Positions 1 through 40,410 of a stretch of DNA of 40,410 nucleotides are shown one piece after another. The notes below the pieces were generated by a model that did no database searches, was not told the DNA's origin, and was given only the letters and a program-made list of their open reading frames with translations. Every line of letters starts with the position of its first letter. The first letter of the stretch is position 1. The stretch is taken from NCBI GenBank assembly GCA_024695625.1, contig JAILHV010000157.1, forward strand, positions 1-40,410, read 5' to 3'. Source of the stretch: Treponema sp. (GTDB taxonomy: Bacteria; Spirochaetota; Spirochaetia; Treponematales; Treponemataceae). Both the position numbers and the translations under genes were made by a program.

Positions 1-140
1 AGTATAGTCCGCAAAGAACCGTGTTTTATAACGCGGAAGGTAAGCGTATCGTAGCCCGGCTGGACAATCTCCTGAATAAAAGTATCCGCCAGGTCCAGCT
101 CAGAAAGCACTTGGTTTATTTCGTTACAGTTTAAAGACAT
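1..140 (-). CDS. NFACT family protein (RqcH/FbpA-like), N-terminal fragment
   Basis: Only the first 46 codons lie in the window; the gene runs off the left edge. The translation starts MSLNCNEINQVLSELDLADT and continues with FIQEIVQPGYDTLTF, which matches the opening of NFACT-N proteins (a W/C-x-E-I-x-x-hydrophobic helix followed by FIQ-x-I-x-QP). Family members bind stalled 50S subunits and recruit tRNA-Ala for C-terminal tailing (RqcH), or were earlier described as fibronectin-binding proteins. The ATG at 140 sits three bases after the stop codon of the upstream gene on the same strand, so the two are probably co-transcribed and translationally coupled. The family call rests on a short stretch recognised by eye. 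Confidence 0.7.
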   Translation of the reverse strand, partial: MSLNCNEINQVLSELDLADTFIQEIVQPGYDTLTFRVIKHGSLRTI

Positions 141-143
141 AGC

Positions 144-1607
144 CTACCTAGAAACCTTACGCTGAACCGGACGTGCAGCAGCAAGTCTCGAAGCGGCAGG
201 CCTAGAAGCAGTTGGTCTAACCGGAGATTTTGCCTGTCTAACCGCCTTAGCCCCACTTCTGGAAGCAAGCTTAGAAGCTGTCCGTAAAGCGGCAGAAGAC
301 TTAGCCGAAGTGCGGACGGCAGACTTACCCAAATTCTTTGCCTTAATCGTAGCACTGGTCTGGTTCACAAGGCGCTGGGCAAGAACCTTACTAAGGAAAA
401 TGCCGTAGTGGGGATTCTTTCTGATAAGCGAAAGGAAGGCAGACTTTGGCACCTTGATTACGCGGCAGCTTCCAACAGAAACAACCGTTGCAGTACGGCG
501 GTCGTTCAAAAGGAAGGCCATCTCGCCAATGAACATGTCGTTCGGGGTAAGAACGTTAACAAGCTTCTTCTTTACGTAAACGGCAAATCGTCCGCTAACA
601 ATAAAGAAAAGGTCGTTGGACATCTCGTTCTCGCGGCAGACAACTTCCTTGTTCTTGTATTCAATCGTGTCAAAAGGCTTCATTATGCCCGGAATAGTGT
701 TAACCGCATTCACCTTGTTGGCAATAGTGAAGGTAACCTGATTGCCCCTCTCGTTGTAGGTAAGCTTCTTAACGCACTGCTTGCTAAGCGAAATACCGCG
801 CCCGTGGGTGTCAAAATTGTTCTTTTTGTTCATTATGGCACGCCAGTCAAAGCCCTCACCCTCGTCCTTTATGCGGAAAGCAGAAACAGTCTTTCCGATT
901 GCGTAGGAAATATGGATTTTGCGGTCACAATAGCGGGGGTCAACGCGCCTCTCGGAAATAAGCTCCAGCATGTCCCGCCCCTTCATCAGCCAGTCGGTCT
1001 TTTCCTGATAGGTAATGTTAAGATTTCCGTGCTCCAGGGCATTGGTAAGCATTTCCATAAAAGTTATGTGGAGTGCATAGCGGTCGTCATCAGAAATGCG
1101 GTTGGTATTGTAAAGATAGCTAACAAGAAAGTTCGTGTAAAAGCGGATGTCCATGGGGTCGTTGTTGCAAAGAAAAAGCCCGGACTCCTGACCGCCAATA
1201 ATGTCCTGCATACCGCGGGTATACAAAAACTGCTGGTTCTGGTACAAAATGCGGAGGATTCTGCTAAAATGCCTCTCAAAGTCGTCCAGCTTCTGAACCG
1301 TAAGCATGTTGTTGTCCTTAAGCTCCTCCAGCTGCTGAACCTGCTCCGCGTCGCGCGCAACCGCAATAATACCGCCGTAGTGCAGCCAAGCGTCCGAGTT
1401 AATCGTCTCCAGAATCTTGGCGCAGTCAATGTTCTTGGAAGTATAATCCAGAACCTTGATTTCGGGCATCTCGTAATTAATGTAGCTAACGGCACTCTCT
1501 GTAGAACCAAAAATCTCGGAGTTAAAGAAAGCCGAATACAGCTCGCAAGACTTCTGCACGGTATCAATAACCCTCTGGTTCGTAGAAAAAGTAACTATCT
1601 TCTTCAT
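144..1607 (-). CDS. Receiver-like / RsbW-type ATPase / cNMP-binding protein with basic tail
   Basis: 487 residues with four parts. Residues 1-125 look like a degenerate receiver-type alpha/beta domain. Residues about 150-300 are a histidine-kinase-like ATPase of the anti-sigma/serine-kinase type: N-box MEMLTNALEHG (184-194), G1 DEGEGFDW (248-255) and G2 HGRGISLS (268-275). Residues about 305-415 are a cyclic-nucleotide-binding domain with phosphate-binding cassette GEMAFLLNDRRTATV (361-375), whose Gly, Glu and Arg are present. Residues 420-487 are a low-complexity tail rich in Lys, Arg, Ser, Ala and Pro, resembling histone-H1-like bacterial tails. I chose the ATG at 1607 rather than 1631 because TATACT (1620-1615) lies exactly 7 nt before it. 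It probably acts as a cNMP-responsive switch protein; the partner is unknown. Confidence 0.75.
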   Translation of the reverse strand: MKKIVTFSTNQRVIDTVQKSCELYSAFFNSEIFGSTESAVSYINYEMPEIKVLDYTSKNIDCAKILETINSDAWLHYGGIIAVARDAEQVQQLEELKDNNMLTVQKLDDFERHFSRILRILYQNQQFLYTRGMQDIIGGQESGLFLCNNDPMDIRFYTNFLVSYLYNTNRISDDDRYALHITFMEMLTNALEHGNLNITYQEKTDWLMKGRDMLELISERRVDPRYCDRKIHISYAIGKTVSAFRIKDEGEGFDWRAIMNKKNNFDTHGRGISLSKQCVKKLTYNERGNQVTFTIANKVNAVNTIPGIMKPFDTIEYKNKEVVCRENEMSNDLFFIVSGRFAVYVKKKLVNVLTPNDMFIGEMAFLLNDRRTATVVSVGSCRVIKVPKSAFLSLIRKNPHYGIFLSKVLAQRLVNQTSATIKAKNLGKSAVRTSAKSSAALRTASKLASRSGAKAVRQAKSPVRPTASRPAASRLAAARPVQRKVSR

Positions 1608-1620
1608 ATATAAAAGTATA
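1608..1620 (-). promoter_or_regulatory. Leaderless-type promoter (-10 TATACT)
   Basis: TATACT at 1620-1615 is followed by 7 nt (TTTATAT) and then the ATG at 1607. There is no Shine-Dalgarno. Transcription would start at or next to the A of the ATG. Confidence 0.5.
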
Positions 1621-1714
1621 ACATTCCGCACTCATAAATTCTACTACTCAACCCAAAGTTTAAAACCTTCAATCCGGAAACTTCCTGTCCATCCAAGTTC
1701 CCAATCCATTTTCC

Positions 1715-2085
1715 TCTGAATTTGGACGGAACCTTTATCCGCTCCACCATTCATTCCTTGGCTAAAATCGGCACTTGCCATTTTTTACCTGCAAACAAGC
1801 AGCACCATGGAGGGTGCGTCACATCTTAGCGGAAAAATTTCGCAGGTCTTCGGCAGAAGACCTGTAAGTAAAAAATGGCAAGGAGGCCATTTTTTACGGG
1901 CTTTCCGGGGTTCCGCCCTCCGGCTCCATTGCTCCGCAACGCGCTACGCGCGCCCCTCCAATCCCGCGTAGATCGCCAGAAAAAATCCTTCCGTGGATTT
2001 TTTCTGGATTGCAGATCGCTACGCAATTCTGCACGCTGCTAACCCGCCCTCCATGGCTCGACATTCCTTGGCAAGAAAGAAATAA
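1715..2085. repeat. Composite hairpin repeat (family C) with ANGGAN hexaloops, two abutting copies
   Basis: This 371-base stretch holds no credible gene. The left copy opens with a TTTGGACGG...CCTTGGC segment. It then has hairpin M1 (GCACC-ATGGAG-GGTGC, 1802-1817), hairpin M2 (CAGGTCTTC-GGCA-GAAGACCTG, 1843-1864) and hairpin M3 (12-bp perfect stem 1868-1879/1886-1897, loop AAGGAG), then the CTTTCCGGGGTTCCG...CCCCTCCAATCCCG module. The M3 arm GCCATTTTTTAC also occurs at 1777-1788. The right copy is inverted: stem 1976-1988/1995-2007 reads with loop ACGGAA on the minus strand, followed by GCC-ATGGAG-GGC (2057-2046, minus). Confidence 0.8.
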
Positions 2086-2138
2086 CGCCTCTGAACCTGT
2101 TAAAGAGAGCATTCTAAAAAAAACACACCTGTAAAAGT

Positions 2139-2270
2139 GGGGGTCCTTAGGGGGAACCCCTAAGCCGTGCCGGGAAAGGGAGGGGTTTAAGGGGAGGGAA
2201 AACCCTCGCTTCGGAGTAGGGGGGGGTCCCTCCCCTTAGTTCTGGGTTCCAAGGGCCCACCCTTGAAAAA
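2139..2270 (+). repeat. Repeat family E, copy 1
   Basis: GGGGTCCTTAGGGGGAACCCCTAAG forms a short hairpin and is followed by CCGTGCCGGGAAAGGGAGG and AACCCTCGCTTCGG. The same block recurs at 37016 and 40333. It is G-rich on the plus strand, with an 8-G run near 2219. The tail CCCTTGAAAA...TGCA..AAAACCC near 2263-2293 is also shared with the 37016 copy. Confidence 0.75.
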
Positions 2271-2327
2271 ATAAATTTTTTATGCAAAAAACCCCTCCCC
2301 CCCCTAACATAAAATCAAAAAATGACC

Positions 2328-2339
2328 GATAATCGAAGT
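2328..2339 (+). promoter_or_regulatory. Leaderless-type promoter (-10 GATAAT)
   Basis: GATAAT at 2328-2333 is followed by 6 nt and the ATG at 2340. There is no Shine-Dalgarno. This spacing, and the signal peptide beginning at that ATG, argue for the 2340 start rather than an in-frame ATG at 2322. Confidence 0.4.
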
Positions 2340-3107
2340 ATGAATAAGAATAGTTTTTTTAGGCCTATATTATTTTTATTTACAATTACCCTACTCTCAG
2401 CTTCCCAGCTTTTCGCAGCAGAATCCTCTGTACCCTTAAGGCCTTATATTGCCCCAAAAGATGACCAGGATGCCGAATTTGCCAACATCGTGGCAAAGCT
2501 TGACACAGTCCAGGCCCCCTTCATCCAGGGACAAAACCTCGTTTTCACGGCAAAAAACAACGCCCGCCACATCGGAATCGCCTTTGAGCACGAAGAATAC
2601 AAGACAATCCACTCATTCAAAATACGCAACATCTACGATGCAGACTACAAAGTTCAGGAATCACTTCAGTTCTTCATCATAAAGTTGCCAAAAGACGTAC
2701 AGGTTGTACGCTACCGCCTCATAATCGACGGACTTTGGACAACCGACCCATACAACAGCAACAAGACCTACAGCGAAAAGTGCGGAGTCCTCGTCTCACA
2801 GGTAGACGCAAACCGCAGCATCCCCTTCGTAACCGAACAGAAAAAAGACGGCCGCGTCCACTTTGTCTACAAGGGAACAAAGGGCCAGCAAATCCGCCTT
2901 GGCGGTTCATTCACAAACTGGGACAGCTGGATTTACACAATGCGCGAAACAACCCCCGGCATCTACGAATTTGACCTTCCCCTCCCCCCTGGAACCTACC
3001 AGTACGCCTTCTACAACGGCATGAACACCATCGTAGACCGCACAAACCCCATCCGCTGCTACGCCCCAGACGGCAAACAGGCATCGCAGATTACGGTAGT
3101 CCGCTAA
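2340..3107 (+). CDS. Secreted protein with glycogen-binding (AMPK1_CBM/CBM48-like) domains
   Basis: 255 residues from the chosen ATG (MNKNSFFRPILFLFTITLLS, a typical signal peptide ending near SQLFAAES). The C-terminal third carries a recognisable glycogen-binding domain: IRLGGSFTNWDSW...MRETTPGIYEFDLPLPPGTYQYAF, with the FTNW and GxYxFxLxLPPGxYxYxF signatures. The middle part (HIGIAFEHEEYKTIHSF...YRLIIDGLWTTDPYN) looks like a second, more diverged copy of the same early-set fold, with the L-x-DG-x-W-xx-DP-x-N pattern. No catalytic amylase domain is present. It probably binds alpha-glucan or another ligand in the periplasm or at the outer membrane. An alternative start 18 nt upstream would place six residues before the signal peptide and seems less likely. 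Confidence 0.75.
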   Translation: MNKNSFFRPILFLFTITLLSASQLFAAESSVPLRPYIAPKDDQDAEFANIVAKLDTVQAPFIQGQNLVFTAKNNARHIGIAFEHEEYKTIHSFKIRNIYDADYKVQESLQFFIIKLPKDVQVVRYRLIIDGLWTTDPYNSNKTYSEKCGVLVSQVDANRSIPFVTEQKKDGRVHFVYKGTKGQQIRLGGSFTNWDSWIYTMRETTPGIYEFDLPLPPGTYQYAFYNGMNTIVDRTNPIRCYAPDGKQASQITVVR

Positions 3108-3136
3108 GAAAAATCCCTCTAAAAAAAAGCACCCAC

Positions 3137-3172
3137 TTGCATCCCCGCTCCAGTTTATTGTAATATTTTTTC
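3137..3172 (+). promoter_or_regulatory. Promoter TTGCAT-N18-TAATAT next to ATG
   Basis: TTGCAT (3137-3142), an 18-bp spacer and TAATAT (3161-3166) lie 6 nt before the ATG at 3173. No Shine-Dalgarno is visible, which fits a leaderless start. Confidence 0.45.
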
Positions 3173-3844
3173 ATGAAGTCATATTTTAAGGAACTGTTCA
3201 GCCACAAAAGCACCTGGGTTCTGCTTGTCATATCCCTTTTTTCTATATCACTTTCCTTATGCCGAAGGATTATGACGGGCTACACGCTGTACACTTTTAT
3301 GATTTGGAACCTCTTTTTGGCCTTTGTTCCCTGGTTTGCAGCTTCCATCATCTATATAAAGGACACAAAAAGAACTATTCCCCTTCTTTTGCTCACCTTG
3401 GTCTGGCTGCCATTTTTCCCCAACGCGCCCTACATACTAACCGACCTGCTGCACCTTGGAAACAGGAACTGGCGCTCCGCCCCCACCTGGTTTGACCTGA
3501 TTATGCTTCTTAGCTACGCCCTTGCGGGTTTAACATACGGCTTTGTTAGCCTACAGATGATGGAAGAAAAAATAATAAGGGCAAAGCTAAAGTGCAAATT
3601 TGCGCCGGTAGTAAGCATAGTTCTCATCTACATTTCTGCCTTTGGGGTATATATTGGCCGCTTCCTAAGGTGGAATTCCTGGGACATAGTTGGAAACCCG
3701 TCTTCCCTTGCCCAAGACATCCTTGGCCGCTTTACCGCACCATCCCAGCACCCCCGCACATGGGCCTTCACCCTGCTCTTCGGCACCCTGCTCAACATAA
3801 CCTACCCCATCTTCAAGCAGGACGACCTAAAACTTACAACCTAA
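3173..3844 (+). CDS. DUF1361 family integral membrane protein
   Basis: 223 residues with about six hydrophobic segments. DUF1361 signatures are clear: WNLFLAFVPWFAA near residue 47, WLPFFPNAPYILTDLLHL near 82, WFDLIMLLSYALAGLTYG near 110, and FGVYIGRFLRWNSWDI near 158 followed by NPSSLAQDI. The family has no established function; it is an inner-membrane protein found in many bacteria. The gene stands alone, downstream of the glycogen-binding-domain gene with a 65-bp gap and its own promoter. Confidence 0.85.
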   Translation: MKSYFKELFSHKSTWVLLVISLFSISLSLCRRIMTGYTLYTFMIWNLFLAFVPWFAASIIYIKDTKRTIPLLLLTLVWLPFFPNAPYILTDLLHLGNRNWRSAPTWFDLIMLLSYALAGLTYGFVSLQMMEEKIIRAKLKCKFAPVVSIVLIYISAFGVYIGRFLRWNSWDIVGNPSSLAQDILGRFTAPSQHPRTWAFTLLFGTLLNITYPIFKQDDLKLTT

Positions 3845-3855
3845 AACTCTCCCCT
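3842..3855 (+). repeat. 14-bp direct repeat, left copy
   Basis: TAAAACTCTCCCCT occurs here, overlapping the end of the DUF1361 gene, and again at 4192-4205. The two copies flank the family A hairpin element. Confidence 0.6.
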
Positions 3856-3949
3856 GTCATTAATAAGTGTTAATCTAAATTCTCAAGTTTAGTATATAAT
3901 CGTTATGCAAAAGTATCCGGCATCATTCTTTACCTTCTTTACAGAACTT

Positions 3950-4186
3950 GCAGAAGGTAAGTGCAGCAGGCAGGGACTACAATGTAGTAAAACAACGTGT
4001 GGAAGCACTGGAATGGAGCCGGGGTTCGTGCCGAAAATCCATTTTGCGCGGTACGACCGCAGGGAGTTAGACACCTATTACCGCGCACCATGGATTTTCG
4101 GCACGGTTCCCGGCGGGAATGGAAGTGCTTTCCACATTTAGATTAATCCTTGCTAAGCTTCATTTAGATTTGCACTTGCCTTCTAC
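3950..4186. repeat. Family A inverted-repeat element, copy 1 (237 bp)
   Basis: The ends are inverted repeats: GCAGAAGGTAAGTGC (3950-3964) against GCACTTGCCTTCTAC (4172-4186). Inside, GTGTGGAAGCACTGGAATGG and CCGGGGTTCGTGCC pair with GGCACGGTTCCCGG and the GGAATGGAAGTGCTTTCCAC region. The central stem is CCGAAAATCCAT / ATGGATTTTCGG. An inverted copy lies at 18879-19113. A 78-codon open frame crosses the element but is a by-product of the repeat. No gene is supported in the 419 bases between the flanking genes. Confidence 0.8.
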
Positions 4187-4191
4187 ATACT

Positions 4192-4205
4192 TAAAACTCT
4201 CCCCT
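4192..4205 (+). repeat. 14-bp direct repeat, right copy
   Basis: TAAAACTCTCCCCT, identical to 3842-3855. It flanks the family A element on the other side. Confidence 0.6.
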
Positions 4206-4263
4206 TGCATAAAAGCAAAAAAATCACCAGAATAAGTAATCTTTTTTTTTACAGGATTTTAAA

Positions 4264-5922
4264 ATGTACAAACCAGAGTTGCTCAGTTCATTAAAAGATT
4301 ACAATGCAAAAAAATTCATGACGGACTTCATTGCCGGCATCATCGTGGGCATTGTTGCCCTTCCCCTTTCCATTGCCTTTGCAATCGCTTCGGGATGCAG
4401 CCCGGAGACAGGCCTCTACACAGCCATCATTGCAGGCTTCTGCATTGCGGCATTCGGCGGAACAAAGTGTCAGATTGGAGGCCCAACAGGTGCCTTTACG
4501 GTCATCATCTATAAAATCGTAAACAACCCCCAGCTTGGCATGGCGGGACTTGCCACTGCAACCTTACTTGCAGGACTCATTCTTATTCTGCTGGGCGTTT
4601 TTAAGATGGGCGGACTTGTCAAATTCATCCCCTACACAATCGTAACGGGATTCACAGCCGGTATAGCCATAACGATTGCAACCGGCCAGATTGGAGACTT
4701 CTTTGGACTTACCACAGGAAAGCTTCCGGGAACCTTTACAGGAAAAATCATCGCCTATGCAAATTCCTTCCATACTATAGACTGGTATTCATCCGCAATG
4801 GCAATCATCTGCCTTGTAATAATCTTCCTCTGGCCCAAGGTAACAAAAAAAATCCCCGGCAGCCTGATTGTAATCATCCTTGCAACAGTCGCAAACATCA
4901 TAATCTCAAACTACACAGGCCTCCACACGGACATAATAAAGGACCGCTACACAATTCCTTCGTCGCTTCCAAAGCCACAGCTTCCGGCTCTTGGCTTGCA
5001 GACAATAATCGACGTATTCCCAACGGCATGTTCAATTGCTGTCCTTGCTGCCATAGAATCTCTTCTTTCTGCTGTTGTTGCAGACGGTATGATTGGTACC
5101 AAGCACGACTCAAACAACGAGCTGATTGGACAGGGTATAGCAAACCTGCTTAGCCCCCTCTTTGGCGGTCTCCCGGCAACAGGAGCAATTGCCCGCACGG
5201 CAACCAACATCAAGAACGGCGGTAGGACACCTGTTGCCGGAATGGTTCACGCGGTAATCCTCCTTCTTATAATGGTATTCTTTGGCAAGTACGTTGAATA
5301 CATTCCCCTTGCAGCCCTCTCGGCAGTGCTAATTTCCGTAGCATGGAACATGGCAGGGGTAAGCGCAATCAGGGCCTTGCTAAAGGGAGAAAAATCCGAC
5401 ATCTGCGTTCTTTTGGTAACCTTCCTTATTACGGTATTCGTTGACCTTACTTACGCAATCGGCGTAGGCCTTATCTTTGCGGCATTCTTCTTTATAAAGA
5501 AAATTAGCGACCTTAGCGAAGTCCAGGCCGGCCAGCGCACAATCGTAACCGGAATCAGGGGCGATGGCAACGAAGAAAAGATAGACGTTCCAAACAGCGT
5601 CATGGTCTACGAAATTGACGGCTCGCTCTTCTTTGGAACAATACGCAAATTTGAGCTTGCGGCGGAACGTGCAGGCCTTGGTTACAAGGTTCTTATCCTG
5701 CGCATGAGGAACACCCTCTACATAGACGCTGGCGGAATCCGCGCCCTTGAGCAGCTAAAGGCCCTCTGCGACAAAAACAAAATCCAGATTGTCCTTTCGG
5801 GAATCCACACCCAGCCTTACATGCTCTGCGAAAAAATGGGCATGGCAGACAAAATTGGCCGCGAAAACATTTTTGACAACATAAACGACGCTCTTAAAAG
5901 GGCAAACGAACTTATAAAATAA
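4264..5922 (+). CDS. SulP family anion transporter with C-terminal STAS domain
   Basis: 552 residues, the usual length for bacterial SulP/SLC26 proteins, which carry sulfate, bicarbonate or dicarboxylates across the inner membrane. The N-terminal part has the family features FIAGIIVGIVALPLSIAFAI (24-43), SGCSPETGLYTAIIAGF and GGPTGAFTVII. The conserved LFGGLPATGAIARTATNIKNGGRTPVAGM block lies near residue 300. About a dozen hydrophobic segments run to residue 415. The cytoplasmic STAS domain (about 435-550) contains MVYEIDGSLFFGT and VLILRMRNTLYIDAGGIRAL. In the DxxG switch loop the position often held by Ser/Thr is Ala. The gene is monocistronic between repeats, with a weak Shine-Dalgarno (CAGGAT). 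The substrate cannot be told from sequence. Confidence 0.92.
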   Translation: MYKPELLSSLKDYNAKKFMTDFIAGIIVGIVALPLSIAFAIASGCSPETGLYTAIIAGFCIAAFGGTKCQIGGPTGAFTVIIYKIVNNPQLGMAGLATATLLAGLILILLGVFKMGGLVKFIPYTIVTGFTAGIAITIATGQIGDFFGLTTGKLPGTFTGKIIAYANSFHTIDWYSSAMAIICLVIIFLWPKVTKKIPGSLIVIILATVANIIISNYTGLHTDIIKDRYTIPSSLPKPQLPALGLQTIIDVFPTACSIAVLAAIESLLSAVVADGMIGTKHDSNNELIGQGIANLLSPLFGGLPATGAIARTATNIKNGGRTPVAGMVHAVILLLIMVFFGKYVEYIPLAALSAVLISVAWNMAGVSAIRALLKGEKSDICVLLVTFLITVFVDLTYAIGVGLIFAAFFFIKKISDLSEVQAGQRTIVTGIRGDGNEEKIDVPNSVMVYEIDGSLFFGTIRKFELAAERAGLGYKVLILRMRNTLYIDAGGIRALEQLKALCDKNKIQIVLSGIHTQPYMLCEKMGMADKIGRENIFDNINDALKRANELIK

Positions 5923-5952
5923 TTTTCTTTATTTTTCTGGATCTGGCAGTTC

Positions 5953-5983
5953 GTCACCCTGAACTTGTTTCAGGGTCTGTACA
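5953..5983 (+). repeat. Repeat D: CCCTGAACTTGTTTCAGGG hairpin
   Basis: GTCA followed by CCCTGAA-CTTGT-TTCAGGG (5957-5975) and GTCTGTACA. Other copies are at 6869 (inverted), 17252, 21026, 21303, 22259 and 23324. Confidence 0.8.
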
Positions 5984-6009
5984 AGCCCAAAATGCCATCT
6001 TGGACAGAT

Positions 6010-6062
6010 TCCGAATCCACATTCGTAGCAAGTGCGTGCGAATGTGGCGTAGCAGTTCGGAA
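6010..6062 (+). repeat. Family F hairpin, copy 1
   Basis: CCACATTCG (6017-6025) and CGAATGTGG (6039-6047) form a perfect 9-bp stem closed by the loop TAGCAAGTGCGTG. An outer pair TTCCGAA/TTCGGAA surrounds it. The loop recurs with different arms at 36897-36925. Confidence 0.65.
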
Positions 6063-6105
6063 TGACGGCTAATTAGTTTATAAAGTAATTTTTCTTTACT
6101 TTTCT

Positions 6106-6265
6106 GGACCAAGCCTTTTATGCTAACCCGCTTTCCAGGGTCGCTTGAAACTTCGTTGCGGGTTCCGCTACCGCTCCATTGCAGTTGGGTTCGGCCCTTC
6201 GACTTTGCTCAGGGACCGCCCCCAACTGCAACGGCTACGCCGCCCTTCCAATCGGGCGTAGGCTG
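6106..6265 (+). repeat. Composite family C repeat (short form)
   Basis: It opens with TTTCTGGACCAAGCC, then CCCGCTTTCCAGGG and GTTCCGCTACCGCTCC. A variable hairpin with arms GCAGTTGGG/CCCAACTGC encloses a TTCGACTTTGCTCAGGGACC segment. It ends GGCTACGCCGCCCTTCCAATCGGG. No gene is supported in 5923-6290. Confidence 0.75.
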
Positions 6266-6290
6266 GTTTTGCATTAAGAAATTAAAACAA

Positions 6291-6746
6291 TCAATGCCTT
6301 TCTATATATTCCTGGGCAATTTCTGCGGCAAGTTTTACTAGCTTTGGGCAGGGGCGCTTTTGGTAATAGTCATCTGTTCTTTTTTCCGCAAGCCAAGTTC
6401 CCTCGGCTTTTTTTAGTCCCAAAAGTTCCTTGCAAACAATGGAATTTCCGCCGTTGCGCTCCCGGTAGCTCTGAGCCAAATCCTGTATCTCTTTGTAAAA
6501 GGCGGACTTACCGGCAGGATCCGTGTTACCGTATAAAGTGCTTATTACAAAAACAATTCCGGAAAAAGCACCGCAGACTTCCCTCATGCGGCCAAAGCCA
6601 GCCCCAAAGCCGGCAGACATCTTTACAGCCTGTTCCTGGCTAAGCCCCAGCTCCTGGGCAAAGGCGGCAACAACACTTTGGGAACAGTTAAATCCTTTCA
6701 TAAAAAACGCTTCGGCAAGACTGCCTTTTTCTTCTACTGTATTCAT
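6291..6746 (-). CDS. C_GCAxxG_C_C family redox-type protein
   Basis: 151 residues, the normal length for this small cysteine-rich family (annotated C_GCAxxG_C_C after its motif), whose members are putative redox-active proteins. Diagnostic features are GFNCSQSVVAAFA near residue 18, SAGFGAGFGRMREVCGAFSG near 44, and later Cys residues in SIVCKELLG and KRPCPKLV. The biochemical reaction is not established. On the minus strand TATAAT lies 9 nt before the ATG at 6746, so the 5' leader is at most a few bases. It is alone between repeats. Confidence 0.85.
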   Translation of the reverse strand: MNTVEEKGSLAEAFFMKGFNCSQSVVAAFAQELGLSQEQAVKMSAGFGAGFGRMREVCGAFSGIVFVISTLYGNTDPAGKSAFYKEIQDLAQSYRERNGGNSIVCKELLGLKKAEGTWLAEKRTDDYYQKRPCPKLVKLAAEIAQEYIERH

Positions 6747-6805
6747 AGTGAAGAAATTATAATTCTGTTAAAAAAAAATCAAGGCTAATTTACATCTTAC
6801 TTGCC

Positions 6806-7196
6806 AATAAGTATTAAGCCATGGATGGCGGGCCTTGGACTGCGCTCAGCAATCATGGTAGGTACAGACCCTGAATCAAGTTCAGGGTGACTGTTGTTTG
6901 TTATTTGATACACTAGGGAACGTAATTCTTACTTGCCAAATAATAACAAGCGCATGGATGCGCGGCTTAGCAACATGCAGAAGCCTTAGGCTTCTGCAAT
7001 ACCCAAGAAAATCCACGGAGGGATTTTCTTGGGTCATACGCCCGATTGGAAGGGTGGCGCAGCCAGACCGCCTTTAGGCGGGCCGGAGCGGTAGCGGAGC
7101 CCTGGAAAGCGGGTGGCGCAGAGGCATGTTCGGTCGAATTAGCCAAGGAAGAAAATGGTAGAGCAATAAAAAATTCGTCCAGAAGAAAAATAGATT
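6806..7196 (+). repeat. Composite family C repeat with ANGGAN hairpins
   Basis: This region between two genes contains an inverted repeat D (6869-6887). Hairpin GCGC-ATGGAT-GCGC lies at 6950-6963, and a 10-bp hairpin TGCAGAAGCC/GGCTTCTGCA at 6976-6998. A perfect 14-bp stem ACCCAAGAAAATCC / GGATTTTCTTGGGT (7001-7034) closes on ACGGAG. Then follows the inverted CCCGATTGGAAGGG...CCCTGGAAAGCGGG module and a reversed GCCAAGGAAG...TTCGTCCAGAA end. A shorter GCC-ATGGAT-GGC lies at 6818-6829. No gene is supported from 6747 to 7320. Confidence 0.75.
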
Positions 7197-7249
7197 CCAA
7201 AACTCACATTCGGAGCGTTCGTAATGGCGGTTAAAAAAAACACAGGCTT

Positions 7250-7301
7250 TTGACAAAAAAAGTTATTTTTTGGGAGGATTTGTTTTTGCTTGTGCTATAA
7301 T
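7250..7301 (+). promoter_or_regulatory. Extended -10 promoter of the MFS gene
   Basis: TGC-TATAAT (-10 at 7296-7301) carries the extended -10 TGn motif. A TTGACA at 7250-7255 is too far upstream to be its -35. GGAGGAG follows at 7312-7318, just before the GTG start at 7321. Confidence 0.5.
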
Positions 7302-7320
7302 CGGTCGCACTGGAGGAGCT

Positions 7321-8502
7321 GTGTATACTTTTTTGCTTGCCTTAATTTATTTGGCTTTTATAAGTCTTGGAATACCGGATTCTTTGCTTGGTGCGGGTTG
7401 GCCTGTAATTCACAAAGCCGTTGATGTTCCCGTTTCTTTTATGGGATTTGTTACCATGACAATCTGCGGGGGGACGATAATTTCCAGCTTGCTTTCCAAC
7501 AGGATGACCAGGAAATTCAGCACCCGCATTGTTACGGTTGTAAGCATTTTCTTTACTGCCATTGCCCTGCTTGGTTTTTCCATTTCCAGCAGATTCTGGA
7601 TGCTGATTCTTTTTGCAATTCCATACGGTCTTGGCGGCGGCGCAATTGATGCGGCTCTGAACAACTATGTTGCCCTTCACTACACTTCGCGTCACATGAG
7701 CTGGCTGCACTGCTTTTGGGGAGTGGGTACAATAATTAGCCCTTTTATAATGAGCTGGTCGCTTACAAATGCCACATGGATGGCCGGATACAGAATCGTG
7801 GGATTGATTCAGCTTGGAATTGCCCTTATTCTTTTGGCTACTCTTCCTGTTTGGAATAAGGTTGGCGGGGAAAAATCTTCTGCAAGCGCAAAGGCTCTGG
7901 GGCTTTCGGATGCGCTAAAGATAAAGGGCGTACCATTTTTGCTTTTGGGCTTTTTTGCTTACTGCGCACAGGAGGCAACTTCTATGGGTTGGGCAAGCAC
8001 CTACCTTGTTGAATTTAGGGGTGTGTCCGCAGAAAGGGCTGCACGTTTTGCATCGCTTTTTTATATTGGCATTACGTCCGGGCGGTTTTTGAGCGGCTTT
8101 ATAATGAACAAGCTGGGCGACCGCAGGATGATAATTCTTGGAACTTGCATTTTGTCACTGGGAGTTCTTTCGCTCATGCTTCCCATTCAAAGCAGCATTC
8201 TTCCACTTGCGGCTTTTGTTACCATTGGCTTTGGCTGCGCTCCAATCTACCCTTGTATAATTCATTCAACACCGGCAAACTTTGGCGCGGAAAATTCCGG
8301 GGCTATAATAGGAATCCAGATGGCAAGCGCATACATTGGCTCTACCTTTATGCCGCCCCTATTTGGATTTTTGGCAAACCACACAAGCTTTGTCATACTG
8401 CCCTTCTTCCTGGCATTTTTTGTTGCCCTGATGATTAGCATGGTCTTGCTTACATTTAGAATTACGGCAAAAGAATCTAAAAGTAGAAACACCAATCTTT
8501 AA
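7321..8502 (+). CDS. MFS transporter
   Basis: 393 residues from a GTG start preceded by GGAGGAG. A longer frame from 7270 would include the promoter, so I reject it. About twelve hydrophobic segments are visible. The protein begins directly in TM1 (YTFLLALIYLAFISLGIPDSLLGAGWPVI). The loop between TM2 and TM3 has SSLLSNRMTRKFSTR, and the second half has SGRFLSGFIMNKLGDRRMI, both variants of the MFS motif A. FAIPYGLGGGAIDAALNNYV and the pattern SWLHCFWGVGTIISP resemble the sugar/fucose-permease-like MFS subgroup. The substrate is not determined. The gap to the next gene is 30 bp, but that gene has its own promoter-like -10. Confidence 0.9.
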   Translation: MYTFLLALIYLAFISLGIPDSLLGAGWPVIHKAVDVPVSFMGFVTMTICGGTIISSLLSNRMTRKFSTRIVTVVSIFFTAIALLGFSISSRFWMLILFAIPYGLGGGAIDAALNNYVALHYTSRHMSWLHCFWGVGTIISPFIMSWSLTNATWMAGYRIVGLIQLGIALILLATLPVWNKVGGEKSSASAKALGLSDALKIKGVPFLLLGFFAYCAQEATSMGWASTYLVEFRGVSAERAARFASLFYIGITSGRFLSGFIMNKLGDRRMIILGTCILSLGVLSLMLPIQSSILPLAAFVTIGFGCAPIYPCIIHSTPANFGAENSGAIIGIQMASAYIGSTFMPPLFGFLANHTSFVILPFFLAFFVALMISMVLLTFRITAKESKSRNTNL

Positions 8503-8520
8503 CATAATTTAAAAATGTGC

Positions 8521-8532
8521 TAGACTGACCCT
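8521..8532 (+). promoter_or_regulatory. Leaderless-type promoter (TGC-TAGACT)
   Basis: Extended -10 TGC-TAGACT (hexamer 8521-8526) lies 6 nt before the ATG at 8533. No Shine-Dalgarno is visible. Confidence 0.5.
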
Positions 8533-9924
8533 ATGAGCGATATAAAAAACAGAGAAACTTTAGGCACAAGGTTGGGCTTTCTTTTGCTTTCCGCAGGATG
8601 TGCAATCGGACTTGGAAATGTTTGGCGCTTTCCCTATATTGCAGGGATATACGGCGGAGCTTCTTTTGTCCTTATATACCTTGTTTTTCTTATCATACTG
8701 GGACTTCCGGTAATGCTTACAGAATTTGCAATTGGCCGCGCTTCCAGAAGGGGTGTTGCAAGGGCATTCAAGGAGCTTGAACCACAGGGCAAAAAGTGGC
8801 ATATATACGGAAACTTTGCCATTGTTGGAAACTACCTGCTTATGATGTTCTATACGGTCGTGGCAGGCTGGTTCCTTAAGTATTTCTACCAGATGTCAAG
8901 CGGTCAGCTTTCCGGCATGACGAGCGAACAGATTGCCGCTACTTTTAAGGCAACAACAGATGACCCCCGTACGCTTATCTTCTGGATGGCCCTTGTAATA
9001 ATAATTGGTTTTGGTGCCTGCTTCCTTGGCCTAAAAAAGGGCGTAGAAAGAATCACCAAGATAATGATGTCTGCCCTTTTTGTAATCATGATTGGGCTTG
9101 CAGTCTACTCTGGCTTCTTACCGGGAGCATCCAGCGGCTACAAATGGTACCTAATGCCAGACTTTGGCAACGCAATGAAAGACGGTATCTGGCCCCTGCT
9201 TTACGCCGCCATGGGACAGGCTTTCTTTACGCTTAGCCTTGGTATCGGCTCAATGGAAATATTCGGTTCATATATCGGAAAGGACTATTCGCTTACGGGT
9301 GAATCCCTGCGCGTAATAGGACTGGACACATTCGTGGCAATTTTTTCAGGGCTTATTATCTTCCCCGCATGTTTCGCATTCGGAGTTGAACCTTCATCTG
9401 GCCCGGGACTTGTCTTCCTTTCGCTGCCCAACGTATTCAATTCCATGGGTGCAATACCCGGCAGAATATTCGGCACACTCTTCTTCCTCTTTATGTCTTT
9501 TGCGGCCCTTTCCACGGTAATCGCTGTATTTGAAAACATCGTGGCCTTCCCAATGGACAAGTGGAACTGGTCCAGGAAAAAGTCTGTTGCGGTAAACTTT
9601 GTGCTGGTAACAATTCTTTCCATACCATGCGCGCTTGGCATGAATGTCTGGAAAACAGTCAGAATCCTGGGACTTTCCATAGACGGCTTTGAAGACTTCC
9701 TCGTAAGCCAGAACCTTCTTCCGATTGGCTCGCTGATTTTTATCCTCTTCTGCTCATGGAAGTACGGCTGGGGCTGGGACAAATTCATTGCAGAAGTGAA
9801 CACAGGCAAGGGGGTAAAATTCCCCAACAATAAAGCCATAAAATTCTACATCAAATTTATTGCCCCGATTATCATTACAGCGGTATTCATTGCGGGCTAC
9901 ATTGATTTGTTTGGAAAAAAATAA
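8533..9924 (+). CDS. Sodium-dependent neurotransmitter:sodium symporter family (NSS/SNF) transporter
   Basis: 463 residues, within the usual range for bacterial NSS transporters (LeuT/MhsT type), which import amino acids with Na+. The N-terminus carries the sodium- and substrate-site signature GFLLLSAGCAIGLGNVWRFP (15-34), followed by YGGASFVLIYLVFLIILGLPVMLTEF. Further family blocks are WPLLYAAMGQAFFTLSLGIG around residue 222 and FFLFMSFAALSTVIAVFENI around 323. Eleven to twelve membrane segments are apparent. The substrate is not assignable. It follows the MFS gene and ends before a bidirectional terminator. If the Rnf complex encoded nearby pumps Na+, this symporter would be one consumer of the gradient; that link is an inference. 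Confidence 0.93.
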   Translation: MSDIKNRETLGTRLGFLLLSAGCAIGLGNVWRFPYIAGIYGGASFVLIYLVFLIILGLPVMLTEFAIGRASRRGVARAFKELEPQGKKWHIYGNFAIVGNYLLMMFYTVVAGWFLKYFYQMSSGQLSGMTSEQIAATFKATTDDPRTLIFWMALVIIIGFGACFLGLKKGVERITKIMMSALFVIMIGLAVYSGFLPGASSGYKWYLMPDFGNAMKDGIWPLLYAAMGQAFFTLSLGIGSMEIFGSYIGKDYSLTGESLRVIGLDTFVAIFSGLIIFPACFAFGVEPSSGPGLVFLSLPNVFNSMGAIPGRIFGTLFFLFMSFAALSTVIAVFENIVAFPMDKWNWSRKKSVAVNFVLVTILSIPCALGMNVWKTVRILGLSIDGFEDFLVSQNLLPIGSLIFILFCSWKYGWGWDKFIAEVNTGKGVKFPNNKAIKFYIKFIAPIIITAVFIAGYIDLFGKK

Positions 9925-9954
9925 TCCGGGAAAAAATAATTTGAGCGCCTTAGC

Positions 9955-9997
9955 AAAAAAAAATGCCTGCCTCCGCATTGGGGACAGGCTTTTTTTA
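9955..9997. terminator. Bidirectional intrinsic terminator
   Basis: The hairpin GCCTG...CAGGC (9965-9989, one internal mismatch, loop GCATT) is flanked by an A9 tract on the left and a T7 tract on the right. It can therefore terminate the transporter gene on the plus strand and the convergent regulator gene on the minus strand. Confidence 0.85.
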
Positions 9998-10005
9998 TAG
10001 GAAAA

Positions 10006-11286
10006 TTACTTCTTCTGCACCTTCTTTTCCTCTTCCTTGTTGGCGTAGTAGGAATCTACCGTACGCTTCATGTCCATTATGTTCTTTATTACGATGCGGT
10101 CGTCGTAAATCGCAATTTTGTTGCGGGAAACATATTTGTTCAGTTCATCGCGGGTGTCGTTAAGGCAAAGGTTTGCATCCTGGGCAATGTCTTCGATTGT
10201 GCAGCTTATCGTGCGCTTCTGGTCTTCCTCGTCCGCACCAACCGGCTTCTGAACTTCCAGATACTTCAGGAACACGTCTGCAATGCGAACGCTCCAGTCC
10301 TTAATGCAAAGAATCTTTAGGTCCCTTCTCTGCTCAAAGATGCGCTTGCAGACCAGGCGCAGCATGTTCATGGCAATGATGGGGTTATTTACTACAACGG
10401 AATTAAAATTGTCCTTGTTGAACTTGAGGCAGGAAACAGAACCTCTTGCAACGACCGTGGCCTGCCTTGTGCTTTCTTCCAGAAGTTCCATCTCGCCAAA
10501 GATTTCGCCCGGCTTTACAATACCGTACCTCTTCATATTTCCGTTGATAAGCTTTTCTACAGCCACCTCGCCGGACTTAACAAAATAGAAAGACTTTGAC
10601 TTTGTAAATTCAGAGATAATTACGTCTCCATCGCTGTATTTCTTTGTAAAGCGGTCAAATACAGGAAGAGAAAACTGCTTTATGGTCTTGCTTTCATCAT
10701 CGGAAGAAGAAGCAGAAGAATGGCTCTTAAGCTCCATCTCCGCCTGTGAAGAAGCCTTTACGCGGGCCTCTCCCAAAAGCTCCGTAATAGCATCCTTATT
10801 GGCAAGCTCATGAACGTCGCGCAAAAGTTTTTCGCACTGGTAAACCGCAGAAAAATAACGCTCGGAATTAAAATAGGCCTTTGCAATGGCAAACATGCCG
10901 TCTTCCCTGGTCGCAGCGGTATCGCGCTTCTTTAGCAAAGTCTCCGTGCTGTAGTGAAGGGAACGAAGCGAGCGGTTAAAACTGGTAAGCATCTTTAGCA
11001 TAACTTCCCGGTTTGCGGAAAAGCTCTTCTCAAATTCCTGGGGGGTAAGGGCAATAACCTGGCAGTCTGTAACAGCACGGGCCGTATCTGTCCTCTGCTC
11101 CTTGATGAGCGCATTCTTTACGCCAAAAAAGTCCCCCTGCTTAACCTGCTCCTTAATCTCCAACTCCGAAACTATATCAATCGCAGAAAGTTCAACCTTT
11201 CCGTTCTGAAGAATAAAAATCCTGTCGTCCTTGTCTCCGGCAAAGAAAATTATTGAACCGGCCTTGTAAGACATAACTTTTGGCAT
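10006..11286 (-). CDS. Regulator with two cNMP-binding domains and C-terminal winged helix
   Basis: 426 residues from the MPKVMSYKAG start (ATG at 11286, with AGAGG 9 nt upstream; a frame from 11307 would bury that site). The first cNMP-binding domain (about 5-110) has a degenerate cassette, FFGVKNALIKEQRTDTARAV. Residues about 128-175 look like a TPR-type helical linker. The second domain (about 205-320) keeps an intact cassette, FGEMELLEESTRQATV (263-278). The C-terminal part (331-405: DWSVRIADVFLKYLE...TIEDIAQDANLCLNDTRDEL...) resembles the Crp/Fnr winged helix. The tail is charged (KEEEKKVQKK). It is probably a cyclic-nucleotide-responsive transcription regulator. It is transcribed alone, convergent with the symporter gene. 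Confidence 0.85.
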   Translation of the reverse strand: MPKVMSYKAGSIIFFAGDKDDRIFILQNGKVELSAIDIVSELEIKEQVKQGDFFGVKNALIKEQRTDTARAVTDCQVIALTPQEFEKSFSANREVMLKMLTSFNRSLRSLHYSTETLLKKRDTAATREDGMFAIAKAYFNSERYFSAVYQCEKLLRDVHELANKDAITELLGEARVKASSQAEMELKSHSSASSSDDESKTIKQFSLPVFDRFTKKYSDGDVIISEFTKSKSFYFVKSGEVAVEKLINGNMKRYGIVKPGEIFGEMELLEESTRQATVVARGSVSCLKFNKDNFNSVVVNNPIIAMNMLRLVCKRIFEQRRDLKILCIKDWSVRIADVFLKYLEVQKPVGADEEDQKRTISCTIEDIAQDANLCLNDTRDELNKYVSRNKIAIYDDRIVIKNIMDMKRTVDSYYANKEEEKKVQKK

Positions 11287-11501
11287 ATAGTAAAACCTCT
11301 CTTGCACGGAAGTAAGCAGAAGATTCTATCTTCCGGAAAAACAGCATCCGTACCTGCAGCAATACAAATCAAACATCAAATTTTTATTGCCAACTTCTAT
11401 AAAAATTATAGATTAAGGAAAATTATAGCACATGCAGATAAAATTTGCTACACATTTTTGTAAAATCGCCCAGTCCCGGTAAGCCTTGGTTAACTCTCAG
11501 C

Positions 11502-11700
11502 TTTTTCTGGACGGTACTTTTTTTAGTTCTACCATCCTGTCTTTTGGCTAACTCGACAGAAAGCCAATCGCGTCACCCGCTTTCCAGGGCTACGCTACCG
11601 CTCCGGCCCGCCTGTGGCGGTCTGGCTGCGCCACCCTTCCAATCGGGCGTAGGAATTCTGCACGATGCTAAGCCGCCATCCATGGCTCGATATTGCTTGG
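11502..11700 (+). repeat. Composite family C repeat
   Basis: It opens with TTTCTGGACGGTACTTTTTT and TTCTACCATCC, then CCCGCTTTCCAGGG. The variable hairpin has arms GGCCCGCC / GGCGGTC, and the end is CCACCCTTCCAATCGGG. It continues to GCCATCCATGGC, which on the minus strand reads GCC-ATGGAT-GGC (11686-11675). Confidence 0.75.
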
Positions 11701-11814
11701 CAAAAGGAAACTTTCTGATTCACAAATTGAGCAGGCAGTAACGGAGAGCTTCTCCTTACTATTACCCAACCAGAAAAAGACGACGACTAAGCAAAAAAAA
11801 TTGCATTTTTTTAA

Positions 11815-11925
11815 GCGTTCACAGATAAAGCCTAGCCCCGATTGGAAGGGCGGCGTAGCCGGCCACCGCAACGAAGTGAGGAGGCTGGAGCGAAAGCGGA
11901 ACCCTGGAAAGCGGGATTAAATGCT
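11815..11925 (-). repeat. Composite family C repeat, inverted copy
   Basis: CCCCGATTGGAAGGGCGGCG, a variable centre (GGCCACCGCAACGAAGTGAGG), then GCGGAACCCTGGAAAGCGGG. This is the reverse orientation of the module at 11570-11655. Together with that copy it fills the 769-base gap between the regulator and rnfC, where no gene is supported. Confidence 0.75.
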
Positions 11926-12042
11926 ACGGAGACTGACCGGACACGGAGTGCCGGGCACAGTAAAAAGAGAAATACGCTCCATAAAAAATTCAGAAGCCCC
12001 CGTTGCAACTTTATGACACTATCTTTTTTTTCCTATATATTG

Positions 12043-12055
12043 TATAATATCTGCC
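12043..12055 (+). promoter_or_regulatory. Leaderless-type promoter of the rnf operon
   Basis: A consensus TATAAT (12043-12048) is followed by 7 nt (ATCTGCC) and the rnfC ATG at 12056. No Shine-Dalgarno is present and the -35 region is poor. Confidence 0.6.
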
Positions 12056-13453
12056 ATGAAAACGCTAACATTTAACGGGGGAATTTACCCTCCCGAGATG
12101 AAGGAACTTAGCCGTGAGTGTAAGGTTACGGATGTGTTTCCTTCAACTAAATTGGTAACCATTCCGGTAACTATGGGCGGTGCGCCTAACACTCCCCTTG
12201 TAAAGACCGGCGATACCGTAAAGCGGGGCCAGGTCATTGCCAAAAGCGACAAATTCATGGCCGCTCCAGTTCATTCCTCCGTTTCGGGCAAAGTAAAAAA
12301 AATCCAGAATTGCCTTGTTACGGGAAGCTCTTTGGTGCCCTGCATAATAATCGAGGCAGATTCAACAGACATTTCCTCCATGGAAACAGACTTTATGCCT
12401 CCCCTTGACCCCTTCTCCTGCAAAAAAGAAGAGGCCCTTGCAAGAATCCGCGATGCCGGCATAGTTGGCATGGGTGGAGCATCTTTTCCAACCCACGTAA
12501 AGCTCAACATTGCCCCGGAAAAACATATAGAGGCAGTTCTCCTGAATGCAGCTGAATGTGAGCCCTACCTTACCATAGACGAAAGGACTTTGCAGGAAGA
12601 CACAAAAAAAGTTGTTGACGGTTTTTCCATCGTCATGAACATTGTTGGCGCAAAGGGAATCATCGTTCTGGAAAACAACAAGGCATTCATAAAGCCGCTT
12701 CTAGAAAAAGAAATTGCTAGTCAAAAGCTTTCAGACAAGATGTCGGTTGCGCTTGTAAAGACCAAGTACCCCCAGGGTGCAGAAAAGAACATTGTGGAAG
12801 CAGTCCTCAAGCGCGAGGTAAAGGCTGGCGGACTTCCGGCAGATGCAGGTGCTGTTATCTGCAACGTTGGAACAGTCTGCGCAATAAGCGATGCCTTTCG
12901 CCTTGGAAAGCCACTGATTGACCGTCCCCTTACCATAAGCGGCGGTGCCTGCGAAAAGCCTTGCAACATCCGCGTCCCGGTTGGAACTCTTGTTGGAGAC
13001 CTTATCCCCCAAACATTTGACGTAAAGGATGGAGCGGTTGCAAAGATTGTAAGCGGAGGCCCAATGATGGGATTCGCAATGCAGAGCCCAATGTTCCCTG
13101 TTGCAAAGGGTACAAGCGGAATCACTTTCCTTACAAAAGAAGAGACCTACCTTACAGAAGAAGATCCCTGCATCAACTGTGGCCACTGTGTAGACGCCTG
13201 CCCCATGCACCTTACCCCGGTAATGATTGTAAAGTCGGTAAAGGCAGAAGAAATTGGCGACGCAAAGAAATACGGCCTTATGGACTGCATTGAATGCGGA
13301 TGCTGCTCTTACGTCTGTCCTGCAAACGTGCGCCTTGTCCAGAGAATCCGTCTTGGAAAGGGTATCGTAAGAACCCAGATGGCGGAAGAAAGGGCAAAAG
13401 CGGCTGCAAATTCCGCTTCTTCAACCACAGCGCCAACAGGAGGGGCAAAATGA
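12056..13453 (+). CDS. rnfC: Rnf complex subunit RnfC
   Basis: 465 residues; peripheral subunit of the ion-translocating ferredoxin:NAD+ oxidoreductase. It accepts or delivers electrons at NAD(H). The N-terminus (MKTLTFNGGIYPPEMKELS) is typical of clostridial/spirochaetal RnfC. The glycine-rich GMGGASFPTHVKL near residue 139 belongs to the FMN/NADH-binding fold shared with NuoF. Two [4Fe-4S] motifs lie at the C-terminus: CINCGHCVDACP and CIECGCCSYVCP. It is the first gene of rnfCDGEAB, and its TGA overlaps the rnfD ATG (ATGA), indicating translational coupling. Confidence 0.96.
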   Translation: MKTLTFNGGIYPPEMKELSRECKVTDVFPSTKLVTIPVTMGGAPNTPLVKTGDTVKRGQVIAKSDKFMAAPVHSSVSGKVKKIQNCLVTGSSLVPCIIIEADSTDISSMETDFMPPLDPFSCKKEEALARIRDAGIVGMGGASFPTHVKLNIAPEKHIEAVLLNAAECEPYLTIDERTLQEDTKKVVDGFSIVMNIVGAKGIIVLENNKAFIKPLLEKEIASQKLSDKMSVALVKTKYPQGAEKNIVEAVLKREVKAGGLPADAGAVICNVGTVCAISDAFRLGKPLIDRPLTISGGACEKPCNIRVPVGTLVGDLIPQTFDVKDGAVAKIVSGGPMMGFAMQSPMFPVAKGTSGITFLTKEETYLTEEDPCINCGHCVDACPMHLTPVMIVKSVKAEEIGDAKKYGLMDCIECGCCSYVCPANVRLVQRIRLGKGIVRTQMAEERAKAAANSASSTTAPTGGAK

Positions 13454-14484
13454 GCGCGACTGAACCCACATCAAAATTCAACGAAATATTCCTATCTTCA
13501 AGCCCCCACTTTACAAAGGGAGACACAACCCAGCGCATAATGCTCACGGTTCTTATTGCCATGCTGCCTGAATGCGTTTACGGAGTCTACCTTTTTGGTC
13601 TTAGGGCTTTTATAACAATCCTTGCATCCGTAACAGGCTGCATTGTATTTGAATACCTTTTCCAGAAAGCTACAAAGCAGAAGGTTGCGGTAAAAAATCT
13701 TTCCGCAGCGGTAACAGGCGTTTTGATTGCCCTTGTCCTTCCTTCTACAGTTCCAACTTGGATGGTGCTTGTTGGGGACGCTGTTGCAGTCGTAGTTGCA
13801 AAGGGACTTTTTGGCGGACTTGGAAGCAACGTCTTTAACCCGGCTTTAACGGGACGCGGCTTTATGTTCCTTAGCTTTGGAGGAGCAATGAGCGCTTGGT
13901 TTGACCCTGCCACAGAAGTTAGCAAAATGAACTGGCTTCTTACAGGCCCTTCCAACGCAGACGCAGTTTCTTCTGCAACAGTGCTCAGCAAGATAAAGGC
14001 TGGCTCTTTTGTGGCAGACAGCGATGCAATCTGGCAGTACTTCTTTGGAAACAGGGCCGGCTGTATTGGCGAAGGTTCAATAGCACTCATTCTGCTTTCA
14101 TTTGTATTCCTTCTTGTTACAGGCATTATTGACTGGCGTGCACCGCTTGCAATGGTTGCAACTTGCGCAGTATGCACATTCTGCTCAACTTCCTTCGACG
14201 CAACGCAGACAATTTTTGCACTCTGCACCGGCGGACTTATCTTTGGCGCAACATTCATGGCAACAGACTACGCCACAACTCCTGTTACAAAACCAGGACG
14301 CCTTGTATTTGGAGCGGGATGCGGACTCATCACATTCCTCATCAGAAGATTCGGCGGCTACCCGGAAGGAGTTATGTTCAGCATCCTCATCATGAACTTT
14401 GTAACCCCATTCCTTAACAAACTAACTTCCCGCAAGTACGGCTACGGCAAAAAAGCGGCGGTTTACACGGGAGGCGCAAAATGA
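13450..14484 (+). CDS. rnfD: Rnf complex subunit RnfD
   Basis: 344 residues from the ATG at 13450, which overlaps the rnfC stop; longer in-frame extensions run into rnfC and are rejected. It is a polytopic membrane subunit of the RnfD/NqrB family that carries a covalently bound FMN. The likely attachment threonine is in DAVSSATVLS, matching the xSATxL/SGAT flavinylation motif. Other family blocks are SSPHFTKGDTTQRIM near the N-terminus, FGGLGSNVFNPALTGRGFM, and FGAGCGLITFLIRRFGGYPEG near the C-terminus. It overlaps rnfG by four bases (ATGA). Confidence 0.96.
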   Translation: MSATEPTSKFNEIFLSSSPHFTKGDTTQRIMLTVLIAMLPECVYGVYLFGLRAFITILASVTGCIVFEYLFQKATKQKVAVKNLSAAVTGVLIALVLPSTVPTWMVLVGDAVAVVVAKGLFGGLGSNVFNPALTGRGFMFLSFGGAMSAWFDPATEVSKMNWLLTGPSNADAVSSATVLSKIKAGSFVADSDAIWQYFFGNRAGCIGEGSIALILLSFVFLLVTGIIDWRAPLAMVATCAVCTFCSTSFDATQTIFALCTGGLIFGATFMATDYATTPVTKPGRLVFGAGCGLITFLIRRFGGYPEGVMFSILIMNFVTPFLNKLTSRKYGYGKKAAVYTGGAK

Positions 14485-15077
14485 GTTCAAACACAAGCAC
14501 AAAAAATGAAGGCATATTTTCCATGCTAAAACTGGGGCTTATTCTTGCAGCCTATGCCGTGGCTTCATGCACGGTTCTGGCACTCGTAAACAATTTTACT
14601 GCCCCCGTCATAGAGCAGAACAACATCCGCAAGGCTAACGAGGCAATGCGGGCTGTTTTTGCAGACGCAGACGACTTTGAGCAGGTAAAGGACGACTCTC
14701 TGCCGATTGATTCCCTCTACTTTGCAAAGAAGGGGGGAAATGTAATCGGTGCCGTAGCAAAGGTTTCTGGCCCTACCTACGACCACGCTACAATAATGTT
14801 CGGCGTAAGCACAGACGGCATTGTTACCGGAATGCGCTTCCTGGAAAACACTGACTCCCCCGGCTTTGGACTTAAAGCCAGCGACCCCAGCTTTAAGCTT
14901 GCAAACGGAAAGACCTTCTATGAACAGTTTGCCGGCAAGAAGGTTGCAGACGGCTTTAAGGCTGGACAGACCTTTGACGCAATAACAGGTGCCACCATAA
15001 CAAGCAACGGTGTGGCAGGCCTTTTGCAGACAGGTTGCGACGTAATCGACAAGTACTTGAAGGAGGCAGGCAAATGA
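14481..15077 (+). CDS. rnfG: Rnf complex subunit RnfG
   Basis: 198 residues: one N-terminal membrane anchor (LKLGLILAAYAVASCTVLAL) and a periplasmic FMN_bind domain. The flavinylation motif is DAITGATITSNGV (T of GAT-I/T), the covalent FMN site modified by ApbE/Ftp in known systems. FLENTDSPGFGLKA is the typical substrate-loop block of RnfG/NqrC. No apbE-like gene is in the window. Overlaps of four bases on both sides show tight operon packing. Confidence 0.96.
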   Translation: MSSNTSTKNEGIFSMLKLGLILAAYAVASCTVLALVNNFTAPVIEQNNIRKANEAMRAVFADADDFEQVKDDSLPIDSLYFAKKGGNVIGAVAKVSGPTYDHATIMFGVSTDGIVTGMRFLENTDSPGFGLKASDPSFKLANGKTFYEQFAGKKVADGFKAGQTFDAITGATITSNGVAGLLQTGCDVIDKYLKEAGK

Positions 15078-15706
15078 GTTCAAAGCTCGCAATAATCACA
15101 AAAGGCATTCTAAAAGAAAACCCCCTTTTGATTTTAAACATAGGCTTGTGCTCTTCCCTGGGAATCACAACCAGCATTTTTAACGGACTTGGCATGGGGG
15201 CAGGCATGACCTTCGTTCTTGTTATGAGCGAACTTGTAATCAGCCTCTTCCGCAAGTGCATTCCGTCTTCCATAAGGCTACCCGTATTCATCATAGTAAT
15301 CGCAGCCTTTACCACAATCGTACAGCTTGTACTCCAGGCATTCGTAACGTCACTCTACGATGCATTGGGAGTCTTCCTTCCGCTCATCGTAGTAAACTGC
15401 ATCATCATGGGACGCGTGGAAGCATTCGCATCAAAGAATTCAATCGGCGAATCTGTATTGGACGGTATTGGAATGGGAATTGGCTACACAATCGTTCTTG
15501 TTGCCATATCACTCATCCGCGAACTCTTTGGCGCAGGCACACTCCTTGCAGGAACCGCCCTCAAAGTGGAACTTATCCCGGAAAGCTTTAGGATTGGCAT
15601 CTTGAACAGCGCACCCGGAGGCTTCATTGTCTTTGGAATCGTCGCCGCCATAAACCAGTCATTCCAGAACGCCAAAAACGCAAAAGCCCAGAAGGAGGTT
15701 CAATAA
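15074..15706 (+). CDS. rnfE: Rnf complex subunit RnfE
   Basis: 210 residues from the ATG at 15074, which overlaps the rnfG stop and follows AGGAGG (15061-15066). It is an integral membrane subunit of the RnfA/RnfE-NqrD/NqrE family with six predicted helices. Family marks are NPLLILNIGLCSSLGITTS near the N-terminus with its conserved Cys, LPLIVVNCIIMGRVEAFASKN in the middle with the second conserved Cys, and IRELFGAGTLL. The two Cys-containing half-helices are thought to bind a membrane-embedded Fe-S centre together with RnfA. The stop codon overlaps the rnfA ATG (TAATG). Confidence 0.96.
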   Translation: MSSKLAIITKGILKENPLLILNIGLCSSLGITTSIFNGLGMGAGMTFVLVMSELVISLFRKCIPSSIRLPVFIIVIAAFTTIVQLVLQAFVTSLYDALGVFLPLIVVNCIIMGRVEAFASKNSIGESVLDGIGMGIGYTIVLVAISLIRELFGAGTLLAGTALKVELIPESFRIGILNSAPGGFIVFGIVAAINQSFQNAKNAKAQKEVQ

Positions 15707-16281
15707 TGGATTTCCTAAAGATTTTTATTCAGTCAATGCTTATAGACAACGTTGTCTTTATCCAGTACCTTGCAATTTGTCCCTTCATTGGAATGACGAG
15801 CGAAACTGGAAAGGCAACCGGCATGGGTCTTGCAACCACATTCGTAATCGTGCTTGCAACAGCAGTTACTTGGCCAATCTTCCGCCTGGTAATGGTTCCC
15901 TTCCAGCTTGAATTCCTCCAGACGCTCATCTTCATCCTGGTAATAGCATCCCTTGTACAGCTTGTGGAATTCTACCTTAAAAAATCAGCCCCGGCCTTGT
16001 ATTCTTCAATGGGTATCTACCTCTCGCTCATTACAACCAACTGCGCAGTTCTTGGCATTACAATCAACTGCATCAAGAAGAACTACAACTACGGACAGAG
16101 CCTGGTATATGCTTTTGGTTCCGCAATCGGATTCCTTCTTAGCATGGTGATTATGTCCGGAGTGCGCGCAAAGCTCAAGACCGCAGAAGTTCCAAAGGCA
16201 TTCAAGGGAACTCCTATCCTCTACGTGGCAGCCGGTCTTTTGAGCATGGCGTTCCTTGGATTCAAGGGACTTATAAAATAG
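15706..16281 (+). CDS. rnfA: Rnf complex subunit RnfA
   Basis: 191 residues, the expected length. It is an inverted-topology partner of RnfE with six membrane helices. Conserved blocks are SMLIDNVVFIQYLAICPFIG (10-29, conserved Cys) and SLITTNCAVLGI (second conserved Cys). The gene is preceded by GGAGG inside rnfE, seven bases before the ATG. It lies nine bases upstream of rnfB. Confidence 0.96.
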   Translation: MDFLKIFIQSMLIDNVVFIQYLAICPFIGMTSETGKATGMGLATTFVIVLATAVTWPIFRLVMVPFQLEFLQTLIFILVIASLVQLVEFYLKKSAPALYSSMGIYLSLITTNCAVLGITINCIKKNYNYGQSLVYAFGSAIGFLLSMVIMSGVRAKLKTAEVPKAFKGTPILYVAAGLLSMAFLGFKGLIK

Positions 16282-16290
16282 GGGGCTGTG

Positions 16291-17097
16291 ATGAAAATTA
16301 TTATTGCTACGGTCATCGTGGCCGCTATATTGGGACTCCTGCTTGGAGTGCTGCTCGGACTTTTCAAAAAAGTTTTTGCTGTTAAAGTAGACCCAAAAAT
16401 TGAACAGATTATCTCTTTCCTTTCCGGTGGAAACTGCGGTGGCTGCGGTTATGCAGGATGCGCCGCTTTTGCCCAGGCTGTAGTAAAGGGCGAGGCCCCG
16501 GTCACAGGATGCGTTGCCGGTGGAGAAGCTACTGCAAAAAAGATAGCAGAAATATTAGGCGTTGCAGGTGGAAGTGCGCAAAAAAAAGTTGCCTTCCTTG
16601 CCTGCCACGGAACCAATGAATGTGCAAAAAGCAAGGGCATCTACAACGGCGTAAAAACCTGTGCCGCCGCCCAGCTTACCGCAAACGGAACAAAGCTCTG
16701 TGCCTTTGGCTGCATAGGACTTGGCGACTGCGTGGAAGCCTGCCAGTTTGGTGCCCTTAGCATGGGAAAAGACGGACTCCCGGTCGTAGACAGAAGCAAA
16801 TGCACCGGTTGTGCAAAGTGCGTAAAAACTTGCCCCAAAAAGCTCTTTACCCTCTTTGACGCAAACACAAAAGGCTCGGTTGCAGTCTGCGCAAATAAAA
16901 GCGACAACAAGCCGCAAATCCGCAAAGACTGTTCAGCCGGCTGCTTCAAGTGCGGAATGTGCGCAAAAAAATGCCCCGAAGGCTGCATAGACGTAAGCTC
17001 CGGCATTCCTGTCGTAGACTACTCAAAATGCACCAGCTGTGGCGAATGCATCAAGGCCTGCCCGGACAAAGTCCTAACCCTTTTCCAGCAAGCCTAA
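16291..17097 (+). CDS. rnfB: Rnf complex subunit RnfB
   Basis: 268 residues from the ATG at 16291 (GGGGG lies five bases upstream; the GTG at 16288 is too close). It is the ferredoxin-facing subunit. An N-terminal membrane helix is followed by the conserved four-Cys Fe-S domain GGNCGGCGYAGCAAFAQ and then several ferredoxin-type clusters: CAFGCIGLGDCVEACQFGAL, CTGCAKCVKTCPKK, CFKCGMCAKKCPEGC and CTSCGECIKACPDK. It is the last gene of the operon. The order C-D-G-E-A-B is that of the anaerobe-type Rnf clusters. Confidence 0.96.
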   Translation: MKIIIATVIVAAILGLLLGVLLGLFKKVFAVKVDPKIEQIISFLSGGNCGGCGYAGCAAFAQAVVKGEAPVTGCVAGGEATAKKIAEILGVAGGSAQKKVAFLACHGTNECAKSKGIYNGVKTCAAAQLTANGTKLCAFGCIGLGDCVEACQFGALSMGKDGLPVVDRSKCTGCAKCVKTCPKKLFTLFDANTKGSVAVCANKSDNKPQIRKDCSAGCFKCGMCAKKCPEGCIDVSSGIPVVDYSKCTSCGECIKACPDKVLTLFQQA

Positions 17098-17100
17098 ATT

Positions 17101-17118
17101 AAAAAAAAGGGGGGGGGG
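17101..17118 (+). repeat. A8-G10 homopolymer tract after rnfB
   Basis: Eight A followed by ten G lie directly after the rnfB stop codon. Such tracts are prone to slippage. No terminator hairpin is visible here. Confidence 0.7.
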
Positions 17119-17139
17119 AAAGTCCGCTGGAAGCTACGC

Positions 17140-17400
17140 TGCGAGTCCCCCCTACGCCCGCACTTCGTTGCGTTCTACCCCCTCTGCGGGGCAATCCCTT
17201 TGCAAAGCCCCGCAACGCCCCCCGGTTGGTAAGCCTGTCAAACCACCGTCACCCTGAACTTGATTCAGGGTCTGTCCCAATACAAAATATACGGTTGGTG
17301 CTCCGCAGCGAAGCTTCCAGCGGCCCGCCGAACCACGGTTGGTGAGCCTGTCGAACCACCGGCAAAACACCCCCACCCCCAAAGCAAAAATCCCCCTTTA
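17140..17400. repeat. Mixed short repeats (GC-rich blocks, repeat D, GCCTGTC-type repeats)
   Basis: The gap holds GC-rich blocks, GGTTGGTAAGCCTGTCAAACC and GGTTGGTGAGCCTGTCGAAC units, and repeat D at 17252-17270 (CCCTGAACTTGATTCAGGG). No gene is supported from 17098 to 17432. Confidence 0.6.
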
Positions 17401-17419
17401 TATCTTGCCGTTAATCCGC

Positions 17420-17432
17420 TATAATATTGCCG
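17420..17432 (+). promoter_or_regulatory. Leaderless-type promoter (-10 TATAAT)
   Basis: TATAAT (17420-17425), 7 nt (ATTGCCG), then the ATG at 17433. No Shine-Dalgarno. Confidence 0.6.
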
Positions 17433-18092
17433 ATGAAAAAATCAATCCTTACAGCAACAATTCTTTTAACAATCCTTTGCATAGCCTGTGGCGCAAAAGC
17501 CAAGAGCAAAAAGCCAAAGACGCTTATAGAACACGGCCTTTCCCTAATCTCGCTAATGAAGGAAAAAGCAGGAAACCAATCATTCCTTAATCTAATGACA
17601 AACGGCAACGGTGGCATCGCAGAAAAAATGAAAGAAATCGCATCGGGTAACGTATCAAAAGCAAGCGCGGTATATTGCATGAGCGGAGACTTCTACAACT
17701 TTGGCACCTTCCTCTTTAACAGAATGGACTTATCCGGCACTTGGAAAAATCCGGAAGAAGACTTCTATTCAGCCCCGCTAAAAGAAGAAATGAACAAGCG
17801 TTTTGTAAGTGCAATTCCCGCAAGCTGGAACGCCAGGGTTGGTTCAACAGAACTTGCGGTGGCAAGCCTTTTGGAAAGCGAAAAAGCCTTTGTAAGTAAG
17901 AAGCTAAAGTCAGACTGCATCTACATCTTTGAATTCCAGAATGCCTATCCCGTTGCAGTCTGCTTCCTCCGCTACGACGACGGCGCAGTTTTAGCAAAGG
18001 CAACCTACATCTTTGACCGCAACTTTGTTCCCAAGCTAAAAGAAGTCCTGGAAAAATTTGGCAAAGGCATAAAACTTGAGCAGGTAAAGTAA
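17433..18092 (+). CDS. Putative envelope (lipo)protein of unknown function
   Basis: 219 residues. The N-terminus MKKSILTATILLTILCIAC is a signal peptide with a possible spirochaete-style lipobox (cleavage before Cys19; Cys16 is an alternative). The mature part starts with a basic stretch (GAKAKSKKPK). It then has an alpha/beta region (FYNFGTFLFNRMDLSGTWKNPEEDF... to ...YIFEFQNAYPVAVCFLRYDDGAVLAKATYIFD) with no domain I recognise. It is convergent with the lipoprotein gene at 18104, eleven bases apart. Confidence 0.7.
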   Translation: MKKSILTATILLTILCIACGAKAKSKKPKTLIEHGLSLISLMKEKAGNQSFLNLMTNGNGGIAEKMKEIASGNVSKASAVYCMSGDFYNFGTFLFNRMDLSGTWKNPEEDFYSAPLKEEMNKRFVSAIPASWNARVGSTELAVASLLESEKAFVSKKLKSDCIYIFEFQNAYPVAVCFLRYDDGAVLAKATYIFDRNFVPKLKEVLEKFGKGIKLEQVK

Positions 18093-18103
18093 TAACAGCC
18101 CCT

Positions 18104-18823
18104 TCACCCGCCAAGATTAAAATCCCTAAACACAAACCACATAATAAAAATCTGGAAGGGAGACGTAACCACGTCCGCCGCTATTGGGCCAGGGTAGCCA
18201 AGATAAGAGAAAATGTAGGATGGGAAGGGCTTTCCTTTTCCGTAAAAATCCATCACGCTTTTTGACGGAATAAAAAAGGCAAAGCTGTACTTGTTCTTCA
18301 TGGGTGAATTGTAGTCGCACCGCAAAAAGAGAACCTTTCCCTTCTGCCGGGCTGAAACCGCAACCAAGCAGTTGGCAAGGCTCTTTTCCCCAGAAAAATC
18401 CTCCGCGCTGGCTTCAAGAATTTCAAGGCCTTCCGCCATTTTGAACTCGTCAGCCTCATAATCATATAGCTGGGGACCTCTATTGGACCACTTGTAGCGG
18501 CTCAGTTCACTAACAGGAACAATAAACCTCTCTGAATATTCCTTGTCCTCGTGCCACTCTTCATCCTTGTGGGGAAGACATATTTTTACGTACCTGTCCT
18601 TGCCTGTTTCTATAAGATTCTTAAAGACAAAGACATCGTAAAAAGCACCATTGTAATCCTGGCATCCTATATAGTGCCCCAACCTGTTGTCGTCAGAAAA
18701 AGGCTTTTCAATGTACTCATTCGCCCCATGCTCCACAACTTCATCGTGGTACATCATTGTAAAGCAGCCGCTGAATAAAAACAGGCTCAAAAGAAAAAAC
18801 AAAGCACTGCAAACTTTTTTCAT
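18104..18823 (-). CDS. Lipoprotein, YceK/DUF1375-like C-terminus
   Basis: 239 residues from the ATG at 18823 (MKKVCSALFFLLSLFLFSGC, lipobox LFSGC). An upstream in-frame ATG at 18871 would put 16 non-signal residues first and is rejected. TATACT (18840-18835) lies 11 nt before the start, so the 5' leader is only a few bases. The C-terminus, YIFSYLGYPGPIAADVVTSPFQIFIMW, resembles the YP...P-x-x-AD-x-x-x-x-P-F pattern of YceK-type small lipoproteins. The central part is unrecognised. It is probably anchored in the periplasm or outer membrane; the function is unknown. Confidence 0.7.
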   Translation of the reverse strand: MKKVCSALFFLLSLFLFSGCFTMMYHDEVVEHGANEYIEKPFSDDNRLGHYIGCQDYNGAFYDVFVFKNLIETGKDRYVKICLPHKDEEWHEDKEYSERFIVPVSELSRYKWSNRGPQLYDYEADEFKMAEGLEILEASAEDFSGEKSLANCLVAVSARQKGKVLFLRCDYNSPMKNKYSFAFFIPSKSVMDFYGKGKPFPSYIFSYLGYPGPIAADVVTSPFQIFIMWFVFRDFNLGG

Positions 18824-18878
18824 ATACAGCAGATAGTATATCCGCAGAGTAATTTTGTCAATCAAAGGCACTTAGAGT

Positions 18879-19113
18879 GTAGAAGGTAAGTGCAATCCTA
18901 ATTGAGACTTAACAAAAATTAATCCAAATGTGGAAGCACTTCCATTCCCGGCAGGAACCGTGTCAAAAAAGCATGGTGTGCGGTATTTGGTATCTGACTC
19001 CCTTCGGTCGCACCGCACAAATGCTTTTTTGCCACGAACCCTGCCTCCATTACAGTGCTTCCGCACATTGTTTTACTATATTACATTCCCTATCTTAAGC
19101 ACTTACCTTCTGC
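18879..19113. repeat. Family A inverted-repeat element, copy 2 (235 bp, inverted)
   Basis: Ends GTAGAAGGTAAGTGC (18879-18893) and GCACTTACCTTCTGC (19099-19113). Read on the minus strand it aligns along its length with the copy at 3950-4186: GTAAAACAATGTGCGGAAGC, AGGGTTCGTGGC, GCGACCGAAGGGAGTCAGA, GGTTCCTGCCGGGAATGG. The central stem differs: it is AAAAAAGCAT / ATGCTTTTTT here instead of GAAAATCCAT / ATGGATTTTC, so both arms have changed together. Confidence 0.8.
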
Positions 19114-19118
19114 AACAA

Positions 19119-19931
19119 CTAGCTCTGGTACTCCTCTTCAAACATGTTAATCATGTCGGCAAGTTCATCGTCATCCAGAATATCTATCGCCTTAGCCCTC
19201 ATCGTGTCAGGCACACCGTAGAAAGCCTCCGCAATCGCACCGGTAATGCAGGCCAAAGTGTCGCTGTCTCCGCCAAGAGAAACCGCAGTCCTAATTGCAT
19301 CCTCAAAATCAGCTGATTCAAGGAAAGCCTCTATTGCCTGGGGAACCGTGTCCTGGCAAAGCGCACCAAAACCGTAGCTTGGACGAATCTGGTCAATCGT
19401 AAAGTCAAGCTTGTAGTAGTTCTTTTCCACATAGTCACGGATTTCTTCCTTTGACTTACCCTGCTTTGCAAGGACAATGCAGACAGCAACAGCCTCCGCC
19501 CCCTTTATTCCCTCGGGGTGATTGTGGGTGGTACGCGTTATCTCGTATGAAAGTTTTTTTGCATCCTCTATGTCTTTTGCCGCAAAACCAACCGGGCTTA
19601 TCCTCATGGCGGCACCGTTTCCGCAGCTGTTGTAAGGTGCAGGTTCCGCACTGGTAAGCCAAGCCCTAAAGCCGTGCCCGTATTCACTCATAAATTCCGG
19701 GTACTCGCGGCCAAGCTTCCTCATGGCACTGACTGTTTCCGTAAAGAGGTTTGTTTCCCTGCCCTTTTCCGTCTGCCGCTTCCAGCGCAAAATTGCAACG
19801 GCAACCGCAATAGTCATAAGGCTGTCGTCCGTAGGTCGGTGGTCAAGCCCAAAGATTTCAAAATCCTTAAACTTGTAGTTGTTGAATTCAAAAGCACTGC
19901 CGGCAATGTCGCCAATAATTGCACCAATCAT
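19119..19931 (-). CDS. ADP-ribosylglycohydrolase family protein
   Basis: 270 residues from the ATG at 19931, which has AGGAGG five bases upstream (an in-frame GTG at 19937 overlaps that site). This DraG/ARH family removes ADP-ribose from proteins or hydrolyses related N- or O-glycosides, using a binuclear metal centre. Family marks are MIGAIIGDIAGSAFEF at the N-terminus, the metal-binding TDDSLMTIAVA near residue 35, CGNGAAMRISPVGF, and GGDSDTLACITGAIAEAFYG near the C-terminus. The gene lies downstream of the Fic toxin pair on the same strand, separated by a large hairpin repeat. It could counter an ADP-ribosylating toxin, but nothing in the sequence fixes its substrate. Confidence 0.88.
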   Translation of the reverse strand: MIGAIIGDIAGSAFEFNNYKFKDFEIFGLDHRPTDDSLMTIAVAVAILRWKRQTEKGRETNLFTETVSAMRKLGREYPEFMSEYGHGFRAWLTSAEPAPYNSCGNGAAMRISPVGFAAKDIEDAKKLSYEITRTTHNHPEGIKGAEAVAVCIVLAKQGKSKEEIRDYVEKNYYKLDFTIDQIRPSYGFGALCQDTVPQAIEAFLESADFEDAIRTAVSLGGDSDTLACITGAIAEAFYGVPDTMRAKAIDILDDDELADMINMFEEEYQS

Positions 19932-19959
19932 AGTCACCTCCTCCCGTATGAACTATGGA

Positions 19960-20113
19960 AATCTGTTTGCAGAATATGACTGTGGGACGTAGGAAAAAAC
20001 AAAAAGGGGAACCCGCCCAAAAGGCCTGACACCTCGTATATAGATAAACGGCGGGGGATTCCGTTTTGTTTTTTCCGTAACTGGGACCCGCAGGCATATT
20101 CTGCAAACAGATT
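19960..20113. repeat. Family B long-hairpin element, copy 1
   Basis: Outer arms of 19 bp pair perfectly (19960-19978 with 20095-20113: AATCTGTTTGCAGAATATG and its complement). Next come the conserved junctions GTGGGACGTAGG and CCGTAACTGGGACCCGC, then inner arms GGAAAAAACAAAA / TTTTGTTTTTTCC (19992-20004, 20064-20076). The same junctions occur at 38429-38586 with different arms. The element lies between fic and the glycohydrolase gene and could act as a transcription barrier or processing site. Confidence 0.8.
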
Positions 20114-20143
20114 ATTCAAACAAATTACGACACAAACATTATA

Positions 20144-20752
20144 TCATACATTTGCAATTTTAATAGAAGAAAAAATTAAATTTTGCAGGGGAGTAAGGCT
20201 TCCGCTAAAGGATTCTATGCTTGCGCTAAGCAGTTCAGCCGGGCTAAAAGCAGAAAAGTCCAGCTCCCAGCCCAGATTCCTCGCAAGAAAAGTTATAAAA
20301 AGCCTTTGCGTGCGGCCGTTACCCTCGCGGAAAGGATGAATGGCGTTAATCTCGCTAAGATAGTAGGCAAGCCGCTCAGCGGTGTCGCTCTTTGTAAGGC
20401 AATTCTTTAAATAGTTTTCAGATTTAAGCCTGCCAAAAAGCTCCTCCGCCTGGTCGGAAATGTAAATCGCATTGCAGAACATATCTTCCTTAGAAATATT
20501 CACAATGCGGTTCTTCCCCGCCCACTCATAAATGTCGCTAAAAAGAAAATAATGGATTTTTTTTAGGTGGTTAAAGTCAAAGTTGCCCTGAATCCCCGAC
20601 TGGAGAGCCTGGGCATACCTAAGCGAAGTTATCTTTCGCTCGGCTTCCTCAAGCTCCTGGGCATTAGTTATATTCAGCTTGTTTTTTAGAACGGAAGTTC
20701 CGGGGTAGCAGTAATAGTCGTCTACAGTATACTCGTATCCGTCTTTAAGCAT
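20144..20752 (-). CDS. Fic family AMP-transferase toxin (class I)
   Basis: 202 residues, the length of stand-alone FicT toxins that transfer AMP from ATP onto target proteins such as type II topoisomerases. The complete catalytic motif is HPFREGNGRTQR (139-150; His139 is the general base). The upstream TGYFN-like anchor helix region and the FSDIYEWAGKNRIVNISKED flap (71-90) are also typical. There is no inhibitory motif inside the protein, as expected when the antitoxin is separate. The ATG at 20752 overlaps the end of the small antitoxin gene by eight bases. The C-terminus (LTPLQNLIFSSIKIANV) is like other short FicT proteins. Confidence 0.93.
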   Translation of the reverse strand: MLKDGYEYTVDDYYCYPGTSVLKNKLNITNAQELEEAERKITSLRYAQALQSGIQGNFDFNHLKKIHYFLFSDIYEWAGKNRIVNISKEDMFCNAIYISDQAEELFGRLKSENYLKNCLTKSDTAERLAYYLSEINAIHPFREGNGRTQRLFITFLARNLGWELDFSAFSPAELLSASIESFSGSLTPLQNLIFSSIKIANV

Positions 20753-20921
20753 AAGCCCGAACCGGCTTTGAATACTGCTTTACAATGTCAGCCACCGCGT
20801 CCGAAAAATCTTTTTTACCTTCAAGGCATTTTTTTATAGAAAGCTGCTCGTCATCTGTCAGCACAAGCCCTTCCATCCTCAAAGAAATGTCCGTGTTTTT
20901 AACAATCGTTTCAACGTTCAT
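20745..20921 (-). CDS. Fic antitoxin, VbhA/FicA-like (58 residues)
   Basis: A 58-residue protein, MNVETIVKNTDISLRMEGLV followed by LTDDEQLSIKKCLEGKKDFS and a charged helical end. It contains SLRMEG (13-18), which fits the Fic inhibitory motif (S/T)xxxE(G/N); in known pairs its Glu reaches into the Fic active site and blocks ATP gamma-phosphate binding. Gene order (antitoxin first) and the 8-bp overlap with fic are as in VbhA/VbhT and FicA/FicT pairs. The promoter TTGAAA (20956-20951)-N17-TAGGAT (20933-20928) lies 6 nt before the ATG. Confidence 0.88.
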   Translation of the reverse strand: MNVETIVKNTDISLRMEGLVLTDDEQLSIKKCLEGKKDFSDAVADIVKQYSKPVRAYA

Positions 20922-20956
20922 ACCCTTATCCTACCACAAATTCAATTTTTTTTCAA
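20922..20956 (-). promoter_or_regulatory. Promoter TTGAAA-N17-TAGGAT of the Fic antitoxin-toxin operon
   Basis: -35 TTGAAA at 20956-20951, a 17-bp spacer and -10 TAGGAT at 20933-20928, then AAGGGT and the ATG at 20921. Transcription should start at or within a base or two of the ATG. Confidence 0.55.
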
Positions 20957-21025
20957 CCAAGCCCCCCGTTTTTTGAAAGAACCGCCACCCAAAACGCAGT
21001 CCATCACCCAAAACGAAGCCTGTCA

Positions 21026-21245
21026 CCCTGAACTCGTTTCAGGGTCTGTATAAGCCTCCCCATGTTTGTATAGTTTTCTGGACGATGCCTTTAACAGCTC
21101 TACCATCCACCCTTTTGCTATAACCGGCCGTCATGCCAACTCGTCACCGCCCTTCCGGGGTTCCGGGGGCCCCAACCCCCTCCATTCCTACGGAACGGGC
21201 TTTCGCCCGCCCCTCCACGGCGGCGTAGGCTGGTGCAAAAAACAT
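21026..21245 (+). repeat. Repeat D (21026-21044) and composite family C repeat (21074-21245)
   Basis: CCCTGAACTCGTTTCAGGG is followed by TTTTCTGGACGATGCC, CTCTACCATCCACC, a GCCCTTCCGGGGTTCCGGGG block and CCCCTCCACGGCGGCGTAGG. No gene is supported from 20957 to 21410. Confidence 0.7.
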
Positions 21246-21434
21246 CCCCTGAACATATCCCATCACCCTAACGAAGTCCGTCACCCTGAATGCAGTCCGT
21301 CACCCTGAACTTGTTTCAGGGTCTGTACACCTTTTCCTCGCCCCTTGACGCGGCACTTTTTTTTTGTATAGTACTTTTAGGTTAAAACTATCTTAACCAA
21401 GGAGATTACAATGAAAAAAATAGCAACAATTGCT
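21204..21434 (+). repeat. Segmental duplication flank, copy 1 (upstream of first lipoprotein)
   Basis: The run from CGCCCGCCCCTCCACGGCGG through the promoter, Shine-Dalgarno and first codons is nearly identical to 22179-22390. This copy has one extra unit of about 20 bp (TGCAGTCCGTCACCCTGAA) before repeat D. A third, partial copy of the left part lies at 23216-23352. Confidence 0.85.
21345..21404 (+). promoter_or_regulatory. Promoter and RBS of first duplicated lipoprotein
   Basis: TTGACG (21345-21350), a 16-bp spacer containing a T9 run, TATAGT (21367-21372), a GTTAAAACTATCTTAAC inverted repeat and AAGGAG (21399-21404) seven bases before the ATG. Confidence 0.8.
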
Positions 21435-22106
21435 TTAACAGTAGCAGCTCTTAGCCTTGCTTTCACCCTTGCATCATGTTCTGGCGGATCATCAGGTGGC
21501 GGATCATCATCCGGTAGCAGCAGCGGCCTCCCCGCAACTTCACCTTACGGCTCAGGTCCCGCAAGCGATGCCGCCGGTGCAAGCAGTGCTATTACACTAC
21601 TTGACTACGACGACTCTGAACTTAATAACAAGATCTTCAAAAGAGTCTACGATGATGATGGCGAAACCAAGACAAAATACTATCTCTTCTATAATGGCAA
21701 CTGCTATGAATCCAGCAACCAGAATGTCACCCCCTCTAACAACCAAGATGATGACGATCCTGATATTATCGGTTACGGCGGAAAATTCTACCGTGAAGCA
21801 GGTGACGATGAGTTTGAGCGTATAAGCGGATCTGGCTTGTTTGCAACATTTAGATCTGCGGATCACGAGATGACCATGACCTTTAAAAGTGACGGAACTT
21901 TTACAGCTAGCATGGAGGAAGATGGTGAGACTTTTACTCTCCCTGGATATTTCAGGAACGTATCTGGTGTAATAGACCTGACCCTTTATACTCCAGATGG
22001 TGAAACTTTCACATCAAAAGTATTCTATGATGGCACATACCTCACCACCATTGATTCTCAGAACGAACTCATATTTGTAAACAATTATTCAGAACTAGTC
22101 AGGTAA
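21411..22106 (+). CDS. Lipoprotein, paralogue 1 of a tandem pair
   Basis: 231 residues. The signal peptide MKKIATIALTVAALSLAFTL ends in lipobox LASC (Cys23). A Gly/Ser-rich linker (SGGSSGGGSSSGSSSGLPAT) follows. The mature domain contains LNNKIFKRVYDDDGETKTKYYLFYNGNCYESSNQ and several short beta-rich repeats (GTFTASMEEDGETFTL, LYTPDGETFTSKVFYDGTYL). It is acidic and probably surface-exposed or periplasmic. No known domain is recognised. The paralogue at 22367 shares the signal peptide, the DLNNKVF/Y-FNGKCYKSSN region and the general plan, but the rest is strongly diverged. Confidence 0.8.
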   Translation: MKKIATIALTVAALSLAFTLASCSGGSSGGGSSSGSSSGLPATSPYGSGPASDAAGASSAITLLDYDDSELNNKIFKRVYDDDGETKTKYYLFYNGNCYESSNQNVTPSNNQDDDDPDIIGYGGKFYREAGDDEFERISGSGLFATFRSADHEMTMTFKSDGTFTASMEEDGETFTLPGYFRNVSGVIDLTLYTPDGETFTSKVFYDGTYLTTIDSQNELIFVNNYSELVR

Positions 22107-22126
22107 ACATCCCGCCTAAAACAATA

Positions 22127-22178
22127 CCCCGCAAGGAAACGGCTCATCTGCTGCTCTTCCTGCGGGGATTTTTTTTTG
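22127..22178 (+). terminator. Intrinsic terminator after lipoprotein 1
   Basis: CCCCGCAAGGAA (22127-22138) pairs with TTCCTGCGGGG (22157-22167), followed by A and a T10 run. An equivalent terminator follows the second paralogue. Confidence 0.85.
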
Positions 22179-22390
22179 CGCCCGCCCCTCCACGGCGGCG
22201 TAGGCTGGTGCAAAAAACATCCCCTGAACATATCCCATCACCCTAACGAAGTCCGTCACCCTGAACTTGTTTCAGGGTCTGTACACCTTTCCCCCGCCCC
22301 TTGACGCGGCACTTTTTTTTTGTATAGTACTTTTAGGTTAAAACTATTTTAACCAAGGAGATTACAATGAAAAAATTAGCAACAATTGCA
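22179..22390 (+). repeat. Segmental duplication flank, copy 2
   Basis: Nearly identical to 21204-21434, minus the extra tandem unit. It includes repeat D (22259-22277) and the promoter TTGACG (22301-22306)-N16-TATAGT (22323-22328) with AAGGAG at 22355-22360. It begins directly after the T-run of the first terminator. Confidence 0.85.
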
Positions 22391-22993
22391 TTGGCAGCAG
22401 CAGCCCTTGCCCTTGCATTCAACTTTGCATCATGCTCAGGCGGTTCTAGCTCTTCATCAGACGACGACGTAGCAAGCTTGGCAGCAGGCGGTTCAAGCGG
22501 AGGCACTTCATTCACAGACGGTGCCGTCCAGGGACTTAGCTACAGCAGCGATGACCTCAACAACAAGGTTTTCTCTTACGAGGATGACGGAACAAAATAC
22601 CTTGGCTTCCTCAACGGCAAATGCTACAAATCCAGCAACCCATCCAGTTTTCAAAGTTCCAAAGAAAAAGATTATCTAATCATCAAATACGATGGACACT
22701 TATATAGGAGTCGCGCTTTTATACGCACAAGCGGCACAGGCCTTACTGGCTCTTTCTCGGACGGAGAAGCCACTTTTACCTTTGCTAATGGTGGCAGCGG
22801 TACTGCCGCTTTTCCAGGTGAAGATGGAGTAGAAACAGTGAATTTCACCTACACCAATAATGATGGCGAGCTAACGTTAGCGATTCCTGGAGAGGGAAAC
22901 GCGAAAATGTACTACAATGGAAGCAACAGAATCTACTATGTTGATGATGAAGCCCGCCTTACTTTTGAACAAACAGGCGTCACAGTTAATTAA
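22367..22993 (+). CDS. Lipoprotein, paralogue 2 of a tandem pair
   Basis: 208 residues. The signal peptide MKKLATIALAAAALALAFNF has lipobox FASC (Cys23). A Ser/Asp-rich linker is followed by YSSDDLNNKVFSYEDDGTKYLGFLNGKCYKSSN, which aligns with the first paralogue (ELNNKIFKRVYDDD...YYLFYNGNCYESSN). The C-terminal half, LTGSFSDGEATFTFANGGSG... to ...YYNGSNRIYYVDDEARLTFEQ, also follows the same order of strands. Function unknown. Its promoter, leader, signal peptide and terminator are almost the same as those of its neighbour, while the mature parts differ. Confidence 0.8.
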   Translation: MKKLATIALAAAALALAFNFASCSGGSSSSSDDDVASLAAGGSSGGTSFTDGAVQGLSYSSDDLNNKVFSYEDDGTKYLGFLNGKCYKSSNPSSFQSSKEKDYLIIKYDGHLYRSRAFIRTSGTGLTGSFSDGEATFTFANGGSGTAAFPGEDGVETVNFTYTNNDGELTLAIPGEGNAKMYYNGSNRIYYVDDEARLTFEQTGVTVN

Positions 22994-23022
22994 TATAGAA
23001 TAAAACCCGCATAAAACACTTC

Positions 23023-23079
23023 CCCCGCAAGGAACCGGCACACTTCACACCTGCCGCAATTCCTGCGGGGATTTTTTTT
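23023..23079 (+). terminator. Intrinsic terminator after lipoprotein 2
   Basis: CCCCGCAAGGAA (23023-23034) and TTCCTGCGGGG (23060-23070), then A and a T8 run. The stem is the same as in the first terminator, with a different loop. Confidence 0.85.
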
Positions 23080-23089
23080 ATACCCTACT

Positions 23090-23352
23090 CTTATGGACGG
23101 TACTTTTAACGGCTCTACCATCTATTCTTTTGCTATAACCGGCCGTCATGCCAATCGTCACCGCCCTTCCACCCTTCGCTAACGCTCATTGCCGCTTCGC
23201 GGCAACTCCGGGGTTCCACGGCGGCGTAGGCTGGTGCAAAAAACACCCCCAGAACGCATCCCGTCACCTTTAAACGAGTCCGCCACCCTAAACGAAGTCC
23301 GTCACCCTAAACGAAGTCCGTCACCCTGAACTTGTTTCAGGGTCTGTACACC
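23090..23352 (+). repeat. Composite family C repeat plus third duplication flank and 19-bp tandem units
   Basis: It starts with TATGGACGGTACTTTTAACG and CTCTACCATC, then GCCCTTCCACCC and CCACGGCGGCGTAGGCTGG. It continues into about three tandem units based on AACGAAGTCCGTCACCCTA and ends in repeat D (23324-23342). No gene is supported from 22994 to 23445. Confidence 0.75.
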
Positions 23353-23388
23353 TTTTCCCCTCCTTCAAAAAAGAAAGCCACTCTACGC

Positions 23389-23440
23389 TTGAATTTTAAT
23401 CCTCTTTTCGACATAATTTATTAAAAGTAGCACTTGGAGG
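23389..23440 (+). promoter_or_regulatory. Promoter TTGAAT-N17-CATAAT and RBS
   Basis: -35 TTGAAT (23389-23394), a 17-bp spacer, -10 CATAAT (23412-23417), then GGAGG (23436-23440) five bases before the ATG at 23446. Confidence 0.65.
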
Positions 23441-23445
23441 AAAAA

Positions 23446-23700
23446 ATGGTATCTTTAATAGTAGGAATTTTGTTAATCGCATTTTGCGTGTTCGCCTGTC
23501 TTCCCGCAGGACTGGGGCTTGCATGGGGCAGCTTTGTAATCGCCTTTCTCAAGGGAGCAGCCCCGGTTTTTGCAGCCTTCATCGGTCTAATTGCCGTCTT
23601 AATCGGTCTTGCAGACATAAAGGACAAAAAGGAAGCCAAAAAAGAAGAACTTGCCGCCGAAAAAGCCGAAAAGCAGCAGAAACTCCAGCAGGAAAAGTAG
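23446..23700 (+). CDS. Small membrane protein with charged C-terminal helix
   Basis: 84 residues. Two hydrophobic segments (LIVGILLIAFCVFACLPAGL and VFAAFIGLIAVLIGLADI) are followed by a highly charged Lys/Glu/Gln coiled-coil-like tail (KDKKEAKKEELAAEKAEKQQ). The ATG at 23446 is chosen for the GGAGG five bases upstream; a TTG at 23434 overlaps that site. I recognise no family. It has its own promoter and stands alone upstream of the rplM leader. Confidence 0.7.
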   Translation: MVSLIVGILLIAFCVFACLPAGLGLAWGSFVIAFLKGAAPVFAAFIGLIAVLIGLADIKDKKEAKKEELAAEKAEKQQKLQQEK

Positions 23701-23725
23701 GCAACGACAAAAATAGACTGACTGC

Positions 23726-23858
23726 TTGACTAACATTTGCTCTTTATGCTATTGTATATTACCCCGTATACTAAATGAACAACCGCTATTGTTCATTTCT
23801 ATTTAAAGGAATGATGCAAACCCTTTAAATACAAAGTTTTACTTGGTAGGTTTTATAA
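23726..23858 (+). promoter_or_regulatory. rplM-rpsI promoter and structured 5' leader
   Basis: TTGACT (23726-23731), N18, extended -10 TGC-TATTGT (23750-23755). The leader holds a perfect 10-bp hairpin AAATGAACAA-CCGCTA-TTGTTCATTT (23773-23798) and a 9-bp hairpin ATTTAAAGG / CCTTTAAAT (23801-23809, 23822-23830). A leader of about 100 nt with two hairpins is a candidate for autoregulation by L13 or S9, as known for other ribosomal operons. Confidence 0.55.
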
Positions 23859-24287
23859 ATGAGAACTATTTTTGCTAAAAAAGGCGAAACAAAGAACGAC
23901 TGGTACATCATCGATGCATCAGGAAAGACTCTTGGTCGTGTTGCAGCTAAGGCAGCAAGCGTACTCCGTGGAAAGAACAAGCCCACATTTACACCAAACA
24001 CAATCTGTGGCGACTTTGTTGTAATCATCAATGCCGACAAGATTCAGGTAACTGGCAACAAGGAAACAGACAAGCTTTACCGCCACTACACAGGTTATGT
24101 TGGTGGACTCAAGTCTGAATCCTTTGGTTCACTTCTTGCCCGCCGTCCGGAAGAGCCCCTCAGAAGAACAATCTGGGGTATGATTCCTCACAACCGTCTT
24201 GGACGCCAGATTATTGGCAACTTGAAGATTTATGCTGGTCCAAACCACCCGCATACAGCTCAGAATCCAAAACCGCTGGAAGTTTAA
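23859..24287 (+). CDS. rplM: 50S ribosomal protein L13
   Basis: 142 residues, the standard length. Family blocks are WYIIDASGKTLGRVAAKAASVLRGKNKPTFTPN, GDFVVIINADKIQVTGNK, YRHYTGYVGGLK, RRTIWGMIPHNRLGRQIIGNLKIYAGPNHPHTAQNP. It is the first gene of the conserved rplM-rpsI pair, 13 bases upstream of rpsI. Confidence 0.99.
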   Translation: MRTIFAKKGETKNDWYIIDASGKTLGRVAAKAASVLRGKNKPTFTPNTICGDFVVIINADKIQVTGNKETDKLYRHYTGYVGGLKSESFGSLLARRPEEPLRRTIWGMIPHNRLGRQIIGNLKIYAGPNHPHTAQNPKPLEV

Positions 24288-24300
24288 TTAGGAGTCAATT

Positions 24301-24699
24301 ATGGCAGGAATCAGAAATATAGCAATCGGTACAGGAAGAAGAAAGACTGCTGTGGCTCGCGTTTTTTTGCGTGAAGGCAGCGGAAAAATTGTTGTAAACG
24401 GCAAAGAGCTCAAAGAATACTTTGCAACAGAAGCTCAGGTGCGCATGGTTCGCCAGCCGCTCCTGGTAACAAGCAACGACAACAAGTTTGACATTCTTAT
24501 CAATGTTTACGGTGGCGGTCTCAACGGCCAGGCTGGTGCATGTCTCCACGGCCTTTCCCGCGCACTCACACAGGTAGACCCCAACAGCCGCTCAGCCCTT
24601 AAGGCTAACGGTTATCTTACCCGTGACCCACGTATGGTTGAACGCAAGAAGTACGGCCAGCGCGGTGCACGTAGAAGATTCCAGTTCAGCAAGCGCTAA
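24301..24699 (+). CDS. rpsI: 30S ribosomal protein S9
   Basis: 132 residues. It starts [30 protein letters not shown] and ends with the invariant basic tail RRRFQFSKR, which reaches the P-site t[22 protein letters not shown] and [20 protein letters not shown] are canonical. TTAGGAG lies just upstream of the ATG. The next gene (recX) follows within a few bases and is probably co-transcribed. Confidence 0.99.
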
Positions 24700-24712
24700 G
24701 CTTTATACTGTT

Positions 24713-25381
24713 TTGGTAATACTTGGAATAAAGCAGACTTTGGCCGGGGTGTACGAAATTACGCCCGACTCAGGGTCTGCCTTTTTTTTACGCGACGAAT
24801 ACCTTACATGCCTTTCCAAAGAAAGGCTTTTGCCTGTAGAAGGTGGCCTTGGCGGGGCAGATTCCCTTTTTGCGGATGTGCAAAGCCTTAAGCCGGGAAT
24901 GCAGGGTGTATTTAACGAGGAAGAAAGTGCCGACATTCTTTCTGCGGCATTGGTCTTTTCCGCCGAGCGTGCAGCTCTTGTCTACCTTGCAAGGGCAGAG
25001 CATTGCCGCTTTATGCTAAAGCAGAAGCTTTTGCGCAAGGGAATAGACAAAGATTCAATAGAAAAAAGTTTGGATTTTCTGCAAAGGACAGGTGCACTGG
25101 ACGACGTCCGTTTTGCCGGAGCCTGGCTAAGAAGCCGCTACATTACCCATGCCGAAGGCCGCCGTAAGCTGGAAGGTGAGCTTCTTAAGAGGGGCATTTC
25201 CAAGGAAGACGCAAAGACCGCCCTTGATGAATTCTTTAGCGACCACAGCGAAAGCGAACTTTGCAAGCGTGCATACAAAAAGTGCCTGAGGGTTCAGAAG
25301 GATCCGTCAAAAATCTATTCTTCCCTGCAAAGGCTGGGATTTTCCGGCCAGCAGATAAAAAAAGTTTTGGCTTCAAGCTGA
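24713..25381 (+). CDS. recX: RecX family regulatory protein
   Basis: About 222 residues from the TTG at 24713. The start is uncertain: TTG at 24740 and GTG at 24749 are alternatives, and longer frames run into rpsI. RecX binds and inhibits or modulates RecA filaments. The recognisable part is the C-terminal two-thirds, three three-helix repeats: ALVYLARAEHCRFMLKQKLLRKGIDKDSIEKSLDFLQRTGALDD; VRFAGAWLRSRYI...LEGELLKRGISKEDAKTALDE; and CKRAYKKCLRVQKDPSKIYSSLQRLGFSGQQIKKVL. The N-terminal part (GVYEITPDSGSAFFLRDEYL) is the variable beta-rich domain seen in some RecX proteins. Confidence 0.85.
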   Translation: MVILGIKQTLAGVYEITPDSGSAFFLRDEYLTCLSKERLLPVEGGLGGADSLFADVQSLKPGMQGVFNEEESADILSAALVFSAERAALVYLARAEHCRFMLKQKLLRKGIDKDSIEKSLDFLQRTGALDDVRFAGAWLRSRYITHAEGRRKLEGELLKRGISKEDAKTALDEFFSDHSESELCKRAYKKCLRVQKDPSKIYSSLQRLGFSGQQIKKVLASS

Positions 25382-25448
25382 AGGTTCGCGCAGAAATATT
25401 TTTTTCATAAAAAATTACTAAAACCTTTATTTTTTCAATTTTATGTGA

Positions 25449-25465
25449 TATAGTAATGGTAAGGG
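25449..25465 (+). promoter_or_regulatory. Extended -10 promoter TGA-TATAGT
   Basis: TGA-TATAGT with the hexamer at 25449-25454, followed by TAAGGG (25460-25465) six bases before the ATG at 25472. Confidence 0.5.
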
Positions 25466-25471
25466 AAAAAG

Positions 25472-26086
25472 ATGGCAAAAACGGTAAAAATGAGAGATAA
25501 GCCTATTGTTTTCTCCGCTTTGGAAGTTGCAAATATTTGCGGGGTTGTAAATCAAACGGCTATCAACTGGATTCACAACAATTATCTAAAGGCATTTAAA
25601 ACACCAGGCGGACAGTTCCGCGTATATCCAGAAGACCTGGTTGAATTCATGGAAAAGCGCAACATGCGCATCCCCTCCGACCTTCTGGACTGCTGCAACA
25701 AAAAGTCCGTAGTAACTCCAAAAACAGTCCTTGTTGTTGATGATGACCGTGCCCTGAACGATGTTATTGCCAAATTCCTTAAGGCTCAGGATGAGTCCAT
25801 TCAGATTCTACAGGCCTTTGACGGTTTTGAAGCCGGTTCCCAGATGGTTGCAAAGCAGCCAAAATGCATTATTCTGGACCTTGACCTGCCCGGTATTGAC
25901 GGAAAAAAACTCTGCCGCCACATAAGGGAAAGCGAGGCATTCGGAAAGCCGTCTATCATAGTTGTTACTGCAATGGATGACCCGGAAACGGAAAAGGAAT
26001 GCATGGAGCTTGGCATCCTAAAATTCTTCCGCAAGCCGCTTAACCTGCCGGAACTTTCTTCTACCATAGCATCTCTTGACGATTAG
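25472..26086 (+). CDS. HTH (excisionase/MerR-like)-receiver response regulator
   Basis: 204 residues with an unusual order: DNA-binding domain first, receiver second. Residues 10-70 (FSALEVANICGVVNQTAINWIHNNYLKAFKTPGGQFRVYPEDLVEFMEK) match the helix-turn-helix of the excisionase/MerR N-terminal type, with the GG-x-x-R wing. Residues 85-204 are a CheY-like receiver: acidic pocket VVDDDR, phospho-acceptor Asp in LDLDLPGIDG, switch Thr in VVTAMD and Lys in FRKPLN. There is no kinase gene next to it. It has its own extended -10 promoter and follows recX by 90 bases. Confidence 0.88.
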   Translation: MAKTVKMRDKPIVFSALEVANICGVVNQTAINWIHNNYLKAFKTPGGQFRVYPEDLVEFMEKRNMRIPSDLLDCCNKKSVVTPKTVLVVDDDRALNDVIAKFLKAQDESIQILQAFDGFEAGSQMVAKQPKCIILDLDLPGIDGKKLCRHIRESEAFGKPSIIVVTAMDDPETEKECMELGILKFFRKPLNLPELSSTIASLDD

Positions 26087-26117
26087 TTAGCAAAAAAAAC
26101 TTCTCTTAATTCAAACA

Positions 26118-26268
26118 AAGCCTACCCCCGATTGGAAGGGCGGCGCAGCCGTTGCTGGAGGAGAGGTCCCTGAGCACAGTCGAAGGGCCGAACCCCAGCA
26201 ATGGAGTGGGAAGGGCCCCACGGAACCCTGCAAAGCGGGCTAGCGGTAAAAAGCCGGTCCAGAAAAGT
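26118..26268 (-). repeat. Composite family C repeat, inverted copy
   Basis: CCCCGATTGGAAGGGCGGCG, a hairpin with arms TTGCTGG / CCAGCAA enclosing GGTCCCTGAGCACAGTCGAA, then GGAACCCTGCAAAGCGGG and a reversed TTTCTGGACC end. No gene lies in 26087-26321. Confidence 0.75.
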
Positions 26269-26321
26269 AAAAAACACCGCCCAAACATTCACTTAGCCCA
26301 GCGTGGCTTTACAACCACTTC

Positions 26322-27377
26322 CTAGTTTCCAAGCATTCCGTCATAAAAATAAGCCGGATAGGGAACGGTGCGGGTAATCGCGCTTTCTGCCTGAGGAGGA
26401 AGTCCTAGTGCAGAGATTACGCTTGAGCCTTTCAGCGCACCTGCCATGCCGGTAAGATAATCGTAGAAAGTTGACTCCTGCTCGTACTCAAAATCTTCCA
26501 CTGAATATTCCTCACCGGAGAATTCCGTTTTAGACATATAGGCAACAAGATCTTCGAAAGAACCGATTGCGTCTATAAGGGATGCTTCCTTGGCCTGCCT
26601 TGCCGTATAAATGCGACCGTCCGCCAAGTTCTTTACGGAAGAAACAGGAATTCCGCGCGCCTTGGAAACAATCTGCACAAACTGCTCGTAGCATTCATCT
26701 GCAACCGCCTGCATGATTTTCCTCTGCTCATCGGTAACAGGCTCGTTAAAGCTTCCCATGTTCTTGTTCTTGCCCGCGTGAATCGTCTCTGACTTAATTC
26801 CCATCTTATCCAAAAGGCCCGTAGCGTCAACAAACTGCCCCGCAAGAACGCCTATGCTACCTGTCAAAGTGTTGCGGTTTGCCATAACATACTTTGCACC
26901 GCAGGAAATGTAATAGCCGCCGCTTGCCGCAAGAGGCCCCATGTAGGCGTAGACAGGCTTTCCGCTTGCAGAATAGTCAAGGAGTGCAAGGTAAACCTCG
27001 TCCGCCTGGTAAACACCGCCGCCGGGGGAATCGATAAAAAGCGCGATTGCCTTGTTGTCATCGTCTTCCTTAAGTTCACTTATCGTGTCCAGAATCCACT
27101 GCTGGTTGTAGGTTTTGTTTTCGTCTTCTATCACGCCGCTGACCACAAGACGTGCAATGTAGCTTTCACCATCCTCGTGAACCCATTTTTCCTTCAGGTT
27201 CTTTTTGTTCAGCATGTCAAAAAAACTGCCGGTCCTTGAAGATTTTTTTGCAGAAAAAGCCTTTGCATGCTCAGAGGCCGCTTCATCCTTTTTGGCGGAA
27301 ATCTGAAAAAGCCCCACTATTACAGAAAGAGCTACGACTACGGCAAAGACTACCTTTCCATTATTTCTATTTTCCAT
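26322..27377 (-). CDS. sppA: Signal peptide peptidase SppA-type S49 serine protease
   Basis: 351 residues, the single-domain SppA length. An N-terminal membrane anchor (VVFAVVVALSVIVGLFQI, 9-26) leaves the protease outside the cytoplasmic membrane. Catalytic marks are AIALFIDSPGGGVYQADEVY (110-129), the nucleophile in PLAASGGYYIS (Ser152), the LTGSIGVLAG strand (171-180) and the general-base lysine in AGKNKNMGSFNEP (Lys203 or Lys205). It degrades residual signal peptides in the membrane. GAGGAG lies inside the end of the upstream DUF975 gene, two bases away, so the pair forms an operon. Confidence 0.92.
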   Translation of the reverse strand: MENRNNGKVVFAVVVALSVIVGLFQISAKKDEAASEHAKAFSAKKSSRTGSFFDMLNKKNLKEKWVHEDGESYIARLVVSGVIEDENKTYNQQWILDTISELKEDDDNKAIALFIDSPGGGVYQADEVYLALLDYSASGKPVYAYMGPLAASGGYYISCGAKYVMANRNTLTGSIGVLAGQFVDATGLLDKMGIKSETIHAGKNKNMGSFNEPVTDEQRKIMQAVADECYEQFVQIVSKARGIPVSSVKNLADGRIYTARQAKEASLIDAIGSFEDLVAYMSKTEFSGEEYSVEDFEYEQESTFYDYLTGMAGALKGSSVISALGLPPQAESAITRTVPYPAYFYDGMLGN

Positions 27378-27379
27378 GA

Positions 27380-28090
27380 TTAAAACTCCTCTTTTATATT
27401 ATTCTGCCCCAGGTCTTCTGCAGTTATCGCTCCGGCCTTTATCGCTTTTTCCATAAGTGAACGGTATGCAAGTGCAAAGGCCGCCTGCTTGTAGGGACGC
27501 ACCCAAAGCTGAAGGATGAACAAGGTTGGAATGGAAATGATGTCCCAAAGTATAAATGAAAGGCGCATCCAGAACAAATCCGCCTTATGACCCTTGGTTA
27601 TTTCCTTGCTCACGGAAAGTGCCTGCGTAACGCTCAGCTCGGGATAGTCGCCAAGTATGTAAAAAAGCTGGGAATAGGCAAAATACTTGACAATTCCGGG
27701 GATAATGCAAAGGAAGCCCCACAGTACAATCCAAAGCCACTTCCATGCAAAGGCAAGGAAGCCCCTTATGCACTGCGAGAATCCGTCCATAAAGACAGAA
27801 AAGGAAATCTTTTCCGCCGGTTTGGTGACTGCAAAGAGATAGAACCCCGCCTCAGCAATTCCGATTGTTCCAAGGACAAAACACAATACGGCAAGAACGA
27901 TAAAATTCATCTTTCTTGCGTCCAAAATCAATGTAAGCTGGGGACCAATCAACTGTATTGACTTGCCCATGGAGCCAGCGTCCAGCAAAAACATCGCGCC
28001 CAGTGCCACCAGGCTAACGAGTGCCGCAATATGACGCTTACCATTCAGGCATTCCAGCGCATTCTTTTTGTATAACCGTCTGTTGAACAA
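27380..28090 (-). CDS. DUF975 family membrane protein
   Basis: 236 residues, starting at a TTG (28090) with AAGGAG six bases upstream. Several membrane helices are present. The DUF975 signature is in the middle: WKWLWIVLWGFLCIIPGIVKYFAYSQLFYILGDYPELSVTQALSVSKEITKGHKADLFWMRLSFILWDII, that is IIPGI-x-K-x-x-x-YS followed by P-x-L-S-x-x-x-A-x-x-x-S. The C-terminus has RPYKQAAFALAYRSLM. The function is unknown. It is the first gene of the DUF975-sppA operon. Confidence 0.85.
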   Translation of the reverse strand: MFNRRLYKKNALECLNGKRHIAALVSLVALGAMFLLDAGSMGKSIQLIGPQLTLILDARKMNFIVLAVLCFVLGTIGIAEAGFYLFAVTKPAEKISFSVFMDGFSQCIRGFLAFAWKWLWIVLWGFLCIIPGIVKYFAYSQLFYILGDYPELSVTQALSVSKEITKGHKADLFWMRLSFILWDIISIPTLFILQLWVRPYKQAAFALAYRSLMEKAIKAGAITAEDLGQNNIKEEF

Positions 28091-28148
28091 AATGTTCTCC
28101 TTAAGTATCTGATAAAACGGCTTATGATACTATAAAAATTGATAATAA

Positions 28149-28766
28149 TCAACGCGAGGCAGCTTCCCGCAAAAGCTCACTGTAGTAGCGGTTCTCTATC
28201 TGGTCTTCTCCTATTCCTGCCAGGGCAAGAAGCTCGTGCAATTTTTTTTGAATCACATCAAGGATTGCAGGATTGTCCGAAGGGGAAAGAATCTCTATTT
28301 CAAGGAAGTCGCCCAGCGGGGGAACATTGCAAAGCTCAAAGCTAGCGGTAAGTTCCTGACTAATGCCGGCTTCTTTGGGAAAGGCATCGGCAGCAAGTAC
28401 AAGCTCCCAGTCCTTTACGTTCTTGTGCTTTCTTAGCGTAACCAAAAAACCGCTGTCCCTCAAAAAAGCTTCCAGCACATCAGCATCCTGAATGACAGTT
28501 TCCTTTTCGTCGTTCACTTCAGAACTGCTTCCGTCCGGCAGGGTACGCATTTCCTTTCGCTTGTATGTAACGAATGTCTTGGAATCGCTTTTACCGCCGG
28601 AAATCACGCTTTCCCTGCGCAACCTAAGCTTGCATCGCGTCTCCACGGACAAGCCGTAATACGTGTCGTCCCTTATAACATGCTGAACAAAGCGGGCAAA
28701 TTGATTCAGCCTTTTTTCAAGCCCTGCCCTGTCTTTTACGCGGGCTTTAAGTTCAATCTCTGTCAT
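28149..28766 (-). CDS. CYTH domain protein (class IV adenylate cyclase / triphosphatase type)
   Basis: 205 residues, typical of CyaB-like proteins. The metal-triphosphate motif ExExK is at the N-terminus (MTEIELKARV: E3, E5, K7). Basic strands follow (CKLRLRRESV, KTFVTYKRKE). Later acidic strands include LGDFLEIEILSP, supplying the second set of glutamates of the tunnel. Known members make cAMP or hydrolyse inorganic/thiamine triphosphate; sequence alone does not decide which. TATACT lies 6 nt before the ATG. Two cNMP-binding regulators in this window make a cyclase role attractive. Confidence 0.85.
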   Translation of the reverse strand: MTEIELKARVKDRAGLEKRLNQFARFVQHVIRDDTYYGLSVETRCKLRLRRESVISGGKSDSKTFVTYKRKEMRTLPDGSSSEVNDEKETVIQDADVLEAFLRDSGFLVTLRKHKNVKDWELVLAADAFPKEAGISQELTASFELCNVPPLGDFLEIEILSPSDNPAILDVIQKKLHELLALAGIGEDQIENRYYSELLREAASR

Positions 28767-28778
28767 GCGGAAAGTATA
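28767..28778 (-). promoter_or_regulatory. Leaderless-type promoter (-10 TATACT)
   Basis: TATACT at 28778-28773, then TTCCGC and the ATG at 28766. No Shine-Dalgarno. Confidence 0.5.
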
Positions 28779-28853
28779 GCATTTTTTCCTTAGCTAAAAA
28801 ACCCGCCAGTCCTACACTCTGTTAGAAAATCAACAGTACGCAGAGTATTTTTG

Positions 28854-29510
28854 CTAAAGATCAACTTCCATTACATCGTAAAAATTGCAGTGCAGGGCCA
28901 GAGCCAAGGAATTTATTGTATTGCCACTTGCCTTGTTTATGTCTTTTAGGCCAATCTCATACTGCTGCAGGGTACGCAGGTTCACACCGGCAAGTTCCGA
29001 AAGTTCTTTTTGCGTAAGGCCAGAAGCCTTTCTAAGGTTATGAAGATTCGTTGCCTTATTCATGTTTTTTTCTTTTACAATTCCGTTCATTACATCAAGA
29101 AATTTTTCCTTTGGCGCTTCATGCAAAGGATTATACATATTTACAATTTGCGAAAAGTGAACATAGTCCCTGATTTTTGAAAACGATACCCCACTTTCCC
29201 ACTGATAAAATGCAACAATCCAGCCCGCCCAATATTCAGGCGACCGGTCAAAGCGCACAAAGTCTTCCCAAGCACCATCCTTGCCGCTAAAACCAACGCG
29301 CTCAAAAACCGACAGCGCAAGCTCTGTACCAGAACAGCCGCACACAAAAACAGGGGAACCTTCCTCTATTGCCCTTGCAACCTTTGACGCTATAAAAAAA
29401 TCATAGAAAGAATCAGCCGTAAGACCGCAACCGTTCACCGCAAAATCAACAGCAAAGCCCATCTTCTTCATTACACCGGGCAGAAAGAATTTATCGTAAG
29501 CGCGGGTCAT
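28854..29510 (-). CDS. HTH-domain partner of DUF3990 protein (putative antitoxin/regulator)
   Basis: 218 residues. The N-terminal 145 residues form a domain often seen next to DUF3990 genes: MTRAYDKFFLPGVMKKMGFA, the FFIASKVARAIEEGSPVFVCGCSGTEL block, and SPEYWAGWIVAFYQWESGVSFSKI. Residues about 155-212 are a Cro/CI-type helix-turn-helix (LHNLRKASGLTQKELSELAGVNLRTLQQYE...). It overlaps the upstream DUF3990 gene by 20 bases, so translation is coupled. By analogy with toxin-antitoxin pairs it is probably the neutralising protein and autorepressor. That role is inferred from order, overlap and the operator upstream of the pair. Confidence 0.8.
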   Translation of the reverse strand: MTRAYDKFFLPGVMKKMGFAVDFAVNGCGLTADSFYDFFIASKVARAIEEGSPVFVCGCSGTELALSVFERVGFSGKDGAWEDFVRFDRSPEYWAGWIVAFYQWESGVSFSKIRDYVHFSQIVNMYNPLHEAPKEKFLDVMNGIVKEKNMNKATNLHNLRKASGLTQKELSELAGVNLRTLQQYEIGLKDINKASGNTINSLALALHCNFYDVMEVDL

Positions 29511-30168
29511 CTTCTTTTACATCTCCCAAAATCAAATCACGAATAAAAAGACCTGAAATATCAGAATCTTCCAACGACTTTTTATATTCAGCCCTTGCTT
29601 TTTCCATTCGGTTCAAGCGCAAACCGTAATACTTTTTGCCTTCTGCAATCTCATACCTTTTAAATTCAATCAAATTGAATGACTTTTTACTTTTTAGCAC
29701 AATTTGTTCGCCCAACTTTCCAAGCTTCATTGCATTCTGAAGCTGAGCATACGAAATCTGATTTGAAAGAAAGGCCTGGGCAAAAGAAAAATAGGAATCA
29801 TCAGCCCTGTACCCTCTGATTAAGTCAAACCTAGAAATCTCAGGCAAAAAATTTGTCTTAAGATAATAAGCCCCCTGCCTCATTATGGGAGTGTCCATGT
29901 CAAAGCGCCGGTTTGCAATAAGAAGTGCAAGCCAATGAAGCGTACAGAATTTTTCTGACTGCAAATCCAAAATCTTTAGCCCGTCCGTTTTAAGTTCATA
30001 GCAATTTGAAAATCCGTCATTAATACTTGGACATGCCCATTCCTTTGCAAGTTCTATATTCTGCGTGCAGTAAAAGCCGAGCCCATAATCATTATAGGCC
30101 TTGCCAGCCCCAAACACCGGCTTTGAGATTATTTTTTCTGAACCATGATACAAAATCATTTTTGGCAT
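29491..30168 (-). CDS. DUF3990 protein, putative ADP-ribosyltransferase-like toxin
   Basis: 225 residues. The N-terminus MPKMILYHGSEKIISKPVFG and the next block NDYGLGFYCTQNIELAKEWA carry the YHG and GxGFYxT patterns of DUF3990. They resemble the first two sites (His and Tyr regions) of the ADP-ribosyltransferase fold. YRADDSYFSFAQAFLSNQISYAQLQNAMKLGKLGEQIVLKSKK in the middle is strongly conserved in the family as I recall it. The C-terminus is charged (KEDDPRLR). First gene of a two-gene operon with an HTH protein. An ART activity is inferred from motif similarity; no activity is established that I know of. Confidence 0.78.
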   Translation of the reverse strand: MPKMILYHGSEKIISKPVFGAGKAYNDYGLGFYCTQNIELAKEWACPSINDGFSNCYELKTDGLKILDLQSEKFCTLHWLALLIANRRFDMDTPIMRQGAYYLKTNFLPEISRFDLIRGYRADDSYFSFAQAFLSNQISYAQLQNAMKLGKLGEQIVLKSKKSFNLIEFKRYEIAEGKKYYGLRLNRMEKARAEYKKSLEDSDISGLFIRDLILGDVKEDDPRLR

Positions 30169-30204
30169 ATTTTATATATACTTCTATAGAAGTACTTTTG
30201 TCAA
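30169..30204 (-). promoter_or_regulatory. Promoter with palindromic operator of the DUF3990-HTH operon
   Basis: -35 TTGACA (30204-30199), an 18-bp spacer and -10 TATATA (30180-30175), then 6 nt and the ATG at 30168. A perfect 16-bp palindrome TACTTCTATAGAAGTA (30179-30194) fills most of the spacer and touches the -10, the usual place for an autorepressor to block RNA polymerase. Confidence 0.75.
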
Positions 30205-30279
30205 GCTTTAAATCTGTAGCCACATTGCACTGTTGATTTTTGCGGAGTTTTGGGTTACTTTTAAACGGGAGACTTTTAT

Positions 30280-30972
30280 ATGAAAAAGAAAATACTTGCC
30301 TGTTTTTTTGCCATACTTTGCATTTGCTTTTCAGCCCATGCCCAGGCGCAGCAGGGCGGTGAAAGCCACAGTGCCTCTGCGGAAGAAGAATTCGGCTTTT
30401 TGCTGATGAATTATTTTAGAGACAAGAACCCAAACCTTGTTCAAGTTACCGTAAATTTCTTTAGGGAAAGGCAGCTTGTTACGGAAGACATGCAGATGCC
30501 ACTGGTCGGTTTTTATGCAGAACTTTTTAGGGACAAAAAGCTAAAGGCCAGCATACTGGAAGGTATCGACTCCCTAAAGATCAAGAGCGTGTCAAACTTT
30601 TTCCATTCGGTTGCAGAATTTGACCTGGACAAGTTTTACGCAACCCCCGAAGCAAATCCCAACATAAACGACATGTTCTGGGGTTCCTACTTTGCAAGCG
30701 GAAAGACAAAATACCTGGACCTTGTAATAGACAATGCGGTAAAGTACCATGACGAAAAAGCGGATTTGGTAAAGTTCCTTACCGGGGATAGTGCCTGCTG
30801 GTCACTTGCATCAAACGCACAGCAGTACAAGGAAGTCCGCGAGTATCTGGAAAAGTCAAGGCATAAGGGAGAGGCAGTCATCGACTACATCTTGAACACC
30901 GACCCGGACGAAATAAGGATGAACACAATCTTCTTTATCCAGGAACAAAAGAAAAACGGCTTGTGGAACTAG
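30280..30972 (+). CDS. Secreted protein of unknown function
   Basis: 230 residues. The signal peptide MKKKILACFFAILCICFSAHA is probably cleaved after AHA; the Cys residues do not form a good lipobox. The mature part is mostly helical and charged (EEEFGFLLMNYFRDKNPNLV, FFRERQLVTEDMQMPLVGFYAELFRDKKLKASILEGIDS, then a region with YFASGKTKYLDLVIDNAVKY and the end RMNTIFFIQEQKKNGLWN). It resembles proteins that count or tether short helical repeats, but I recognise no domain. GGGAG lies upstream of the ATG. It is divergent from the DUF3990 operon. Confidence 0.7.
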   Translation: MKKKILACFFAILCICFSAHAQAQQGGESHSASAEEEFGFLLMNYFRDKNPNLVQVTVNFFRERQLVTEDMQMPLVGFYAELFRDKKLKASILEGIDSLKIKSVSNFFHSVAEFDLDKFYATPEANPNINDMFWGSYFASGKTKYLDLVIDNAVKYHDEKADLVKFLTGDSACWSLASNAQQYKEVREYLEKSRHKGEAVIDYILNTDPDEIRMNTIFFIQEQKKNGLWN

Positions 30973-30984
30973 GGGGAGAAAATC

Positions 30985-31110
30985 CCATCCAGAAATCAGC
31001 TTTGGGTGCAGCTCCCAGTCAAATCCGTCTGAAAACCCGCGGTGTCGCGGAATAGGGTAACATCCAAACCCACGCGGGATTGGAACACCTTTAATCCCGT
31101 GTCCTTAACT
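30985..31110 (+). repeat. Hairpin-rich intergenic segment, possible degenerate family B repeat
   Basis: AGAAATCAGCTTTGGG resembles the arm GGAAATCAGTTTTGGG of the family B copy at 38429. CCCGCG (31038-31043) can pair with CGCGGG further on. The rest does not align, so membership is uncertain. Confidence 0.35.
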
Positions 31111-31170
31111 ATATTTCTCTTGAAAATTTACGCCTACTGTTATATCCTTTAACTAAAAGGAGGCATTTGC

Positions 31171-31527
31171 ATGAATTCAAAAAATTTTTACGATTCCATC
31201 GGTGGAAGTTACGAAGACGTTATCCAGAGACTGGGAAGCGACAGTCTTATAGAGAGGTTTGTAAAAATGTTCCCCTCTGACGAGTCATACGCAAACCTCT
31301 GCAAGGCCATGGACGAAAAAAATTGGAGCGAGGTGTTCGGTGCAAGCCATACGCTAAAGGGGATATGCGCAAACTTAAGCTTTAAGAATTTGTACGAAGC
31401 AGCCTCCACCCTAACGGAAGACGTTAGGAATGGAAGCCCCTCGGAAAAGGTCCACGACTACTTTGACAAGGTGTGCGCCGAATACAAAATCGTTATGGAT
31501 TCATTAAAATCCGAAGGCGTTGCATGA
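31171..31527 (+). CDS. Hpt (histidine phosphotransfer) domain protein
   Basis: 118 residues, a single Hpt domain. The phosphorylated histidine is His60 in FGASHTLKGICANL, the canonical HxLKG. The start has AAAAGGAGG seven bases upstream. The ATG of the following receiver-GGDEF-EAL gene overlaps its stop (ATGA). It would carry phosphate from the receiver of the nearby hybrid kinase to the receiver of the EAL protein. Confidence 0.93.
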   Translation: MNSKNFYDSIGGSYEDVIQRLGSDSLIERFVKMFPSDESYANLCKAMDEKNWSEVFGASHTLKGICANLSFKNLYEAASTLTEDVRNGSPSEKVHDYFDKVCAEYKIVMDSLKSEGVA

Positions 31528-33221
31528 GAGTAAAGGGCAGTCCGGAATTCTTCTTTGATTCCATAAAGTCAAAAGAGACCCTGCTCATTATAGACGACAG
31601 CGACATTGACCGCAGCATACTAACATCACTGCTCAAGGACAAATACAATATCCTCGAGGCATCCGACGGCAAAAGCGGACTGGAAAAGCTATATGCAAAC
31701 CTCTCAAGAATTTCCGTAGTCCTACTCGACCTATACATGCCGGCCATGAGCGGTTACGATGTTCTTCACGAGATGGAAAGCAACAGCAGCCTGAGTTCCA
31801 TTCCGGTAATGATGCTAACGTCCAGCTCCTCCGAAGAAGACCAGATAACGGCTTTCAGGAAGGGGGCATCCGACTTTGTGTCCAAGCCCTACAACCCGCT
31901 TATTATCATAAACAGACTGGAAGCCATCATCAGGCTCAGAAAATCCAGCGACATGCTAAGCCTTACATCAATGGACAAGCAGACAGGCGTCTATTCCGCC
32001 GAATTCTTCTTTGCATACGCTGAACAGATTGTGCGCTCCAACCAGGACCTTGCCTTTGACCTTATAGCCACCAACATAGAGTCATTCAACACCATAAAGT
32101 CGCGCCACGGACGGAAACTCGCAAACAGCCTCCTGCGCACGATTGCAATGCTTTTGCAGGATGAACTTAAGGAAAAGGAGATAATCGGAAGGATTATGGG
32201 CGACCGCTTTGCCCTCCTCGTAAGGCACAGAAGCCAAAGGGAATACGAAGAGCTTGCCGACACGCTTTTTCAGGAACTCAAGGAAGGCCCGGTATACCCG
32301 CTCATAGTCAAGTTCGGCATATATGAGCAGGCGGAAAAAAGCGAAAGCGTTTCCTCCATGTACGACAAGGCAGACTTTGCGCTCAACACGATTCAGGGCA
32401 AGTACAAGGCAATCATCCGCTTTTACGACGAAAAGCTGCGGAAGAAACTGGAAGATGAGCAGAACATCATAGACAACATGGAAACCGCCATTGCCAACAG
32501 GGAATTTGAAGTCTACTTCCAGCCCAAGCACGGAAAGGACAGCGGCAAGACAGAAGGTGCAGAAGCCCTCGTCCGCTGGAACAGCCCCAAGTTTGGCTTT
32601 ATGAACCCGGGTGCCTTTATCCCGGTCTTTGAAAACAACGGCTTCATCTCAAAGCTGGACTATTATGTGTGGGAAAGCGTCTGCAGGACAATAGGCGAAT
32701 GCCTTAAAAAGAAAACCCCCGTCGTCCCCATTTCCATCAACATCTCGCGGGGCGACTTTGACATAAAGGACCTGGACCTTGTAATAGAACAGCTTGCAGA
32801 CGAATATTCCGTACCACACGACCTGCTTCACCTGGAGCTTACAGAATCGGCCTACCACGACAACCCGGAGCAAATCACGGCGATTATAGAAAAGCTCCAT
32901 GCGGCAGGCTTCATAATTGAACTGGACGACTTTGGCACAGGATATTCTTCCCTTAGCGTGCTGAACAAAATGTCCTTTGACATCCTAAAGCTTGACATGA
33001 GCCTGGTAAACGGCATTCACGACCGCAAAGGCCACCGCATACTCTACAGCATCCAGGAGATGGCGCGTCTACTGGACATGAAGACAGTTGCGGAGGGGTG
33101 TGAGGATCAGGAAACTGCGGAAGAGCTAAGAAGGCTGGGCTGCAACTACATACAGGGTTATTACTACTCAAAGCCCCTGCCCTTCAATGAATTCATCTCC
33201 TACATGCAAAAGAACGGCTGA
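31524..33221 (+). CDS. Receiver-GGDEF(degenerate)-EAL cyclic-di-GMP phosphodiesterase
   Basis: 565 residues from the ATG overlapping the Hpt stop; a longer frame starts inside the Hpt gene and is rejected. The receiver domain spans residues 18-135 (phospho-acceptor Asp69 in LLDLYMP, Lys121). The GGDEF domain (about 148-302) has a degenerate signature, MGDRF at 225-229, so it should lack cyclase activity and may bind GTP or be structural. The EAL domain (about 310-560) keeps the catalytic residues: AEALVRW (Glu347), ELTES, DDFGTGYSS, KLD and VAEGCE. Expected reaction: c-di-GMP to pGpG, controlled by phosphorylation. It ends 22 bases from the convergent hybrid kinase gene. Confidence 0.93.
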   Translation: MRVKGSPEFFFDSIKSKETLLIIDDSDIDRSILTSLLKDKYNILEASDGKSGLEKLYANLSRISVVLLDLYMPAMSGYDVLHEMESNSSLSSIPVMMLTSSSSEEDQITAFRKGASDFVSKPYNPLIIINRLEAIIRLRKSSDMLSLTSMDKQTGVYSAEFFFAYAEQIVRSNQDLAFDLIATNIESFNTIKSRHGRKLANSLLRTIAMLLQDELKEKEIIGRIMGDRFALLVRHRSQREYEELADTLFQELKEGPVYPLIVKFGIYEQAEKSESVSSMYDKADFALNTIQGKYKAIIRFYDEKLRKKLEDEQNIIDNMETAIANREFEVYFQPKHGKDSGKTEGAEALVRWNSPKFGFMNPGAFIPVFENNGFISKLDYYVWESVCRTIGECLKKKTPVVPISINISRGDFDIKDLDLVIEQLADEYSVPHDLLHLELTESAYHDNPEQITAIIEKLHAAGFIIELDDFGTGYSSLSVLNKMSFDILKLDMSLVNGIHDRKGHRILYSIQEMARLLDMKTVAEGCEDQETAEELRRLGCNYIQGYYYSKPLPFNEFISYMQKNG

Positions 33222-33243
33222 ACACAGCTTTTGACAACAGCCC

Positions 33244-35994
33244 TTACCGGTTTCCAATATATTCGGCAAGGGAATCGTAAAGCTTCTGGGGGTTTATGGG
33301 CTTGGGCAAATTCTCGGTAAGCCCCGTCTTTCCGGTTGACATCCTCTCCTGAACAAAGGCATCGGCAGAAAGTGCGATTATAGGAACGGAAGATGCATCA
33401 TCCCTTGCAAGAGCACGTATCTGGCTGGTAGCCTCCCATCCGTCCATAATCGGCATGCGTATGTCCATGAGGATTGCAGAGTAGTAGCCGTCCGTACTTT
33501 CCGCAAAGAGTTCCACACCTTCCCTACCGTTTCTTGCAATGTCGGCAGTCATTCCGCCCCTGCGTATGAGTTCCGCCGTAATTTCCGCATTAATTGTGTC
33601 GTCCTCGCAAACAAGAATGTGCCGCCCTTCAAGGGAGAAGTTGTTCTTACCTTCGTCACTTTTTCCAGCCCCGTCATTATCTTGGATTTCAACAAGGGGA
33701 AGCACCAGCGTTATAAAAAATGAAGTCCCCTTGCCCTGCTCGCTTTCCACACGGATAAAGCCACCCATCAGGGTAACAATCTGCTTTACGATTGCAAGCC
33801 CCAGCCCGGTTCCCATGGAAGCCGCCGTGTTGCGCTCCTGGGTAAAAGGCTCAAACATGTGCTGCTGGAAGGACTTGCTCATGCCAATGCCGGAATCCTC
33901 AACCACAATGTCGGATACAAAGGCATCGTCCGCCTGGGTGTAGTTCTTGCAGAAAACCCGGATCTTTCCGCCCCTGTCCGTATACTTGATTGAATTGGAC
34001 ACCAGGTTGGAAAAAAGCTGCATAAAGCGCATCTTGTCCGTGAAAATCCTCTTTTCAAGCTTGGGGAATTCCGTGGTAAACGAAATGTCCTTGTTCTGGC
34101 AAAGGGGGTCAAAGAGAACGTGCAGCTCATCCGCAAATTCCTCGAATGAATATGCCGCCGGATTAAGAGAAATCTTCTTGCTGCCCAGCTTGTTTATGTC
34201 AAGTATGTCATTCAGTATGGAAAGAAGGTAGTTTCCGCTAAGCTCTATCTTGCCAAGGTAGCAGTCCGTCTTTTCCGGGTTGTCCTCCTTCTTGGAAAGG
34301 TAGACCATGCCAAGTATTCCGTTAAGCGGGGTGCGTATGTCGTGGCTCATCTTGCTCACAAAGTCAATCTTTTCGTTGTTGGCCTTTATAAGCTCAAAAT
34401 TCTTACGCCTTACCAGCACGATGTATATGGCCGCCGCAGGAATTCCAAGGACTATCAGCATTATCAGTGTGATAAAGACAATGAGCAGCATGGGGTTCTT
34501 GTAGAAGAAGGAAACAAGGTCCGTCTCCGACTCCTGGCTAAGCTTCTGGCGGAAAATGCTTGTTATGTAGTTCTGCCCCAGGGCCCTGATTCCCTTTGAC
34601 ATTATGGGCAAAAGCCTTGAATCTGCACGGCTGCTAATACCAGCGCAAATGGTGTACTGGTACTCGGGAATGACCGTATACTGCATGTCTATGTAGCGCA
34701 CGTTTGCCTGGTAGGCTGCCGCCTGGTAACTGTTGAGCAGGGTGTAGTCCGCCTCACCGGAAAGCACAGCCTCCATGCATTCCGTGGCGGAAGAACAGCC
34801 CTTGTAGGTTACGTTCTTACCGTAAATCTTCTTTTCTATCTCGGAAATGTAGGTTGAAGCAAGCTCCGCAACAACAGGCGGATTCCTCGGCACCCTGTTC
34901 TTTGCCCTAATCTGCAGCAGGGAAATGTCAGTAAGGCCACTGGTAAGGTTCATCTTGTACTTGGAAGCGTATGAAAAATCAAGCGGTGTCTCGCAAAGCA
35001 CCGGAGACTCCCCGTAAACCATGCCGGAAAGGGCAGAAGTATAGGACTTGTAGGGAACATATTCAAATTTAAGCCCCGTAACCTTGCTAAGGGCTTCGTA
35101 AACGTCGGCAAGGGGGCCAGAATATTTTCCGTCCTTAAAATAGCTTATCGGGTACCATGTAACAGTGCAGGCAACCCGGATGGGGGATGCGTTCCTTATG
35201 TATTCCCTTTCACTTTCAGTCGGCCTAAATTCACGGTAGGTGTCCGCCGGATAATAGCGGTGCTTCATGTCCGAAAGAAAATCCGGCATGTCACGGTTTA
35301 TAGAAGTTATGGCCTTGTCTATCTCAGAAACAATCTGCTGGCAGTCAGGGGAAAGCGCAGAAACCGCAATGTGCATGTCCCGGTACTGGCAGTCTGCAAT
35401 CTTGTAAAAACCGGACTTTCGTATGTCGTTAACATACATGGCATTTATCAGCCCCCAGTCCAGGGCAGACTCACAGCTTTCAAGCCTTTCATAGGAAACA
35501 ATTTCCGGCACGAACCCGTGAGAATCCGCATATTCCCGCAATTCACGCTCTACAAAAGGCCTTTCCTTCTCCTCCGCAAAAATGCCAATCTTAATGCGGT
35601 TAAAGCTTTCAAAATCCTCGTAGGCATAGGAACTCTTCTGCATGTTTGCAACTAGAATCATCCTGGAAGAAAGGACAGGACGCTTGGTATAGACAAAACC
35701 GTCATCGGCAGCCGCATCGCTTTGAACCGAACAAATCAAGTCCGCCTGCCCTTCGCTGACAAGCTGCCTGGCCCGCTGGTAATTTTCCGTGCGGATAAAA
35801 CTGAATTTCCAGCGCGTATATTGCTTTATCACAAGAAAAATTTCATAGCCATAGCCGGAATACAGCCCTGTCGTCGAGTCGTACTCCTGAAAACCCTCTT
35901 CCGGATAATAAGCAACCCTCACGGTCAGTGTTTTTGCGGATATTTGACAAATAAAAAGAATCAAAAATTGCAAAAGCAGTAAGGCTTTCTTCAT
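33244..35994 (-). CDS. Hybrid sensor histidine kinase with two periplasmic SBP_bac_3 domains
   Basis: 916 residues. A signal peptide (1-20) precedes two bacterial extracellular solute-binding type 3 domains (about 24-250 and 270-490), as in BvgS/EvgS. One membrane helix lies at 502-527. HisKA has His551 in KMSHDIRTPLNGI. The HATPase domain spans about 650-768 (N-box NLVSNSIKYT, G1 DSGIGMS, G2 GTGLGLAIV). A receiver domain spans about 792-912 (acidic pair CEDD, Asp844 in LMDIRMPIMDGWEA, Lys898). There is no internal Hpt, and the separate Hpt gene nearby would fill that step. The sensed ligand is probably a small polar compound such as an amino acid. Confidence 0.94.
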   Translation of the reverse strand: MKKALLLLQFLILFICQISAKTLTVRVAYYPEEGFQEYDSTTGLYSGYGYEIFLVIKQYTRWKFSFIRTENYQRARQLVSEGQADLICSVQSDAAADDGFVYTKRPVLSSRMILVANMQKSSYAYEDFESFNRIKIGIFAEEKERPFVERELREYADSHGFVPEIVSYERLESCESALDWGLINAMYVNDIRKSGFYKIADCQYRDMHIAVSALSPDCQQIVSEIDKAITSINRDMPDFLSDMKHRYYPADTYREFRPTESEREYIRNASPIRVACTVTWYPISYFKDGKYSGPLADVYEALSKVTGLKFEYVPYKSYTSALSGMVYGESPVLCETPLDFSYASKYKMNLTSGLTDISLLQIRAKNRVPRNPPVVAELASTYISEIEKKIYGKNVTYKGCSSATECMEAVLSGEADYTLLNSYQAAAYQANVRYIDMQYTVIPEYQYTICAGISSRADSRLLPIMSKGIRALGQNYITSIFRQKLSQESETDLVSFFYKNPMLLIVFITLIMLIVLGIPAAAIYIVLVRRKNFELIKANNEKIDFVSKMSHDIRTPLNGILGMVYLSKKEDNPEKTDCYLGKIELSGNYLLSILNDILDINKLGSKKISLNPAAYSFEEFADELHVLFDPLCQNKDISFTTEFPKLEKRIFTDKMRFMQLFSNLVSNSIKYTDRGGKIRVFCKNYTQADDAFVSDIVVEDSGIGMSKSFQQHMFEPFTQERNTAASMGTGLGLAIVKQIVTLMGGFIRVESEQGKGTSFFITLVLPLVEIQDNDGAGKSDEGKNNFSLEGRHILVCEDDTINAEITAELIRRGGMTADIARNGREGVELFAESTDGYYSAILMDIRMPIMDGWEATSQIRALARDDASSVPIIALSADAFVQERMSTGKTGLTENLPKPINPQKLYDSLAEYIGNR

Positions 35995-36077
35995 ATCTTA
36001 TTCTTATAATACAACCAGTATTAAAAAAAAACAAGATTAAAATTACTTTAAAAACTTTGGAGAAAATTGGGATTTTT

Positions 36078-36341
36078 TTGAATTTGGACAGCACTTTTCC
36101 TTCCGCCATCCATTCCTTGACTAAGTCGAGATCTTACCATTTTTTACTGCGCTTAACAGGAAGCGCCATGGACGGAACTCATATCTTTGCAGAAAGACAG
36201 GCGTGTTTTCGCAAGAAACACGATAGTAAAAAATGGCAAGGAGGCCATTTTTTACGGGCTTTCCGTACTTCGCGGACTAGCCGCCGCTCATCCCGCTTGC
36301 GCGGGACTAAAGGTACTCCAATCCCGAGTAGTATGCATTAA
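36078..36341 (+). repeat. Composite family C repeat with ANGGAN hairpin
   Basis: It opens with TTTGGACAGCACTTTTCC and CCGCCATCCATTCCTTG. M1 is CC-ATGGAC-GG (36166-36175, weak). M2 is CGTGTTT...AAACACG (36202-36222) with a GCAA-type loop. M3 is a perfect 12-bp stem 36226-36237/36244-36255 closing on AAGGAG, the same 30 bases as at 1868-1897. The arm occurs a third time at 36136-36147 (11 of 12). It ends in GGGCTTTCCGTAC...CTCCAATCCCG. No gene lies in 35995-36345. Confidence 0.8.
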
Positions 36342-36345
36342 AGCC

Positions 36346-36768
36346 CTATTCCTGCTTTAAATATTTTTCGGGAACCTTGGCAAGATCATTTTCAACCATC
36401 TTAAGGTATTCCCCCGGATATGAACCAGGCAAGCTTGAATCGTACAAATTCTTTATTTCCTTAAGCACAGGAAGAGCCTTGTCCCACTTCTTTGCCTTTA
36501 CGTAAATATGGGCAATCTCGTACTTTCCTTCTATATAAGTGACCGTATTCATGCCGTAGCGGGCAATAAGCGTGTCGTAATAATACAAAGCCTGCTTTTC
36601 CCTGCCTGCGTTATAGGCATTTTGCGCCTTCTGAATTATCTCGCGCGCAGTCAAATTAGCCGGAACCTCAGGATTAGAAGTCTGGCAAGCAGTAAACAAA
36701 GCCCCCGTAAGAGCAACCGCAAGCACCGCGGAAAAAAACACCGTCTTTTTAATAACTAACTGTTTCAT
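36346..36768 (-). CDS. TPR-like lipoprotein
   Basis: 140 residues. The signal peptide has lipobox LFTAC (Cys28). The mature part carries two to three TPR-like helical pairs: AREIIQKAQNAYNAGREKQALYYYDTLIARYG, YIEGKYEIAHIYVKAKKWDKALPVLKEI and EYLKMVENDLAKVPEKYLKQE. This resembles short spirochaetal TPR lipoproteins involved in protein-protein contacts in the periplasm. TATAGT, GGAGGA and the ATG are directly adjacent on the minus strand, so the Shine-Dalgarno would be at or before the expected transcription start. Confidence 0.8.
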   Translation of the reverse strand: MKQLVIKKTVFFSAVLAVALTGALFTACQTSNPEVPANLTAREIIQKAQNAYNAGREKQALYYYDTLIARYGMNTVTYIEGKYEIAHIYVKAKKWDKALPVLKEIKNLYDSSLPGSYPGEYLKMVENDLAKVPEKYLKQE

Positions 36769-36780
36769 TCCTCCACTATA
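36769..36780 (-). promoter_or_regulatory. -10 TATAGT immediately followed by GGAGGA and ATG
   Basis: TATAGT (36780-36775) and GGAGGA (36774-36769) precede the ATG at 36768. If TATAGT is the true -10, the mRNA would be leaderless and the apparent ribosome-binding site would not be transcribed. Confidence 0.45.
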
Positions 36781-36865
36781 TCATTTTTCCACACTTTAGG
36801 GAACACAAAAAAAACACCTGCATAAGCCAAGTGCCGATCTTCAATAATTATTATGCAAAAAAGGC

Positions 36866-36995
36866 AGGAAGTCAGTTTTGTGTGCAGCGGAAGGCACACA
36901 ACGGTAGCAAGTGCGTAGCGTTGTGGGCTGAAAATCCGCATTGGAGCGGAACGGTCACCGAGCCCAGTCGAAGTGCCGTAGCTACCCCCCAAAAG
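36866..36995 (+). repeat. Family F hairpin, copy 2, with short dispersed repeats
   Basis: CACAACG (36897-36903) and CGTTGTG (36919-36925) close on GTAGCAAGTGCGTAG, the same loop as at 6026-6038 with different arms. GGAAGTCAGTTTTG (36867) resembles the family B outer arm. GGTCACCGAGCCCAGTCGAA follows. Confidence 0.6.
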
Positions 36996-37015
36996 CATTT
37001 GTCAAAATAAAAATC

Positions 37016-37105
37016 CGGGTTCTTAGGGCGGAAGCCCTAAGCCGTGCCGGGAAAGGGAGGGGTTTAAGGGGACAAGGGGCCGCCCTTGAAAATAAACTTC
37101 ATTCT
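37016..37105 (+). repeat. Repeat family E, copy 2
   Basis: CTTAGGGCGGAAGCCCTAAG then CCGTGCCGGGAAAGGGAGG and GGTTTAAGGGG. Compared with the copies at 2139 and 40333, the hairpin arms changed from GGGG/CCCC to GGGC/GCCC on both sides. Confidence 0.75.
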
Positions 37106-37150
37106 TGCACAAAACCCGCATAGAAACTATAATTAGGCAAAGAGGTTTTT

Positions 37151-38251
37151 ATGGAAAAGATTAAAGTTGGAATTATCGGCTCAACGGGATATGCAGGCGT
37201 GGAACTCTTCAGAATCTTGCTCCGCCACCCGGGAGTAGAAAAGATATTCTGCTCAAGCGTAAGCTTCGAAGGTCAGCAGATAGACGGCGTTTACCAGAAC
37301 CTTATAGGCCAGATGGACGGCAAGTGCGACGGAAAGCTCTTAACAGCAGACGAAGTAAAAGAAAAAAGCGACATAATCTTTACCGCACTCCCCCACGGCA
37401 TTGCAGAAGAATATGCAGACTACTGCCTTTCACACGGCAAAAAGCTCATAGACCTTAGCGCAGACTTCCGCTACGGCATGGACGAAGAAACCTTCAAGAC
37501 ATGGTACAAAAAGGAATACCGCTTCCCCAAAACCCACGAAGTAAGCGTCTACGGCTCACCGGAAATGAACCGCGAGCAAATCAAGAAAGCCTCCATAATC
37601 GGAAACCCCGGCTGCTACGTTACAAGCGCAACCCTGGGACTGCTTCCAATGCTAAAGGCAGGCCTTGTCAACACAGACTGCATCATCGTTGACTCAAAAA
37701 GCGGCGTTACAGGAAGCGGCCGCAACCCCTCAATGGCAAACCAGTTCTGCGAATGTGGCGAAAGCTTTAGCGCCTACAAAATTGGAGCCCACCGCCACCA
37801 GAGCGAAATTGAGCGCAACATGACAACCCTTGCCGGCAAAAAGACAAACGTCATCTTTACCCCCCACCTTCTGCCCCAGAACCGCGGAATCCTAAGCACA
37901 ATCTATGCCCCGCTCACAGACGAGGCCTCCACTTCCCTAAAGCAAAAGGCAGACAAAGAATTTGAAGGCGACATGGCAAGCGCAATCCGTGCAATCTACA
38001 CAGAAGCCTACAAAAACGAACCATTCGTCCGCGTACTCCCAGCCGGAGTCACCCCAACAACCAGAACAATCCGCTACTCAAACTACTGCGACATGCAGGT
38101 TTACGTAGTCAACGGCGGCAAAATGCTGGAAGTGGTAAGCGTCCTTGACAACATGGTAAAAGGCGCATCCGGCCAGGCCGTCCAAAACATGAACCTAATG
38201 TTCGGCTACCCAGAAACCTGCGCCATAGACTTCATCCCCCCCGCCTTCTAA
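37151..38251 (+). CDS. argC: N-acetyl-gamma-glutamyl-phosphate reductase
   Basis: 366 residues. It reduces N-acetylglutamyl phosphate to the semialdehyde with NADPH in arginine synthesis. The Rossmann motif GIIGSTGYAGVELFRIL starts at residue 7. The catalytic cysteine is Cys155 in IGNPGCYVTSATLGLLP. Other blocks are DLSADFR, VDSKSGVTGSGR, IGAHRHQSEIER and FTPHLLPQNRGILSTIY. A TATAAT-like -10 and AGAGG precede the ATG. No other arginine gene is adjacent. Confidence 0.96.
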   Translation: MEKIKVGIIGSTGYAGVELFRILLRHPGVEKIFCSSVSFEGQQIDGVYQNLIGQMDGKCDGKLLTADEVKEKSDIIFTALPHGIAEEYADYCLSHGKKLIDLSADFRYGMDEETFKTWYKKEYRFPKTHEVSVYGSPEMNREQIKKASIIGNPGCYVTSATLGLLPMLKAGLVNTDCIIVDSKSGVTGSGRNPSMANQFCECGESFSAYKIGAHRHQSEIERNMTTLAGKKTNVIFTPHLLPQNRGILSTIYAPLTDEASTSLKQKADKEFEGDMASAIRAIYTEAYKNEPFVRVLPAGVTPTTRTIRYSNYCDMQVYVVNGGKMLEVVSVLDNMVKGASGQAVQNMNLMFGYPETCAIDFIPPAF

Positions 38252-38428
38252 TCTGGCGCTACCCCTATATAAAAACTGTGTCCAGCACATCCAGTCTGGG
38301 CACAGCCACCTTCCCCCTTCTTCCCCCAAAAGTAACAGAAAATCATCCCTTACAATATTAGGGCAAACTTTGAGTTTTATATTTGCAGCAGAAAAATTGG
38401 ACCTATTATTTTTCTATATAAAGCAACC

Positions 38429-38586
38429 GGAAATCAGTTTTGGGCGTAACGGACAGGAAAATCTTTGGAGGTGGGACGTAGGAAAAAAGCAAGGAGGGAC
38501 CCTTTAGGGAGGATTCCTTGATTTTTTCCGTCACTGGGACCCGCCTCCAAAGATTTTTCTGGTAGTGGAGCCCAAAACTGATTTCC
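38429..38586. repeat. Family B long-hairpin element, copy 2
   Basis: Outer arms of 17 bp pair perfectly (38429-38445 with 38570-38586). A second pair, AGGAAAATCTTTGGAGG with CCTCCAAAGATTTTTCT, is nearly perfect. The junctions GTGGGACGTAGG and CCGTCACTGGGACCCGC match copy 1 at 19960. The element lies between argC and gpsA; no gene is supported in 38252-38666. Confidence 0.8.
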
Positions 38587-38599
38587 ATGTTGCCCAATA

Positions 38600-38636
38600 T
38601 TGACACCTTTATTTTTATCAATGCATATGCTATAAT
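38600..38636 (+). promoter_or_regulatory. gpsA promoter (extended -10 TGC-TATAAT)
   Basis: TGC-TATAAT with the hexamer at 38631-38636, about 30 nt upstream of the ATG. AAGAAGG lies near 38656. A TTGACA at 38600-38605 is 25 bp away, too far for a standard -35, so the extended -10 probably carries the promoter. Confidence 0.5.
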
Positions 38637-38666
38637 ATTCCAGATTTTCTTTTTAAGAAGGTTTTT

Positions 38667-39722
38667 ATGGACGTCAAAACTGTTGGAGTTATAGGTGCCG
38701 GCGCATGGGGCACAGCATTGGCTTGTTCCTTGGCACGCGGTGGACATAGCGTAGAAGTATGGGCAATGGAAGAAGACGTAGTTTCTTCTATTAATAATGA
38801 ACACGAAAACAAACGCTACCTGCCGGGATACGCACTAGAGCCATCCTTAAAGGCCTCGTCCGACATCCGCAAAGTCGCAGACAACAAAGACTTCATCATA
38901 ATGGGTAGCCCATCCCTCTACCTTGCCCCCACAATCGCAAAATTTTCAGACTTGCCAAGCATAAAAAGCGGCAAAAGCATAATCTGCGCCCTAACAAAAG
39001 GCTTCGTCCCGTCCCAGAGCGGCCCAAAATTCGTTCTGGAAACAATGGAAGAAGCCTTGCCGGACTGCTACAAAGACGCCACAGTCTACATAGCAGGCCC
39101 CTCCCACGCAGAAGAAGTAGCCATGGGAAAAATCACAGGCCTTATCACAGCCAGTAACCACCACCGCAACGCAATCCGCGTAAGAGACCTTTTGCGCGCA
39201 AGCAAGGGACTCTTGGCCTACGCATCATTCGACACAATCGGCGTACAAGTCTGTGCAGCCGTAAAAAACGTAGTCGCCGTAGTCTACGGAAGCCTGGATG
39301 CCCTTTCCCAGACAAGCTCCATCTTTGGAGACAACACAGAAAGCCTGCTCATGGCCGCCGGCCTCAACGAAATCCAAAAAATCGGAGTGGCACTCGGCGC
39401 AACACACCCGCAAACCTTCACCTCAATAAGCGGAGTCGGAGACTTGGACGTAACCTGCAAATCAAAATACGGCCGCAACAGAAAGTTCGGACAAGACATA
39501 ATCCAGACAGACATGCTTAACCGCTTTACAGACCTGGACGACCTCATTGCAAACGTAAAAAAAGTCGGCTACCTGCCAGAAGGAGCAATCGCCTGCAAAT
39601 ACGTCCACCAAATAGCAGAGCAGCACAACCTAAAGCTGCCCATCTGCGATGCCCTCTTCCGCGTACTAAACAAAGAAGCAACCGCCCAGGAATGCCTGGA
39701 AGAACTGGTAGGCCTCCGCTAG
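38667..39722 (+). CDS. gpsA: Glycerol-3-phosphate dehydrogenase (NAD(P)+)
   Basis: 351 residues. It converts dihydroxyacetone phosphate to sn-glycerol 3-phosphate for phospholipid synthesis. The Rossmann motif VGVIGAGAWGTALACSLA is at residue 6. The active-site lysine block is CAAVKNVVAVVYG. Substrate-binding NNEHENKRYLPGY and FTSISGVGDLDVTCKSKYGRNRKFG complete the signature. AGPSHAEEVA replaces the more common SGPSFA. It is transcribed alone and followed by a large composite repeat. Confidence 0.97.
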   Translation: MDVKTVGVIGAGAWGTALACSLARGGHSVEVWAMEEDVVSSINNEHENKRYLPGYALEPSLKASSDIRKVADNKDFIIMGSPSLYLAPTIAKFSDLPSIKSGKSIICALTKGFVPSQSGPKFVLETMEEALPDCYKDATVYIAGPSHAEEVAMGKITGLITASNHHRNAIRVRDLLRASKGLLAYASFDTIGVQVCAAVKNVVAVVYGSLDALSQTSSIFGDNTESLLMAAGLNEIQKIGVALGATHPQTFTSISGVGDLDVTCKSKYGRNRKFGQDIIQTDMLNRFTDLDDLIANVKKVGYLPEGAIACKYVHQIAEQHNLKLPICDALFRVLNKEATAQECLEELVGLR

Positions 39723-39779
39723 TTTCTTAAAAATTCTCCGGAGCACACTGAATCTGTAAACTGTGTCTGCCGCTACCCG

Positions 39780-40080
39780 GCAGCCAGACCATAGCATTTT
39801 ATCCCGTATTGCAAACAAACAGCGGCATGGAGGCCGCGTCATTTGTTAGCAACAAGACTGGGTGAGTTTTCGCAAGAAAACTCACGGGATAAAATGCCAT
39901 GGATGGTATTTTATCCCGCTTTCCAGGGTTCCGTCTTGGTTGTTGAACAAATAGCGCCAAGGAGGGCGCGTTATTTTGTTATTTTAACAGCAAGTGAGTT
40001 TTCCAACGGGAAAACTCATGGTTAAAAAATTGCACGGATGCAATTTTTTAACACGCGCCCTTCCAATCGGGGCTAAGCTT
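39780..40080 (+). repeat. Composite family C repeat, double unit with four ANGGAN hairpins
   Basis: First unit: M1 GCGGC-ATGGAG-GCCGC (39822-39837); M2 GTGAGTTTTC-GCAA-GAAAACTCAC (39862-39885); M3, a 13-bp stem with one G-T pair (39886-39898/39905-39917), loop ATGGAT. The M3 arm GCATTTTATCCC also occurs at 39794-39805. The CCCGCTTTCCAGGG module follows. Second unit: GCGCC-AAGGAG-GGCGC (39954-39969); TGAGTTTTCC-AACG-GGAAAACTCA (39995-40018); a perfect 13-bp stem 40021-40033/40040-40052 with loop ACGGAT; then CGCCCTTCCAATCGGGG. Confidence 0.85.
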
Positions 40081-40332
40081 AATATTTTACAAAACCCTAT
40101 CCACATCATTCCCCAACCGCCATCTATGTCATTCCCAATCATCCCCCTATACCACAACATTGCTCAGTAAAAAACAAAAAAAATTCGTTCCCTGCACTCG
40201 CAGCGCAGCGTCAAGCGGCCCGTCAAAGGGAACCTACCCAAAAAAAAATCATTTGTTTTTAAACAAGAAACAAAAAGCCTCTCCCTAAACCTTCCAAAAA
40301 AAAGTTTCACAAAAAAAATCATCTGTCAAAAA
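40081..40332. other. Intergenic DNA, no gene seen
   Basis: AT-rich with many A runs on the plus strand. A GTTCCCT...AGGGAAC inverted pair (around 40187-40233) and TTGTTTTTAAACAAGAAACAA are the only structures seen. Confidence 0.5.
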
Positions 40333-40410
40333 TTGGGGTTCTTAGGGGTGAAACCCCTAAGCCGTGCCGGGAAAGGGAGGGGTTTAAGGGGAGGGAAAAC
40401 CCTCGCTTCG
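40333..40410 (+). repeat. Repeat family E, copy 3 (runs off the window)
   Basis: TTGGGGTTCTTAGGGGTGAA, CCCCTAAGCCGTGCCGGG, AAAGGGAGGGGTTTAAGGGG and AACCCTCGCTTCG. It matches 2139-2213 almost base for base after the hairpin. Confidence 0.8.

Follow-up and report, generated by a model that had tools for sequence, protein, structure and literature searches.

The window, a stretch of 40,410 nucleotides from a Treponema sp. (contig JAILHV010000157.1, positions 1 to 40,410), carries on its plus strand three copies of a composite element whose parts follow one common order: arm 1, hairpin M1, hairpin M2, arm 2, a loop and arm 3. Element 1 is preceded by a hairpin-forming leader (TGGACGG...CCATTCA, 1722-1776, boundaries approximate) that is conserved upstream of the copies termed type I below, and consists of arm 1, the third arm (GCCATTTTTTAC, 1777-1788), M1 (GCACC-AUGGAG-GGUGC, 1802-1817), M2 (1843-1864), arm 2 (GTAAAAAATGGC, 1868-1879), the AAGGAG loop of hairpin HP3 (1880-1885) and arm 3 (GCCATTTTTTAC again, 1886-1897). 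Arm 2 is a perfect complement of arms 1 and 3, and sequence and loop statistics place the M1 loop (ANGGAN) and the HP3 loop within the consensus CANGGANG. Element 2 has arm 1 (ACCATTTTTTAC, one mismatch) at 36136-36147, arm 2 at 36226-36237 and, perfectly complementary to it, arm 3 at 36244-36255. Element 3 uses a different arm sequence: its arm 1 (GCATTTTATCCC, 39794-39805) matches the complement GGGATAAAATGCC, which is arm 2 (39886-39898), M1 (GCGGC-AUGGAG-GCCGC) and M2 lie between them at 39822-39837 and 39863-39884, and arm 3 (GGTATTTTATCCC, 39905-39917) forms one G.T pair with arm 2 in HP3. An earlier note on this DNA had described the plan of 1777-1897 and its recurrence at 36136-36255 and 39794-39917; the recurrence was confirmed, and the arm letters and coordinates proved exact for all three elements.

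Type I copies are followed by the R module, a GC-rich stretch closed by a helix of two anchors. The module next to element 1 (1898-1966, minus strand, closing helix GGGCTTTCCGGGG...CCCCTCCAATCCC) is Flavo-1-like, as judged from anchor covariation and sub-threshold Flavo-1 matches. GC-rich R modules with a covarying closing helix occur at 1898-1966, 36256-36335 and 11822-11922, and their GGA-rich strand resembles Flavo-1 below threshold. Relatives without a third arm also lie in the window. The type II relative (39953-40056, plus strand) sits between the R anchors 39915-39928 and 40056-40072, and a type III relative occupies 1969-2094 on the minus strand (M1, M2 and HP3 CCAGAAAAAATCC-ACGGAA-GGATTTTTTCTGG; 31.7 bits). 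Type III recurs at 6919-7039 (plus strand); its HP3 class, AAAAATCC-ANGGAN-GGATTTTT, as at 1969-2094, accounts for 31 of the 96 HP3 sites tallied in the genome, with no third arm seen in this class.

Other repeats share the window. The repeat CCCTAAGCCGTGCCGGGAAAGGGAGGGGTTTAAGGGGA stands at 2150-2213, 37027-37090 and 40347-40410, the last copy ending exactly at the contig end, and has weak similarity to Clostridiales-2 (28.1 bits, cut-off 58.6). A short inverted-repeat family, GTCACCCTGAACTTGTTTCAGGGTCTGTAC, is found at 5946, 6861, 17241, 21015, 21292, 22248 and 23313, and the regions 3948-4130 and 18934-19115, separated by about 15 kb, share two long inverted repeat segments (97 and 88 nt, 81-84%).

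A three-arm subfamily of TD-type repeats

The elements are a new and conserved three-arm variant of the TD-type structured repeats. The type II relative at 39953-40056 passes the Rfam cut-off for TD-2 RNA (49.0 bits against 48.7), whereas the type I elements 1-3 of the window stay below it: element 3 contains a match of 30.6 bits (39821-39921), and neither element 1 nor element 2 is listed at E<=1. A covariance model was derived from an alignment of 13 three-arm copies, with the third arm kept unpaired so as not to favour that arm; it found at least 118 matches in the own genome at E<=0.1 (150 of 2,518 candidates scored), and a pattern for HP3 alone matched 109 sites genome-wide against 3 for the reversed control pattern. 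Matches were present in 29 of the 59 genomes searched (own included); these belong to 3 of 20 genera, but almost all of them to the genus of the own genome; the named genomes recovered by an exact-pattern scan are the rumen Treponema MAGs RGIG10193, RGIG6799, RGIG8307, UBA6988 and UBA3662. Because the window flanks reach 96-97% identity to two of these five MAGs, the host is a rumen-type Treponema.

The subfamilies differ in what comes next, (C)GCTTTCC(A/G)GGGTTCC in type I and mostly CCCTTCCAATC in type II, and in the third arm, which is restricted to type I. An upstream arm that fits the complement of the copy's own arm 2 at 9 or more of 12 positions, a level reached by about 2% of shuffled upstream sequences, is present in 52 of the 58 type I copies of the own genome, whereas the 28 type II copies, including that at 39953-40056, are at chance level as a group. 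Related species repeat this division (64 of 73 type I copies, 1 of 12 others), and the 45 distant copies tested gave no signal. The earlier note had held that copies lacking the third arm would count against its proposal; on this check the result is divided, since type I copies keep the arm and covary in it, and the arm is missing from type II copies and distant relatives.

Type II copies are F modules (the unit from arm 1 to arm 3 in type I) nested in the R helix, with both anchors recognizable in 20 of 28; the median R-anchor insert is 127 nt with a nested type II copy versus 51 nt. The anchors covary, AGGG/CCCT (26) and GGGG/CCCC (19) being joined by single cases of ACAC/GTGT, GCCC/GGGC, GGTG/CACC and GTAC/GTAC. 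Since type I uses arm1:arm2 and type II the R anchors, this anatomy suggests that an outer helix of one kind or another usually closes the F core.

Hexaloops with the CsrA consensus

HP3 carries CANGGANG in 78 of 84 own, 84 of 85 rumen and 35 of 45 distant copies, and M1 in 50 of 81, 64 of 85 and 31 of 38, respectively, as scored with an unanchored hairpin picker; in both hairpins C, A, GGA and G hardly change and both N positions vary freely. Strong hexaloops in the own-genome DNA examined were ANGGAN in 29 of 126 cases, with another 29 being its complement, and the Rfam TD-2 consensus itself contains two such loops (AuGGAu and AcGgAU). An M1-loop insert, GGGTTCACGCAGC...GCTTCCAGCG, present in L132, L212, L089, L110, L135 and L139, destroys ANGGAN there.

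CANGGANG is the published CsrA/RsmE consensus (PMC4353343), and the SELEX sequence RUACARGGAUGU and the ANGGAN hexaloop have been published as well (PMC7652899). Most SELEX ligands had four or fewer contiguous pairs (PMC7652899), and the HP3 stems, at 12-16 bp, are longer, which counts against the CsrA reading. The own genome has a csrA gene (G000:C32, 6401-6556, minus strand), and alignment shows its product to be similar to solved CsrA/RsmE chains, including the RsmE chain 2jpp; FliW was not detected in this assembly, which is about 88% complete. Of 59 relatives, 51 have CsrA, irrespective of whether they have elements, so that the co-occurrence gives no extra support. The link to CsrA, mentioned only in passing in the earlier note, is strengthened by the loops with their variable N positions and by the csrA gene, and the elements are probably CsrA-binding RNAs with a refolding second site, as judged from loop sequence and predicted folding.

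Probable RNA strand, genomic placement and mobility

Internal non-Watson-Crick pairs of M1, M2 and HP3, read on the GGA strand, comprise 17 G.U and 4 A.C (p = 0.007), which points to an RNA made from that strand. The bias is confined to internal mismatches, a fixed-register count for HP3 alone showing none (14 versus 11), and the distant copies are too few to strengthen the case for the asymmetry. The mapped copies are intergenic and have no orientation bias towards flanking genes (upstream same/opposite 39/39, downstream 35/47), which argues against both a 5'-UTR switch and a 3' terminator as the general role. A sigma-70-like scan found no promoter on the GGA (plus) strand in either stretch scanned, the second having two minus-strand matches, and no promoter-like site around element 1.

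A dispersed DNA repeat of the REP/BIME or MITE kind, whose hairpins would serve spread or the organization of the chromosome as DNA, either single-stranded or cruciform, with any RNA being incidental, is the alternative that survives best, although we consider it rather unlikely. More than 100 copies, those mapped being intergenic and randomly oriented, would suit such a repeat, as would the modular nesting within R anchors and the behaviour of the copies at orthologous loci, where F modules are absent (L236, L259) or swapped and a type II copy is replaced by a short R insert (L251). Against it, related species retain many of the copies at the same locus, G.U outnumbers A.C on the GGA strand, and the loops retain an exact protein-site consensus with free N positions. 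A REP/RAYT system was rejected, as the only Y1 transposase gene (Y1_Tnp) has no adjoining element, with no R1 match in the surrounding 4 kb (assembly about 88% complete). Integron attC/attI sites were rejected as well: an integrase gene stands beside one copy, but it has no cassette array, and none of 87 segments has the attC-like complementary core pair RYYYAAC / GTTRRRY. The use in recombination that had been offered as an alternative in the earlier note thus found no support. The integrase gene concerned is of the integron type (tyrosine recombinase, TIGR02249, 422 bits; L286, G000:C91, 272-1699), and a TD-like element at 1669-1804 overlaps its apparent start and is conserved in L184.

Covariation of the three arms

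Three-way covariation had been proposed in the earlier note as a check, and it holds across type I copies and across species. Arm 1 was placed by comparing all arm 2 sequences at the best register and by matching the arm 3 of other copies. The match to the own arm 2 averaged 9.67, versus 8.35 +- 0.21 with permuted partners (maximum of 20,000 permutations 9.19, distinct arm 2 only), and for 73 copies in the named related Treponema MAGs it was 9.78 versus 8.48 +- 0.17, giving z of 6.4 and 7.8 for the own genome and the related species, respectively. In each of the 20,000 permutations the own arm 2 exceeded the permuted partners, whether all type I copies were used or one copy per distinct arm 2. 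Pairing of arm 1 was 89% in register and 44-55% when slid by 1-3 nt, and the arm classes GCCATTTTTT, GGCATTTTAT, GCAATTTCTACC, GCAACTTTT and G(T/G)CGTTTTTC were each seen in matching arms. Mutual information was significant at arm positions 2, 3, 8, 9, 10 and 11. Three-way tracking spans positions 1-9, and it is mainly over these that arm 1 follows arm 2 changes in closely related cassettes; from position 10 outwards, in outer HP3, covariation is mainly between arms 2 and 3.

The match could in principle be a by-product of template switching (quasi-palindrome correction) or of whole-cassette inheritance, with a functionless 1:2 helix, a reading that we regard as improbable. The whole F module is often swapped as a cassette at orthologous loci, changing the three arms together; the copies are therefore non-independent, and part of the covariation reflects shared descent. 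In agreement with a by-product, the mismatches between arm 1 and arm 2 are not enriched in G.U (6 G.U, 16 C.A), so that a selected RNA helix at arm1:arm2 is not proven, and between orthologues arm 1 does not evolve more slowly than the linkers (0.10 versus 0.10-0.125). However, arm 1 fits its own arm 2 over about nine positions across many arm classes, and at 19 positions arm 2 complements arm 1 and not arm 3, which simple correction between arms 2 and 3 would not leave behind.

Predicted folding

Ensemble computations on type I copies agree with the earlier note that arm 2 can take part in two mutually exclusive folds, which are near-balanced in energy. With arm 3 blocked, arms 1 and 2 are predicted to pair in 56 of the 58 own copies; with arm 3 free, the minimum free energy fold has 2:3 in 46 and 1:2 in 11, and the mean gap between the two constrained folds is about 3 kcal/mol. 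Full flanks give mean pairing probabilities of 0.35 (1:2) and 0.52 (2:3), and with the leader and R module included 1:2 is favoured in 21 copies and 2:3 in 33. The three copies of the window all favour 2:3, at 0.85-0.91. The predictions with arm 3 blocked and free suggest a path on which 1:2 forms first and is then displaced, an order that may also apply in vivo.

This classical three-strand geometry, with the balanced energies and the A-tract and U-tract of HP3 (A6...U6), would suit a cis-acting attenuator or riboswitch in which 1:2 would serve as antiterminator and HP3 as terminator for a downstream gene, but such a role is most improbable, because downstream genes show no same-strand excess (35 same, 47 opposite), element 1 lies between divergent genes, element 2 is antisense to both neighbours, and HP3 of elements 1 and 3 was not scored as a plus-strand terminator. 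The RNA switch of the earlier note, taken as a cis switch of a neighbouring gene, is accordingly not borne out by the random orientation to flanking genes.

Discussion

The third arm of type I is a real feature that covaries with the other two, and most M1 and HP3 loops in the family carry the CsrA consensus. We tentatively favour the reading that the TD-2-related type I repeat acts as a plus-strand, CsrA-binding and refolding RNA, serving mainly as scattered CsrA sites or decoys; transcription, CsrA binding and a biological effect are what we infer from sequence features and modelled folds. A CsrA dimer would most likely contact the M1 hexaloop with one face and the HP3 hexaloop, likewise CANGGANG, with the other. 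In the nascent transcript, arm 1 would pair first with arm 2, so that M1 and M2 would be enclosed in a cloverleaf and the loop of HP3 would not yet exist; the emerging arm 3 would then compete for arm 2 and in most copies oust arm 1, creating HP3 together with its CsrA loop. CsrA, once bound, would favour the fold with HP3, and the effect of the third arm would therefore be to postpone or modulate the second CsrA site. The loops persist in type II copies and distant relatives, which have no third arm, so that the refolding switch is not needed for the general function of the family. As the copies are intergenic and randomly oriented with no conserved promoter seen, the transcripts would probably come from read-through, and their main role would be that of dispersed CsrA sites or decoys and not of switches of a particular neighbour gene. 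A more far-reaching version, which we regard as doubtful, is that rumen Treponema may possess a genome-wide dispersed CsrA titration system, in which each of more than 100 repeats would present a pair of CsrA consensus loops on one strand, frequently opposite a GGA-rich partner module on the second strand, and the third arm of one subfamily would be a co-transcriptional gate that decides when the second CsrA loop forms.

The CsrA/RsmE consensus in the loops of TD RNAs across Treponema species provides a directly testable candidate partner and extends the proposed CsrA-binding RNAs to a spirochaete. Were more than 100 dispersed copies to be transcribed, CsrA control in these bacteria would hinge on a family of repeats and not on one sRNA gene. 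In addition, the three-arm subfamily is a natural series of dozens of candidate refolding RNAs, with type II copies as matched two-arm controls, that would be useful for testing strand displacement during transcription.

Among known RNAs, the closest is TD-2 (RF03162, clan CL00124), in which two ANGGAN hexaloop hairpins flank a GAGUUUU...AAAACUC hairpin; the elements have the same order, M1 (ANGGAN), M2 and HP3 (ANGGAN), and type I differs in its extra upstream arm, which the TD-2 model lacks. We found no papers on the function of TD-1 or TD-2 in the literature and know of no function assigned to TD RNAs. The sponge RNAs CsrB/CsrC and RsmX/Y/Z share with the elements repeated GGA loops of the CsrA/RsmE consensus. 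They are single-locus sRNA genes with many loops each, whereas the elements have two loops each in more than 100 dispersed copies, with CsrA binding putative from sequence. On the minus strand, the R module shares AGCCCCGATTG...GGAAAGCGGGA with Flavo-1 RNA (RF01705; 29.3 bits, E 0.0003, 451-base search), a Bacteroidetes family (PMC2864571), but it is below the cut-off of 42 and differs in being the partner of a TD-like element. TwoAYGGAY RNA (RF01731, clan CL00106) is known from samples of the human gut and from gamma-Proteobacteria and Clostridiales (PMC2864571) and was predicted to bind CsrA outside Gammaproteobacteria by the same loop-consensus reasoning (PMC4333381). Its external stem aligns with arm1:arm2 of the type I copy L103, the best match at 31.3 bits (below the cut-off of 43), where it encloses an ANGGAN hairpin and a second hairpin; in type I, in contrast to TwoAYGGAY, this second inner hairpin has no GGA loop and a competing arm 3 then follows.
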